This document shows, piece by piece, positions 1 to 41,099 of a stretch of DNA of 41,099 nucleotides. The notes beneath the pieces were generated by a model, which saw only the letters and a list, made by a program, of their open reading frames with translations, made no database searches and was not told where the DNA came from. This DNA is from a virus. The stretch lies in the IMG/VR virus record IMGVR_UViG_3300029258_001816, positions 1-41,099 of that record. One strand, written 5' to 3'. The translations under genes were made by a program, and so were the position numbers. Positions within the stretch are counted from its first letter, which is position 1. Each line of letters begins with the position of its first letter.

Positions 1-12
1 CCCCTCGGTCCA

Positions 13-41
13 TTGACAGATGACACGCCCGGGAGTACGTC
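13..41 (+). promoter_or_regulatory. Sigma-70-like promoter of the replication block
   Basis: A perfect TTGACA -35 box lies at 13-18. After a 17-nt spacer there is a weak -10 (TACGTC, 36-41). It sits about 20 nt before the GGAGG ribosome site of the exonuclease gene. The -35 is convincing and the -10 poor. Confidence 0.4.
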
Positions 42-61
42 CTTGGCACATCGGAGGTCGC

Positions 62-937
62 ATGAGCGAGCCGCAGATCATCTTCACCGGCCCATCTTCC
101 CGAGGCTGGCACCGGCTCCAGCAGGCCGCAGAGTGCCTCCAGAAGTACGCCTACACCTACGGGACGGGCTCGGGGAAGAAAGACGGGATCGTGGACCGGG
201 AAGCGGAGATGAAGCGACCGGCTCTCGTGAAGGGCTCGCTGATGCACTTGGCGCTGGCGCAGCACTACGCCCGCATCTACCAGGCGCAACAGGGAGATGA
301 TCCTGCGGCTTTCGTTGAGCCGAAGGACGCGGTCTGCTTTCTCGCAGACGCGCAAGGCACACCGCAGTTCAAGGAGCTCGTGTGCGAGGTCTACGACAAG
401 TACGCCGCTCGCTACGCTGACGACGACAAGCGGATGAAGATCCTTGGCATCGAGAGGCTTTTCGAGCACACCGTGCGAGGTAAGCACCTGTTCACCGGTC
501 GCGTTGACCTCATGTACGAAGACGAAGCGGGCCGCCCTTGGGTGTGTGACCACAAGACCACGAGCCGCCTCACGGCGTCCCACAAGAAGTACTACGCGGC
601 GTCGGGGCAACTCATCGGCTACCAGTACCTCGCTCGGATGAACGGGCACGCTGTCGCAGGGATGAAGTTGAACCTCATCGAGGTCAGTGAGAACCCCAAG
701 TTCGAGCGGATCACGCTTCCGCGTGGTCCCCACTTCGAGCAGCACTTCGAGCAGACGGTAGTGGACATCGAAGAGTCCATCGAGCGAATGCAGGCATCGG
801 GAAGGCCCGTAGACGAGTGGCCGAAGGGGATGAACGAGCTGACGTGCTACCACCGCTACGGTGCGTGCAAGTTCCTCGACCGGTGCCGTTGGGGGCCTGA
901 TCACCAGGTCGGAGGGAACTGGCAATGGGACGGGTGA
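62..937 (+). CDS. Cas4-like PD-(D/E)XK exonuclease with Fe-S cysteines
   Basis: A 291-aa RecB/Cas4-superfamily nuclease. The nuclease core shows GRVD (Asp about 149) followed by DHK (163-165), the usual PD-(D/E)XK pair that binds metal. Cys25 near the N-terminus and Cys262, Cys269 and Cys275 near the C-terminus are placed like the four 4Fe-4S ligands of Cas4 and AddB. Phage members of this family resect DNA ends during recombination and replication. I chose the ATG at 62 rather than an in-frame ATG at 20 because GGAGG lies just upstream of 62. The next genes encode a RecA-fold ATPase and an ssDNA-binding-like protein, so a recombination role fits. No CRISPR array or other cas gene is nearby, so it is not evidence for CRISPR. 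Confidence 0.88.
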   Translation: MSEPQIIFTGPSSRGWHRLQQAAECLQKYAYTYGTGSGKKDGIVDREAEMKRPALVKGSLMHLALAQHYARIYQAQQGDDPAAFVEPKDAVCFLADAQGTPQFKELVCEVYDKYAARYADDDKRMKILGIERLFEHTVRGKHLFTGRVDLMYEDEAGRPWVCDHKTTSRLTASHKKYYAASGQLIGYQYLARMNGHAVAGMKLNLIEVSENPKFERITLPRGPHFEQHFEQTVVDIEESIERMQASGRPVDEWPKGMNELTCYHRYGACKFLDRCRWGPDHQVGGNWQWDG

Positions 938-1092
938 CCGTGAAGGGCTTCATCGCCCGGCCGATGGAGCCAACAGAAGTCGAGGCCGTTCTGGCCATGC
1001 GCAAGTGCTACCTCTGGATTGCCGCAGAGGGGGAGTCATCGAAGCGATTCAAAGTCGTGCGGCAGTACACAAACCCGGAAGACAAATGTTGA
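925..1092 (+). CDS. Small hypothetical protein (55 aa)
   Basis: A short ORF that overlaps the end of the exonuclease gene by 13 nt and the start of the next gene by 7 nt. GGAGG at 911-915 precedes its ATG at about the right distance. The protein is basic, begins MGRVTVKGF and ends in DKC. I recognise no domain. Tight spacing and a good ribosome site make it likely real and cotranscribed with its neighbours. Confidence 0.6.
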   Translation: MGRVTVKGFIARPMEPTEVEAVLAMRKCYLWIAAEGESSKRFKVVRQYTNPEDKC

Positions 1093-1274
1093 GTGTGATC
1101 CAGAGCCTCCAGAACATCGAAGACCCGAAGATGAAGATGATCCTGAACGCGGTGATCACTCAGGACCGTCAGTCGATCGAGCAGATCGCGGCCGCGCTCG
1201 ACACTGACCCCAAGCAGGTCGAGTTCCTGATCATCGCAGAGTGCGCGAACCGCTGGCTGAAAGCGCAGGGCTGA
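1086..1274 (+). CDS. Small helix-turn-helix-like protein (62 aa)
   Basis: A 62-aa mostly helical protein. The segment around residues 29-50 (QSIEQIAAALDTDPKQVEFL) reads like a winged-helix or HTH recognition unit. The ATG overlaps the preceding stop (ATGTTGA), and GGAAG lies just upstream. A longer open frame extends back to 861 but overlaps two better-supported genes, so I chose 1086. It may be a small DNA-binding or architectural protein. The HTH reading is inference from the residue pattern only. Confidence 0.6.
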   Translation: MLSVIQSLQNIEDPKMKMILNAVITQDRQSIEQIAAALDTDPKQVEFLIIAECANRWLKAQG

Positions 1275-1320
1275 AGCCTTCAATCAAGTAATCAGAAGAG
1301 TAGATGCGCTTCGAGTGATT

Positions 1321-1356
1321 TTGACAGTTGACACTCTCGCTCCTGAGACATAGAAA
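1321..1356 (+). promoter_or_regulatory. Sigma-70-like promoter before the ATPase gene
   Basis: Two overlapping TTGACA boxes occur at 1321-1326 and 1328-1333. From the second, a 17-nt spacer leads to TAGAAA at 1351-1356, which matches four of six -10 positions. The ATG of the ATPase is 22 nt further on, behind a CAGGAG site. This is the best -35/-10 pair in the window. Confidence 0.6.
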
Positions 1357-1377
1357 GAGCGGGCACAGGAGATAACA

Positions 1378-2259
1378 ATGGACAGAGACCCGGTGGTCGT
1401 CTGTACCTACGGCCCTTCGGGCGTGGGAAAGACGACAGACCAAGGCTATTCGTTTCCGAGGGCGCTCTTCGTGGCAGCCCCCGGTGCTCTCACAAGCCTC
1501 AAGACCGTCTGCGGCTACACGCCAGCAACGACGCACGTCAAGACTCTCGCGGAGGCGACGAGTCTGGTCAAGAAGGTGAGCAAGGACTTCAACGCCGTCG
1601 TCATCGACGACTTCTCTTTTGTCGCAGAGCAGACGTTCGCGGCGTTGGAGAAGAAGTACAACGGCTTCCGCCTCTGGGGAGAGCTGCGGGACCAAGCCCT
1701 GGAGTTCCGTGACGTGGCCCGCTATGCGGGCGTGGACGTCATTCTCAACTGCTGGGAGCAGGGTCCGAAGAACAAGCCTGACGGTTCACGGGTCCGTGGC
1801 GGGCCGATGCTCTCGGGACGTCTCCCGGAGCAGATTCCTGCGATGTGTGACATCGTGCTTCGGGCTTCGCACGACCCGCAGCGCAAGCCCTGGCCGGCTG
1901 TCTACCGCTGCTCGAATGACCCTTCCTACGTCATGAAAGACCGTTTCAACGTGGCCTCTGTCATCGATCCCGCCCCGATGAATCTCGCTGAGATTCTGCG
2001 CGCGGCGGGCGTGGCCATCGAACGGCATCCTGACATCGACGGGATGGAGGACTACGTCGAGGCCTTCGCTACGGCGATGGTTTCCGAGCGGAACCCCATC
2101 CCCAAGGCCAACGAACTCTACCAAGCTTTGCTGGGTGAAGGCGTGTCTGTACCGGCGGCACGTTGGATCCTTCGCGATGCTCTGGACCGCTGCACGATCC
2201 GCAAGGCGCAGCACGTGGCACAGAGTACCTTCATCGACACAGCCGGTATGATCCTCTAA
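1378..2259 (+). CDS. RecA-fold AAA ATPase (Sak4-like recombinase candidate)
   Basis: A 293-aa P-loop ATPase. Walker A is GPSGVGKTT at residues 12-20 and a Walker B-like strand ending in IDD is at about 74-79. The layout (P-loop at the extreme N-terminus, then a RecA-like core, about 290 aa) fits the phage AAA_24/Sak4 group of single-strand annealing or strand-exchange ATPases. These usually sit beside an SSB and an exonuclease, as here. The start is supported by CAGGAG upstream. The last 80 residues are helical and without a known motif. It could instead be a helicase-loading ATPase; the neighbours favour recombination. Confidence 0.75.
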   Translation: MDRDPVVVCTYGPSGVGKTTDQGYSFPRALFVAAPGALTSLKTVCGYTPATTHVKTLAEATSLVKKVSKDFNAVVIDDFSFVAEQTFAALEKKYNGFRLWGELRDQALEFRDVARYAGVDVILNCWEQGPKNKPDGSRVRGGPMLSGRLPEQIPAMCDIVLRASHDPQRKPWPAVYRCSNDPSYVMKDRFNVASVIDPAPMNLAEILRAAGVAIERHPDIDGMEDYVEAFATAMVSERNPIPKANELYQALLGEGVSVPAARWILRDALDRCTIRKAQHVAQSTFIDTAGMIL

Positions 2260-2275
2260 GCACAGGATGAGACAG

Positions 2276-2905
2276 ATGCAGACCAATGAGATCAATGTCG
2301 TCCGTGAGTGGGACTTCGATGTCAACCTCTCCGGCCTCCAGGCTCCCACGGGCGCGGGCAACAACCTGCCCGAGGGCTTCTACAAGTTCATGGTGACGGA
2401 CATGTACGTCAACCCCGAGAAGAACCCGAACCGCGTCATCATCAAGGTGACCGTGGCTGAGGGCCCCTTCAAGGGCGTGGTCCGCACCACGGGCCTCAAC
2501 CGTCCCACCAGCGCCGACGACAACGTTCGCTACTACTGGCGCGGCCTGGCCGAGTCCGTCGGGTACGAGCCCGCCCAGCTCGACAACGGCCAGATCAGCC
2601 TCGGCCTCAGCGCCTTCAAGGACCGCGTGGCTCACGGCTTCTACGCCCCGAAGGACGAGTCCAAGGGCAAGGACTACCAGTACGAGCGCGTCAACTTCCT
2701 GCCGCCCGGTGCCTGGGGCGACCAGAAGGCCAACTTCGACGCCAACGCGGCGGCGGCTCCGGCCGCTCCGGCTTCGGCTCCGGCTGCGGCTCCGGCCAGC
2801 AACAGCCTCGGTGGCTCTCCGGCCATCCAGGCGGCCTCCAGCGGCAACGCTCTCGGCGGCACGGCCTCCAAGGCTTCCATCCTGAGCCGCCTCGGCGCTT
2901 CGTAG
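2276..2905 (+). CDS. DUF669-like ssDNA-binding protein
   Basis: A 209-aa protein. Its first 145 residues resemble phage DUF669 proteins, which are OB-fold-type partners of Sak4 ATPases: a short acidic start, a conserved LPEGFYKF segment and a beta-rich core. An Ala/Pro-rich linker (about 155-175) follows, then a Gly/Ser/Ala-rich tail ending in ILSRLGAS. A flexible tail with a conserved C-terminal tip is typical of SSB-like proteins that recruit partners. The in-frame ATG at 2267 directly abuts AGG, so the ATG at 2276 with AGGATGA at normal spacing is the likelier start. Confidence 0.62.
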   Translation: MQTNEINVVREWDFDVNLSGLQAPTGAGNNLPEGFYKFMVTDMYVNPEKNPNRVIIKVTVAEGPFKGVVRTTGLNRPTSADDNVRYYWRGLAESVGYEPAQLDNGQISLGLSAFKDRVAHGFYAPKDESKGKDYQYERVNFLPPGAWGDQKANFDANAAAAPAAPASAPAAAPASNSLGGSPAIQAASSGNALGGTASKASILSRLGAS

Positions 2906-2976
2906 GGCTCCTCCCGCGCGACACCTGCGTGACCTCCCGGTAAGTGGTGTGGCTGCCAGGAGAGACTGGCACTTCT

Positions 2977-3052
<76 letters not shown>

Positions 3053-3089
3053 CCCGTTGAGGCGCGTAAGCTCCTTCCCCCTGAACCTC

Positions 3090-3123
3090 GCCCGCCGGGA
3101 ACAGGAATGGCTAATAGGCGGGC
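3090..3123 (+). other. GC hairpin between the two tRNAs
   Basis: A perfect 7-bp inverted repeat (GCCCGCC at 3090-3096, GGCGGGC at 3117-3123) encloses a 20-nt loop. It lies between the tRNA genes and may guide processing or partly terminate transcription. No T tract follows. Confidence 0.5.
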
Positions 3124-3130
3124 ACCTCTT

Positions 3131-3203
3131 GGGGCTGTAGCTCAGTTGGGAGAGCACCTGCTTTGCACGCAGGGGGTCAGGGGTTCGACTCCCCTCAGCT
3201 CCA
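3131..3203 (+). tRNA. tRNA-Ala (TGC)
   Basis: Acceptor GGGGCTG pairs with CAGCTCC (one G-T wobble). The D arm is GCTC...GAGC, anticodon stem CCTGC/GCAGG holds loop TTTGCAC with anticodon TGC, and T arm AGGGG/CCCCT encloses TTCGACT. The CCA end is not encoded (ACTT follows), so it must be added by a nucleotidyltransferase, unlike the neighbouring tRNA-Asn. Confidence 0.95.
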
Positions 3204-3270
3204 CTTCAGGTCGTAGGAACTGCGCTTAGTTACAGCCAAACCGACCCGTCAGACGAGAAGGATACGGAGA

Positions 3271-3468
3271 ATGTCTAACCAGGTTGAAGTTCGCATCTTC
3301 GAGAAACAGGATGCGGGCGGCAATGACTACATGATCGGCAGCAGCCGGCTGCCCGCGAGCGTGAAGCTCGATGAGGTGACGTTCGTGATCTTCTACCCGG
3401 AGGAGGGGCGCGATGAAGGCACTCTGATCATCCGGCCCAACCGCCGACTCAAGCGAGGCGCAGAATGA
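3271..3468 (+). CDS. Small hypothetical protein (65 aa)
   Basis: A 65-aa beta-rich protein with a basic C-terminus (RPNRRLKRGAE). The ATG follows an AAGGATACGGAGA ribosome site, and the stop overlaps the next start by 4 nt (ATGA). I recognise no family. It follows the tRNA pair and probably starts a short operon. Confidence 0.65.
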   Translation: MSNQVEVRIFEKQDAGGNDYMIGSSRLPASVKLDEVTFVIFYPEEGRDEGTLIIRPNRRLKRGAE

Positions 3469-3824
3469 GTGAGATTCTCGGTCCAGACGGACTTCCTATC
3501 ACCCGGGAGCGTGGAGCTTTTGGTCCGGCTTCCTTGGACGATTTTCCTGACTACACAGAGCCTCATTGGGAGGGTCTTCAGCAGGCGGCGAACGCGCTCT
3601 TCGAGGAGCGGCACACGGTCATGATGTCTACCCCCATGGCCCTTCTCCGCGCTGACTTCATCAGCCTGGCGGTCAACGTGAAACGCCTGCGGGAGCGTCA
3701 CGACAAGATGGCGGCCGCTCTCCGGCGCATCTCAGAGACGAGCACCGACGCCATGTCCTCGAAGATCGCTGCTGATGCCCTGCCCGGCGAAGCCAGTGAA
3801 CAAAGCACGGCATCGGCTGAGTAG
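3465..3824 (+). CDS. Hypothetical protein (119 aa)
   Basis: A 119-aa soluble protein with an acidic N-terminal half and a long helical region at about residues 45-95 (LLRADFISLAVNV onward) that could form a coiled coil. It is coupled to the upstream gene by an ATGA overlap. No family is recognised. Its place between the tRNAs and the polymerase suggests early expression. Confidence 0.65.
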   Translation: MSEILGPDGLPITRERGAFGPASLDDFPDYTEPHWEGLQQAANALFEERHTVMMSTPMALLRADFISLAVNVKRLRERHDKMAAALRRISETSTDAMSSKIAADALPGEASEQSTASAE

Positions 3825-3863
3825 CCGTTTCCTTGCTGGAGCACCGTTCAGCGGACCGGCTAT

Positions 3864-3891
3864 GGGGGTTCGAGCCCCTCTGCCCCAGCCC
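3864..3891 (+). other. tRNA 3'-end-like fragment (possible attachment core)
   Basis: Bases 3864-3880 form a tRNA T arm (GGGGG, loop TTCGAGC, CCCTC). They continue into TGCCCCA-G-CC, which looks like the 3' acceptor of a tRNA-Gln. The expected 5' half (TGGGGCA) is absent upstream. A lone tRNA 3' end in a phage often marks attP, and a tyrosine recombinase is encoded at 19709-20512. The large distance from that gene weakens the reading. Confidence 0.35.
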
Positions 3892-3914
3892 CCGTCTGGC
3901 CGAGACGAACCCAG

Positions 3915-4088
3915 ATGTATACCGTCACCGTCTACTGCAAGAAGAACAAGTCCCGGCAAGAGCTGAAGGTCTTTTTTTCTTCTGATCATGGAAACTGCCT
4001 CGCTCGCACCCGAGACGCGGCTCAAGCCTGGCGAAAGACCCACGCTCCTGAGGCCCTGACAGAGGTGTGCCTTGTTCCCCTTCTGTGA
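3915..4088 (+). CDS. Small hypothetical protein (57 aa)
   Basis: A 57-aa ORF (begins MYTVTVYCKK) fills the gap before the next gene and overlaps it by 17 nt in another frame. The middle carries FFSSDHG and a helical segment with AAQAW. The ribosome site is weak. It resembles the small host-takeover ORFs common in phages; no function is assigned. Confidence 0.5.
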   Translation: MYTVTVYCKKNKSRQELKVFFSSDHGNCLARTRDAAQAWRKTHAPEALTEVCLVPLL

Positions 4089-4458
4089 ACACGACTTCGC
4101 TGAGCTCCGCAACAACCTGGGCAACATCGACGACGTGTGGGGAAGTGAAGTGGAGGAGCTGCTCCGGCAACGGGACTTCCTCTTCCGGGCTCTACACGTC
4201 GAGATGGGGACCCCTGGTTCAGCTCCCCCCGGATGGGCGTGGCAGGAATCTGCGGGCTACTGGTTGTACGTCGGCCCGAGCACAGCGACGATCCGGCCCG
4301 TGGTGATTCGGCGCGCTCCGGGAGTCTGGGCTCTGTGCCAGAACGCACAGCAGACCGGGGGCCAGCTTTTGTTCCCGACGGCCCTCGAAGCCATGCTCGC
4401 GGAGCCCCCGTGGGACGCCATCGAAGACGGTGAAACGCAAGAGATTACGCTGCACTGA
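4072..4458 (+). CDS. Hypothetical protein (128 aa, TTG start)
   Basis: A 128-aa soluble acidic protein. The likely start is TTG at 4072 behind GAGGTG, which gives an N-terminus MFPFCEHD. The ORF has no in-frame ATG near its beginning. It ends 12 nt before the polymerase gene, suggesting cotranscription. No known domain is visible. Confidence 0.6.
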   Translation: MFPFCEHDFAELRNNLGNIDDVWGSEVEELLRQRDFLFRALHVEMGTPGSAPPGWAWQESAGYWLYVGPSTATIRPVVIRRAPGVWALCQNAQQTGGQLLFPTALEAMLAEPPWDAIEDGETQEITLH

Positions 4459-4470
4459 AGGTGCTTCCTG

Positions 4471-7179
4471 ATGAGCTTGATGAACCCCGGGGAGTATGAT
4501 CCTCGCGCATGTGGAGCCGATTGTGACAACTGCCCGCTCCAAGGACAGGTGGTGGTGCCTCCTGAGATCCGCCTCCACGCGGAAGTCGTCGTCATTGGGG
4601 AAGCTCCGGGCGAGTCTGAGGAGAAGCAGCTCCGGCCTTTCGTGGGTCCGAGTGGCAGTGAAGTTGACCGTGCTCTCCGCGCTGGCGGCCTCCACCGAGG
4701 CAAAGCCCACTTCACCACAGCGCTGCTCTGCCGACCCCCTGAGAACGACCTGAAGAGGTTCCTCGCGGTCGAGAAGAAGAAGCACAAGCAGCTCGGCACG
4801 TCCATGAAGACGCCGATGGAGTGCTGTGCTCCCCGCCTGGAGCAGGAGATCGCCAACCACAAGCACTTCATCGCTCTCGGGAAGACGGCGGCGAACGCTC
4901 TGATGGGGGGCAACCAGAGCGTCATGGGGATTCGGGGCGCGGTCATCGACCTCGAAGCGACCCTGCGAACCCCGGAGCGGCGTGTGATGGTGACGCTGAG
5001 TCCGGGGCTGGTGCTCAAGCAGCAGCGGTGGGCGCACGTCTTTCGGAACGACGTGGCGAAGGCCATCCGCTGGTTCCGGGGCGAGGTAGGATGGGTCGAG
5101 CCTGATGTGACCTACAACCCTCCCCCTGCGGTGTTGAAGGCCTTCCTGAGTGACCCCTCTCAGATCTACACCTACGACATCGAGACGGACGGAATCGAGT
5201 GCCTCGACGCCAACATCCGTTGCCTGGCGATCGGCAACCCTGACCGAGTGATGGTGGTCGGCTTCCGCTCCAACGCGAGGCCCAAGGAGCAGAAGGGTCT
5301 GTTCCTCGACTACTACACGTCGCCTGCCGAAGAGATGGCTGTGACGGCTGTTCTCACCGAGTTCTTCGAGCGGGAAGACATCGTCAAGGCGGGCCACAAC
5401 TCGGGCTACTATGACAGGATCGTGTTGCAGGAGCGCATGGGCATCAACGTCAAGCCCAACATCGACACGATGATTCTTCACAGGAACGTAGAGTCTGAGC
5501 TGCCTCACGGCCTCGGCTACGTCGCCTCGCTCTACACGGAAGCCCCGGCGTGGAAGTCGGACCGTGAAGGCAACAAGCTGGCTCTGGGCGGGGAGTCCGA
5601 CCGAGATCTCGCGCAGTACTGCGCTCGGGATGTGGCCATCACAGCACGGGTGCTGGAGCCTTTGGTGGCGCAAGTGGCCATGCGGCAGCAGGAGTCTGTC
5701 TACCGGATGGACATGAAGATCCAAGAGATCTGCGCGGTGATGCACACGACCGGAATGTACGTCGATCAGGAGGCTCGTCACAAGAAGGAGCTGGAGCTGC
5801 TCCAGACGCGCCACAACCTGCTGGCGCAGATCCGATCGGGAGTGGGCCTCAACAGCTTCAACCCAGTGAGCGTCTACCAGTTGAGGGACCTGCTGTTCAC
5901 TGACTGGGGCATCAGCACCGAGTTCATCGACGAGAAGGACCGCTACACGGGGTCGGGGGACCTCTCGACAGGTGACCTCATCCTGCGGAGCCTCCTGACA
6001 CAGGGCGGCATTCCCGAGTGGCAGCGCAACATCATCAAGTTGATCCGGCGCTACCGCAAGTGCCTCAAGGTGCTCGGCACCTACGTCGTCAAGCTGCGCC
6101 CCTCGAACATGGGGGCTGACCTCGGGTGGGACGACGACGAGGACTGGATCGACAAGGAGACCCGCAAGAAGTACGGGGAGATCAAGCGCGGCATCGTCAA
6201 CCCCGCCACGGGGAGGATGTACCCTGGCTACAACGCTCACGTCGCGGTCACGGGGCGTCTGTCCAGCTCCAAGCCCATCAACGCCCAGAACTTCCCGAAG
6301 GCTCTCCGGGCGATGGTGGTGCCTCAGCCTGGCAACGTCTTTGTCGGGGCTGACATGGACCAGCTTGAGCTGCGGATCGCAGCCGCTCGTTGGGGCGTGG
6401 AGCTGTATCTTCGCGCGTTCGAGGAGGGCAAGGACCCGCACTCGATGACAGCCTTCGCGGTGTTCGGGGAGAAGTTCTGCGAAGCAGCCGGTGTTGACCC
6501 GGCTCTCTTCTCGCGGCCCGGCATTCTCGTGGGAGATGCCTACGTCAACGGCAAGTTCGAGGGTGGCGGGGACGCCAAGTCGATGCGGGACCTCTCGAAA
6601 GCCGTCCAGTACGCCAGTCAGTACATGGCCAAGGTCGAGACGGTCCACAAGCTCATCCAGAAGACGGAGCTGCCCGCAGTAGACCCGGTCACGCGCAAGC
6701 CGCTGGGAGACGGCACGACGGACCTCCCCTACGCCAAGATGCGTCTCAAGAAGGTCCGCAAGATGCGGGACAACTGGCTGAAAGGAGCCCCTGAGTTCGA
6801 GCGCGGGTGGGAGGCTGAGATCGGCACCTTCCGCGACAAGGGCTTCCTCACGGAGGACGTGACCGGGCGGAGGCGCGACTTCCTCGACGGTGAGGCCCCG
6901 AACGAGATCGTCAACTTCCCGATCCAGGGGAGCGCTGCCGGGCTCATGAACAAAGCACTGATCGACCTGTACGAGGAGATCCCCCTCCACAAGTGGGGAC
7001 CCGGCACAGGCATCATCAACCAATGCCACGACGCCATTGTCGTGGAGTGCCCCGAGTCCGAGGCCAAGAGGGTCGCGGGGCTCCTGGAGGAATGCCTGAA
7101 CCAGACGGACCCGGGGCTGCCGGGTGTCACGTTCACGGCGACCGCAGGGATCGGAACAAACTGGAAGCAAGTCGGCTGA
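4471..7179 (+). CDS. Uracil-DNA glycosylase-DNA polymerase I fusion
   Basis: A 902-aa replicative A-family polymerase with a family-4-type UDG domain at the N-terminus. The UDG part has Cys14/18/21, GEAPGESE (43-50), PFVGPSG (56-62), CRPP (87-90) and CC (118-119), consistent with a 4Fe-4S UDG. The 3'-5' exonuclease shows Exo I (Asp236, Glu238), Exo II (HNSGYYD, 309-315) and Exo III (Tyr383...Asp387). Polymerase motif A is DMDQLELR with Asp628, motif B has Arg706 and Lys710, and motif C is QCHD (851-854). Catalytic residues appear intact, so proofreading synthesis is expected. UDG-PolA fusions are known in phages, including SPO1-type. The N-terminal domain may recognise uracil during replication. 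AAGGTG lies before the ATG. Confidence 0.95.
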   Translation: MSLMNPGEYDPRACGADCDNCPLQGQVVVPPEIRLHAEVVVIGEAPGESEEKQLRPFVGPSGSEVDRALRAGGLHRGKAHFTTALLCRPPENDLKRFLAVEKKKHKQLGTSMKTPMECCAPRLEQEIANHKHFIALGKTAANALMGGNQSVMGIRGAVIDLEATLRTPERRVMVTLSPGLVLKQQRWAHVFRNDVAKAIRWFRGEVGWVEPDVTYNPPPAVLKAFLSDPSQIYTYDIETDGIECLDANIRCLAIGNPDRVMVVGFRSNARPKEQKGLFLDYYTSPAEEMAVTAVLTEFFEREDIVKAGHNSGYYDRIVLQERMGINVKPNIDTMILHRNVESELPHGLGYVASLYTEAPAWKSDREGNKLALGGESDRDLAQYCARDVAITARVLEPLVAQVAMRQQESVYRMDMKIQEICAVMHTTGMYVDQEARHKKELELLQTRHNLLAQIRSGVGLNSFNPVSVYQLRDLLFTDWGISTEFIDEKDRYTGSGDLSTGDLILRSLLTQGGIPEWQRNIIKLIRRYRKCLKVLGTYVVKLRPSNMGADLGWDDDEDWIDKETRKKYGEIKRGIVNPATGRMYPGYNAHVAVTGRLSSSKPINAQNFPKALRAMVVPQPGNVFVGADMDQLELRIAAARWGVELYLRAFEEGKDPHSMTAFAVFGEKFCEAAGVDPALFSRPGILVGDAYVNGKFEGGGDAKSMRDLSKAVQYASQYMAKVETVHKLIQKTELPAVDPVTRKPLGDGTTDLPYAKMRLKKVRKMRDNWLKGAPEFERGWEAEIGTFRDKGFLTEDVTGRRRDFLDGEAPNEIVNFPIQGSAAGLMNKALIDLYEEIPLHKWGPGTGIINQCHDAIVVECPESEAKRVAGLLEECLNQTDPGLPGVTFTATAGIGTNWKQVG

Positions 7180-7199
7180 CCCACGCACAGGAGCAAACC

Positions 7200-7553
7200 A
7201 TGGAAGCAAACAAGGTACTTTTCGCTATCCGAGAGAAGATCGACAGCCTTCTCGGGGAAACCCACGAGGAGGACAAGGAGGCGCTGTTCGAGAAGCTCGA
7301 CGAGCTGGCGTACCTGATCTCGGAGACGGTCGAAGAGGAGCGGCAGAAGGTCGCAAAGGAAGCAGCACCGCAGGCTCTCGTGAAGGCTTTGCGGGAGTTT
7401 GCCATCTGGCACTCATCTGACTACGAGGAGGAGCGTACTCGGCTGGGATCTCGCACGGCGAACAGTGTGAGTGACTGTCTCTGGAGCCAGGTTGTCAATG
7501 TCGCAGGACCCCGCGCAGACCTTCCGTCCGACTTTCCTCGCGTGCTTTCCTAA
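7200..7553 (+). CDS. Hypothetical helical protein (117 aa)
   Basis: A 117-aa protein. The first 65 residues are Glu/Lys-rich and strongly helical (probable coiled coil), followed by a mixed C-terminal part. The ATG at 7200 follows CAGGAG 7-8 nt upstream. Its 3' end overlaps the next gene by 56 nt, which is long for this genome but both ribosome sites look good. It lies directly after the polymerase and may be an accessory factor; that is inference. Confidence 0.6.
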   Translation: MEANKVLFAIREKIDSLLGETHEEDKEALFEKLDELAYLISETVEEERQKVAKEAAPQALVKALREFAIWHSSDYEEERTRLGSRTANSVSDCLWSQVVNVAGPRADLPSDFPRVLS

Positions 7554-7938
7554 GCACTTCGGGCCATCGCAGGAAGAGCGCGCCGTCGAGGAGGCCGAGA
7601 ACCTCCTGACGGCGCTTGGCGTTCGGGCTCAGTGGCAGACATCGGGAGACTGGTTCAAGCAGTCCTTCTCGCAGCACGGCGACTGGGACAGTTGGGTCTG
7701 GGACACAGTCCACGGCAAGGACTACATGACGCGGGCAGTCCGCTTCCACGGTTTCCTGGTGTACGGGAAAGAGATTGGGCGCGCGACGGCGAACATCGTC
7801 AAGACCGCCCTTCAGAGTGGGCGTGTAGTGCTTGCACTCGTTGACTCTTCCCTGTACGCTGTGACAGATGTCGAAGAGCAGGATAGTACCCGCTGGAGCA
7901 ACGGTTGGACCCTGGTGCTCTCAACGATTGGAGACTGA
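7498..7938 (+). CDS. Hypothetical protein (146 aa)
   Basis: A 146-aa protein beginning MSQDPAQTF. The centre is rich in Trp and His (GDWDSWVWD, HGKDYMTR) and the C-terminal half is beta-rich. A longer frame starts at GTG 7471, but CCAGG precedes the ATG at 7498. It ends two bases before the small HTH gene, so the two are probably cotranslated. I recognise no family. Confidence 0.6.
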   Translation: MSQDPAQTFRPTFLACFPKHFGPSQEERAVEEAENLLTALGVRAQWQTSGDWFKQSFSQHGDWDSWVWDTVHGKDYMTRAVRFHGFLVYGKEIGRATANIVKTALQSGRVVLALVDSSLYAVTDVEEQDSTRWSNGWTLVLSTIGD

Positions 7939-7939
7939 G

Positions 7940-8149
7940 ATGGAACCGGTCCAGACTGAGACCCCCGTGGAAGAGGCACGCCGCCTGGTTCAGGCGCTGA
8001 TCGAGCGCGGCATGACGGCCACCGAGATCGCTGAGAAGCTCGACCATCGCGTGTCGAGCCGCACGGTCTATCGTTGGGCGAAAGGAGAGAGCTCTCCTCA
8101 GCAGATGAGCGACCTGGAGCTCCTCCGGGCGATCTCTGCGGAGGAATGA
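7940..8149 (+). CDS. Small XRE-like helix-turn-helix protein (69 aa)
   Basis: A 69-aa DNA-binding candidate. Residues about 25-50 read as an HTH: ATEIAEKLD, then SSRTVYRWAKG, typical of Cro/CI or XRE recognition helices, followed by a helical tail. GGAG sits 7 nt before the ATG at 7940. Its place between replication genes and the late block suggests a regulator of gene expression. Operators for it cannot be assigned from the sequence alone. Confidence 0.68.
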   Translation: MEPVQTETPVEEARRLVQALIERGMTATEIAEKLDHRVSSRTVYRWAKGESSPQQMSDLELLRAISAEE

Positions 8150-8190
8150 GGTACTGAAACTCGGAAACGCGCAAAAATAGAGGTAATGAC

Positions 8191-9795
8191 GTGGAATACA
8201 TCCGAAGTGTGAAGAGCAACATCAAGGGCGGCGTGGACATCGAGCTGGGCCCGCGCACTGTCCTGGTCGGGCCCAATGGGTCGGGCAAGAGCAGCGTGGT
8301 TCAAGCCATCCAACTTGCGGCTGACGGGGCCGTGCGTGACGGAGAGGGCCGGGACCGGATCAAGGACTACAGCGCACTCGCGCGCTTCTTCCCGTCCGGC
8401 AGCAAGGTTCTTTTTTCGACCCTCGCGTTGTCAAATGACAACCAGAGGCACTGGGAGATCAAGAAGTCCGGCAAGACCTGGAAGGCGGGTCGGCCCGAGA
8501 TGGACTTCGAGGTCTTCTTCCCCTTCGAGGAGGTCAAGTCGATCCTGGCGAAGGGGGACAAGGAGATCCGAGCGTGGCTGAGTGACCAGATCCTCGGCAA
8601 GATCGACCTGGACTCCCTGAAAGCGATCCTCCCGGAAGAGCAGGCGACACGCATCACCAACCTCGCCCGCTCGGAGGAGTGTGAGCTGGACTTCAACGTC
8701 TTGTCGGCGGCTGCGAGGAAGAAGGCGACCAGCCTCCGCCGGTCGGCCACAATGAAAGAGAAGACCGTAGACCAGTTGACCGAAGGCGTGAGCACGCCCC
8801 TCACCCCGGCGCAGAAGCTCGCGCTGGAGGAGAGGGCCGAGGAGCTGGGAGCAGCACTCTCGAACACCCACGAGCGCAAGGAATCGGACAAGGTGGCGCT
8901 GCTCAACCGCCTCGACAGTGCCCGCGCACGGCTCAAGGTCATCGAAACCCAGTTGGCGGATCCCGCAGCGCAGGAGAGCTCGGATTCGATCTCTCCGGAA
9001 GAACTGGCGCTGCTCCAGCAGCTCCAGCGGTTGCTCGTCATGCACGTCCAACACTTCGGAGTGGACAACTGCATGGTCTGCCGGACGAAAAACATCGAGG
9101 AGAACTTGGCGGAGCAGGTCGCGATCGTGGAGGAGGGCTTGCGGAGCAGTGCTGATGTCCGGAGGAAGTCCCAGCTCGAAGCGCAGCGGTCGGCTCTCCA
9201 GGACGAAGTGAAGACGCTCCAAGAAGCCTACGACAACTTCGTCCTCGTCGATGTCACTCCGCTTCGCGAGGAGCTGAACCAGATCCGCAACCTGATCGCA
9301 GGAGACATCGCTTCCCGCCGGGCATGGGACAACGTGAAGGCAGTCAACGCGGAGGTCGCAGCGACTCGGGCTCAGGCGGACAGCCTGGTAGCTGCCGCTG
9401 GCACCCTGGACAAGGTAGGGAGGAAGCGGTTGAAGGAGGGTCTTGAGGCCTTCACGGACGAGGTGGGCCACTTCTGCCCTGCTGGTGTTGAAGTAGGCGT
9501 TGACCTCGACGCAGGGCGAATCGGCTTCGTCCGAGACGGCCAGCTTCACACGGGACTCTCGGGAGGTGAGTGGTCCGCGCTCGTGATGGCTCTCGGTTGC
9601 TACCTCGCGCGCAAGAACCCCTCAGACAGCATCAACGTCTTGACTCCCGACGATCGGGGTTGGGACCCGGCTACCCTCGGGAACGTCATGGCTGCGGTCC
9701 AGGACTACGGCGGTCAGGTGATCATCATGAGCACGGTCACTCCGGACGAGTGGGAAGAAGACTGGTCCGTGATCCACCTCGGCGGAGAAGAGTAG
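8191..9795 (+). CDS. Rad50/SbcC-like SMC-type ATPase
   Basis: A 534-aa ABC-type ATPase of the Rad50/SbcC/T4 gp46 group. Walker A is GPNGSGKSS (27-35). Two coiled-coil arms flank a zinc-hook CMVC (Cys294, Cys297). The ABC signature is LSGGE (456-460). The Walker B strand reads NVLTPDD with Asp487-Asp488, so the usual catalytic Glu is replaced by Asp. Such proteins normally work with an Mre11/SbcD/gp47 nuclease, and none is visible in this window. The start is GTG at 8191 behind GAGGTAA. It probably processes DNA ends during recombination-dependent replication. The arms are short compared with SbcC, as usual in phages. Confidence 0.85.
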   Translation: MEYIRSVKSNIKGGVDIELGPRTVLVGPNGSGKSSVVQAIQLAADGAVRDGEGRDRIKDYSALARFFPSGSKVLFSTLALSNDNQRHWEIKKSGKTWKAGRPEMDFEVFFPFEEVKSILAKGDKEIRAWLSDQILGKIDLDSLKAILPEEQATRITNLARSEECELDFNVLSAAARKKATSLRRSATMKEKTVDQLTEGVSTPLTPAQKLALEERAEELGAALSNTHERKESDKVALLNRLDSARARLKVIETQLADPAAQESSDSISPEELALLQQLQRLLVMHVQHFGVDNCMVCRTKNIEENLAEQVAIVEEGLRSSADVRRKSQLEAQRSALQDEVKTLQEAYDNFVLVDVTPLREELNQIRNLIAGDIASRRAWDNVKAVNAEVAATRAQADSLVAAAGTLDKVGRKRLKEGLEAFTDEVGHFCPAGVEVGVDLDAGRIGFVRDGQLHTGLSGGEWSALVMALGCYLARKNPSDSINVLTPDDRGWDPATLGNVMAAVQDYGGQVIIMSTVTPDEWEEDWSVIHLGGEE

Positions 9796-9815
9796 CACTC
9801 TCTTTTTCGGCCAGA

Positions 9816-9849
9816 CTCCAGAGCGGGTGATACGTTCACCCCTCTGGAG
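9816..9849 (+). terminator. 14-bp palindrome with embedded -10; terminator or operator
   Basis: CTCCAGAG (9816-9823), a bulged C, then GGGTGA (9825-9830), loop TACGT, and the complementary TCACCC and CTCTGGAG (9836-9849). There is no T tract. The right arm includes the GGAG ribosome site of the next gene and the loop includes its putative -10, so it could end upstream transcription, mask translation, or bind a regulator. Confidence 0.6.
9828..9836 (+). promoter_or_regulatory. Extended -10 late promoter (TGATACGTT)
   Basis: TGA followed by TACGTT, one of six TGNTASRNT motifs placed before virion-type genes. No good -35 is present. The ATG of the next gene is 19 nt downstream, so the leader would be about ten bases. 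Confidence 0.45.
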
Positions 9850-9854
9850 TACCC

Positions 9855-10292
9855 ATGGCCACAGCCGATCCGAACCCGTTCACCAGCCGAACGGTGTCTG
9901 TCATCGCAGGCACCCCCATGGAGTGGTCTCAGCGGTTGACCGATGATGCGGGAACAGCGATCCCAGGCACTTCCCGCATTGGCTCGGAGATCGCGACGAA
10001 CACGCGCGCCCTGATCGTCTACAACAACAGCTCCACTGAGACGCTGTGCATCGAGTGCCGCACGACTGCCTCTCTGATCGATGGGGGAACTGGCCTGTTC
10101 CCCCCGATGACCACCACGCCGCCAGCGGACATCGCGTACATCCCGCCAGGCGGCGCGTTCACGGTTGACATCGGGCCGAACGGCGACCGAATCCTTGCTC
10201 CCTGGGTGTATGTCCAGGCGCAGGGTGCTGTTGCCGTGACTGCCAGCTTCATCCTGCTCAACACCAGCGGCAACCTGCAACTGGGCCGCTGA
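9855..10292 (+). CDS. Small beta-rich virion-type protein (145 aa)
   Basis: A 145-aa protein rich in Thr, Ser, Ile and Val, with predicted beta strands throughout and few charged residues. It carries GLFPPMT and IPPGGAFTVDIGPNG segments resembling phage spike or decoration proteins. It shares the general look of the small proteins at 30956-33808 on the other strand. GGAG is 5 nt before the ATG. Its stop overlaps the next start by one base (TGATG). Structural role is inferred from composition and position. Confidence 0.6.
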   Translation: MATADPNPFTSRTVSVIAGTPMEWSQRLTDDAGTAIPGTSRIGSEIATNTRALIVYNNSSTETLCIECRTTASLIDGGTGLFPPMTTTPPADIAYIPPGGAFTVDIGPNGDRILAPWVYVQAQGAVAVTASFILLNTSGNLQLGR

Positions 10293-10585
10293 TGACGACA
10301 CTGGGCATCAGTAGCGGCTACTCCGTACCGGGGTCAGGCGGAGGTGGCGGAGGTGGCGGGGGATCCGGACCGTTTGAGCGGGTGGACGAGTACGACACGG
10401 CTCCTGGGCAAGTGGAGTTCACCTTGTCGGCCGCGCCCAACCCGTCCAAACTGGCCCACCGGGTCTACCTCAATGGTCGGTTGCTTCGGTTGGGCGTGGA
10501 CTATACGCTGACGAGCGCCACGTTGACGTTCTTGCGTGTACCCGATGCCGAGAGTTTCGTCGCTGTCTACTATGACACCCTGTAG
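10292..10585 (+). CDS. Gly-linker protein with tail-fibre-type C-terminal domain (97 aa)
   Basis: A 97-aa protein. Residues 1-14 are followed by a run of nine glycines and then an 70-aa beta domain. That domain (YLNGRLLRLGVDYT then a hydrophobic strand) closely resembles the end of the tail-fibre-like gene downstream (FLNGRLMELG...DYTVTTG). It therefore looks like a free copy of a fibre tip or base domain on a flexible linker. It is coupled to the preceding gene. Confidence 0.62.
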   Translation: MTTLGISSGYSVPGSGGGGGGGGGSGPFERVDEYDTAPGQVEFTLSAAPNPSKLAHRVYLNGRLLRLGVDYTLTSATLTFLRVPDAESFVAVYYDTL

Positions 10586-10625
10586 CGGGCGCTGAGAGAG
10601 GGTTCTTGTTCGCCTGCGAAGACAG

Positions 10626-10634
10626 TGGTACAGT
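10626..10634 (+). promoter_or_regulatory. Extended -10 late promoter (TGGTACAGT)
   Basis: TGG plus TACAGT, with a weak TTGTTC 17 nt upstream. A GC hairpin starts about 5 nt downstream, near the predicted transcript start. It serves the tail-fibre-like gene at 10690. Confidence 0.5.
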
Positions 10635-10638
10635 CCCC

Positions 10639-10664
10639 GCGACCGCCGAGTCCTTTGGCGGCGC
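10639..10664 (+). other. Transcript 5'-end hairpin
   Basis: GCGaCCGCC (10639-10647, one bulged A) pairs with GGCGGCGC (10657-10664) around a 9-nt loop. It lies where the tail-fibre-like mRNA should begin and may protect its 5' end. Confidence 0.5.
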
Positions 10665-10689
10665 ACTCCCTCTCACAGAGCAGAGCCCT

Positions 10690-11691
10690 ATGCCCGCATA
10701 CACCTTGATCAAGACCGGCGACATCGCCGACTCCCAGATCACTACCGGCAAGATCGTGGACGCCAACGTCACCACGGCCAAGCTGGAGAACAGCGCTGTC
10801 ACCACGCTGAAGATCGCCGACGCCAACGTCACCCACGCCAAGCTGGCCGCTGACGCGGTGGAGACCGACAACATCGTCAACCTCAACGTCACCACCGACA
10901 AGCTGGCCGACGACGCGGTCACGGCCGCCAAGCTCGATGACGTGTCGGGCGACGGCATGAGCCAGGACACGGACGGCACCCTCGACGTGAACGTCGACGG
11001 GTCGACCATCGAGGTCAACGGCGACAACGACCTCGCCGTCATCGAGGGTGGCATCACCGCCCGCGAGATCGCCGCCGACGCGGTGGGCTCCTCCGAGCTT
11101 GCCGATGACGCTGTCGACACCGCTGCCATCCAGGACGACGCCGTCACCAACGCCAAGGTGGCCGCCAACGCCATCCAGCGCGAGCAGCTTGACGACGACG
11201 CCGTGGGCCCCGACGAGCTTGACCTGGGCGCCAACTACACCTTCGAGGGTACCTCGCAGGTCAACTTCGCCGCCAACGGCCACGTCCGGTGGGCGACGAC
11301 CCCCAGCGACGCCAACGACCTCGTCAACAAGGCATACGTCGACAGCCTGTCCGCCGGCCTGTCGTGGAAGGACTCGGTTCGCGCTGCGTCCACCGGCAAC
11401 GTGGATCTGGCGAACCCGGGCGCCAGCCTGGACGGCGTGTCCCTGTCCAACAAGGACCGGATCCTGCTGAAGGACCAGACCGACGACACCGAGAACGGCA
11501 TCTACCTCTGGACGGGCGCCACCAGCGCCCTGACCCGTACCGACGACATGAACGAGGGCAGCGAGTTCCCATCTGCGGCGGTCTTCGTCCGCGAGGGTAC
11601 CGTCAACGCTGACATCGGCTACGTCTGCACCTCCGACAGCGTGACCGTCGGTGTCTCCTCCGTGACGTTCGTGGAGTTCACCGGGGCCTAG
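10690..11691 (+). CDS. Tail-fibre-like protein, N-terminal part (frameshifted)
   Basis: 333 aa. Residues about 1-180 consist of degenerate repeats of about 15 residues around DANVTTAKL and DDAVTAAKL, a repeat style seen in phage fibres. A shaft segment follows, then a domain with KAYVD, ENGIYLWTGA, LTRTDD and GYVCTSD, which is typical of phage tail fibres. It ends at TAG 11689-11691 right after VEFTGA. The next frame continues the expected fibre sequence without a start or ribosome site. Dropping one G from GGGG at 11683-11686 joins both parts into about 550 aa. ATG 10690 is chosen over an upstream in-frame start because it lies after the promoter and hairpin. Confidence 0.78.
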   Translation: MPAYTLIKTGDIADSQITTGKIVDANVTTAKLENSAVTTLKIADANVTHAKLAADAVETDNIVNLNVTTDKLADDAVTAAKLDDVSGDGMSQDTDGTLDVNVDGSTIEVNGDNDLAVIEGGITAREIAADAVGSSELADDAVDTAAIQDDAVTNAKVAANAIQREQLDDDAVGPDELDLGANYTFEGTSQVNFAANGHVRWATTPSDANDLVNKAYVDSLSAGLSWKDSVRAASTGNVDLANPGASLDGVSLSNKDRILLKDQTDDTENGIYLWTGATSALTRTDDMNEGSEFPSAAVFVREGTVNADIGYVCTSDSVTVGVSSVTFVEFTGA

Positions 11692-12352
11692 TCCCGGTCT
11701 GACCTTCGACGGGGACGACCTCGCGGTGGCTGTGGACGGCTCCGGCGGCGTCGAGATCAAGTCCGACGCGCTGGTTATCAAGACCAACAACGGCGTGACG
11801 ACCGACTCCAACGGCCTCACCCTGCTGTTCGCCCAGGGCAACACCACCATCGAGTTCGATCCCGGCGAGGACGATGGCCAGCAGGGCATCCGGGTCCGGT
11901 TCGACGGCGCCAAGGGCCTCACCTCCGCCAGCACCGGCCTCCAGGCCAACATCAACACCGACTCCCTGGAGTTCGACGGCGGAACGGGCGCCATCGACAT
12001 CAAGGACGGCGGCGTGAGCACCGACGAGATCGCGGACGGCGCGGTCACCACGGCCAAGATCGCCGACGGGGACGTGACCCTGGACAAGCTGTCCGACGCG
12101 GTCAAGAACAGCTTCTCCGGGTACACCGACACCTCCACGGGTGAGATCGCGTCGGACGGCGACACCATCACCCTGCCCGCCGACTGCCCGGAGACCGTCC
12201 CCGGCCACCTCTTCTTCCTGAACGGCCGCCTCATGGAGTTGGGCGCTGGTCGCGACTACACCGTCACCACCGGCGTGATCACGCTGGTCGGCGGTTCGAT
12301 CGCTGGTGACCGCTACCAGATCGTGTACGACAGCGAGAACCCCCCGGCCTGA
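11690..12352 (+). CDS. Tail-fibre-like protein, C-terminal part (+1 frame)
   Basis: 220 codons in the +1 frame relative to the preceding gene. It begins PGLTFDGDDLAVAVDG and continues with DALVIKTNNGVTTDSNGL, shaft-type sequence that normally follows the VEFTGA end of the upstream part. Two more TAKIADGDVT-type repeats and a C-terminal tip domain (FLNGRLMELG, DYTVTTG) follow. The tip matches the 97-aa protein at 10292. The only early start candidate is GTG at 11726, without a ribosome site. It is most likely the second half of one fibre gene. Confidence 0.72.
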   Translation, partial: SPGLTFDGDDLAVAVDGSGGVEIKSDALVIKTNNGVTTDSNGLTLLFAQGNTTIEFDPGEDDGQQGIRVRFDGAKGLTSASTGLQANINTDSLEFDGGTGAIDIKDGGVSTDEIADGAVTTAKIADGDVTLDKLSDAVKNSFSGYTDTSTGEIASDGDTITLPADCPETVPGHLFFLNGRLMELGAGRDYTVTTGVITLVGGSIAGDRYQIVYDSENPPA

Positions 12353-12364
12353 TCGCCCCGGGCG

Positions 12365-12373
12365 TGCTACGCT
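12365..12373 (+). promoter_or_regulatory. Extended -10 late promoter (TGCTACGCT)
   Basis: TGC plus TACGCT directly before a strong hairpin. It lies 51 nt before the ATG at 12424, which has its own TGGAG ribosome site. No -35 is visible. Confidence 0.45.
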
Positions 12374-12402
12374 GACCCCGTCCTCCTCGTGAGGGCGGGG
12401 TC
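12374..12402 (+). terminator. GC-rich hairpin after the fibre gene
   Basis: An 11-bp stem (GACCCCGTCCT with AGGGCGGGGTC, one wobble) and a 7-nt loop. No T tract follows. It may stop readthrough from the fibre gene or form the 5' end of the next transcript, given the -10 just upstream. Confidence 0.55.
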
Positions 12403-12423
12403 CTGTCGTTCTGGAGTACGCCC

Positions 12424-12990
12424 ATGCCGCCTCGGAGCATTCTGGTCTTTGCCCGTGGGTGTGACACAATCCGCAAAACGCCCTTCTGGACGGGGTTTCG
12501 GGAGCGCATCGAGAACACCCCTCGGGGTCGCTTTGTCGAGGTGGGCGCCCTCCTGGGCAGCGTTCGGGTGATGCAGGAGCAGGTGGACGAGTCGTTGCGG
12601 CGCGGGGAGCTTGCGGCCCTGGTGGGGATGCGGATTCCGCGCGGCGGGGGCGACTGGAGCCAGATCCGGCACTTCACCGAGGCCCGGTTCAGCAGGCGCC
12701 TGAGCAAGTACGTCGAAGGGCGGCTGCGGAGTGCGAACCTCCCTGAGATTCCGGTGCGCTACAACGTGGAGTACGGGCCTGACGACGTGAAGCGAGACCG
12801 GGAGGCCCGCGCCTACGTCCAGGCGTGTGCGGAGCTGCGGCACCGGGTCGCGCCGCTTGTGATCTTGCCTTGGTTCGGGGACAACCCCGAGCAGCGCCGT
12901 TACCGCAAGGAGGACGCTCTGGGAAGCCGCCTGTTCGGGGTGCTCATGGCCCAAGGCGTCACGCACTTCTTAGGCAGGTGGAACGGATGA
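12424..12990 (+). CDS. Hypothetical protein (188 aa)
   Basis: A 188-aa soluble basic protein beginning MPPRSILVFARGCD. The middle has many Arg and Glu, and a conserved-looking LVILPWFGDNPEQ segment lies near residue 145. It overlaps the amidase start by 4 nt (ATGA), so both are cotranslated. That suggests a role in lysis or host entry, but I recognise no family. Confidence 0.65.
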   Translation: MPPRSILVFARGCDTIRKTPFWTGFRERIENTPRGRFVEVGALLGSVRVMQEQVDESLRRGELAALVGMRIPRGGGDWSQIRHFTEARFSRRLSKYVEGRLRSANLPEIPVRYNVEYGPDDVKRDREARAYVQACAELRHRVAPLVILPWFGDNPEQRRYRKEDALGSRLFGVLMAQGVTHFLGRWNG

Positions 12991-13595
12991 TCGTGATCTT
13001 CGACCGACAGCACTACGGCAAGCCCGGCAAGTCCGACCTCGGCGCCGGGTACGATCTCGACCAAGACGGCAACGTCGAGCTTCAAGAGCGCGAGGCGAAC
13101 CTGACGCCGCTCTACATCGACCCCGCACGGAAGATGCTGGAGGGTCTGGGTCACACCGTGCATGTCCTCGACGCGGGCTGGTACAGCGAACGCCACAAGC
13201 AGGCCAACGCCATCGCAGCCGCGACGGAGGAGCCGGTGGCGTACCTCGCCTGCCACATCAACGCCGGCCGGGGCGACTACGCCGTGATGATCCACGACGA
13301 GCGGAGCGCGGGGGGCAAGCAACTGGCGAACAACCTCACGGCGGCGCTGTTCGATCACAACCCGCCGGGCATCCGGCGGTTTCTCGTGCGCGGAGCGTCG
13401 GCCAGCAACGCTTGGCGGCGGGGCTTCTCGACCATCCGGGGGATCTACGCCGGCCCCGCAAACATCAGCGGTGTGTGCGTGGAACCGTACTTCATCGACC
13501 ACCCAGGCCACCGGGTGTTGGCCTCCCCGGAAGGTGGATCAGCGCTCGCTGAGGCGCTGGTCGACGGGTTGATCCAGTGGGGTCACGTCGCGTAG
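12987..13595 (+). CDS. N-acetylmuramoyl-L-alanine amidase (Amidase_3-like)
   Basis: A 202-aa zinc amidase that should cleave the bond between MurNAc and the peptide stem of peptidoglycan. Family features in order: His9 in FDRQHYG, Glu34/Glu36 before ANL, an alpha helix ending in GLGHTVHVLD, the ER-KQAN segment (residues 69-74), His90 in ACHINAG, and a late VEPYFIDHP with a candidate catalytic Glu. There is no signal peptide or separate binding domain, so it is a compact endolysin or virion-borne lysin. It is coupled to the upstream gene. A second lytic enzyme, a lysozyme, is encoded at 21197. Confidence 0.82.
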   Translation: MIVIFDRQHYGKPGKSDLGAGYDLDQDGNVELQEREANLTPLYIDPARKMLEGLGHTVHVLDAGWYSERHKQANAIAAATEEPVAYLACHINAGRGDYAVMIHDERSAGGKQLANNLTAALFDHNPPGIRRFLVRGASASNAWRRGFSTIRGIYAGPANISGVCVEPYFIDHPGHRVLASPEGGSALAEALVDGLIQWGHVA

Positions 13596-13618
13596 CCATG
13601 AGCGGTGGCCGCCGCGCA

Positions 13619-13627
13619 TGGTAGGCT
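13619..13627 (+). promoter_or_regulatory. Extended -10 late promoter (TGGTAGGCT)
   Basis: TGG plus TAGGCT, identical to the motif at 36602-36610 on the other strand. It lies 28 nt before the ATG of the Cys-rich membrane protein. Confidence 0.5.
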
Positions 13628-13654
13628 TCGGACGACCTGTCTCTGGGCAAACGG

Positions 13655-14167
13655 ATGAAAGACCTCCTGACCACCGGCCTCGCGCTTGTCGGAGCCTACG
13701 CGCTGCTTGACCGCTTGGGTGTTGTCGGGGGTCCTCGGTGCCCCGAAGCGACACAGAGCATCGGCGTGAACACGCGCAACCGGCAGATCGCCATCGACCT
13801 GTTCTTGTACGGGCCGCTCAACCCCGCGTTGCCCTCGACTGGGTACTGGCGTCGTCTCGCTGCCGTGTGGTCCCGCAACCAGGAGCCAACCCCAGAGGCG
13901 ATTCAGGAAGCGAAAAGCGCTCGGTGCGGAAACTGCGGGGTGTTCGACGTGTCGCCTGGGATGCGTCGGTGTCTCCCGCCCATCGACACCGCCGACGACT
14001 ACGACACCTTCGCTGTGGAGTCTGACGCGGTGCTGGGGTACTGCTGGGCGCATCACTTCAAGTGCGCCTCGACGCGGACGTGCAAGACGTGGGTAGCTGG
14101 CGGCCCGATCAAGACGGATGCTCGCAGCCCCTTGCGCCAGCTCCTGAGACGCGGAGTAGGTGGCTGA
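13655..14167 (+). CDS. Cys-rich single-TM protein (170 aa)
   Basis: Residues 5-25 form one hydrophobic helix. An NRQIAIDLFLYGPLNP segment and a soluble domain follow, with CGNC, a later MRRC, GYC and CASTRTC motifs. The cysteine spacing (CxxC, then C, then C-x7-C-x5-C) suggests a metal or Fe-S site. I recall this pattern (RCGNC...GYC...RTC..W..GGPI) from uncharacterised phage proteins but cannot give a family name. It is probably a virion or host-membrane protein with the cysteine domain on one face. It has its own extended -10 promoter. Confidence 0.66.
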   Translation: MKDLLTTGLALVGAYALLDRLGVVGGPRCPEATQSIGVNTRNRQIAIDLFLYGPLNPALPSTGYWRRLAAVWSRNQEPTPEAIQEAKSARCGNCGVFDVSPGMRRCLPPIDTADDYDTFAVESDAVLGYCWAHHFKCASTRTCKTWVAGGPIKTDARSPLRQLLRRGVGG

Positions 14168-14169
14168 CG

Positions 14170-14655
14170 TCAGCTCTCCAGCCCGAGAGCGGCGTTGAGG
14201 TGCTCCTCGATCTCCTCCAGGAGAGTGTTTCGGAACACCCGGAGCTGGGTCTGGTTGCATGAAGACAGCTCATCGAGGATGTGATCGGGGATGCTCGCCC
14301 CCACGATGAGGTTGCCTGCCTGGCTCATTCGGACCTTGAACTTGCAAGCCCGCGCGAGGATCGCTCCGTGACGGGCTTGTGACACGGTCTCCGCGAAGTC
14401 CGACACACGAGAGTAGACCGTCTGGGCTGCGGTGAAGAAGTCACCCCAAGGCGTGCTGTAGTTTTTGGGCTCCGGGGAGAAGGCACTCTCCTCGGGTGCC
14501 TGTTCCTTCGCTGCACGAGCTTCGATGAGCCAGGGATGCTCCTGCTCCATCTTGCGCTTGATCCGAGCGGCGTTTCCTGCTTCCCCGCCTTCGCCACGTT
14601 CTGCGAGAGTGCAGACCTTGAGGTACTTCTCGAAAGTCTTGTCGTCGTCAGCCAT
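14170..14655 (-). CDS. DUF2786-like protein (161 aa)
   Basis: The N-terminal 45 residues (KYLKVCTLAERG, then GGEAGNAARIKRKMEQEHPWL) resemble the DUF2786 helix pair of uncharacterised phage and bacterial proteins. A linker and a helical C-terminal domain with QTQLRVFRNTLLEEIEEH follow. GAGGAA precedes its ATG. It is divergently oriented to the gene at 14727, with overlapping promoters between them. Function is unknown. Confidence 0.62.
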   Translation of the reverse strand: MADDDKTFEKYLKVCTLAERGEGGEAGNAARIKRKMEQEHPWLIEARAAKEQAPEESAFSPEPKNYSTPWGDFFTAAQTVYSRVSDFAETVSQARHGAILARACKFKVRMSQAGNLIVGASIPDHILDELSSCNQTQLRVFRNTLLEEIEEHLNAALGLES

Positions 14656-14673
14656 AGAAGTTCCTCAGAGCTC

Positions 14674-14724
14674 TTGAACTTAGTGGGAGAGTGACATATG
14701 ACACTAACGCGGAGGTGAAGTCAA
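14674..14724. promoter_or_regulatory. Overlapping divergent promoters
   Basis: On the + strand, TTGAAC (14674-14679), a 17-nt spacer and TATGAC (14697-14702). On the - strand, TTGACT (14724-14719), a 17-nt spacer and TCATAT. The + promoter predicts a transcript start near 14709, just before the GGAGG at 14711, which supports ATG 14727 as the + gene start. Confidence 0.5.
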
Positions 14725-14726
14725 GC

Positions 14727-14993
14727 ATGTCGAATCGGTATCGTCGAGCCAGAGCGTTGGGGGCAGATCACTTCGAGTCTCAGGTCCGGTCGGACAGGGA
14801 GCTCTTGGCTCACTTCGGGCTGAAGCTGCTCGACGTGTCCGGGGGAATCTCAGTCGCCTTTGAGAGTGAGTTGAAGTCGGGCCGGATCAATCCTTGGAAC
14901 TGCACGACCATCGACGGGAAGCTCTTCGAGTGGCTGGAACCTCTGCTCCAAGAGCTGGCTCGGCGGCGGGAAGAGGACCTCAAAACGGGCTGA
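14727..14993 (+). CDS. Hypothetical protein (88 aa)
   Basis: An 88-aa soluble protein beginning MSNRYRRARALG. GGAGG at 14711-14715 precedes the ATG with a slightly long spacer. In-frame GTG codons at 14691 and 14715 fall at or before the predicted transcript start, so they are less likely. The C-terminus is helical and charged and overlaps the converging gene by 14 nt. No family is recognised. Confidence 0.58.
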   Translation: MSNRYRRARALGADHFESQVRSDRELLAHFGLKLLDVSGGISVAFESELKSGRINPWNCTTIDGKLFEWLEPLLQELARRREEDLKTG

Positions 14994-15426
14994 CACCGAA
15001 GAGATCTTCGTAGGCATCCGCGACGGCCTCGTTGCTCATGTCCCCGAAGATGGAAGCAGCATACGCCGCCGAAGACCTCTCCGTCGCCTCGACAGCAATC
15101 ATGGCCCCGGGAGCCTGATCTTCGTTGCCCTCAGTACCCACGTCCGCGAACTGCGTGGCTTCGCGAGAGCTCTGTCGGGCCATGTCGCGGAGGATGTCAT
15201 TCAGGATCTCTCGCGCCGCTGAGACATCGTCCTTTGAGGTGAACAGTGACTGGTCTACTTCTACGTAGGCTTCGCTGTACGTGACCCCTTGGGCCTTTTG
15301 AAGTGCCTTTACTGCGGCGTTTCTCAGGCTACGCAGGGCGCTGTCCGTTTTGAGCGCTCGGCTCACAGTGGGCAACAAAGCCTGCATATTTGGGTCCTGC
15401 AAGAGGCCGTTCTTGATCTTTGCCAT
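14980..15426 (-). CDS. Hypothetical helical protein (148 aa)
   Basis: A 148-aa acidic, Ala-rich, mostly helical protein beginning MAKIKNGLLQDPN and ending MSNEAVADAYEDLFGVSPF. GGAGAG lies upstream of the ATG. It transcribes away from the long non-coding region at 15427-15795, which probably carries its promoter. No domain is recognised. Confidence 0.6.
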   Translation of the reverse strand: MAKIKNGLLQDPNMQALLPTVSRALKTDSALRSLRNAAVKALQKAQGVTYSEAYVEVDQSLFTSKDDVSAAREILNDILRDMARQSSREATQFADVGTEGNEDQAPGAMIAVEATERSSAAYAASIFGDMSNEAVADAYEDLFGVSPF

Positions 15427-15542
15427 CTTCTCTCCTACGGAGAGAAAGTACCGCAGAGCGCCGGTTTCAGCCAGCTCGACAGGTCGAAGGTGAGCTGCCT
15501 TCGTGGGTATGCGCGCGGGTCATGGGGGTCAGGTCTGGATTC

Positions 15543-15575
15543 GGCGAGAATGCCCTGCTGATCGACATTCTCGCC
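15543..15575. repeat. Perfect 10-bp inverted repeat
   Basis: GGCGAGAATG (15543-15552) and CATTCTCGCC (15566-15575) around a 13-nt loop. No T tract follows on the + strand. It may be a terminator-like structure or an arm of the adjoining site. Confidence 0.75.
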
Positions 15576-15576
15576 A

Positions 15577-15605
15577 AGTTACTGAAATAATACATTTCCG
15601 TAACT
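15577..15605. repeat. AT-rich 12-bp inverted repeat, candidate recombinase core
   Basis: AGTTACTGAAAT (15577-15588) and ATTTCCGTAACT (15594-15605) match in 11 of 12 positions and flank AATAC. Arms of 11-13 bp around a 5-8 bp centre are the form of tyrosine-recombinase core sites such as dif, but repressor operators can look alike. Confidence 0.5.
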
Positions 15606-15681
15606 AAACCAGGTAACCCCTGAAAAGGACGAAAACAGGCTCCAGGACTGCTTTCTCGGCCAGGCTTCGGGGTTGCTCAGT

Positions 15682-15696
15682 TGCCCCTTCGGGGCA
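15682..15696. terminator. Short GC hairpin
   Basis: TGCCCC (15682-15687) pairs with GGGGCA (15691-15696) across TTC. No T tract follows, so termination is uncertain. Confidence 0.35.
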
Positions 15697-15795
15697 GTAG
15701 CACTCAGATCCGACCCGCCCGGTGGTTCATGGGAAGCATCTGTCCTACGATGCCGGACAACTCTACCCGCACAACAGCACCGGGAGTGTGCCCTT

Positions 15796-16302
15796 ATGCG
15801 CCGCATGAAGAGAAACCCTTTCTTTGTCAGCCCCAAGGGCGCTGCCGTTGAGGTCAGCGACGAGGACTTCGAGAGCCGCAACTTCCCGCGCCGCCTGAAG
15901 CGGGAGGTCACGATCGAAGGTTTCGACCCGGCGGACCTTCCTCCGGGCTTCAGCTTGCGCAAGAGCGGCAGCCGGTTCCACATCCTCTTCGAGGGGCGGG
16001 ACACGGGGCTCTACGCACTGGACGCCCGCAAGGCGGCTGAGATCGCACATCGCAAGCAGGGGTCGTTCACTCCGGGGAAGAAGGTCACGCGGGCCAAGAC
16101 CACGGAACGTCCGGGCGGAGGGTCGCGAGACAACGCCCTGTTCAAGGTCGGTCGTGCTGAACTCGTCCGGCGCTCCCGTCAGGGCGACGAGGAAGCCGCT
16201 CAGGAGCTCCGCAGGCGCGGTCGCGACCCCCACACGGGCCTGAAGACCAGCGGGCTCGGTGCGCGCATCGGCAAGGCCGTCAGCAATCCCGCTGATGCTT
16301 GA
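15796..16302 (+). CDS. Basic protein with N-terminal KRNP motif (168 aa)
   Basis: A 168-aa basic protein starting MRRMKRNPFFVSP. It carries a beta-rich middle (GSRFHILFEGRDTGLYALD) and a long Arg/Lys-rich C-terminal half. The early (R/K)RNP motif recurs in several other likely virion proteins here. GGGAG at 15782-15786 precedes the ATG. A nucleic-acid-binding or core virion role is plausible from the charge, but I recognise no family. Confidence 0.62.
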   Translation: MRRMKRNPFFVSPKGAAVEVSDEDFESRNFPRRLKREVTIEGFDPADLPPGFSLRKSGSRFHILFEGRDTGLYALDARKAAEIAHRKQGSFTPGKKVTRAKTTERPGGGSRDNALFKVGRAELVRRSRQGDEEAAQELRRRGRDPHTGLKTSGLGARIGKAVSNPADA

Positions 16303-16615
16303 CCTGACAAGCCCGCCCGCAGAAAAAGAGCCCCGTCTTGGAGTTCTTGATCTCGGAGGGCTTCCTGCGCAGCCCAACGCCACAGGAGGAGCAACTCACG
16401 TTGGCGTTGGGGTGACCCTCCTTTCGGGGCTCCTCGCGGGGCGGTTCAGGAGCAGAGGCCGGGACAGGGGCAGGAGCCAACCGCGCCGAACGGACTGACG
16501 GGCATCCTGCGTACCAGCAGGCCTCGGTTGTTGCGGGTAGCTTGCTCGGAAGCAGATGCCTCTTGCAGACCCACACGTTGTCAGAGATCCATCGCGAGTT
16601 GGAGCCCGGTGCCAT
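16280..16615 (-). CDS. Zinc-finger-like small protein (111 aa)
   Basis: A 111-aa protein. The C-terminal 40 residues carry CSSCGVGL and, after a short basic loop, FFCGRAC, an arrangement typical of treble-clef zinc ribbons with four cysteines. A Pro/Ala-rich linker separates this from an N-terminal part with two further Cys. The ATG overlaps the divergent Nudix start by 7 nt and the ribosome site (GGCGG) is weak. The finger is the main reason to call it real. Confidence 0.55.
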   Translation of the reverse strand: MAPGSNSRWISDNVWVCKRHLLPSKLPATTEACWYAGCPSVRSARLAPAPVPASAPEPPREEPRKEGHPNANVSCSSCGVGLRRKPSEIKNSKTGLFFCGRACQVKHQRDC

Positions 16616-16989
16616 CAGAAGCCGCCATCGTGATCGTGAGGGACAGCCGTAACCGGATTCTGTTCCTCCGCCGCTCCGTCACCTGTCCGAAGTACCCGCT
16701 GCACTGGGGACTGCCTGGAGGGTACCTGGGCCCCGGTGAGACACCGGTTCAGGCGGCCGTGCGAGAGCTGCGAGAAGAGACAGGCCTTCACCTCGGACAG
16801 AGTGATCTCGTCCCGAAGGGTTCTTCTCGCGCAGGGGGCGGCATCCACGTCTTCGAGGCCCGATCGCCCGAAGTGGCTCCTGTTTCCTCCGACGGAGAGC
16901 ATGACGGGTTCGTGTGGGCCGCATTAAGCTCTCTCCCGTACCCCTTGGCCCCTGGGGTCAAGGACATGTTGTACTCCTGGGAGGCATGA
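16609..16989 (+). CDS. Nudix hydrolase (126 aa)
   Basis: A compact Nudix-fold enzyme. The Nudix box is complete: Gly38, Glu44, Arg52-Glu53, Glu56-Glu57, Gly59 and Leu60, preceded by HWGLPGGYL. Nudix enzymes cleave X-linked nucleoside diphosphates; the substrate cannot be told from sequence. A start at GTG 16609 behind GGAG gives a protein that begins at the first beta strand. The open frame reaches back to 16528 but lacks a good start. Its stop is embedded in the start of the next gene (CATGATG). Confidence 0.85.
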   Translation: MPSEAAIVIVRDSRNRILFLRRSVTCPKYPLHWGLPGGYLGPGETPVQAAVRELREETGLHLGQSDLVPKGSSRAGGGIHVFEARSPEVAPVSSDGEHDGFVWAALSSLPYPLAPGVKDMLYSWEA

Positions 16990-18242
16990 TGTCTGTCTAC
17001 GCAGTCGCCGGGTCGAGCACAGGCTCCTCCCTCACCAACCTGAACGTCGGCGCGCAGCTTGACGCCTTCGGCCGACTCCGGGTGAGCGAGCCCTACGAGC
17101 TTTTCAGCAAGGCGTGCGAGTTCGACAACCAGCCGTTGTTCTACCAGAACGTCCTGACGGGCACGGCGACGCAGGCGTACAGCAGCGACACCACGTCCAC
17201 GACCCTGACCGCTGCGGCGGCGGGCGACGTGGCGATCCGGCAGAGCCGGTGGTACGTCCGCTATCGACCCGGAAAGAGCCAGCAGGTGTTCGTCACGGGC
17301 AACTTCGACGGGCAGCAGACCGGCGCGCTGAAGCGCATGGGCCTGTTCGACGACGACACACAGACGCAGAGTACGGGTGACGGCATCTTCTTCGAGGTCG
17401 ATGACACCGGCATCTTCGCCGTGCTGCGGTCGAGCACGTCGGGCTCGTCGGTGGACACCCGCATCGCCCAGGCGTCGTGGAACGGCGACAAGCTGGACGG
17501 GAGCGGGCCCAGCGGGGCGACCCTCGACCTGACGAAGCATCAGGTCGCGGTGTTCGCCTACGGGTGGCTCGGGAGCGCGGTGGTCCAGTACGGGTTCGTG
17601 ATCGAGGGCGCGATCGTGTGGTGCCACACCATCCGGCCCTCCAACGACTTCGCCACGGTCTACATGGGTCGGCCGTCGATCCCCGTCCGGTGGGAGGTCC
17701 GCACGTCGGACGCGGATGGAACCATTCAGGCGACGTGCGCGAGCGTACAGTCTGAGGGCGGGTTCAACACCAACGGCGTTCAGCGAGCAGTCTCACGGGG
17801 AGGGACAGGCCTCACGACGACGGCGACGGCCCTCCGGCCCCTCCTCACAATCCGGCTGAAGGACGCCTACCGGCGCAGTCTGGTCAAGCCCGTGACGTTC
17901 AGCGTGCTCGCGCAGGGCTCCAGCCCGGAGAACTACGAGGTGGTCCTGCTCGTCAACGCGAACCTGACGGGTGCGACGTTCGCGGCGGGCTCGGCGTCCG
18001 AGACGGTTGAGTACGACACGGCAGCGACGGCGGTGTCCGGCGGACGGATCCTGGCCTCCGAGTATGGGTTCGGCGGCGGTGGACCGGCCAAGGGCGGGTC
18101 GGCGGGTTCGCCGATCGCGTCGGACGTGCCGATCTCCTCGGACTACGCTGGCGTGCAGGACACCCTGACCCTCGCCGTTCGTCCGCTGGGTACGTCGAGC
18201 ACCACGTTCTTCGGCAGCCTCGGCTGGCTGGAACTCTACTGA
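16989..18242 (+). CDS. Phage structural or receptor-type protein (417 aa)
   Basis: A 417-aa beta-rich protein. Its N-terminus carries LDAFGRLRVSEPYELF, a signature I know from uncharacterised structural proteins of marine phages. The middle reads as a long beta sandwich (YVRYRPGKSQQVFVTGNF, then WNGDKLDGSGPSG) and the C-terminus is Gly/Ser-rich with FGSLGWLELY at the end. Composition suggests an extracellular trimeric spike or fibre. GGGAGG ends at 16984, so ATG 16989 has better spacing than ATG 16986. It overlaps the Nudix stop. Confidence 0.72.
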   Translation: MSVYAVAGSSTGSSLTNLNVGAQLDAFGRLRVSEPYELFSKACEFDNQPLFYQNVLTGTATQAYSSDTTSTTLTAAAAGDVAIRQSRWYVRYRPGKSQQVFVTGNFDGQQTGALKRMGLFDDDTQTQSTGDGIFFEVDDTGIFAVLRSSTSGSSVDTRIAQASWNGDKLDGSGPSGATLDLTKHQVAVFAYGWLGSAVVQYGFVIEGAIVWCHTIRPSNDFATVYMGRPSIPVRWEVRTSDADGTIQATCASVQSEGGFNTNGVQRAVSRGGTGLTTTATALRPLLTIRLKDAYRRSLVKPVTFSVLAQGSSPENYEVVLLVNANLTGATFAAGSASETVEYDTAATAVSGGRILASEYGFGGGGPAKGGSAGSPIASDVPISSDYAGVQDTLTLAVRPLGTSSTTFFGSLGWLELY

Positions 18243-18309
18243 CTGGTAGCACTCTGAAATCTGGCTCTGGACCGCTTTCCGTGGCAGAGTAGTCAGACGG
18301 AGAACTCCA

Positions 18310-18738
18310 ATGACCAACTACCCCCTGCCCCCTGGTGCGTCCTGGTACCCGCAGTACCTCCCGTACCCCCAGGCGATCCCTGCGGTCAGCAACTACCCCG
18401 TGCCCAACCGCACGGCGATCGACTGGCCCCAGGCTCAGTGGGCTCCTCGGTACCTCCCGCCAGGCAGCAAGAGCTTCCAGGACTTCAACTGGGGCGTAGG
18501 TGCGGAGACGAAGGTCCTCTACGGCGCGGGAAACCCCATGCAGACGCAGACTCCCCGTGGGGAGTACGCGGGCGCTGATGGCGGGTGCGGCTGTGGCAGC
18601 TCGTCCTACGGTGGCGACTGCGAGTGCGACGGGAAGAAGGTCTGGAGCCCGTGGGCGTACCTGGCTCTCGGGGCGGGCATCGGAATCCTGATGAAGCACC
18701 TCCTGGAGGCTGCGCGCAACGAAGTCGCGGACTACTGA
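18310..18738 (+). CDS. Pro/Tyr-rich, Cys-rich single-TM protein (142 aa)
   Basis: The N-terminal 60 residues are rich in Pro, Tyr and Trp (WYPQYLPYPQAIP). A GGCGCG...CECDG cysteine cluster follows near residue 95-108. A single TM helix (WAYLALGAGIGILMKHLL) lies at about 115-132, with a short charged tail. It fits a membrane-anchored virion protein with a metal- or disulfide-rich domain. ACGGAG lies upstream of the ATG. It begins a run of three small membrane-protein genes. Confidence 0.65.
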   Translation: MTNYPLPPGASWYPQYLPYPQAIPAVSNYPVPNRTAIDWPQAQWAPRYLPPGSKSFQDFNWGVGAETKVLYGAGNPMQTQTPRGEYAGADGGCGCGSSSYGGDCECDGKKVWSPWAYLALGAGIGILMKHLLEAARNEVADY

Positions 18739-18748
18739 GGAGGTTGAC

Positions 18749-18961
18749 GTGGGCGTTCTTGCAAAGCTCAACCCCCAGACAGTCCAGACTGGGGGGAACA
18801 TTGCAGCAGTCGCGATCGGAGCTCCGGCCCTGATCTACGTCGGCGTCCGCTACGCCCCCACGATCAAGTCCAAGATCATCTTCGCGGGGCTGGGGGCAGC
18901 TCTCCTCTGGGCCAACGCTGAAGGGCTGAAGGCAGCCTACAACAGCCGCGCGAAGGGGTGA
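18749..18961 (+). CDS. Small membrane protein (70 aa, GTG start)
   Basis: A 70-aa protein with two hydrophobic stretches (about 17-32 and 40-53) and a basic tail. The N-terminus is MGVLAKLNPQTVQ, with an early NP like several neighbours. GAGG precedes the GTG. It lies 10 nt after the previous gene and 3 nt before the next. It is probably a virion membrane protein; no family is recognised. Confidence 0.6.
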   Translation: MGVLAKLNPQTVQTGGNIAAVAIGAPALIYVGVRYAPTIKSKIIFAGLGAALLWANAEGLKAAYNSRAKG

Positions 18962-18964
18962 GCT

Positions 18965-19276
18965 GTGTTCTCGAACCCCAAGAAGAAAAAGTCGGGCGGT
19001 CGAAAGAAGCCAGGCGGGCAGAAGAAGCCAGGCGGCCAAAAGAAGCTCAAGAGAGGGGCAGGGAGACAGAAGTCTTCCGCTCCTGTCCAGCTCATAGGAG
19101 AGCTGACCCAGGCTTCTGCTGAGGAGCAGATCAAGCGGTTCAAGGCGCAAGCCCTCGCCAACATGGGTCTCGACGCCAGCGCTCTCAGCCCGGATCCCGG
19201 CATCGGCCCTCGGCTCCTCGCCGTGCTGATGATCGGTGGGAGCGTCTGGGTCGGGTGGAAGATTGCCTCGTCCTGA
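18965..19276 (+). CDS. Basic-repeat membrane protein (103 aa)
   Basis: MFSNPKKKKSG is followed by three near-repeats of KKPGGQ (residues about 13-28), a strongly basic segment likely to touch nucleic acid or phospholipid heads. A helical soluble part follows, then a C-terminal TM helix (LLAVLMIGGSVWVGWKI). The topology, basic N-terminus inside and TM near the end, suits a virion membrane protein facing the genome. The start is GTG at 18965. Confidence 0.62.
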   Translation: MFSNPKKKKSGGRKKPGGQKKPGGQKKLKRGAGRQKSSAPVQLIGELTQASAEEQIKRFKAQALANMGLDASALSPDPGIGPRLLAVLMIGGSVWVGWKIASS

Positions 19277-19709
19277 CCAGCTCCAGGCTTTCAAGCGCCT
19301 GTGCAATCTCCGCATCAACCAGTGCGTCGAGATCTTGGGGAGGCCACTCGAAGTGACCTTCGACCTGGGGCACTACGCGCACTTCGACAAGCCTCGGGGC
19401 TTCGGAGTGACGTTCATCGAGCCCCACCGCTGCCACATGCGCTTCGCCCCGAAGCTGGCCGCGTCCCCTCTGCATCGCGCGGATGCGATCATCCGTCACG
19501 AGCTCGGGCACGTCGTAGACCACCGGATCCCGAAGGCTGAACTCGACGCGTGGGCGAGGACGCGCGGTTTCGATCTTGCGGACACCCCAGAGGTGAGAGC
19601 AGACGACATCGCTCATGCGATCTGGGGAACGAAGCTGAGGTACGACCGGGATACGGTGCAGAGCACTCTCCACGGCAACCCCACTCGTCCGGCTCACCTG
19701 GGACTCTGA
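19263..19709 (+). CDS. HExxH metalloprotease-like protein (148 aa)
   Basis: A 148-aa protein with HELGH at 79-83 in a helix (AIIRHELGHVVDH), the zinc signature of metallopeptidases, and a later ADDIAHAIWG helix that may supply the third ligand. The C-terminal tail ends HGNPTRPAHLGL. It may be a virion maturation or host-targeted protease; the substrate is unknown. The start is uncertain: TTG 19263 gives a 14-nt overlap with the previous gene, while GTG 19236 extends it by nine residues. Its stop overlaps the recombinase start (TGATG). Confidence 0.62.
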   Translation: MPRPDQLQAFKRLCNLRINQCVEILGRPLEVTFDLGHYAHFDKPRGFGVTFIEPHRCHMRFAPKLAASPLHRADAIIRHELGHVVDHRIPKAELDAWARTRGFDLADTPEVRADDIAHAIWGTKLRYDRDTVQSTLHGNPTRPAHLGL

Positions 19710-20512
19710 TGACAGCAGCACTCCAGAGACGGCTCAAGCAGCGCGGGCTGCTTCCTTCGACGCGGGAGAAGTACGAGGACATCCTCGACTCCGCCAAGAC
19801 TGACGACCTCATCGGCTGGCTGTCGCGCAAGGTCAACGCGCGGACTCCCATCGGGACGGTCCTGCCCGCGCGGGCTGCGGTCAAGCACTACCTCATCAGC
19901 GTCCAGGGGTACGACGAGGACTCCGTCGATGCGCTCCTCCCGAAGGCCCGAGGTCGTGCCGCAGAGCAGCGCCAGGCTCTCAGCCCCCAGCAGCTCGCCA
20001 TCTACTTCGCTGCGGTGGACACCATCGAGGCAGAGCCCGCCCGCACGATCCTCCTCCTCTTGCCGAAGGTCGGCCTCCGCATCAGCGAGATGGTGGGGCT
20101 CCGTGTCGAGGACGTGAAGCAGCAAGGAGCCACCCAGTTCTTCTCGTTCCGAGGGAAGGGTGACAAGCACCGCATCGTCCCGCTGCCGAAGGCGGCAGTC
20201 CTGACCCTCGACGAGTACCTGGCTGACCGCGTGGAGACCGACAACCCGTGGCTGTTCCCGACGAGCCGAGGAGGCCCGATCACCCCGCACGGTGTCCGGA
20301 AGTACACGCGGCGCATCGCGGCTGACTTTCCTGACCTGGCGGGGCTCTCTCCCCACGTCCTGCGGCACACCTACGCGACTTCGCTGCTGCGGAAAGGAGT
20401 CAACCTGGCGACGTTGCAGGCCTTGATGGGCCACAAGAACATTCAGACGACCCAGCGCTACCTCCACCCGGACCTGGACACGCTGGCGGGGGCAGTAGGG
20501 GCACTGGATTAG
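19709..20512 (+). CDS. Tyrosine recombinase (XerC/D-like integrase)
   Basis: A 267-aa recombinase with all catalytic positions: Arg124 (GLRISE), Lys150 or Lys153 in the beta-hairpin, His216 and Arg219 (HVLRH), His242 (MGHKN) and nucleophile Tyr251 (RYLH). An N-terminal SAM-like core-binding domain fills residues 1-90, and there is no arm-binding domain. This is the simple XerC/D architecture, which can integrate a phage, resolve multimers or use a host dif site. The start overlaps the protease stop. Candidate sites in the window are the dyad at 15577-15605 and the tRNA fragment at 3864-3891. Confidence 0.92.
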   Translation: MTAALQRRLKQRGLLPSTREKYEDILDSAKTDDLIGWLSRKVNARTPIGTVLPARAAVKHYLISVQGYDEDSVDALLPKARGRAAEQRQALSPQQLAIYFAAVDTIEAEPARTILLLLPKVGLRISEMVGLRVEDVKQQGATQFFSFRGKGDKHRIVPLPKAAVLTLDEYLADRVETDNPWLFPTSRGGPITPHGVRKYTRRIAADFPDLAGLSPHVLRHTYATSLLRKGVNLATLQALMGHKNIQTTQRYLHPDLDTLAGAVGALD

Positions 20513-20883
20513 TGCTCCGCTTTCCAGTCTCCTGTGACGCCTGTGAGCGCCCAGATGGGCAGTAGGGTGCATCCTGCGGGGGTCCGGTCCTCAGACAGCT
20601 CATCGAGCATCCGAGCGAACATGGAGAGCTCCAGCGGAGGCGGGCTGGCGCTGACTTGGGCGCGAACCCGGCCCCCTTGCAGGAGGCTGAAGTGGTCCGG
20701 GACGTCGTGGCGATGGCAGAGCCACAGTTCGGCAGCCATGTCATCGATGACGGACGCCACATCAGGAAAATCCGCCCTCGCTTTCAGGCACACGGCAGTC
20801 ATCCACTCACTGACGAGTGCCCAACGGTGGACCTTTGGCTCTGCTTGCGTGATGAGAAAGGCTTGGGAAGCCCGGATGTCCAT
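20509..20883 (-). CDS. Hypothetical protein (124 aa)
   Basis: A 124-aa soluble protein beginning MDIRASQAFL, with ADFPDVASVIDDMAAELWLCH in the middle. It converges on the recombinase gene and overlaps its stop by 4 nt. The open frame extends to TTG 20928, but CACGGA before ATG 20883 favours the shorter form. No family is recognised. Confidence 0.5.
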   Translation of the reverse strand: MDIRASQAFLITQAEPKVHRWALVSEWMTAVCLKARADFPDVASVIDDMAAELWLCHRHDVPDHFSLLQGGRVRAQVSASPPPLELSMFARMLDELSEDRTPAGCTLLPIWALTGVTGDWKAEH

Positions 20884-20910
20884 GCCAGTTCCGTGTAGCA
20901 CTGGTTGCGC

Positions 20911-20939
20911 TTCCTGCTTCCTGCTCAACAGGGTATAGT
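20911..20939 (+). promoter_or_regulatory. Promoter before the small membrane protein and lysozyme
   Basis: TATAGT at 20934-20939 is the best -10 in this region. The -35 position 17 nt upstream (TTCCTG) is weak. The ATG at 20972 follows an AAGGGA site. Confidence 0.45.
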
Positions 20940-20971
20940 CTTTTCCAGCTTTCTGCGCGAAGGGAAATCAG

Positions 20972-21190
20972 ATGCACCACCCCAACCACGCGATGGTCAA
21001 CGCCGCTGACTCTCTCATGCGGGAGTACGGCGACGCGATGAGCGCGGCGGTCTTCAACACCCGCCCCGCTTCGGCCAAGCCCAACCCTGAGGCGGGGATG
21101 AGCAAAACGACGAAGCTCATCCTCGGAGGAGCTGCGATCGCCGCTGCGGTGTACGTCCTCCGCAGGCAGGGCGTGAGCCTCCCCTTCTGA
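20972..21190 (+). CDS. Small single-TM protein (72 aa)
   Basis: A 72-aa protein with a soluble N-terminal half (MHHPNHAMVNAADSLM), an AKPNPEAGM segment, then one TM helix (LILGGAAIAAAVYVL) and a short basic tail. It lies just before the membrane-anchored lysozyme and may be a virion membrane protein or a pinholin-like partner; the sequence does not decide. Confidence 0.62.
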   Translation: MHHPNHAMVNAADSLMREYGDAMSAAVFNTRPASAKPNPEAGMSKTTKLILGGAAIAAAVYVLRRQGVSLPF

Positions 21191-21196
21191 GCCGAC

Positions 21197-21826
21197 GTGG
21201 AAGTCAGCAAGAAAGGCCTGCGCTACCTTCTACAGTCTGAGGGGGCGATCCCGTACGTCTACGATGACGGCGACGGGACTTGGCCGAAGCGGCGGATCAG
21301 CAGCTTCTCCACGAAAGGCTACCCGACGATCGGGGTAGGCCATCGCATCTACCCGAGCGAGCGGGAACGGTTCCGGGCACACCTTTCGGGTGGCAGGGAC
21401 ATGACCGAAGCAGAGATGACCGCGCTGCTGCGGGAAGACATCGACAAGCGGATCGCGACGCCTGGCTGGAAGGCTCGCATCTTGGTCCCGATCACGCAGT
21501 CCATGTACGACGCACTCGTCCACCAGGCGTTCAACACCGGCCCAAACGCCAACAGTGTCCGCACGGCCATCGCAGCCATCAACCGGAAGGACTGGTCCGC
21601 CGCACAGCAAGCACTGGCCAATGGCCCCGTGACGAGCAAGGGCAAGAAGCTCGACGTCTTGGTCAAGCGACGCGCGTTCGAGGCCTCCTACTTCATGGAG
21701 GACGGCGAACCCGGAATGGTCCAGGCTGTCCCCCGTTGGGTGTGGGTGAGCGGAGGGTCTATCGCGGGTCTGCTCTTGCTGTGGGGCGCGATCCGGCTTC
21801 GGCGGGTCCTCTCTCAGCGCCCGTAG
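21197..21826 (+). CDS. T4-type lysozyme with C-terminal membrane anchor
   Basis: A 209-aa protein. Residues 1-165 are a GH24 muramidase: catalytic Glu15 in SEGAIPYVY, a YPTIGVGH strand, EAEMTALLREDI, and ALVHQAFNTG. This enzyme hydrolyses the glycan backbone of peptidoglycan. A hydrophobic helix (about 180-198) and a basic tail follow, so the enzyme should sit in a membrane with the catalytic domain exposed. Membrane-bound lytic enzymes are used for entry by membrane-containing phages such as PRD1 and PM2, unlike soluble endolysins. The start is GTG at 21197, 7 nt after the previous gene, with a weak ribosome site. Confidence 0.82.
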   Translation: MEVSKKGLRYLLQSEGAIPYVYDDGDGTWPKRRISSFSTKGYPTIGVGHRIYPSERERFRAHLSGGRDMTEAEMTALLREDIDKRIATPGWKARILVPITQSMYDALVHQAFNTGPNANSVRTAIAAINRKDWSAAQQALANGPVTSKGKKLDVLVKRRAFEASYFMEDGEPGMVQAVPRWVWVSGGSIAGLLLLWGAIRLRRVLSQRP

Positions 21827-23424
21827 TTGGCCTTCCGACGCTTGTGCTGTTTCAGCCGGCCCTTCTTCTTCTGCCGGCCCTGAATGATCTCGATGTCAGA
21901 CGAGACGCGGAACACAGAGAACGAGCCGTGCTCGAACCGGTCCACATCGTGAACGCGGATCCGGAGGCCTCCCCGTGCAGGCTCGAACTTCATCACGGGG
22001 TACCCGTTCATCTTGGCCCAGAGACGAGCTCCTGCGAGGGTCCACCTGCGCCCCGTGAAGATGACGCTGAACGTCTCCGAAGGTGACGGAAGTGGCGGCA
22101 ATGGTTTCTCCGTCCCGAGTGAGACATCGCCTGTCTTTCGCTTCCGAGAGACTCGATCCCAGTTGCGGATCATCTGCTCGACGTTGGCGATGTCTGTCTC
22201 CGCGATGTTCTCTGTCCCGATGGCAGTCGCCACGATGCGCCGCTTGGTGCGGACGATGACATCCACCCGGTCGTCTACGGTTCCGGGGACGTGCATGTAC
22301 CAGATCGTGGTCTTGAACTTCTGCCCGATGCGCCGGATTCGATCCTCAGCCTGCTCCTCATCGGCACTGGTGTAGAACCGCTCCACGAACACCAGGTGGC
22401 GGGCAGCGTGGAGGGTGATCCCCTCCTTCCCCGCCTTCGTGCAGATGATGACAGGCATCTCGAAGTTCTGGAAAGCGTCGATCGCAGCCTGGCGCTTCTT
22501 GACACTGACCGAGCCGTCAATGACACCGAACCGGATGCGGGCTTTGCGGAGCGACTTGATCAGCCGGGAGCAGACCTGCTTGTGCTCGCAGAAAAACACG
22601 ACGGGTTCACCGACTCTCACAGCCCTCGCTGCGAAGTCTGCTGCCGCGAAAGCCTTCCCGCGACCGAGGATGCGGCGCAAGTAGCCGATCTTGACCAGTG
22701 ATTCCGCCGCGAGCTTTCTCTCGATCTCTGCCTCGGAGTAGCCCTCCCCCTCCAGGTCTGTTCGAGACTTGCGGAGCCACCCCTCAAAGTCGTTGTGGGC
22801 CTCATCGTACTCCTGCTGATCGGCTTGCCGGAGCTGAACGTAGAGGTAGGAGCGCTTCTTCGGCGGGATGTCCGGAGCCACGTCAGACAACAGTCGACGA
22901 ATCATCGGGGGCTTTCGGCCACCGTAGAGGCTCTCCAACTGGTCCATCTCGTCCGTCGAGTTGACAATGGGAGTTCCAGTCAAGAGCAAAATGCCTCGAT
23001 CCGGCGTGCAAAGTGCGCGGAGCGCCTGGCTCCTGTACGCGTCTGGGTTCTTCGCGAAGTGAGCCTCGTCTGCGACAATGCAGCGCCAGTCGACAGTCTG
23101 GAGGTCATCCAGCCGGGGGTCGATCAGAGGCCACCCGACAATGAGCACATCGCGCTCCCCGATCCTGCGGGGCATCTCGCCCCCGGACTCAAGCAGCCTG
23201 ACGTTCAGGTGGGGAGCCCACCGCTTGAACTCCCGCTCCCAGTTCCGCAGAACAGAGGGAGGGACAATCACCAAGGCGGGAGTGGTGTGCAGGTAGGTAC
23301 GGGAGAGGGAGCAGATGGCCGTAGGGGTCTTGCCCGTGCCCGGGGCGTTCGCGATGAGGACGCGGAGTCTGTTCCGGATGATCCGCTGGACGTCCTGTTC
23401 CTGCTGTTCGCGAAGGGTCAGCAT
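21814..23424 (-). CDS. SNF2-type DEAH helicase
   Basis: A 536-aa superfamily 2 ATPase. Motif I is APGTGKT (27-33), motif II DEAH (119-122), motif III TGTP (149-152), motif V lies in GKEGITLHAARHL (333-344) and motif VI is QAEDRIRRIGQ (358-368). The arrangement and the RIGQ end fit SNF2/SMARCAL1-type translocases, which remodel DNA or displace proteins, rather than processive helicases. The last 130 residues hold a small beta domain and a Lys/Arg-rich tail. It converges on the lysozyme (13-nt overlap). GGAG lies 5 nt before the ATG. Confidence 0.9.
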   Translation of the reverse strand: MLTLREQQEQDVQRIIRNRLRVLIANAPGTGKTPTAICSLSRTYLHTTPALVIVPPSVLRNWEREFKRWAPHLNVRLLESGGEMPRRIGERDVLIVGWPLIDPRLDDLQTVDWRCIVADEAHFAKNPDAYRSQALRALCTPDRGILLLTGTPIVNSTDEMDQLESLYGGRKPPMIRRLLSDVAPDIPPKKRSYLYVQLRQADQQEYDEAHNDFEGWLRKSRTDLEGEGYSEAEIERKLAAESLVKIGYLRRILGRGKAFAAADFAARAVRVGEPVVFFCEHKQVCSRLIKSLRKARIRFGVIDGSVSVKKRQAAIDAFQNFEMPVIICTKAGKEGITLHAARHLVFVERFYTSADEEQAEDRIRRIGQKFKTTIWYMHVPGTVDDRVDVIVRTKRRIVATAIGTENIAETDIANVEQMIRNWDRVSRKRKTGDVSLGTEKPLPPLPSPSETFSVIFTGRRWTLAGARLWAKMNGYPVMKFEPARGGLRIRVHDVDRFEHGSFSVFRVSSDIEIIQGRQKKKGRLKQHKRRKANYGR

Positions 23425-23483
23425 AGCACTCCGCTATCCCGCAGAGAGTGGTCGGATGCACCTCATCCGGTAAAGGGAAGGAC

Positions 23484-23840
23484 ATGAGACTGCGGCGCAA
23501 CCCTCTCGGCATGAGTGTAGCGGCTGACCCTGAGCTTCGCACACCTCCGTCGCGAGGCATGCAGGGCAGGCCCCGGCGCGAGGCCATGAAGGTCCCGCTG
23601 TCCGTCGAAGTCGTCCGCGTCGGACGGCAAGGCCGGCGTACGCACATCTTCGACCCGAACCAGCCCGGCTCAGTGCTGTGCGGCAGTGGCACGCGCAGCC
23701 CCAACGGCCAGACGGGAAACCGAAACGTCCCCGAGCTCTACGCCAGTGAGGCTCAGTTCGTCACCTGTGTCCGGTGCCAGAAGCTTGGCAAGATGAACAT
23801 GGCCCAACACGGCTCGTTTCTCAGCAAGGCGCGGGGATGA
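23484..23840 (+). CDS. Basic RRNP protein with Cys motif (118 aa)
   Basis: A 118-aa protein starting MRLRRNPLGM, another carrier of the RRNP motif. The C-terminal half has VLCGSG and VTCVRCQK, a possible CxxC metal site. It is strongly basic in its first 55 residues. GGGAAGGAC precedes the ATG, and its stop overlaps the next start (ATGA). It is probably a virion or DNA-associated protein; the family is unknown. Confidence 0.6.
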   Translation: MRLRRNPLGMSVAADPELRTPPSRGMQGRPRREAMKVPLSVEVVRVGRQGRRTHIFDPNQPGSVLCGSGTRSPNGQTGNRNVPELYASEAQFVTCVRCQKLGKMNMAQHGSFLSKARG

Positions 23841-25450
23841 AGCGGAGGTACACCTGCGATGACCTGGGCGGCTCCCCTATCGGGGAGTGCCGAGACTTTT
23901 ATCCTTCACTGACTACGGCTCAGATGAGCGGGGGTAGGGGTGAAAACGAGGAGAAATACCTCGCGTTCCAGGAGAAGTGCGCGGAGTCCGCTGAAGCGGA
24001 GACGGCCTACTACGCCGAGCAGGGCTGCAAGCGGCGGGCGCACCGGATGCTGCCCGGAGGGCGCTCTGCGACGCGCTACGGAAGCCCTGACAGCCTCCAG
24101 ACTGCCCGATCGGGTCTCTCCTACCCGCAACGTCTGGAGCGGCTGGAAACGTCTCTCAGGCACCGCACGCAGCCTGTGCGGCCCGCGCCCGCAAGAGCTG
24201 AGGTGGTCCCCATCGGAGCTACTCGCGTACGCGAGGTGGAAGAGCTCCTGACAAAGGCCTCCTTGGGAGAGAACCAAGATCAGCTCAGCCCTCGCGCTTA
24301 TCAGGAGAAGGCGCTGCCTGCCTTGCGCAGGATGGTGAGACGAGGGCTGATCGACCCTGCCCGGCTCGACAAGTTCTCGAATCGGGCTGACAAAGGAGAG
24401 CGCGTATCCTTGACCTTCGCCGGGAAAGTTGGAGAGCCTGCTTCCGGCCTGGCCACCCGCATCGGAGAGAAGATCTTCGCGTTCAACGCGAGGCTGTCCA
24501 ACACCCTGACGAGTGGAAGCCGCAAAAAAGAACCCTTCTCCGTGGCACCTGACCTTGTTGGCGGCGCACAGTTGATCTTGAAGACAGATCGGGGGGTCAA
24601 GGCAGATTTTCCCGTGGAAGCACGGATCATCGCGGTCAACGGCAACCGAGCCCCGTTTGCGGAGCTTCAGCGTAGAGCCGCGAACTTTCGGGTTCCCCCG
24701 GGCAGGGAGGCCGCAGCTCCTTATGCCATCGCGCTGCTGCTGTTCTTCTTCAAAGCGGTGAGCGACAACGCCGACGCAAAGGGCCGCGTTCGGCTGACGA
24801 TCGTGGGGTACGACAACCAGCCCTACACGCTGCCTCCCGTGTCACTCAAAGGCTTGCAGCACTCCGATGTGGTGCAGGCCTCTGACCCGAAGCGCAAGAG
24901 CTACTATACTTTCCGCAACCTCTCCAAGAGGGAGGTCGCGGAGTACCTGCTGGGGCTCAGACCCCGTACCGTGCAGCGCAAGAAGCGGCGTGGCCGCCCC
25001 CCTCGCGAAAGACAACCCAGTGGCCAAGCCTTCCTTCCTCGACATCGACCAGTACACGGACCTGGAGCCAGGTCAGATGCGGCCTGTTGCGGGGAATCCT
25101 CGGTACTGCGTCTACCGCAAGATCGTGAAAAAGCCTGTCCCTCGCGAGCAGGAGTTCGTCGTGACGACCTGCTCCCGCGCCCGCAGTTGGCAGAAGCTCA
25201 ACCAAGTCAATCAAGTGGCTCGTCGGATCGTAGACGCCGAGGAGACCGAAGCCCTCAACCTGATGGAGGCCCCCATGGCCCGCTCTCGCCGAAACCGCGC
25301 CCGCAAGAACGGGCTTGCTTCCTTCGACCCCCTCGCCGAGCTGATGAAGGAGTTCGGGGACTCCGCCCGACTCGGCGCGAGGATCCGGCACGGCGCTCCC
25401 GACTTCGACGCCCCCACGGCACATGGCGCAGATCCCTACGGCCTCAGTGA
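23837..25450 (+). CDS. Hypothetical virion-type protein, N-terminal part (frameshifted)
   Basis: The frame is open for 537 codons, but only about the first 390 look like protein. They contain a Cys-rich start (KRRYTCDDLG), a helical region, and a beta-rich domain from residue 200 (SLTFAGKVGEPASG) to AEYLLGLRPRTV. At the C6 run 24997-25002 natural-looking sequence moves to the +1 frame (GRPPLAKDNPVAK), while this frame turns Arg/Pro-rich and shadow-like to its stop at 25450. I read the two as one gene. The role is unknown; the position suggests a structural protein. Confidence 0.6.
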   Translation: MKRRYTCDDLGGSPIGECRDFYPSLTTAQMSGGRGENEEKYLAFQEKCAESAEAETAYYAEQGCKRRAHRMLPGGRSATRYGSPDSLQTARSGLSYPQRLERLETSLRHRTQPVRPAPARAEVVPIGATRVREVEELLTKASLGENQDQLSPRAYQEKALPALRRMVRRGLIDPARLDKFSNRADKGERVSLTFAGKVGEPASGLATRIGEKIFAFNARLSNTLTSGSRKKEPFSVAPDLVGGAQLILKTDRGVKADFPVEARIIAVNGNRAPFAELQRRAANFRVPPGREAAAPYAIALLLFFFKAVSDNADAKGRVRLTIVGYDNQPYTLPPVSLKGLQHSDVVQASDPKRKSYYTFRNLSKREVAEYLLGLRPRTVQRKKRRGRPPRERQPSGQAFLPRHRPVHGPGARSDAACCGESSVLRLPQDREKACPSRAGVRRDDLLPRPQLAEAQPSQSSGSSDRRRRGDRSPQPDGGPHGPLSPKPRPQERACFLRPPRRADEGVRGLRPTRREDPARRSRLRRPHGTWRRSLRPQ

Positions 25451-26045
25451 CGGCCCCTACGGGGCCCGCAGCAGCGTCCCGACCAACCGCCGCAACCCGC
25501 GCAAGAGCCGGAGCACCAAGAAGCGGGCTCCGACCGCCTGGAACCGTGAGTTCGGTCGACTGGCCAAGGAGGCTTCTGCGTACCAGGCCGCTCGCGGCTG
25601 TTCACTGAAGGAGGCGTGGGCCGCTGTTCGCGGTGGTCAGCGTGCCGCCGCCAATCCGAAAGAGCGCCACGGCTACCACAGCACCGGCCCGTTCACGATG
25701 GACTACGAGAGCCCCTACGAGCAGGTTCGTGGCGCGTACGAGGGTACGCCGGCCCCGAACCGACGCAACCCCGGCTACCGCTCCATGAAGGGTGCGCAGC
25801 TCGAAGCGCCCTCCCGCAGAACGGAAAAGAGCCCGCCTGGAGTGATCCGGGCGGGCTTTCTCGTGGCCGAATCTGGCCGAAGGGTGGCCGAATCAGCCTT
25901 TCTTGCGCTTCCAGACGAAGAAGCCGATACCACTGACCATCAGGAGACCGATCACAGGCAGGAGCATCCCGCTCCCGCCGGTCGACTCTGCCGTCATCTC
26001 GGCGTCCTCGATCGGCATCTCCCCGGGAGCAGCAGCCCGCCCTGA
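24990..26045 (+). CDS. Hypothetical virion-type protein, C-terminal part (+1 frame)
   Basis: Coding-like sequence from about 25003: PSFLDIDQYTDLEPGQMRPV, then a basic region with two NRRNP motifs and an RGCSLKEAW helix motif shared with the 579-aa protein. GTG 24990 or ATG 25077 (AGG at 4 nt) could be starts, but G/C-ending codons extend upstream of 25077, favouring fusion with the preceding frame. The frame runs through a bidirectional terminator (25830-25857) to 26045. One more base skipped near the GGG at about 25790 would stop at TGA 25843, so the true end is probably 25845. Confidence 0.55.
   Translation: MAAPLAKDNPVAKPSFLDIDQYTDLEPGQMRPVAGNPRYCVYRKIVKKPVPREQEFVVTTCSRARSWQKLNQVNQVARRIVDAEETEALNLMEAPMARSRRNRARKNGLASFDPLAELMKEFGDSARLGARIRHGAPDFDAPTAHGADPYGLSDGPYGARSSVPTNRRNPRKSRSTKKRAPTAWNREFGRLAKEASAYQAARGCSLKEAWAAVRGGQRAAANPKERHGYHSTGPFTMDYESPYEQVRGAYEGTPAPNRRNPGYRSMKGAQLEAPSRRTEKSPPGVIRAGFLVAESGRRVAESAFLALPDEEADTTDHQETDHRQEHPAPAGRLCRHLGVLDRHLPGSSSPP
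25830..25857. terminator. Bidirectional intrinsic terminator
   Basis: AGCCCGCC (25830-25837) pairs with GGCGGGCT (25850-25857) around a 12-nt loop. TTTCTC follows on the + strand and CTTTTCC on the - strand. It lies between converging genes and should stop both. Confidence 0.75.
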
Positions 26046-26304
26046 GCCCGCCTTCATCATGAAGTCCTTGCGCGATCCCTTACTGCCCTTCTTGCCCTTC
26101 GGGCCCTTCTTGAACCCCTTGCTCTCAGGTGTAGTCTCTACGCCCCGCTCCTCGCGCTCGATCAGCGACTTGCCCTTGCCTTTCACGTAGAGCTTCTCAT
26201 CGAGCTTCTTCGCCTTCGCGGTCTTTTTCTTCGCGCTGGGCCTTGCTCATGCCAAGGAAACCGTAGGGTTCGCCGTAGGAGAGGGGGGAGGGCTGGAAGT
26301 GCAT
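25893..26304 (-). CDS. Small basic protein with C-terminal TM (frameshifted)
   Basis: The downstream part (25893-26186) encodes a Lys/Gly-rich stretch (GFKKGPKGKKGSKGSRK) and a C-terminal TM helix (MLLPVIGLLMVSGIGFFVW) with a basic end. No good start or ribosome site precedes 26186, yet coding-like sequence continues upstream (AKKLDEKLY). An ORF starting at ATG 26304 behind GAGG (MHFQPSPLSYGEPYGFLG) stops at 26197. Dropping one base of the A5 run (26224-26228 on the + strand) joins them to about 136 aa. A single-TM virion membrane protein is likely. Confidence 0.58.
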
Positions 26305-26314
26305 TTTCGTGTCC

Positions 26315-29300
26315 TCAGGAACGGAGCTGCTGGAGCTTGCGGTCGATGATGCCCAGGAGTCGCTTCTTGAACTCGACGCGCTTGTAGGCGACGTTGAGGT
26401 GGGTCTGCTTGAACTGAGGCTTGTCTGTGGCGGTCACCTGCCAAGACAAGAGCCGGGCGTCGATTGGAGGCTTGGAGGCCTCAGTACGAGCAGCATACAG
26501 TGCCTCTACCAGAGCCCCCAGTTTTTCGGGTGCTACCGAATCAAGGTTGCCGGCCCGCAGGGACTCCAAGCCTTGGACGCCGAGGACAAGCGCAGCCGCG
26601 CGAGCCATGGTCGCGATGTACTTCTTCGAGGCCGTGCTGAACCCGGCGCCCTGCGCTGCCACCCACTGGTCGTACCCGCTCCGGAGGAACTTGAGGGCTG
26701 CCTGCTGCTTCTTGCTCGGGCGGGAGAGGATCTGGGAGGCCAGGACCGGACGCATCGTGTAGAGCGCCACGCCCAGCTTGTCTTCCCAGCCCTTGCCCCG
26801 CTTGAGGATGACCTGGGACTCCTTGCCGCCCACGCCCTTCTCGGAGCCCGGCGGGTAGAAGCCTTCTTCCGAGAGTGTCGCTGCCCGGAGCGCGTGCGTC
26901 TCGTACAGCGCTTCCTTGACCTGCCGGATGATCCCGAACAGATCCTCGCGGGACCTCGCGTAGACGTGGGCCGCGATCGTGGTTTTCTTTCCCTCGGGTG
27001 GCGTCTGGTAGGCTCGGGGCGCGAACTCGTAGAACTGGACCGGAAGGTCCACTTCGCGCCCTGCTGCGTCGAGGGGCTTCTTGCCATTCCCGTAGATGAA
27101 GAACGCGTCCTCTCCGGTGTCCTTGATGACCCCGTCCCAGTACGCGTTCCACGCCTCCTGGAGATCCTGCTCGGACCGGATGGGCTTCCCGTACTGGAGG
27201 GCTGCGGTGCGCGCCCAGTAGAGCAGCATCCCGTAGAAGCCAATCTTGTCGATGCTCTCTGCGAGCTGCTGGTTGCGCCAGACAGACTGACCCTTCTCCT
27301 TGTCGTACCGGAAAAACCCCGGGAAGGGCAACTTCGCCCCGTGCTCGTACTCGCGTCCAGTCACCACCTGGTACTGGTCTCGGGTCAGCGTGAAAAGCAG
27401 GGGGTTGTAGGTGTAGTAGCCGTTGATGCGGACAGGCCGCTGCCCCGCCGTCCGAATCCGGCTGGCGTCTTCGATGCCGTGGCCACCTGCGATGGCGATC
27501 TTGAGCGTCTCCCGGAGCTGCCGGGCCACGTCGCGGAGATCTGAGCGCGCGACATCGAGTGTCTTCTCGGTCTGCTGCGCGAGGACAGCCTCGCGGATTT
27601 TCGCCACCTCGGCGGCTTCGTTCACGAGGCCTGCGCGGTTCATCGCGGTGACCAAGGCTCTGAACTCTGCGTCGTTCAGCGTGTCGAGGCGCTTCACCTC
27701 ACGCCCATTCCGGTAGGCCTCCTCCCGGATCTTCTCGTAGGTCTGGGCGACGACCTGAGCCTTCTCGGGCGGGAACGCTTCGGGGTTCTCCGCTTCCTTC
27801 TGGCGCAGGATCTGATCCAGAAGCGCGGGGACGTTTTGGACACCGCCGATGTAGGCGGCCTCCTTCGTGAAGGGGCCCACGAGCGTCGGCCGGTCGAGCT
27901 TGAGGGACAAATAGATCGCCATCGCCTCTGCGAAGACGAAGTTGCTTCCCCCGCGCCATGCAGGCAGGCTGAGGTTCTGGACCGCGCGCTGGTGGAGGTA
28001 GTCGAGCAGGTTGAGACACGTCTCCCGGAAGGGACTCGGCGTGGAGAACGCCCCGAAGATCGCCTGCTCCCCGCGTTGGAGGCACGCTGAGAGGAACCCC
28101 TTCTTGGTCTCCGTGTTCGACTCTGGTCGTGCCTCGATCGTCGGGTATCCCGCGAGGCCCTTGTCGATGAAGTCCACCGTCTTGTCCTGGCCCGAGAACT
28201 GAGCCAGAGCTCGCACGATCTGCTCGAAGCTGATCTGGTAGGTCTTGCTCACCATCGCGAGTAGCGCCGGATCTCCGAGGTCGTCCGGCCGGTACGCGGA
28301 CAACCCGAGCATCGCGGCGTACAGGTACGCGTAAGAGGTCGTCTTCTCTGGTGAGATGCGAAGGCGGTCCTCGCCGTCCACGTCCAAGACGGAGCGGAAA
28401 ATCCGCTCCAGACCCTTGGCGTAGCTGGGGAGCGTGCGCGCCCTGAGGTCCGCGAAGAACTCCTTGCCGTTGGTCAGCCCAGCCGGGGAGAAGCGCTCTT
28501 CGAGGGTGCGCACCACATTCGGGGAGATCTGCGGCCAGGAGGTGACCTTGGACAGGCTCTGCGCCAAGGCTGCGACGACCTCACTGGACCACCCGTTCTT
28601 GCGTCCAATGTACTCGATGTACGAGGCTACGGACCCGGGGGGGTATGGCTTGAACCCGCGCTCGAAGGTGCGGATCTTGTACTTCTTCCGGTCCTTCGCC
28701 TTCTTGAACCTCCCACGCGATACGCGCGTCTCCTCGACGAGAACTCCGTTCTTGACTGCGTCGTTGATCAGGGCGTTGATCGTCTCCTTGAGGCGATCCA
28801 GCGCCTCGCGGACGAAGTTCTTGGCCTCCTTTGAGGGGAGGAGGAAGTCCAGGGCGTCTACTTTGTCGAAGATGGCGTAGTCCGCCGCCGGCTGCCCCTT
28901 GTAGGGGCGGATCGCCTTGGCCTCGTTGATCCGGTCGTACTGCACGCTGAGGCGTGCCAGCGCGACGCGGAGTCTGGTCACCTTCTTGCTGAAGTAGTCT
29001 TCTGCCTGCTTCACGACCTGGAAGGTCTTGGCGTCGTTTCCCTCGTAGTAGATGGTCGAAGCCTGGACGAAGTTCGGGCTGTTCTTCGGCCCGACGTCAG
29101 CCATGCTGTTCATGTCCCCGCGCACAGCGTGAGCGGTGGCCATGACGTTGCTGACCGCGTATGCAGCCTGTTTGACGGCTTCGAGGTACTCCAGTTGCTT
29201 CGGCTCCGGGCAGTACCGCTCGAAGACATTGACCTGCTTGTCCGACTCCTTGATGCTGATGTCAGGGAACTGACCCGGCCGCTCCCGAACCCAAGAGTAG

Positions 29301-30946
29301 TAGGGGTTCCGGTCCTTCGGGCTGTTCGGCGCGAAGATCTGGAAGTAGTCCCGCAGAGTCTGCCGCGTGAGGTCCTTGCTCTTGGTTACCCGGATCGCGA
29401 GGAGCTCGGAGTCACGGAAGATGTTGGCCCGGTCCATGTCCAGGGCGTAAGCCTCGCCCTCGTCGCCATACACCTTCTTCCCCTTCTTGGGCACCGAAAA
29501 CAGGACCGGCGTCTCAGGGCGAATCCGGTTGTCTGGGACCGAAAGCCTTCCTTGAGTCCGGACGGAGGGGAGCTCACTCGGAATGGCTGCTTTGGGAGAG
29601 AGCCCAGCAGACGATCCTCCCTGGATCTTCGAGGAACGCAGCGTACCGCTTTTGGGGTCGTAGACCCCCGACTTCGAGCCCTTGGACTTGATCCACTGTG
29701 CCCCGACGTTGGTGATGCCGACGGGCGTGGCCTTGCCCGTATCGTACCCTGACGGAAGCTTGCCTTCGAGCAGCTCGTTGTCCTTGAAGCCACTCAGGAA
29801 AATCTGGAGAGCCTCGACGTTTTGGGGAGCTGCCACGTCCTTCAGCTTGCCTTCGTTTCGGGCGCGGGCCAAGACAGGTTTGAGCTCCCCTCCTACGGCC
29901 AGAGGGACAACATCGAAGGGGCGAAGACTGTCCTTCCCTCCAACCTTCGGGACGAAGATGCGGACTCCTTGCCCCCCGGCAGCGGGCGTGATCTGCGCCG
30001 TGTTGACGTCGATGGAGAGAATGTTCTCCAGCGTGAGCGGCTCAGGCTTGTTGCCCCCGACGCGTACCCGGAACTTCGCTTTCTTGGGATTGAAGGCGAG
30101 CTTGCCGTTGCGCATCTCCAGGCCCAGGTCCCCGTAAGTGAGCCAGTGGCTCACCGTACGCGGCCTCGCCGTCGTGTTCAGGGTGTACGCGTGGCCGTCG
30201 ATGACGTTGCCGCAGATGAAGGTCTCAGCGCGGTCCGTGCGGACGGGATCCGGGAGGATCCGAACAGCCGCTCCGCGCCCCTGAATCGTCTCGAAGATGT
30301 CCGTACCGTCCGTCTTATCCCGCGCCTGTTTCAGAGCTTGCGCCTCGACATACCGCTTTTCGCGGCGCTGCTCCGTGCGGAACTGCTTCTGCGCCTCAGG
30401 CGTGCGGGCCCCAGATCGACCCACGCTGATGTCTACACGAGCTTTCTCACCCGTCATTCGAGAAGCGTAGAGCTCCTCCTGACGGCTGCGCGGGGCCGGC
30501 AGATTCCCTCGCAGGTACTCGTAAAGCTCCGCTTCGGACCGGAGCGAGGGCTCTGCGCTCAGCAGGGAATCCTTCAGAAACTCTTTGTTCTCCTTGACGG
30601 CATCGCGGACCGTGTCGAAGTCTTGGGTGTCTCCGATCCGGCCTGCCTCGAAGTCGATGACAGCATCGACGGCATCATTCCCCGTCCGCACGTCGTACTG
30701 GATCATGGCTGCGAGGGGCACAATCCACCGCGTCTCCTGCTCAGGGTTGCGGCGGTAGCGCGTCTGAGAGCGCCGCCCGTTCGTCCGAAGACGGCTCAGT
30801 GAGCTCCCAGCTTGGCGGACGAGTCGGTTCGACCCATCGAGCCGGATGTCCACCATCCCCTGCCCGGTCTTGCGCACGACGGTGCCCGTCCGCAGCTCTC
30901 CCGAGGACGTGTGGTACGCGACCTTGTCACCTTTGCGGACAGCCAT
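26315..30946 (-). CDS. Very large virion-type protein (1543 aa)
   Basis: The largest gene of the window. Residues 1-50 form a small SH3/KOW-like beta domain (KGDKVAYHT, then GTVVRKTGQGMVDIRLD) followed by a basic linker with RYRRNP. The rest is a mix of helices and strands with no enzyme motif I can see: no P-loop, DEAD box, HExxH or lytic triad. Single-chain proteins of this size in phages are usually internal virion, tail or injected proteins. It ends 11 nt before the small TM-protein gene and begins 10 nt after a small virion-type gene, so it belongs to the - strand structural operon. The assignment is by size and context only. Confidence 0.6.
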   Translation of the reverse strand: MAVRKGDKVAYHTSSGELRTGTVVRKTGQGMVDIRLDGSNRLVRQAGSSLSRLRTNGRRSQTRYRRNPEQETRWIVPLAAMIQYDVRTGNDAVDAVIDFEAGRIGDTQDFDTVRDAVKENKEFLKDSLLSAEPSLRSEAELYEYLRGNLPAPRSRQEELYASRMTGEKARVDISVGRSGARTPEAQKQFRTEQRREKRYVEAQALKQARDKTDGTDIFETIQGRGAAVRILPDPVRTDRAETFICGNVIDGHAYTLNTTARPRTVSHWLTYGDLGLEMRNGKLAFNPKKAKFRVRVGGNKPEPLTLENILSIDVNTAQITPAAGGQGVRIFVPKVGGKDSLRPFDVVPLAVGGELKPVLARARNEGKLKDVAAPQNVEALQIFLSGFKDNELLEGKLPSGYDTGKATPVGITNVGAQWIKSKGSKSGVYDPKSGTLRSSKIQGGSSAGLSPKAAIPSELPSVRTQGRLSVPDNRIRPETPVLFSVPKKGKKVYGDEGEAYALDMDRANIFRDSELLAIRVTKSKDLTRQTLRDYFQIFAPNSPKDRNPYYSWVRERPGQFPDISIKESDKQVNVFERYCPEPKQLEYLEAVKQAAYAVSNVMATAHAVRGDMNSMADVGPKNSPNFVQASTIYYEGNDAKTFQVVKQAEDYFSKKVTRLRVALARLSVQYDRINEAKAIRPYKGQPAADYAIFDKVDALDFLLPSKEAKNFVREALDRLKETINALINDAVKNGVLVEETRVSRGRFKKAKDRKKYKIRTFERGFKPYPPGSVASYIEYIGRKNGWSSEVVAALAQSLSKVTSWPQISPNVVRTLEERFSPAGLTNGKEFFADLRARTLPSYAKGLERIFRSVLDVDGEDRLRISPEKTTSYAYLYAAMLGLSAYRPDDLGDPALLAMVSKTYQISFEQIVRALAQFSGQDKTVDFIDKGLAGYPTIEARPESNTETKKGFLSACLQRGEQAIFGAFSTPSPFRETCLNLLDYLHQRAVQNLSLPAWRGGSNFVFAEAMAIYLSLKLDRPTLVGPFTKEAAYIGGVQNVPALLDQILRQKEAENPEAFPPEKAQVVAQTYEKIREEAYRNGREVKRLDTLNDAEFRALVTAMNRAGLVNEAAEVAKIREAVLAQQTEKTLDVARSDLRDVARQLRETLKIAIAGGHGIEDASRIRTAGQRPVRINGYYTYNPLLFTLTRDQYQVVTGREYEHGAKLPFPGFFRYDKEKGQSVWRNQQLAESIDKIGFYGMLLYWARTAALQYGKPIRSEQDLQEAWNAYWDGVIKDTGEDAFFIYGNGKKPLDAAGREVDLPVQFYEFAPRAYQTPPEGKKTTIAAHVYARSREDLFGIIRQVKEALYETHALRAATLSEEGFYPPGSEKGVGGKESQVILKRGKGWEDKLGVALYTMRPVLASQILSRPSKKQQAALKFLRSGYDQWVAAQGAGFSTASKKYIATMARAAALVLGVQGLESLRAGNLDSVAPEKLGALVEALYAARTEASKPPIDARLLSWQVTATDKPQFKQTHLNVAYKRVEFKKRLLGIIDRKLQQLRS

Positions 30947-30955
30947 GGGATCAAC

Positions 30956-31339
30956 TCACTGGGAAGCTGCGACAACCAGCTCGAACGTCTGCGGGCTGCC
31001 AGTCTGGTTAGCAATCTGGAGGCTCAACATCGTAGCCACCACGCGGATGTTCACGAAGGTCGGCGTCAGCAGGAACACAGCTTGCGGGGGAGTGAGCGGC
31101 AACCAGTTGGGTTGAGCGTTCGTGGTGTTGTCCACAGCGAAGTACGGCTCGAAGTTGGCTCCGACCGCACCGGCTGTCTGGTGAAGGTAGAAAAACGCGT
31201 TGGGCAGGTTGTTGCACTGGATCGCGAGGTCGGCCAAGGTGGTTTTCGCACCTCCCGCCACGACTACCGTCTTCCGCTTGAACACGGAAGCCGAAGCAAT
31301 CAGATCACTACCCGCTACCGGGACGCGGACGATAGGCAT
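30956..31339 (-). CDS. Small beta-rich virion-type protein (127 aa)
   Basis: A 127-aa protein with alternating hydrophobic strands and few charges, starting MPIVRVPVAGSDL and ending QTFELVVAASQ. The length, composition and TFELVV-type end resemble the proteins at 32635, 33117 and 33449, so it may be one of a set of related capsid, decoration or spike proteins. GGA lies 5 nt before the ATG. No catalytic motif is visible. Confidence 0.6.
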   Translation of the reverse strand: MPIVRVPVAGSDLIASASVFKRKTVVVAGGAKTTLADLAIQCNNLPNAFFYLHQTAGAVGANFEPYFAVDNTTNAQPNWLPLTPPQAVFLLTPTFVNIRVVATMLSLQIANQTGSPQTFELVVAASQ

Positions 31340-31348
31340 TGTCGGTCC

Positions 31349-31921
31349 TCAGTAGTACGCCGATTCGACGTAGATGACCTGGTTGGAGTTCCAGTCGTCC
31401 GGGTCCTTTCGGAAGCGCAGCTCCAATCCCCAGAAGCGTACCGGAGTCCCTTCTCCCAGCGGAGCAAAAGTCACGATGACTCGATCTGGCTGGTCGGTGC
31501 CCAGCATGAAGTCAGCCGTGATGTCGGACGCAGCAGTCACCCGCTCCACAGAGCTGAAGCCGTTCCGGACGTCACCGTACGCGATGGCCGCCGACTCCAG
31601 AGACTCCACGCGGAGCCCCGTCGTGGTATCTGGGTCACTCAAGACAAGGTTGCTGATCTGGATGTAGAGTCGCGCGGAGCGGCTCCAGATGGGGACACCG
31701 GACTTGGGCGAGCCCCCTGCACTCCGGAGATCGGGGCGCAGGTTGAAGATGGGCGTAGACCACTGGGCCAGGTACGAACCGTCTTCTTGGAGTACCCACT
31801 GCAACCGAACCTTGGTGCTCTCGTAGTACGCCACAGGCATCCCGGATGCTGCGGGCATCGGGAGCGTCGTCTGCGGGTTCGGGAAGAGCGCCCTGTTGGA
31901 CGGCTGCGAGGGGTTGCTCAT
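31349..31921 (-). CDS. Virion-type protein (190 aa)
   Basis: A 190-aa beta-rich protein beginning MSNPSQPSNRALFPNP, with two early NP pairs. Long strands (ARLYIQISNLVL, DRVIVTFAPLG, VRFWGLELRF) suggest a jelly-roll or other beta sandwich. The start overlaps the preceding stop by one base (TGATG), so it is cotranslated with the 187-aa gene, a common layout for capsid protein pairs. It is a candidate capsid or penton-like protein, by inference. Confidence 0.6.
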   Translation of the reverse strand: MSNPSQPSNRALFPNPQTTLPMPAASGMPVAYYESTKVRLQWVLQEDGSYLAQWSTPIFNLRPDLRSAGGSPKSGVPIWSRSARLYIQISNLVLSDPDTTTGLRVESLESAAIAYGDVRNGFSSVERVTAASDITADFMLGTDQPDRVIVTFAPLGEGTPVRFWGLELRFRKDPDDWNSNQVIYVESAYY

Positions 31922-32484
31922 CAGTAGCGGCCCGGCGAGCTGAAGTTGCGGGGACCGCGCATCTCAAGGCAGACCAGCGTGATGTCAATGCGGAGGTCGG
32001 CGATCAGCGGGGTGAGGCCGAGCTGAACGGACGCGCCCTGGTCGATGTTGAAGCCGTGGCCGCCGATCTCACCGGGGTTCTCCATCGTCCCCACGACGGT
32101 CTCAGCGAGGCGGGCTGCGGTGTGCAGCTTGTCGCCTGTCGAGTACTCCATCCGGAACAGGTAGGAGAGGTTCATGTTGATCGTGGACAGCGCGCCAACA
32201 GCCGCGCCAAGGGCCGCCGTGTTGACCGCTGAGCCGTTGATCGCCACGAGGCGGCACGGGATGTCGAACTGCACGAAGCGGGTCGACTCGGAGTTCACCG
32301 TGTAGTCCGCGTCCGTGCTCAGCAGCGTCGCGCCGTAGTAGCGGACCTGGTAGCCCACCGACGGGTTGGTGCTGTACCATGGGGCGGTGGGGAAGAACGG
32401 GAAGCGGACGAACGGCTGCTCACCCTCACCGCCCATCTGGGCCGAGGAGGGCATCGCGATGTTTGCGGAACGCTGCTGGGTCAT
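31921..32484 (-). CDS. Virion-type protein, capsid candidate (187 aa)
   Basis: A 187-aa beta-rich protein beginning MTQQRSANIAMPSS. Segments such as FVRFPFFPTAPWYS, VQFDIPCRLVAING and IDITLVCLEM read as sandwich strands. The gene has a strong extended -10 (32521-32529) and an upstream terminator, which isolate it as the head of a transcript, as expected for an abundant virion protein. The open frame extends to 32556 but that includes the promoter; ATG 32484 is chosen. No named family is recognised. Confidence 0.62.
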   Translation of the reverse strand: MTQQRSANIAMPSSAQMGGEGEQPFVRFPFFPTAPWYSTNPSVGYQVRYYGATLLSTDADYTVNSESTRFVQFDIPCRLVAINGSAVNTAALGAAVGALSTINMNLSYLFRMEYSTGDKLHTAARLAETVVGTMENPGEIGGHGFNIDQGASVQLGLTPLIADLRIDITLVCLEMRGPRNFSSPGRY

Positions 32485-32520
32485 TTGACACGGCCCTGTA
32501 AAAGAGAAGAGGCAGGAAGC

Positions 32521-32529
32521 ATCGTACCA
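32521..32529 (-). promoter_or_regulatory. Extended -10 late promoter (TGGTACGAT)
   Basis: Read on the - strand, TGG plus TACGAT, about 37 nt before ATG 32484. It belongs to the same motif class as the + strand late promoters. Confidence 0.5.
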
Positions 32530-32560
32530 GACAGGTAGCACGAGCCTCAGAAACAAGTAA

Positions 32561-32583
32561 CCCCCGACCCGAAAGGTCGAGGG
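32561..32583. terminator. Hairpin terminator after the 115-aa virion gene
   Basis: CCCCCGACC (32561-32569) pairs with GGTCGAGGG (32575-32583), loop CGAAA, one wobble. On the - strand it is followed by TTACTTGTTT. A nearly identical hairpin lies at 35772-35793. Confidence 0.65.
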
Positions 32584-32634
32584 CTACAAGTTGCCGGGGG
32601 CAGGGTTTTCTGCGCCCTCGTCAGGCGGACCAGA

Positions 32635-32982
32635 TCAGGTAGGCGCGACGACCACGGTGAGCGACTGGCCGATGGCCGAGGTGAGGCGCAGGACGGTGTC
32701 GTTGAGGGTAGCGGCCGCCCCGGCACAGGTCACGATGATCTTGTCCTCGAAGACCACGCTGGGGTCAGTGGCGGGAAGAGTGGCTTTGGCGTCACCTACA
32801 GCCGTTGCGGGGAGAGCGTCATTCGTGCCGTTGCTGACCGCAATGGTGGAGTTGGTGTTCCCAGTGGTGGTCACGCTGGAGAGGTGCCAGCTACCGTTGG
32901 GGAGGGTGATGGTGGCCGAGTTGCCCGTGCCGATCTGGTTGGTGAGGTCGATCGTGAACGTCGGGGAGAAGGTAGCAGCCAT
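32635..32982 (-). CDS. Small beta-rich virion-type protein (115 aa)
   Basis: A 115-aa Thr/Ala-rich protein starting MAATFSPTFTIDLTNQIGTG and ending SLTVVVAPT. The plan matches the 119-aa protein at 33449 (short start, IDIT or IDLT, N/GQTATIT, a glycine-containing middle, TVVV end), pointing to paralogy. A near-perfect GGAGGT site lies 5 nt before the ATG and a terminator follows, so high expression is expected. It is a decoration or minor capsid candidate. Confidence 0.63.
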   Translation of the reverse strand: MAATFSPTFTIDLTNQIGTGNSATITLPNGSWHLSSVTTTGNTNSTIAVSNGTNDALPATAVGDAKATLPATDPSVVFEDKIIVTCAGAAATLNDTVLRLTSAIGQSLTVVVAPT

Positions 32983-33116
32983 TTGGACCTCCTAAGGTCG
33001 TTGGCGGTGAAGTGAGAAACACAGAGGGAAGGGTGAAGAGGCCTCTGCTGCGCTCACGCAACCGGAGCCTAAGTGAGCGACAGCATCAGCCCAAGAACTT
33101 CGGGTCAGCGCGAGTG

Positions 33117-33449
33117 CTACACGACCTCAACTCTGACAGGTCGCGCCTTGGCGTCCACGGCGCGGCAGAGCAGTTGGCAGCGGCGCACGGGAGCCCCGGT
33201 CACCTCGATCTCGATGACGGCGGTCGCAGAGAACGTCGAAGCAGCAGGAGAAATCTCCGCGCCCTCAGGCCCCACGGAGGCGGCGCTCACGGTCCCGTTG
33301 AAGACCCGGACCGCGCAGCCCGGCTCTCCCTCGACGAGCACGCTCATCAGCTCGAACGCCTGGCCGATGTCGGTCACGCGCAGCCGCTTGCCGCCCTCGA
33401 CGGCCGCCTTCAGGTCTACGACGAAGACGTTCGAGTAGCGGCCGAGCAT
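33117..33449 (-). CDS. Small beta-rich virion-type protein (110 aa)
   Basis: A 110-aa protein beginning MLGRYSNVFVVDLK. It shares the pattern AFELMSVLVEGEPGCAVRV with AFELVHVAVTGSAGCVATV of the gene just upstream, so the two look like diverged duplicates. The start overlaps the upstream stop (TGATG). A beta-sandwich structural role is likely. Confidence 0.63.
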   Translation of the reverse strand: MLGRYSNVFVVDLKAAVEGGKRLRVTDIGQAFELMSVLVEGEPGCAVRVFNGTVSAASVGPEGAEISPAASTFSATAVIEIEVTGAPVRRCQLLCRAVDAKARPVRVEVV

Positions 33450-33808
33450 CACGCCACGACGACCGTGAGGACGTCAGCGTAGGCGTCGGGGTAGCGGGTG
33501 AACAGCGTCACGCGGGTCGCGTTCGCGTCAGCTACCTCGATGGTGAGCGCGTCTGCCGGAGTGAAGCTGGCGTTGACGTTGGTGATCGAGCACGAGTTGG
33601 TGGGATCGCCCCCACCCGGGAAGTGGTAGGTCGCGACAGCAGCGATGTTGCCGTTCTTCTTGACCGTCGCCACGCACCCGGCGGAACCGGTCACGGCCAC
33701 ATGCACCAACTCGAACGCGTCGAGAACGCTGGTGATCGTAGCGGTCTGCCCCGCGTTGATGGCAGAGGTGATGTCGATGATCCCACAAGGGCTGGCGCGG
33801 TTTGCCAT
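33449..33808 (-). CDS. Small beta-rich virion-type protein (119 aa)
   Basis: A 119-aa protein starting MANRASPCGIIDITSAINAG and ending ADVLTVVVA. The centre AFELVHVAVTGSAGCVATV is shared with the 110-aa neighbour, and the overall plan with the 115-aa protein. It heads a two-gene transcript, and the 87-bp gap upstream probably holds the promoter (a TAGAGT box is visible on the - strand). A capsid-surface role is plausible. Confidence 0.63.
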   Translation of the reverse strand: MANRASPCGIIDITSAINAGQTATITSVLDAFELVHVAVTGSAGCVATVKKNGNIAAVATYHFPGGGDPTNSCSITNVNASFTPADALTIEVADANATRVTLFTRYPDAYADVLTVVVA

Positions 33809-33895
33809 CAGAAGCTCCGGTTGATGAGGCGACTCTATCGCACAGGAGACAAGCAGTCAGAGTTGAAAGGGCACCTGCTGTGCCACAGACTTCGA

Positions 33896-35686
33896 TCAGA
33901 GGGTCGTCTTGTAGTAGTAGAACTCCTGGTGGCTCAGAGTCTCTCCCAGAGCGGCGTTGACCTCATCGCGGACCTTGCCTTCCCGGATGAGCTGCCGGAT
34001 CTCCTCCTTGCGAATGCGGGAGCGCTTCGGCTTCTGTGCCTTCGTGCCACCTGTCTTGCCTGTGACCCCCTTGCGGGTCCTGCCGTGCGCGATCCCCAAG
34101 GCCGTATCTACCGAGCAGTCGAGGATTTCAGCCATCGCTCGGAGAGACAGCTCTCCCTCGTCGTACAGATCCGAGCAAGTCTTGACGAGAGCCTCGTCGT
34201 TCGTGCGGCCACCGTACCAGCGCCACTTGGGTTCTGAGGCGGGGGCGAGTTCGACAGGAACGCTCTCCTGACGGTGCTTGACCACGTCGAGCATGTTCTC
34301 GCTACGAGTACCCCAAGCCAGATTCTCGGCCCGATTGTCTCGTTTGTCCCCGTTCAGGTGCCGCACATCGGTGTGTTCAGGCGACGGGGGGTCGCCGTGG
34401 AAGGCTTGGCAGACGAGCCGATGGACGAGCCGCGTCGAGGACTTCTCTCCGACCCGTCTTGTTATACCTACCGTTCGGTAACCTGTCGCCATCACGGTTC
34501 CGTCCAGCGTCGTGCCTCGCCAGGACCTCGTGTAGCTCTTGACTTCTCCGGTGTTCGACACCGTGTACCGCCCGCTGGTGCCCGAGACGCTGACTGTGAC
34601 CACCCCAGTGTTTTTCTTGAACACGAGCACCGGCTCGGTCCGAGGGCCCTGACCGTTCTTCCGCCCGAAGTGGTCCACCCCGACATGCAGCTTGTCCTCC
34701 TCAACGTACTCCAGCCCCGCCTGCCGGGCGCACCGGAGGACGGCCTCACGCCGAGCGTCGTCCACGTTGAGGACAAAGTGACCCCCTGGCTTGAGGACAT
34801 CGAAGCCTCGCTGGATGGTGGGCTGGAGGTACCGCTCGACCCACTCGGACTCCACGGGATAGTCGCGCCAGCACTGACCGGGCTCGTCGAAGTACCGCTC
34901 CTTATCGAAGTAGGGTGGAGAGGTGAACACCATGTCCACAGGGCAGGTCGGCCCTTCGACTTCGGACCCGTTCTCGATGATCTCCCCCCGGCCGGGGAGA
35001 AGCGTCCGCAGCTCTGCCGCAGTCAGCCTCGCGGGCTCGTTCGCGATGTAGCGGCCCTCAGGGTAGACCGCGTAGAAGCCCAGCATGCGGCCTCCGAACC
35101 CACCTGACGGATCCCACACGACGGGCCGAGGGTTGTCTCCGATCCACTCGCGGTAGATGGCGGCTGCGGGGACCGGCTTGAACAGGGAGGGCACCTTGCG
35201 CCCCGAGATGAGCCCCCGAAACAGGGCCTCTCGGGTGAAGTCCCACACCTCATCGTGCTTGTTCAGTCCGATCCTGTACGCGATGACCTGCTTCAACTTC
35301 TCCCAGTCTTGGCACGTCTCCAGCGCGCCGCCTTGCGTCTTCCAGTAGGCCGTGAAGTGCGCGCGCATCAGCTTCACTCCGACCCTGGACAATGACGAGA
35401 GCCGATCGTCACTTCGCGCCAAGACGGCTCCATTTCGGGCCTGGGCCAAGACCTCCTCCGAAGTCCCCGCGAAGCCGGGGTTGCGCCAGCCCCACCGTTC
35501 GATGTCCCGCTGGGCCAGATCGGTCAGCTCCGGAAGCACCTGCGCGACAAACGGCCCCAGATCCCACTTCCGAAGCTCCCGCGACTCCTCGGCGCTCAGG
35601 AGCACCTCATCTGTCCAGCACCACTCGGGGTCGGCGTAGAAGTTCCGCAGGCGTCGCCACACGGCATCCAACAGCTTCTCAGCCAT
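33896..35686 (-). CDS. DNA methyltransferase fused to an HNH endonuclease
   Basis: A 596-aa fusion. The first 190 residues are helical. A SAM-dependent methyltransferase follows: DPSGGFGGRM (about 191-200, motif I), TSPPYF (about 253-258, motif IV) and FDVLKPGGHFVLN. SPPY-type enzymes methylate exocyclic amino groups of DNA bases. At about 370-390 a NUMOD4-like YTVSNTGEVKSY begins, then an HNH_3-like domain (LVHRLVCQAF, DVRHLNGDKRDNRAENLAWG, about 415-460) typical of phage homing endonucleases. An HTH-like segment (LSLRAMAEILDCSVDTALG) and a basic C-terminus complete it. It could be a homing endonuclease fused in frame or a one-chain modification/cleavage protein. Confidence 0.88.
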   Translation of the reverse strand: MAEKLLDAVWRRLRNFYADPEWCWTDEVLLSAEESRELRKWDLGPFVAQVLPELTDLAQRDIERWGWRNPGFAGTSEEVLAQARNGAVLARSDDRLSSLSRVGVKLMRAHFTAYWKTQGGALETCQDWEKLKQVIAYRIGLNKHDEVWDFTREALFRGLISGRKVPSLFKPVPAAAIYREWIGDNPRPVVWDPSGGFGGRMLGFYAVYPEGRYIANEPARLTAAELRTLLPGRGEIIENGSEVEGPTCPVDMVFTSPPYFDKERYFDEPGQCWRDYPVESEWVERYLQPTIQRGFDVLKPGGHFVLNVDDARREAVLRCARQAGLEYVEEDKLHVGVDHFGRKNGQGPRTEPVLVFKKNTGVVTVSVSGTSGRYTVSNTGEVKSYTRSWRGTTLDGTVMATGYRTVGITRRVGEKSSTRLVHRLVCQAFHGDPPSPEHTDVRHLNGDKRDNRAENLAWGTRSENMLDVVKHRQESVPVELAPASEPKWRWYGGRTNDEALVKTCSDLYDEGELSLRAMAEILDCSVDTALGIAHGRTRKGVTGKTGGTKAQKPKRSRIRKEEIRQLIREGKVRDEVNAALGETLSHQEFYYYKTTL

Positions 35687-35710
35687 TCTCTTCTCCTGTG
35701 AGATGACGTA

Positions 35711-35739
35711 CTTGTATCACTCAGCGAGAAGCTGCACAA
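35711..35739 (-). promoter_or_regulatory. Promoter of the methyltransferase fusion
   Basis: On the - strand: TTGTGC, a 17-nt spacer and TGA-TACAAG, followed by a CAGGAG site before the ATG at 35686. It is a weaker relative of the extended -10 class. Confidence 0.45.
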
Positions 35740-35771
35740 CTCCGTACTACAAGACCCCCAAATGCGAAGAA

Positions 35772-35793
35772 CCCCCGACCTTTCGGTCGAGGG
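35772..35793. terminator. Hairpin terminator after the 225-aa virion gene
   Basis: CCCCCGACC (35772-35780), loop TTTC, GGTCGAGGG (35785-35793). TTCTTCG follows on the - strand and CTCTTGTCC on the + strand. It is nearly identical to 32561-32583. Confidence 0.7.
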
Positions 35794-35830
35794 CTCTTGT
35801 CCAAAGCGCCGCTTGAAGCGGCATTCTGGA

Positions 35831-36508
35831 TCAGCCGATCTCGATGACCGACTTGTAGTAGCCGAGAAGCACGACGCGAACGGCGATGCCGACGTTCGTC
35901 GGCAGAGCGGCGGTGCGCGAGCCGAAGTTCAGCTCGACCGAGAAGGTCGAGGAACCGGGCAGGGCGACCGGGTTCTTCCGGTACATCCAGATGCCGCCGT
36001 TGCCGTTGTTCAGCGAGCCGACCTGGTTGCCGGCGGAGTCAGCGACGGCACCGAAGATACCGCCGCCCGCACCAGCGAGCATCAGGGGGCAGATGAACAC
36101 CTTCGTCTGGGTGAAGTCCCAGGCGAGAATGCCGTTGTTGACGACGTTTGCGAGGCCGGAAGCGGCAGCGCTGGCGTCGGTGATGGGCTCACCGAAGTCG
36201 TCGTCGGTGGGGTCCCAGTGGATGACCTGACCGGCGACGCCGAAAACGTCGTAGGCCTGACCCGACGGGATGCGCCCCGCCTCCTTCAGGTTGGTCTCGC
36301 TCTGGGTGAGGCCGTTCGGGAAGCCCTGGCCCTGACCACCGAGCTGAGTCACGAACAGGCGGTTCACGCTGTTCTGGAGGTTCTGGGCCGCAACGGCCGA
36401 GCCGAAGGCGTGCGTCGAGTAGAGGGTGATCTCACCGAAGCGGAAGAGGTTCTTCGGGAGGGACTGCTGAACGTTCGAGGGGAAGCCCGAACCCTGGCTG
36501 ATCTGCAT
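35831..36508 (-). CDS. Major virion protein candidate (225 aa)
   Basis: A 225-aa protein, beta-rich at both ends and Gly/Ala-rich in the centre, beginning MQISQGSGFPSNVQQ and ending VGIAVRVVLLGYYKSVIEIG. It stands alone between an extended -10 promoter (36602-36610) and a strong terminator (35772-35793), with GGAG 6 nt before ATG 36508. That layout fits a single, highly expressed structural protein. The codons are strongly G/C-ending, as in other abundant proteins. I recognise no named capsid family, so it is a candidate only. Confidence 0.6.
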   Translation of the reverse strand: MQISQGSGFPSNVQQSLPKNLFRFGEITLYSTHAFGSAVAAQNLQNSVNRLFVTQLGGQGQGFPNGLTQSETNLKEAGRIPSGQAYDVFGVAGQVIHWDPTDDDFGEPITDASAAASGLANVVNNGILAWDFTQTKVFICPLMLAGAGGGIFGAVADSAGNQVGSLNNGNGGIWMYRKNPVALPGSSTFSVELNFGSRTAALPTNVGIAVRVVLLGYYKSVIEIG

Positions 36509-36601
36509 TGTGTACTCCAATGCGAAGGGATTGAGATGATGAGGGCGGATGCCCGGTAGATGGAAGAGGTTGCCACTGGCGGCTGGCCCCTTGACAGGCC
36601 C

Positions 36602-36610
36602 AGCCTACCA
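36602..36610 (-). promoter_or_regulatory. Extended -10 late promoter (TGGTAGGCT)
   Basis: Read on the - strand, TGG plus TAGGCT, just after the stop of the 579-aa gene and about 94 nt before ATG 36508. It is identical to the motif at 13619-13627. Confidence 0.5.
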
Positions 36611-36612
36611 GA

Positions 36613-38352
36613 TCACATCGCAGCCTGGCCAGCGAAAAGCATTCCAGCGTAGCTGGAGTCTGCTCCGTTCGCCGTCCCAGCCATGTTGGCCGTGTGGCCG
36701 GAGACGAACTCCGGGCTCTGGACAGGGAGCTGGGTCTTCAGCTCACGCTTCATCGTGATGATGGCTGCGCGGCGCATCTTCTTGATGAGGGCGAGGCGCT
36801 GCCTGGGGGGGAGGGCGGCGAGGCGCTGGAACTTCCTGAAGCCGATCAGCTTGATCAGCCAGCCCCAGCGGTGCCCACGACGACCCGCAAGGTGGGACGG
36901 AGCACCCGGAGATCCACCCATCGCGTTCAGGCGATGGGGAGGATGCCCGAAGCGGTTCATCCACTCTTCCGGCCCGGCGCAAGCTGCCTGGCCCTCTGCC
37001 ACATCGAGATCCGCCCCGGCGTGCTGAGCGTCGGCGAGCTCTGCACTTCCGTATGCCGAGGCGGCATCATCAAAAGGGGAGGAGAAGCCCCCGATCTCGT
37101 AGGCCATGCCGTCGCCGTAGTTGTCCATGGCGATCCCACCGAAGACACCCTCGTTGTCCAGGGCGATCCCACCGAAGACACCCTCGTTGTCCAGGGCGAT
37201 CCCGCCGAAGACACCGGCCATGTCGTCGCTGATCTCCTCGTCGAGCTCGTCCTCGTTCAGGTCGAGATCGCCCTCGCCGAGCATCCCGGTCATCTCAGCG
37301 ACCTGGAGCGCACCACCGGCAGCGGCCACACCGCCAGCCAGCAGGCCGAGGTACAGGCCAGCCTGACCGCCGACCGCAGCGGCAGCGCCGCCGAGGATCG
37401 CGCCGGCCAGCAGACCGGTGGAGGCGTAGGCGTACTCCTGGAGGTACTCACCCGCGACGGGGATGCGGGCGTAGACGTTCTCGCTGACCCAGGGCACGGC
37501 CTTGGCGTGGACGTAGGCACCGGCAGCGGCACCGACGGTCGCCACACCGGCCTTCATCGCGAGGCCACGGTAGTCCGGGTTGGTCAGGGCGAGACCGCCG
37601 AAGACGCGGGGGTTGCTGACCATGGTCAGCGCGCCCTCACGGCCCTTCACGATGTCCCAGGCCTCCTTGAGGCTGACACCGCGCTCCTGCTTGATCCGCA
37701 TCGCCATGGCGGCCATGGAGTTGCCGCCGCGACCGCTGCTCTTGCGCTTCGGAGCGGACTTCCAGGCGGCCTTCTGCTCGGCCCACGCCTGCTGGTGGGT
37801 GACGCCCGCTGCGCGGCGCTGGACGCGGCGCTTGTTGAACTCGCGAACGGCTGCGACGTCCACGGTGCTGTACGGCTGGCGGCCGAATGCGTTGGCCTTG
37901 TAGCGGTCGTTCTTCTTCCGCTTCAGGTAGTAGCGCCCGGCCTTGCTGCCCAGAGCCCGCTTGGCGTAGCCTACGGGCTTCGCGAAGCCCTGCTTGGAGG
38001 GCTTGCCGTAGCCGGCCTTCTGAAGGCCCATGGCGATGGCACGCTTGGCGTTGGCGTACTTCTGCTTCGTGGCCTTGCTCTGGGGGCCGGCAGCGATGGC
38101 GGCCGCGACCCGAGCACCCTTCTGGCCCTTCGGGGAGTAGATGTCGTACGCCTGCTTGATCTGCTTGGCGGACTTGCCGGAAGTGATCATGCCGACGACG
38201 TCGCCAATCGAGGCGCCTTTCTTGACGACGGCGCGAGCGGCAGCGTTGATGCGCCGACGGTCGTTCGGGTTGGTGAGTGCGAGACCCATGTCTTCGCTCC
38301 TTCTGGGGTTTGATACGAGAATCGCCCCAGACAGGGGCATGAAGTTGCTCAT
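36613..38352 (-). CDS. Large basic/membrane virion protein with tandem repeats (579 aa)
   Basis: The N-terminal 235 residues are very basic (VSNPRRSED, GRYYLKRKKNDRY) and contain two GVTHQQAW/GVSLKEAW helix motifs. A hydrophobic Gly/Ala segment (about 290-345) with two or three possible TM helices follows, then an acidic stretch (LDLNEDELDEEISDD). Next come tandem GVFGGIALDNE repeats (about 379-407) and a helical basic C-terminus (QRLALIKKMRRAAIITMK). GGAGAGG precedes ATG 38352. The design suggests a protein that spans or lines the virion membrane and touches DNA with its basic half. No family is recognised. Confidence 0.65.
   Translation of the reverse strand: MSNFMPLSGAILVSNPRRSEDMGLALTNPNDRRRINAAARAVVKKGASIGDVVGMITSGKSAKQIKQAYDIYSPKGQKGARVAAAIAAGPQSKATKQKYANAKRAIAMGLQKAGYGKPSKQGFAKPVGYAKRALGSKAGRYYLKRKKNDRYKANAFGRQPYSTVDVAAVREFNKRRVQRRAAGVTHQQAWAEQKAAWKSAPKRKSSGRGGNSMAAMAMRIKQERGVSLKEAWDIVKGREGALTMVSNPRVFGGLALTNPDYRGLAMKAGVATVGAAAGAYVHAKAVPWVSENVYARIPVAGEYLQEYAYASTGLLAGAILGGAAAAVGGQAGLYLGLLAGGVAAAGGALQVAEMTGMLGEGDLDLNEDELDEEISDDMAGVFGGIALDNEGVFGGIALDNEGVFGGIAMDNYGDGMAYEIGGFSSPFDDAASAYGSAELADAQHAGADLDVAEGQAACAGPEEWMNRFGHPPHRLNAMGGSPGAPSHLAGRRGHRWGWLIKLIGFRKFQRLAALPPRQRLALIKKMRRAAIITMKRELKTQLPVQSPEFVSGHTANMAGTANGADSSYAGMLFAGQAAM
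37131..37215 (-). repeat. Tandem 33-bp coding repeat (2.6 copies)
   Basis: Two identical 33-bp units (37131-37163, 37164-37196) and a partial third with one base change encode GVFGGIALDNE on the - strand. Adjacent copies without spacers rule out CRISPR. Confidence 0.9.
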
Positions 38353-38409
38353 GGCAGCCTCTCCGCGAGAGCAGGTCTGCTGCTCGATCAAACCTCGCAT
38401 CTTTTCCGT

Positions 38410-38420
38410 CTTGCTGCAAG
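38410..38420. promoter_or_regulatory. Palindromic operator candidate
   Basis: CTTGC-T-GCAAG, a perfect 11-bp palindrome in the divergent gap between the 579-aa gene and the ribbon-helix-helix gene. It may be bound by that regulator. Confidence 0.35.
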
Positions 38421-38440
38421 AATGTAAGGTTATTACCCAG

Positions 38441-38449
38441 TGCTACAAA
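38441..38449 (+). promoter_or_regulatory. Possible extended -10 of the regulator gene
   Basis: TGCTACAAA, with a second TGCTAC 13 nt downstream. GGAGAG and ATG 38468 follow. It departs from the late motif at the last base. Confidence 0.3.
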
Positions 38450-38467
38450 CACTGCTACGGAGAGCCC

Positions 38468-38809
38468 ATGGCAAAAGCGCACGTCGGCCACCACCTTCTC
38501 CGTGTGCGGATCCGAAAACGCATTTTCCGGCACCTCCAGGAGGTAGCGGACTACGAGTCCGACCGGACAGGGGAGCACGTCACGGTCTCAGACCTTGTCC
38601 GGCAGGCGTGCGTCAACCTGCTCGTGCTGCACGAGACCATGCGCTCGCTACACGAGCTCCCCGACCTGATGAACCCAGACCTCGACGACGAGGACTGGGA
38701 GGACCTGTTCGACGGCGCAGAAAAAGACGACGCGGAGGAGGAAGCTGATCTGGACGAGGAGCTGGCTTCTTTTCAGCCCTTCACGGTAGCGCCCCAGCGC
38801 TTGAACTGA
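38468..38809 (+). CDS. Ribbon-helix-helix-like regulator (113 aa)
   Basis: A 113-aa protein. Residues about 7-55 (LLRVRIRKRIFRHLQEVADY, then HVTVSDLVRQACVNLL) fit a ribbon-helix-helix DNA-binding fold of the CopG/Arc type, with the SDLVRQA helix. The C-terminal half is very acidic (DLDDEDWEDLF), perhaps a DNA mimic or activation surface. It is the only + strand gene in the 26-41 kb block and is divergent from the 579-aa gene. It may control the late - strand genes. Confidence 0.6.
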   Translation: MAKAHVGHHLLRVRIRKRIFRHLQEVADYESDRTGEHVTVSDLVRQACVNLLVLHETMRSLHELPDLMNPDLDDEDWEDLFDGAEKDDAEEEADLDEELASFQPFTVAPQRLN

Positions 38810-39427
38810 TCAGTCCTTCTTCGGCCAGAACATGATTCCCAGGCCGATCACAGCGGCGAGCGTCAGAGGAGCTGCCACCATGAACCAGGTCTTCGTGTAG
38901 AAGGGCTGAGAAGCCGGAAACGTCTCAACGGCCTGCGAGACGATCTCCTCCGCAGGGACGGACGCCGGTACCTGTGGCTTCTTGCTCCGCTCCCTCTTCA
39001 ACTTCGCGGAGGACACAGACTTGGCCTTGCCGCTCTTGATCGCGTCGATGATCGCGTTGTACGCCGTCGACCCCTTGCTGACCGAGATGTTCGTGCCGCC
39101 CTTCGGCGACATCACGATCGTCACGGCCTTGGTGCTGGCGTTGTAGAAGTAGGTGTAGCCGCTCTCCGCGTAGTTGCCGGTCTTGAGACCACTCGTAGAG
39201 GAGCCACCGGACTTGGGCGCGTCCGGGATGGAGGTGTAGGAGGTGTAGGTTCCCTTCGGCTTGCCCTCCTGCGCGGCGCGGAGGTCGGCGCAGGACACCT
39301 TGGCCCCCTTCTTTCCGAGGAGGCCGGCGTGGTCGGTACACGTCCCACCGATGACGCCTTCGTCAGCTCCCCCCTTTCCAGTGAGGTTGCTCCAGAAGCC
39401 GGCGTACTCTTGCTCGGAAATCGCCAT
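38810..39427 (-). CDS. Single-TM virion-type protein (205 aa)
   Basis: A soluble N-terminal region of about 170 residues, with two Cys (GTCTD, VSCAD), a Gly/Ser/Thr-rich centre and strands YTYFYNAS and VTIVMSPKG. One C-terminal TM helix (WFMVAAPLTLAAVIGLGIMFW) and KKD complete it. The tail-anchored topology suits a membrane-bound spike or internal protein. GGA is 7 nt before the ATG. It abuts the converging regulator gene. Confidence 0.6.
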   Translation of the reverse strand: MAISEQEYAGFWSNLTGKGGADEGVIGGTCTDHAGLLGKKGAKVSCADLRAAQEGKPKGTYTSYTSIPDAPKSGGSSTSGLKTGNYAESGYTYFYNASTKAVTIVMSPKGGTNISVSKGSTAYNAIIDAIKSGKAKSVSSAKLKRERSKKPQVPASVPAEEIVSQAVETFPASQPFYTKTWFMVAAPLTLAAVIGLGIMFWPKKD

Positions 39428-39430
39428 GGT

Positions 39431-40063
39431 TCAATCCGTGATGCCCGGATGGGGGCACGTGTAGTTGCCGCCTGCGAGCCACAGCCGGCCCTGGCTGTCG
39501 CAGCAGAGGACGGGGTAGTGAGCCGACTCCTCTCCCATCTTGTGGATGTAGTAGGAGGGGCCGTCGTCTTTCTTGTGGGTGTGGTAGACGAGAGCCGTCA
39601 TCACTCCGATGGGCTTGACGATCACGTTGGGGTAGTCATCCACCTTCCCGTGGCGCCCTCCGACCATCAGGGCGAGTTGCCCCAGCGGGAGGGCTGGCGC
39701 GCTGTTCTCATCGAAGAACCGCTCTGCCAGCTTTCCTGTCGCGGAAGGCGCGACCAGCAGGTAGAGCCGCTCGCTCGGATGCGCCGGATCGTAGGCGACG
39801 TAGGACCGACGTGCAACAGGACGCGCGAACTCGATCATCGTGTCCCGGACCCGTCTCGGGTTAACCTTCACGGGAGCCCGGAAGTGGACGCGGACGAGCC
39901 GACCGCACTCGATCATGTTCTCCGGCAGGTCCGCATCATCCCAGTCGATGACCTCTGCCGGCTCCTCGCCCCAGTGCCAGTCCGTATACATCTGGGCATA
40001 CTGCTTGGCGTAGTTCGCGGGAGACCGGCTGACCACGTTGATCTTCGGGTTGTAACGACTCAT
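39431..40063 (-). CDS. Hypothetical virion-type protein (210 aa)
   Basis: A 210-aa soluble protein beginning MSRYNPKINVVSRSP, with an early NP like its neighbours. The middle has VRVHFRAPVKVNPRRVRD, and the C-terminus has CCDSQGRLWLAGGNYTCPHPG, where three Cys and a His might bind metal. The start overlaps the upstream stop by 4 nt (ATGA). No family is recognised. Confidence 0.58.
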   Translation of the reverse strand: MSRYNPKINVVSRSPANYAKQYAQMYTDWHWGEEPAEVIDWDDADLPENMIECGRLVRVHFRAPVKVNPRRVRDTMIEFARPVARRSYVAYDPAHPSERLYLLVAPSATGKLAERFFDENSAPALPLGQLALMVGGRHGKVDDYPNVIVKPIGVMTALVYHTHKKDDGPSYYIHKMGEESAHYPVLCCDSQGRLWLAGGNYTCPHPGITD

Positions 40064-41094
40064 TTCACCGCTCGGTAGAGGACAGCGACTCCCAGAATGC
40101 CCATCGAGCCGTACAGGGAGTACCGGAGAATCTGGTTTCGGATCTCTGCGCGCTCAGCCTGCACGACCTTGAGGTCTTGTGCCAGCTCTTGCGTAGCGAT
40201 CTTCTCGTAGTCTACTCGCTGCTGCCCGATAGCCTGCTCTCGCAGATCAAGCGCAGCCATGGCCGTCGTCCGGTAGATCTCCTGCTGAGGCGTGAGCCGG
40301 GCAGACTGGATTGCGGTCTTCGCGGTGGCTGCGCCGCCCGCAATGGCTCCGCCAGCCGCAGCGCCGAGTCCGATGCCGGCCCACAGAGAAGCTACGCCAG
40401 CCCCTGCGAAGGGCCCAGCGCCCCCTGCGGTGAGGATCGTCGCGGCGATCCCGCCCACCGTGCCGACGACAGCCGTCGTGATCTTCCCCGCCATGCCCGA
40501 CTTGCGGCTCCGCTCCAGGCTCATCCCGATCATGAGCATCGCGCGGGTGGACCAGGCAGCGGGTGCGATTGCACGCTCCACCACAGCAGCCTGGATGTAC
40601 TCAGCCGCGCCCCTCAGCGTCTTGGGAGCGACCTTGCTCTTCCAGTACCGATCCGCGACAGGATCCTGCTTGAAGCACTTCTTGACGAGTGCGAGGATCT
40701 GCTTGTCGTTCTTCTGGCCCTTGGCTCGCAGGAGGCCAGGGAGCACCTCAGGGTTGACCACCGTGTGGAAGGGTGCGTAGCCCGGACCCTGCGTCTCGGG
40801 GTTGAAGGCAGAGGCGAGCATCGTGAGGCCGCCTGCGATGACAGCCCGGTACTCGGCGTTGATGTACTTCTCGTCGGGTCGGTAGCCCTCCGCCATGTAC
40901 TTCATGCGACGAGAACCGCCGGACCACTTCGTCCCCTTCTTGGCGGGGCGTTTGTGCCACGGCGTAGACGCCTTCCAAAGGGCCGTGAAGTTCTTCTCCT
41001 TGAGGAGCTGCTTCCCCGGGATGGGCTTGGTGCTCCCGGCTTTCTCTTTGAGGTCCGCTGACCGGACACTCAGCTTTCCCGCCGTCCGGCGCAA
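40060..41094 (-). CDS. Membrane-associated virion-type protein (344 aa, 5' partial)
   Basis: The frame is open to the window edge, so the true start may lie beyond; TTG 41094 is only the first possible codon. The first 160 residues are soluble and basic. A long Gly/Ala-rich hydrophobic stretch (AGKITTAVVGTVGGIAATIL, then ASLWAGIGLGAAAGGAIAGG) could form two or three membrane helices, like membrane-active phage proteins. A coiled-coil helix (QELAQDLKVVQAERAEI) and a C-terminal TM (YGSMGILGVAVLY) follow. It may act in DNA delivery across the host membrane. Confidence 0.58.
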   Translation of the reverse strand: MRRTAGKLSVRSADLKEKAGSTKPIPGKQLLKEKNFTALWKASTPWHKRPAKKGTKWSGGSRRMKYMAEGYRPDEKYINAEYRAVIAGGLTMLASAFNPETQGPGYAPFHTVVNPEVLPGLLRAKGQKNDKQILALVKKCFKQDPVADRYWKSKVAPKTLRGAAEYIQAAVVERAIAPAAWSTRAMLMIGMSLERSRKSGMAGKITTAVVGTVGGIAATILTAGGAGPFAGAGVASLWAGIGLGAAAGGAIAGGAATAKTAIQSARLTPQQEIYRTTAMAALDLREQAIGQQRVDYEKIATQELAQDLKVVQAERAEIRNQILRYSLYGSMGILGVAVLYRAVK

Positions 41095-41099
41095 CCGTG

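Follow-up and report, generated by a model that had tools for sequence, protein, structure and literature searches.

The 41,099-nucleotide viral contig analysed here in its whole length (the window) encodes, on its minus strand, a single protein in which a putative DNA methyltransferase is followed by a NUMOD4 segment, an HNH nuclease and two helix-turn-helix (HTH) domains. The gene is almost certainly a real C-terminal, in-frame fusion of two once-adjacent genes, and its methyltransferase part belongs to a clade in which every member is associated with a nuclease-type module. Whether the protein represents a homing-type nuclease kept together with a methyltransferase that marks self DNA, comparable to a small Type IIC enzyme, is in our judgement about evenly balanced.

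Anatomy of the fusion gene

The open reading frame comprises 596 codons (596 aa) in one stop-free frame. Pfam, PHROG, the PDB matches and the structural model agree that a single chain carries methyltransferase, NUMOD4, HNH and HTH segments, as an earlier sequence-only reading, which gave no strand, had claimed. The features below were compared, where indicated, with L334, a related locus in which the two parts are separate genes.

33896..35686, minus strand: methyltransferase-HNH fusion gene (open frame; Pfam; PHROG)
34592..35686, minus strand: methyltransferase part, residues 1-365; homology to the L334 methyltransferase stops at 358 (alignments)
35183..35608, minus strand: N-terminal helical region of the methyltransferase, residues ~27-168, conserved in the nuclease-linked clade (alignment A8, model)
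35075..35119, minus strand: methyltransferase motif I, VWDPSGGFGGRMLGF, residues 190-204 (alignments A1 and A8)
34907..34924, minus strand: methyltransferase motif IV, TSPPYF, residues 255-260 (alignments)
34589..34612, minus strand: fusion junction, residues 359-366, NTGVVTVS (direct reading; compared with L334 TAAGGAGGTACTATG)
34463..34588, minus strand: NUMOD4, residues 367-408 (Pfam; model confidence low here)
34292..34432, minus strand: HNH_3 nuclease, residues 419-465 (Pfam, PDB match, alignment)
34088..34195, minus strand: first helix-turn-helix, residues 498-533 (model; aligned in L334)
33899..34024, minus strand: second helix-turn-helix, residues 555-596 (model, pLDDT ~90-95 from residue 561)
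35692..35697, minus strand: Shine-Dalgarno AGGAGA ahead of the fusion-gene ATG (direct reading)
35772..35793, minus strand: hairpin CCCTCGACCGAAAGGTCGGGGG with TTCTT after it, perhaps a terminator separating the fusion gene from its upstream neighbour (direct reading)
35831..36520, minus strand: upstream neighbour, 229 aa, 50% identity in L334 (comparison with L334)
31921..32556, minus strand: downstream neighbour, 211 aa, 44% identity to the protein after the L334 HNH gene (comparison with L334)

Three Pfam families were matched, all above their curated cut-offs: N6_N4_Mtase (residues 250-365, 8.7e-8), NUMOD4 (367-408, 5.6e-8) and HNH_3 (419-465, 4.1e-15). Besides the Pfam domain, the methyltransferase part possesses a SAM-binding motif I, with D192, G196, F197 and R200 invariant in alignments A1 and A8, and an (S/N/D)PP(Y/F) motif IV, the SPPY-type motif already noticed from the letters. 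Its N-terminal helical region is a possible recognition or interaction domain. The core resembles many class I methyltransferases in Foldseek (best E 1.5e-8), including Bud23, TrmN, Trm11 and PrmC; since several of these modify RNA or proteins, it is the sequence annotation that points to DNA as the methyl acceptor, which we consider very probable. Third-codon-position GC is 84% in the methyltransferase and 77% in the rest, a weak difference (p 0.04).

In the nuclease part, PHROG_59 (HNH endonuclease) matches residues 369-559 (5.5e-36), a span that takes in the first HTH, and the best PDB match, I-HmuI (1u3e), aligns to residues 367-466 (E 9e-8). Residues H443, N451 and N455 are invariant in alignment A3, and Arg442 is the counterpart of the metal-binding Asp of I-HmuI, which we take to be Asp74; aligned relatives have Arg, Asn or Ala there. 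The AlphaFold2 model (mean pLDDT 78.6; Rossmann methyltransferase core at about 95-98) contains an HNH site of beta-beta-alpha form together with two HTH-like bundles of helices, so that the HTH predicted earlier is present but is one of two; in alignment A5, which was used for structure, 14 residues are misplaced per HNH row. Both the methyltransferase and the nuclease are predicted, with reasonable confidence, to be catalytically active.

The hairpin upstream of the gene was not reported by the consensus scan. An Rfam scan of positions 33000-37000 revealed no group I intron family, and the fusion gene is intergenic; an origin as a group I intron-encoded homing endonuclease was therefore excluded, the two sub-threshold Rfam matches being ascribed to chance.

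Origin of the fusion from two adjacent genes

Relatives of the methyltransferase from phages, viral contigs and bacterial genomes align over residues ~27-358, and those with nothing attached stop at EPVLVFKK, a few residues before NUMOD4 begins, while the HNH part has the size and domain order of free-standing phage HNH enzymes. Alignment with methyltransferases lacking the HNH, as proposed in the earlier reading, thus shows that the nuclease extends the gene; insertion within the methyltransferase was ruled out because the nuclease-less relatives finish at the junction.

The two-gene counterpart L334 lies on a 41.4 kb viral contig, metagenomic like the window, and was brought up by the scan with the closest methyltransferase clade. 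It carries a methyltransferase gene at 4174-5499 (up to 441 aa, with a possible short ribbon-helix-helix N-terminus from a sub-threshold match), followed by a separate NUMOD4-HNH gene at 5509-6729 (406 aa). The two genes share one frame and only TAAGGAGGTACTATG lies between them, so that the Shine-Dalgarno sequence overlaps the stop codon. A tblastn search with the window protein continues across both genes; the methyltransferases are 37% identical (341 columns) and the HNH parts 45% (173 columns, including the linker and first HTH). The stop, Shine-Dalgarno sequence and ATG of the L334 spacer are all gone from the window, whose junction contains neither a stop nor an ATG, only a GTG codon lacking a clear Shine-Dalgarno sequence, and little is left of the N-terminal leader that the L334 HNH has; a single-base error is therefore an unlikely source of the fusion. 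The methyltransferase tree (97/95) and the HNH tree (100/100) both place the window and L334 as sisters, which indicates that the pair was inherited together, and, judged from these comparisons, the fusion is the derived state and the two adjacent genes of L334 the ancestral one. Two genes with a stop between the domains, named in the sequence-only reading as the finding in close homologues that would speak against a fusion, do occur in L334 and describe the ancestral state; the window fusion stands, since the signals separating the L334 genes are absent from it.

Among the matches listed, the window is the one example of the fused C-terminal HNH form. No match spanning most of the protein was found in 50,697 phage records and 72,556 plasmids, and in none of the 80 HNH loci fetched was an HNH fused to a methyltransferase of this family. 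Long frames in two HNH relatives (L240 and L216) were rejected as fusions, as they look like unstopped non-coding stretches.

Five neighbours are kept around the pair, in transcription order proteins of 210, 595 and 229 aa before it and of 211 and 190 aa after it, and in both viruses the pair stands directly after the 229/233-aa gene. The 229-aa protein is suspected to be a capsid protein; its single-sequence fold model has a pLDDT of 30, it had no PDB or phage-record match, and a direct scan retrieved no relatives, its counterpart being reached only via L334. No empty site for the pair was found in the virus group of the window, L334 having the pair at the same place.

Three small paralogues (30-33% identity) lie just downstream of the fusion gene (32635-32982, 33117-33452 and 33449-33808, minus strand) and were not detected at the matching place in L334. 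The pattern CTACTACAAG(A/T)C is found where the fusion gene ends (33906-33917, minus strand), in inverted orientation just upstream of that gene (35744-35755, plus strand) and where the upstream gene ends (35850-35861, minus strand); it has four matches with at most one mismatch in the window against 0.05 expected, for a pattern picked after the fact. Its interpretation as an insertion scar was rejected, L334 having only the copy that ends the upstream gene.

Elsewhere in the window, positions 4471-7179 (plus strand) encode a 902-aa protein composed of a uracil-DNA glycosylase domain (residues 31-182) followed by a 3'-5' exonuclease and a family A DNA polymerase, with near full-length similarity in one phage record only, 'Virus Rctr197k'. 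Many genes in the region 10570-41094 (minus strand) look structural but have no significant match in Pfam, PHROG or the phage records. The window and L334 seem to belong to an undescribed group of viruses with contigs of ~41 kb.

A clade of nuclease-linked methyltransferases

Methyltransferase relatives were placed in a first tree of 97 rows, built by a quick method, and in a careful tree of 39 rows; the clade counts are drawn from viral scans and represent the best loci among the matches listed. In the first tree all nuclease-linked methyltransferases fell within one 17-row set (99 SH-aLRT), and none of the 80 methyltransferases outside it had a fused nuclease. The careful tree delimits a clade of 20 methyltransferases (support 100/99), every one of which is linked to a nuclease-type module: 14 through an N-terminal module, four through a nearby, unfused nuclease-like gene (L159, L160, L333 and L342), L334 through the adjacent HNH gene, and the window through its fused HNH. 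PHROGs identify the nearby gene of L164, the twin of L160, as a homing endonuclease and that of L159 as an endonuclease. The N-terminal extensions examined comprise zinc fingers, NUMOD3 or DUF7487 segments and a Vsr-like nuclease; an ExDGxxxH core could be aligned across 13 sequences, Vsr Pfam matches were obtained in L006, L008, L018, L027 and L049, at or below the Pfam cut-off, and L032 and L049 were assigned from DUF7487 and Vsr matches only. A second sub-clade has TSIPY or TSTPY in place of TSPPY as its motif IV; L008, L009, L010, L018, L022, L027 and L069 are N-terminal nuclease-methyltransferase fusions of this sub-clade with SIPY or STPY.

No Vsr-like nuclease was found in the window. 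The presence of an HNH in the window and L334, within an otherwise mostly Vsr-like clade, suggests that the nuclease was exchanged within the clade, the modules being at opposite ends, in a direction that is not firmly rooted. Because linkage to a nuclease, usually Vsr-like, extends to the entire clade, the methyltransferase looks unlike an arbitrary invaded host gene, and the pairing of modification and cleavage gains support. The varied forms of linkage (N-terminal fusion, adjacent gene, adjacent HNH, C-terminal HNH fusion) are what would be expected if the partnership itself were selected. Two readings had been offered from the letters alone. That of a homing endonuclease fused to its host gene has the order of events right, as the separate L334 genes show, but the methyltransferase does not seem to be just any host gene; that of a single-chain modification and cleavage enzyme is strengthened as far as the pairing goes, its role as a destroyer of DNA at many sites being a rival considered below.

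Location of most clade members downstream of a capsid gene

Fifteen of 16 nuclease-linked methyltransferases lie 3' of a gene for a T4-like major head protein (PHROG_138), 12 of them within ~0.25 kb and three (L003, L160 and L159) farther away with another nuclease-like gene between; among other methyltransferases with enough upstream sequence the count was 0 of 69. As the nuclease-linked set is one clade, these are not independent points, and the pattern may be partly vertical inheritance. Related capsid loci that had 600 or more bases of downstream sequence numbered 75, and a rough, pattern-based sorting of them yielded 14 GIY-YIG nucleases, two methyltransferase-nucleases, two other nuclease candidates and one HNH, with a neck gene next or near in 18 and 38 unclassified. 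Nuclease hotspot loci 3' of the T4-like gp23-type capsid gene include L254, L256, L257, L259, L265, L271, L275, L281-L283, L288, L289, L297, L306 and, with an HNH, L325. The sister Vsr-like fusions have related capsid loci from which the cassette is absent. Occupation of the same spot by GIY-YIG and HNH nucleases in other phages is what homing genes would be expected to show, and the site acts as a homing hotspot would, with nucleases of different folds taking each other's place; an exchange of nucleases could plausibly have happened there.

Proposed function and alternative explanations

Homing nucleases and restriction-modification systems are both regarded as selfish DNA cutters, and homing genes are usually held to avoid being cut by their own nuclease because the target is altered or interrupted. 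For the fusion protein we propose that the nuclease, aimed by NUMOD4 and the HTHs, would nick or cut the DNA of relatives without the cassette, after which repair would copy the cassette in or the competitor would lose the cut region. The methyltransferase would mark the virus's own DNA, which the nuclease would spare, so that self-protection, as the linkage suggests, would come from marking and be independent of a changed target sequence. Free-standing phage homing nucleases help themselves to spread and shut out the corresponding region of relatives, a process known as intronless homing (PMC2993671). That methylation and cleavage are functionally coupled may be put at roughly an even chance; given such coupling, homing rather than general restriction is somewhat the likelier main effect. 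More tentatively, the clade could constitute methylation-immunised homing elements, a methyltransferase lineage that has swapped both its homing-type nuclease, Vsr-like or HNH, and the manner of linkage, by fusion or as a neighbour, and that shields the virus's own copy of a conserved target gene by methylating it rather than by altering or interrupting the site, bridging homing endonucleases and restriction-modification. The parts are known and the combination is apparently undescribed; no description of a methyltransferase-homing nuclease fusion was found in the open-licence literature.

The main rival is hitch-hiking, in which the methyltransferase is an anti-restriction or regulatory enzyme of the usual phage kind that homing nucleases keep inserting next to or taking with them, and the window lost the intervening stop codon without functional coupling. 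This possibility, which has a real though minor share of the probability, accords with a NUMOD4/HNH unit typical of free-standing phage homing nucleases and unfused to this methyltransferase family in all 80 HNH loci, and a nuclease hotspot 3' of the capsid gene would gather nucleases and passengers alike. It accounts less readily for a whole clade having nuclease-type modules of two unrelated types in several arrangements, and for a pair still together in the window and L334 despite the divergence of both halves. Rather unlikely is a phage-borne single-chain restriction-modification enzyme that mainly destroys host or competitor DNA at many sites: its Type IIC-like architecture (PMC4081073), the jumbo-phage fusions of Mom with a REase-fold nuclease that are read as modification plus attack (PMC7824862), and a weak MADS Mad2 match (7.8e-8), alongside PADLOC calls of 'homing endonuclease' and Type II methyltransferase, are set against an HNH/NUMOD4 family of I-HmuI-type site-specific homing enzymes and sister enzymes at one conserved homing-type location.

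Two further explanations carry very little weight. An assembly or sequencing artefact in a virus that has two genes might be suspected from a single contig and from the two genes of L334, but two genes would require a stop, a Shine-Dalgarno sequence and a start, none of which the window has, the HNH leader is mostly missing, and the neighbouring frames have, close to the junction, no stop with an ATG after it, so that one base error would be insufficient. Slighter still is the chance that the methyltransferase has RNA or protein as its substrate and that its link to a nuclease means something else; the Foldseek matches named above would fit, whereas Pfam, PHROG and PADLOC assign DNA N6/N4 or Type II methyltransferases and the domain is joined to DNA-binding and DNA-cleaving domains.

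If the proposed homing function with protection by methylation is right, a methyltransferase clade moving with homing-type nucleases would represent a second escape route, protection by marking, and would be a natural source of small bifunctional enzymes that recognise long sites. The existence of two-gene (L334) and fused (window) forms makes the coupling testable with either half removed.

Comparison with known systems

The nuclease part shares with I-HmuI and the free-standing phage HNH enzymes with NUMOD4 (PHROG_59) the NUMOD4-HNH_3-HTH order, the H/N/N residues and a size of ~230 aa, but it sits behind a methyltransferase, as no fetched HNH relative does. The weak MADS Mad2 profile match covers residues 121-319, and the window gene is viral and not in a defence island. 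Most Type IIC enzymes consist of an N-terminal PD-(D/E)XK nuclease and a gamma-class methyltransferase. Type IIC (IIG) enzymes, like the window protein, combine methyltransferase and endonuclease in one chain (PMC4081073); likened from sequence, the window nuclease differs in being a C-terminal homing-type HNH_3 with NUMOD4, and the N-terminal Vsr-like fusions of the clade are nearer the usual Type IIC order. The latter nucleases resemble EDxHD/Vsr-like homing endonucleases of the I-Bth0305I type (PMC3943268), whereas the window has an HNH at the other end. Jumbo-phage Mom-REase fusions likewise join a DNA-modifying enzyme and a nuclease in one phage protein, read as protect-and-attack (PMC7824862), although the modification there is momylation and the nuclease fold differs from that of the window. 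Given the Type IIC and Mom-REase precedents, modification with cleavage in one chain is not new in kind.
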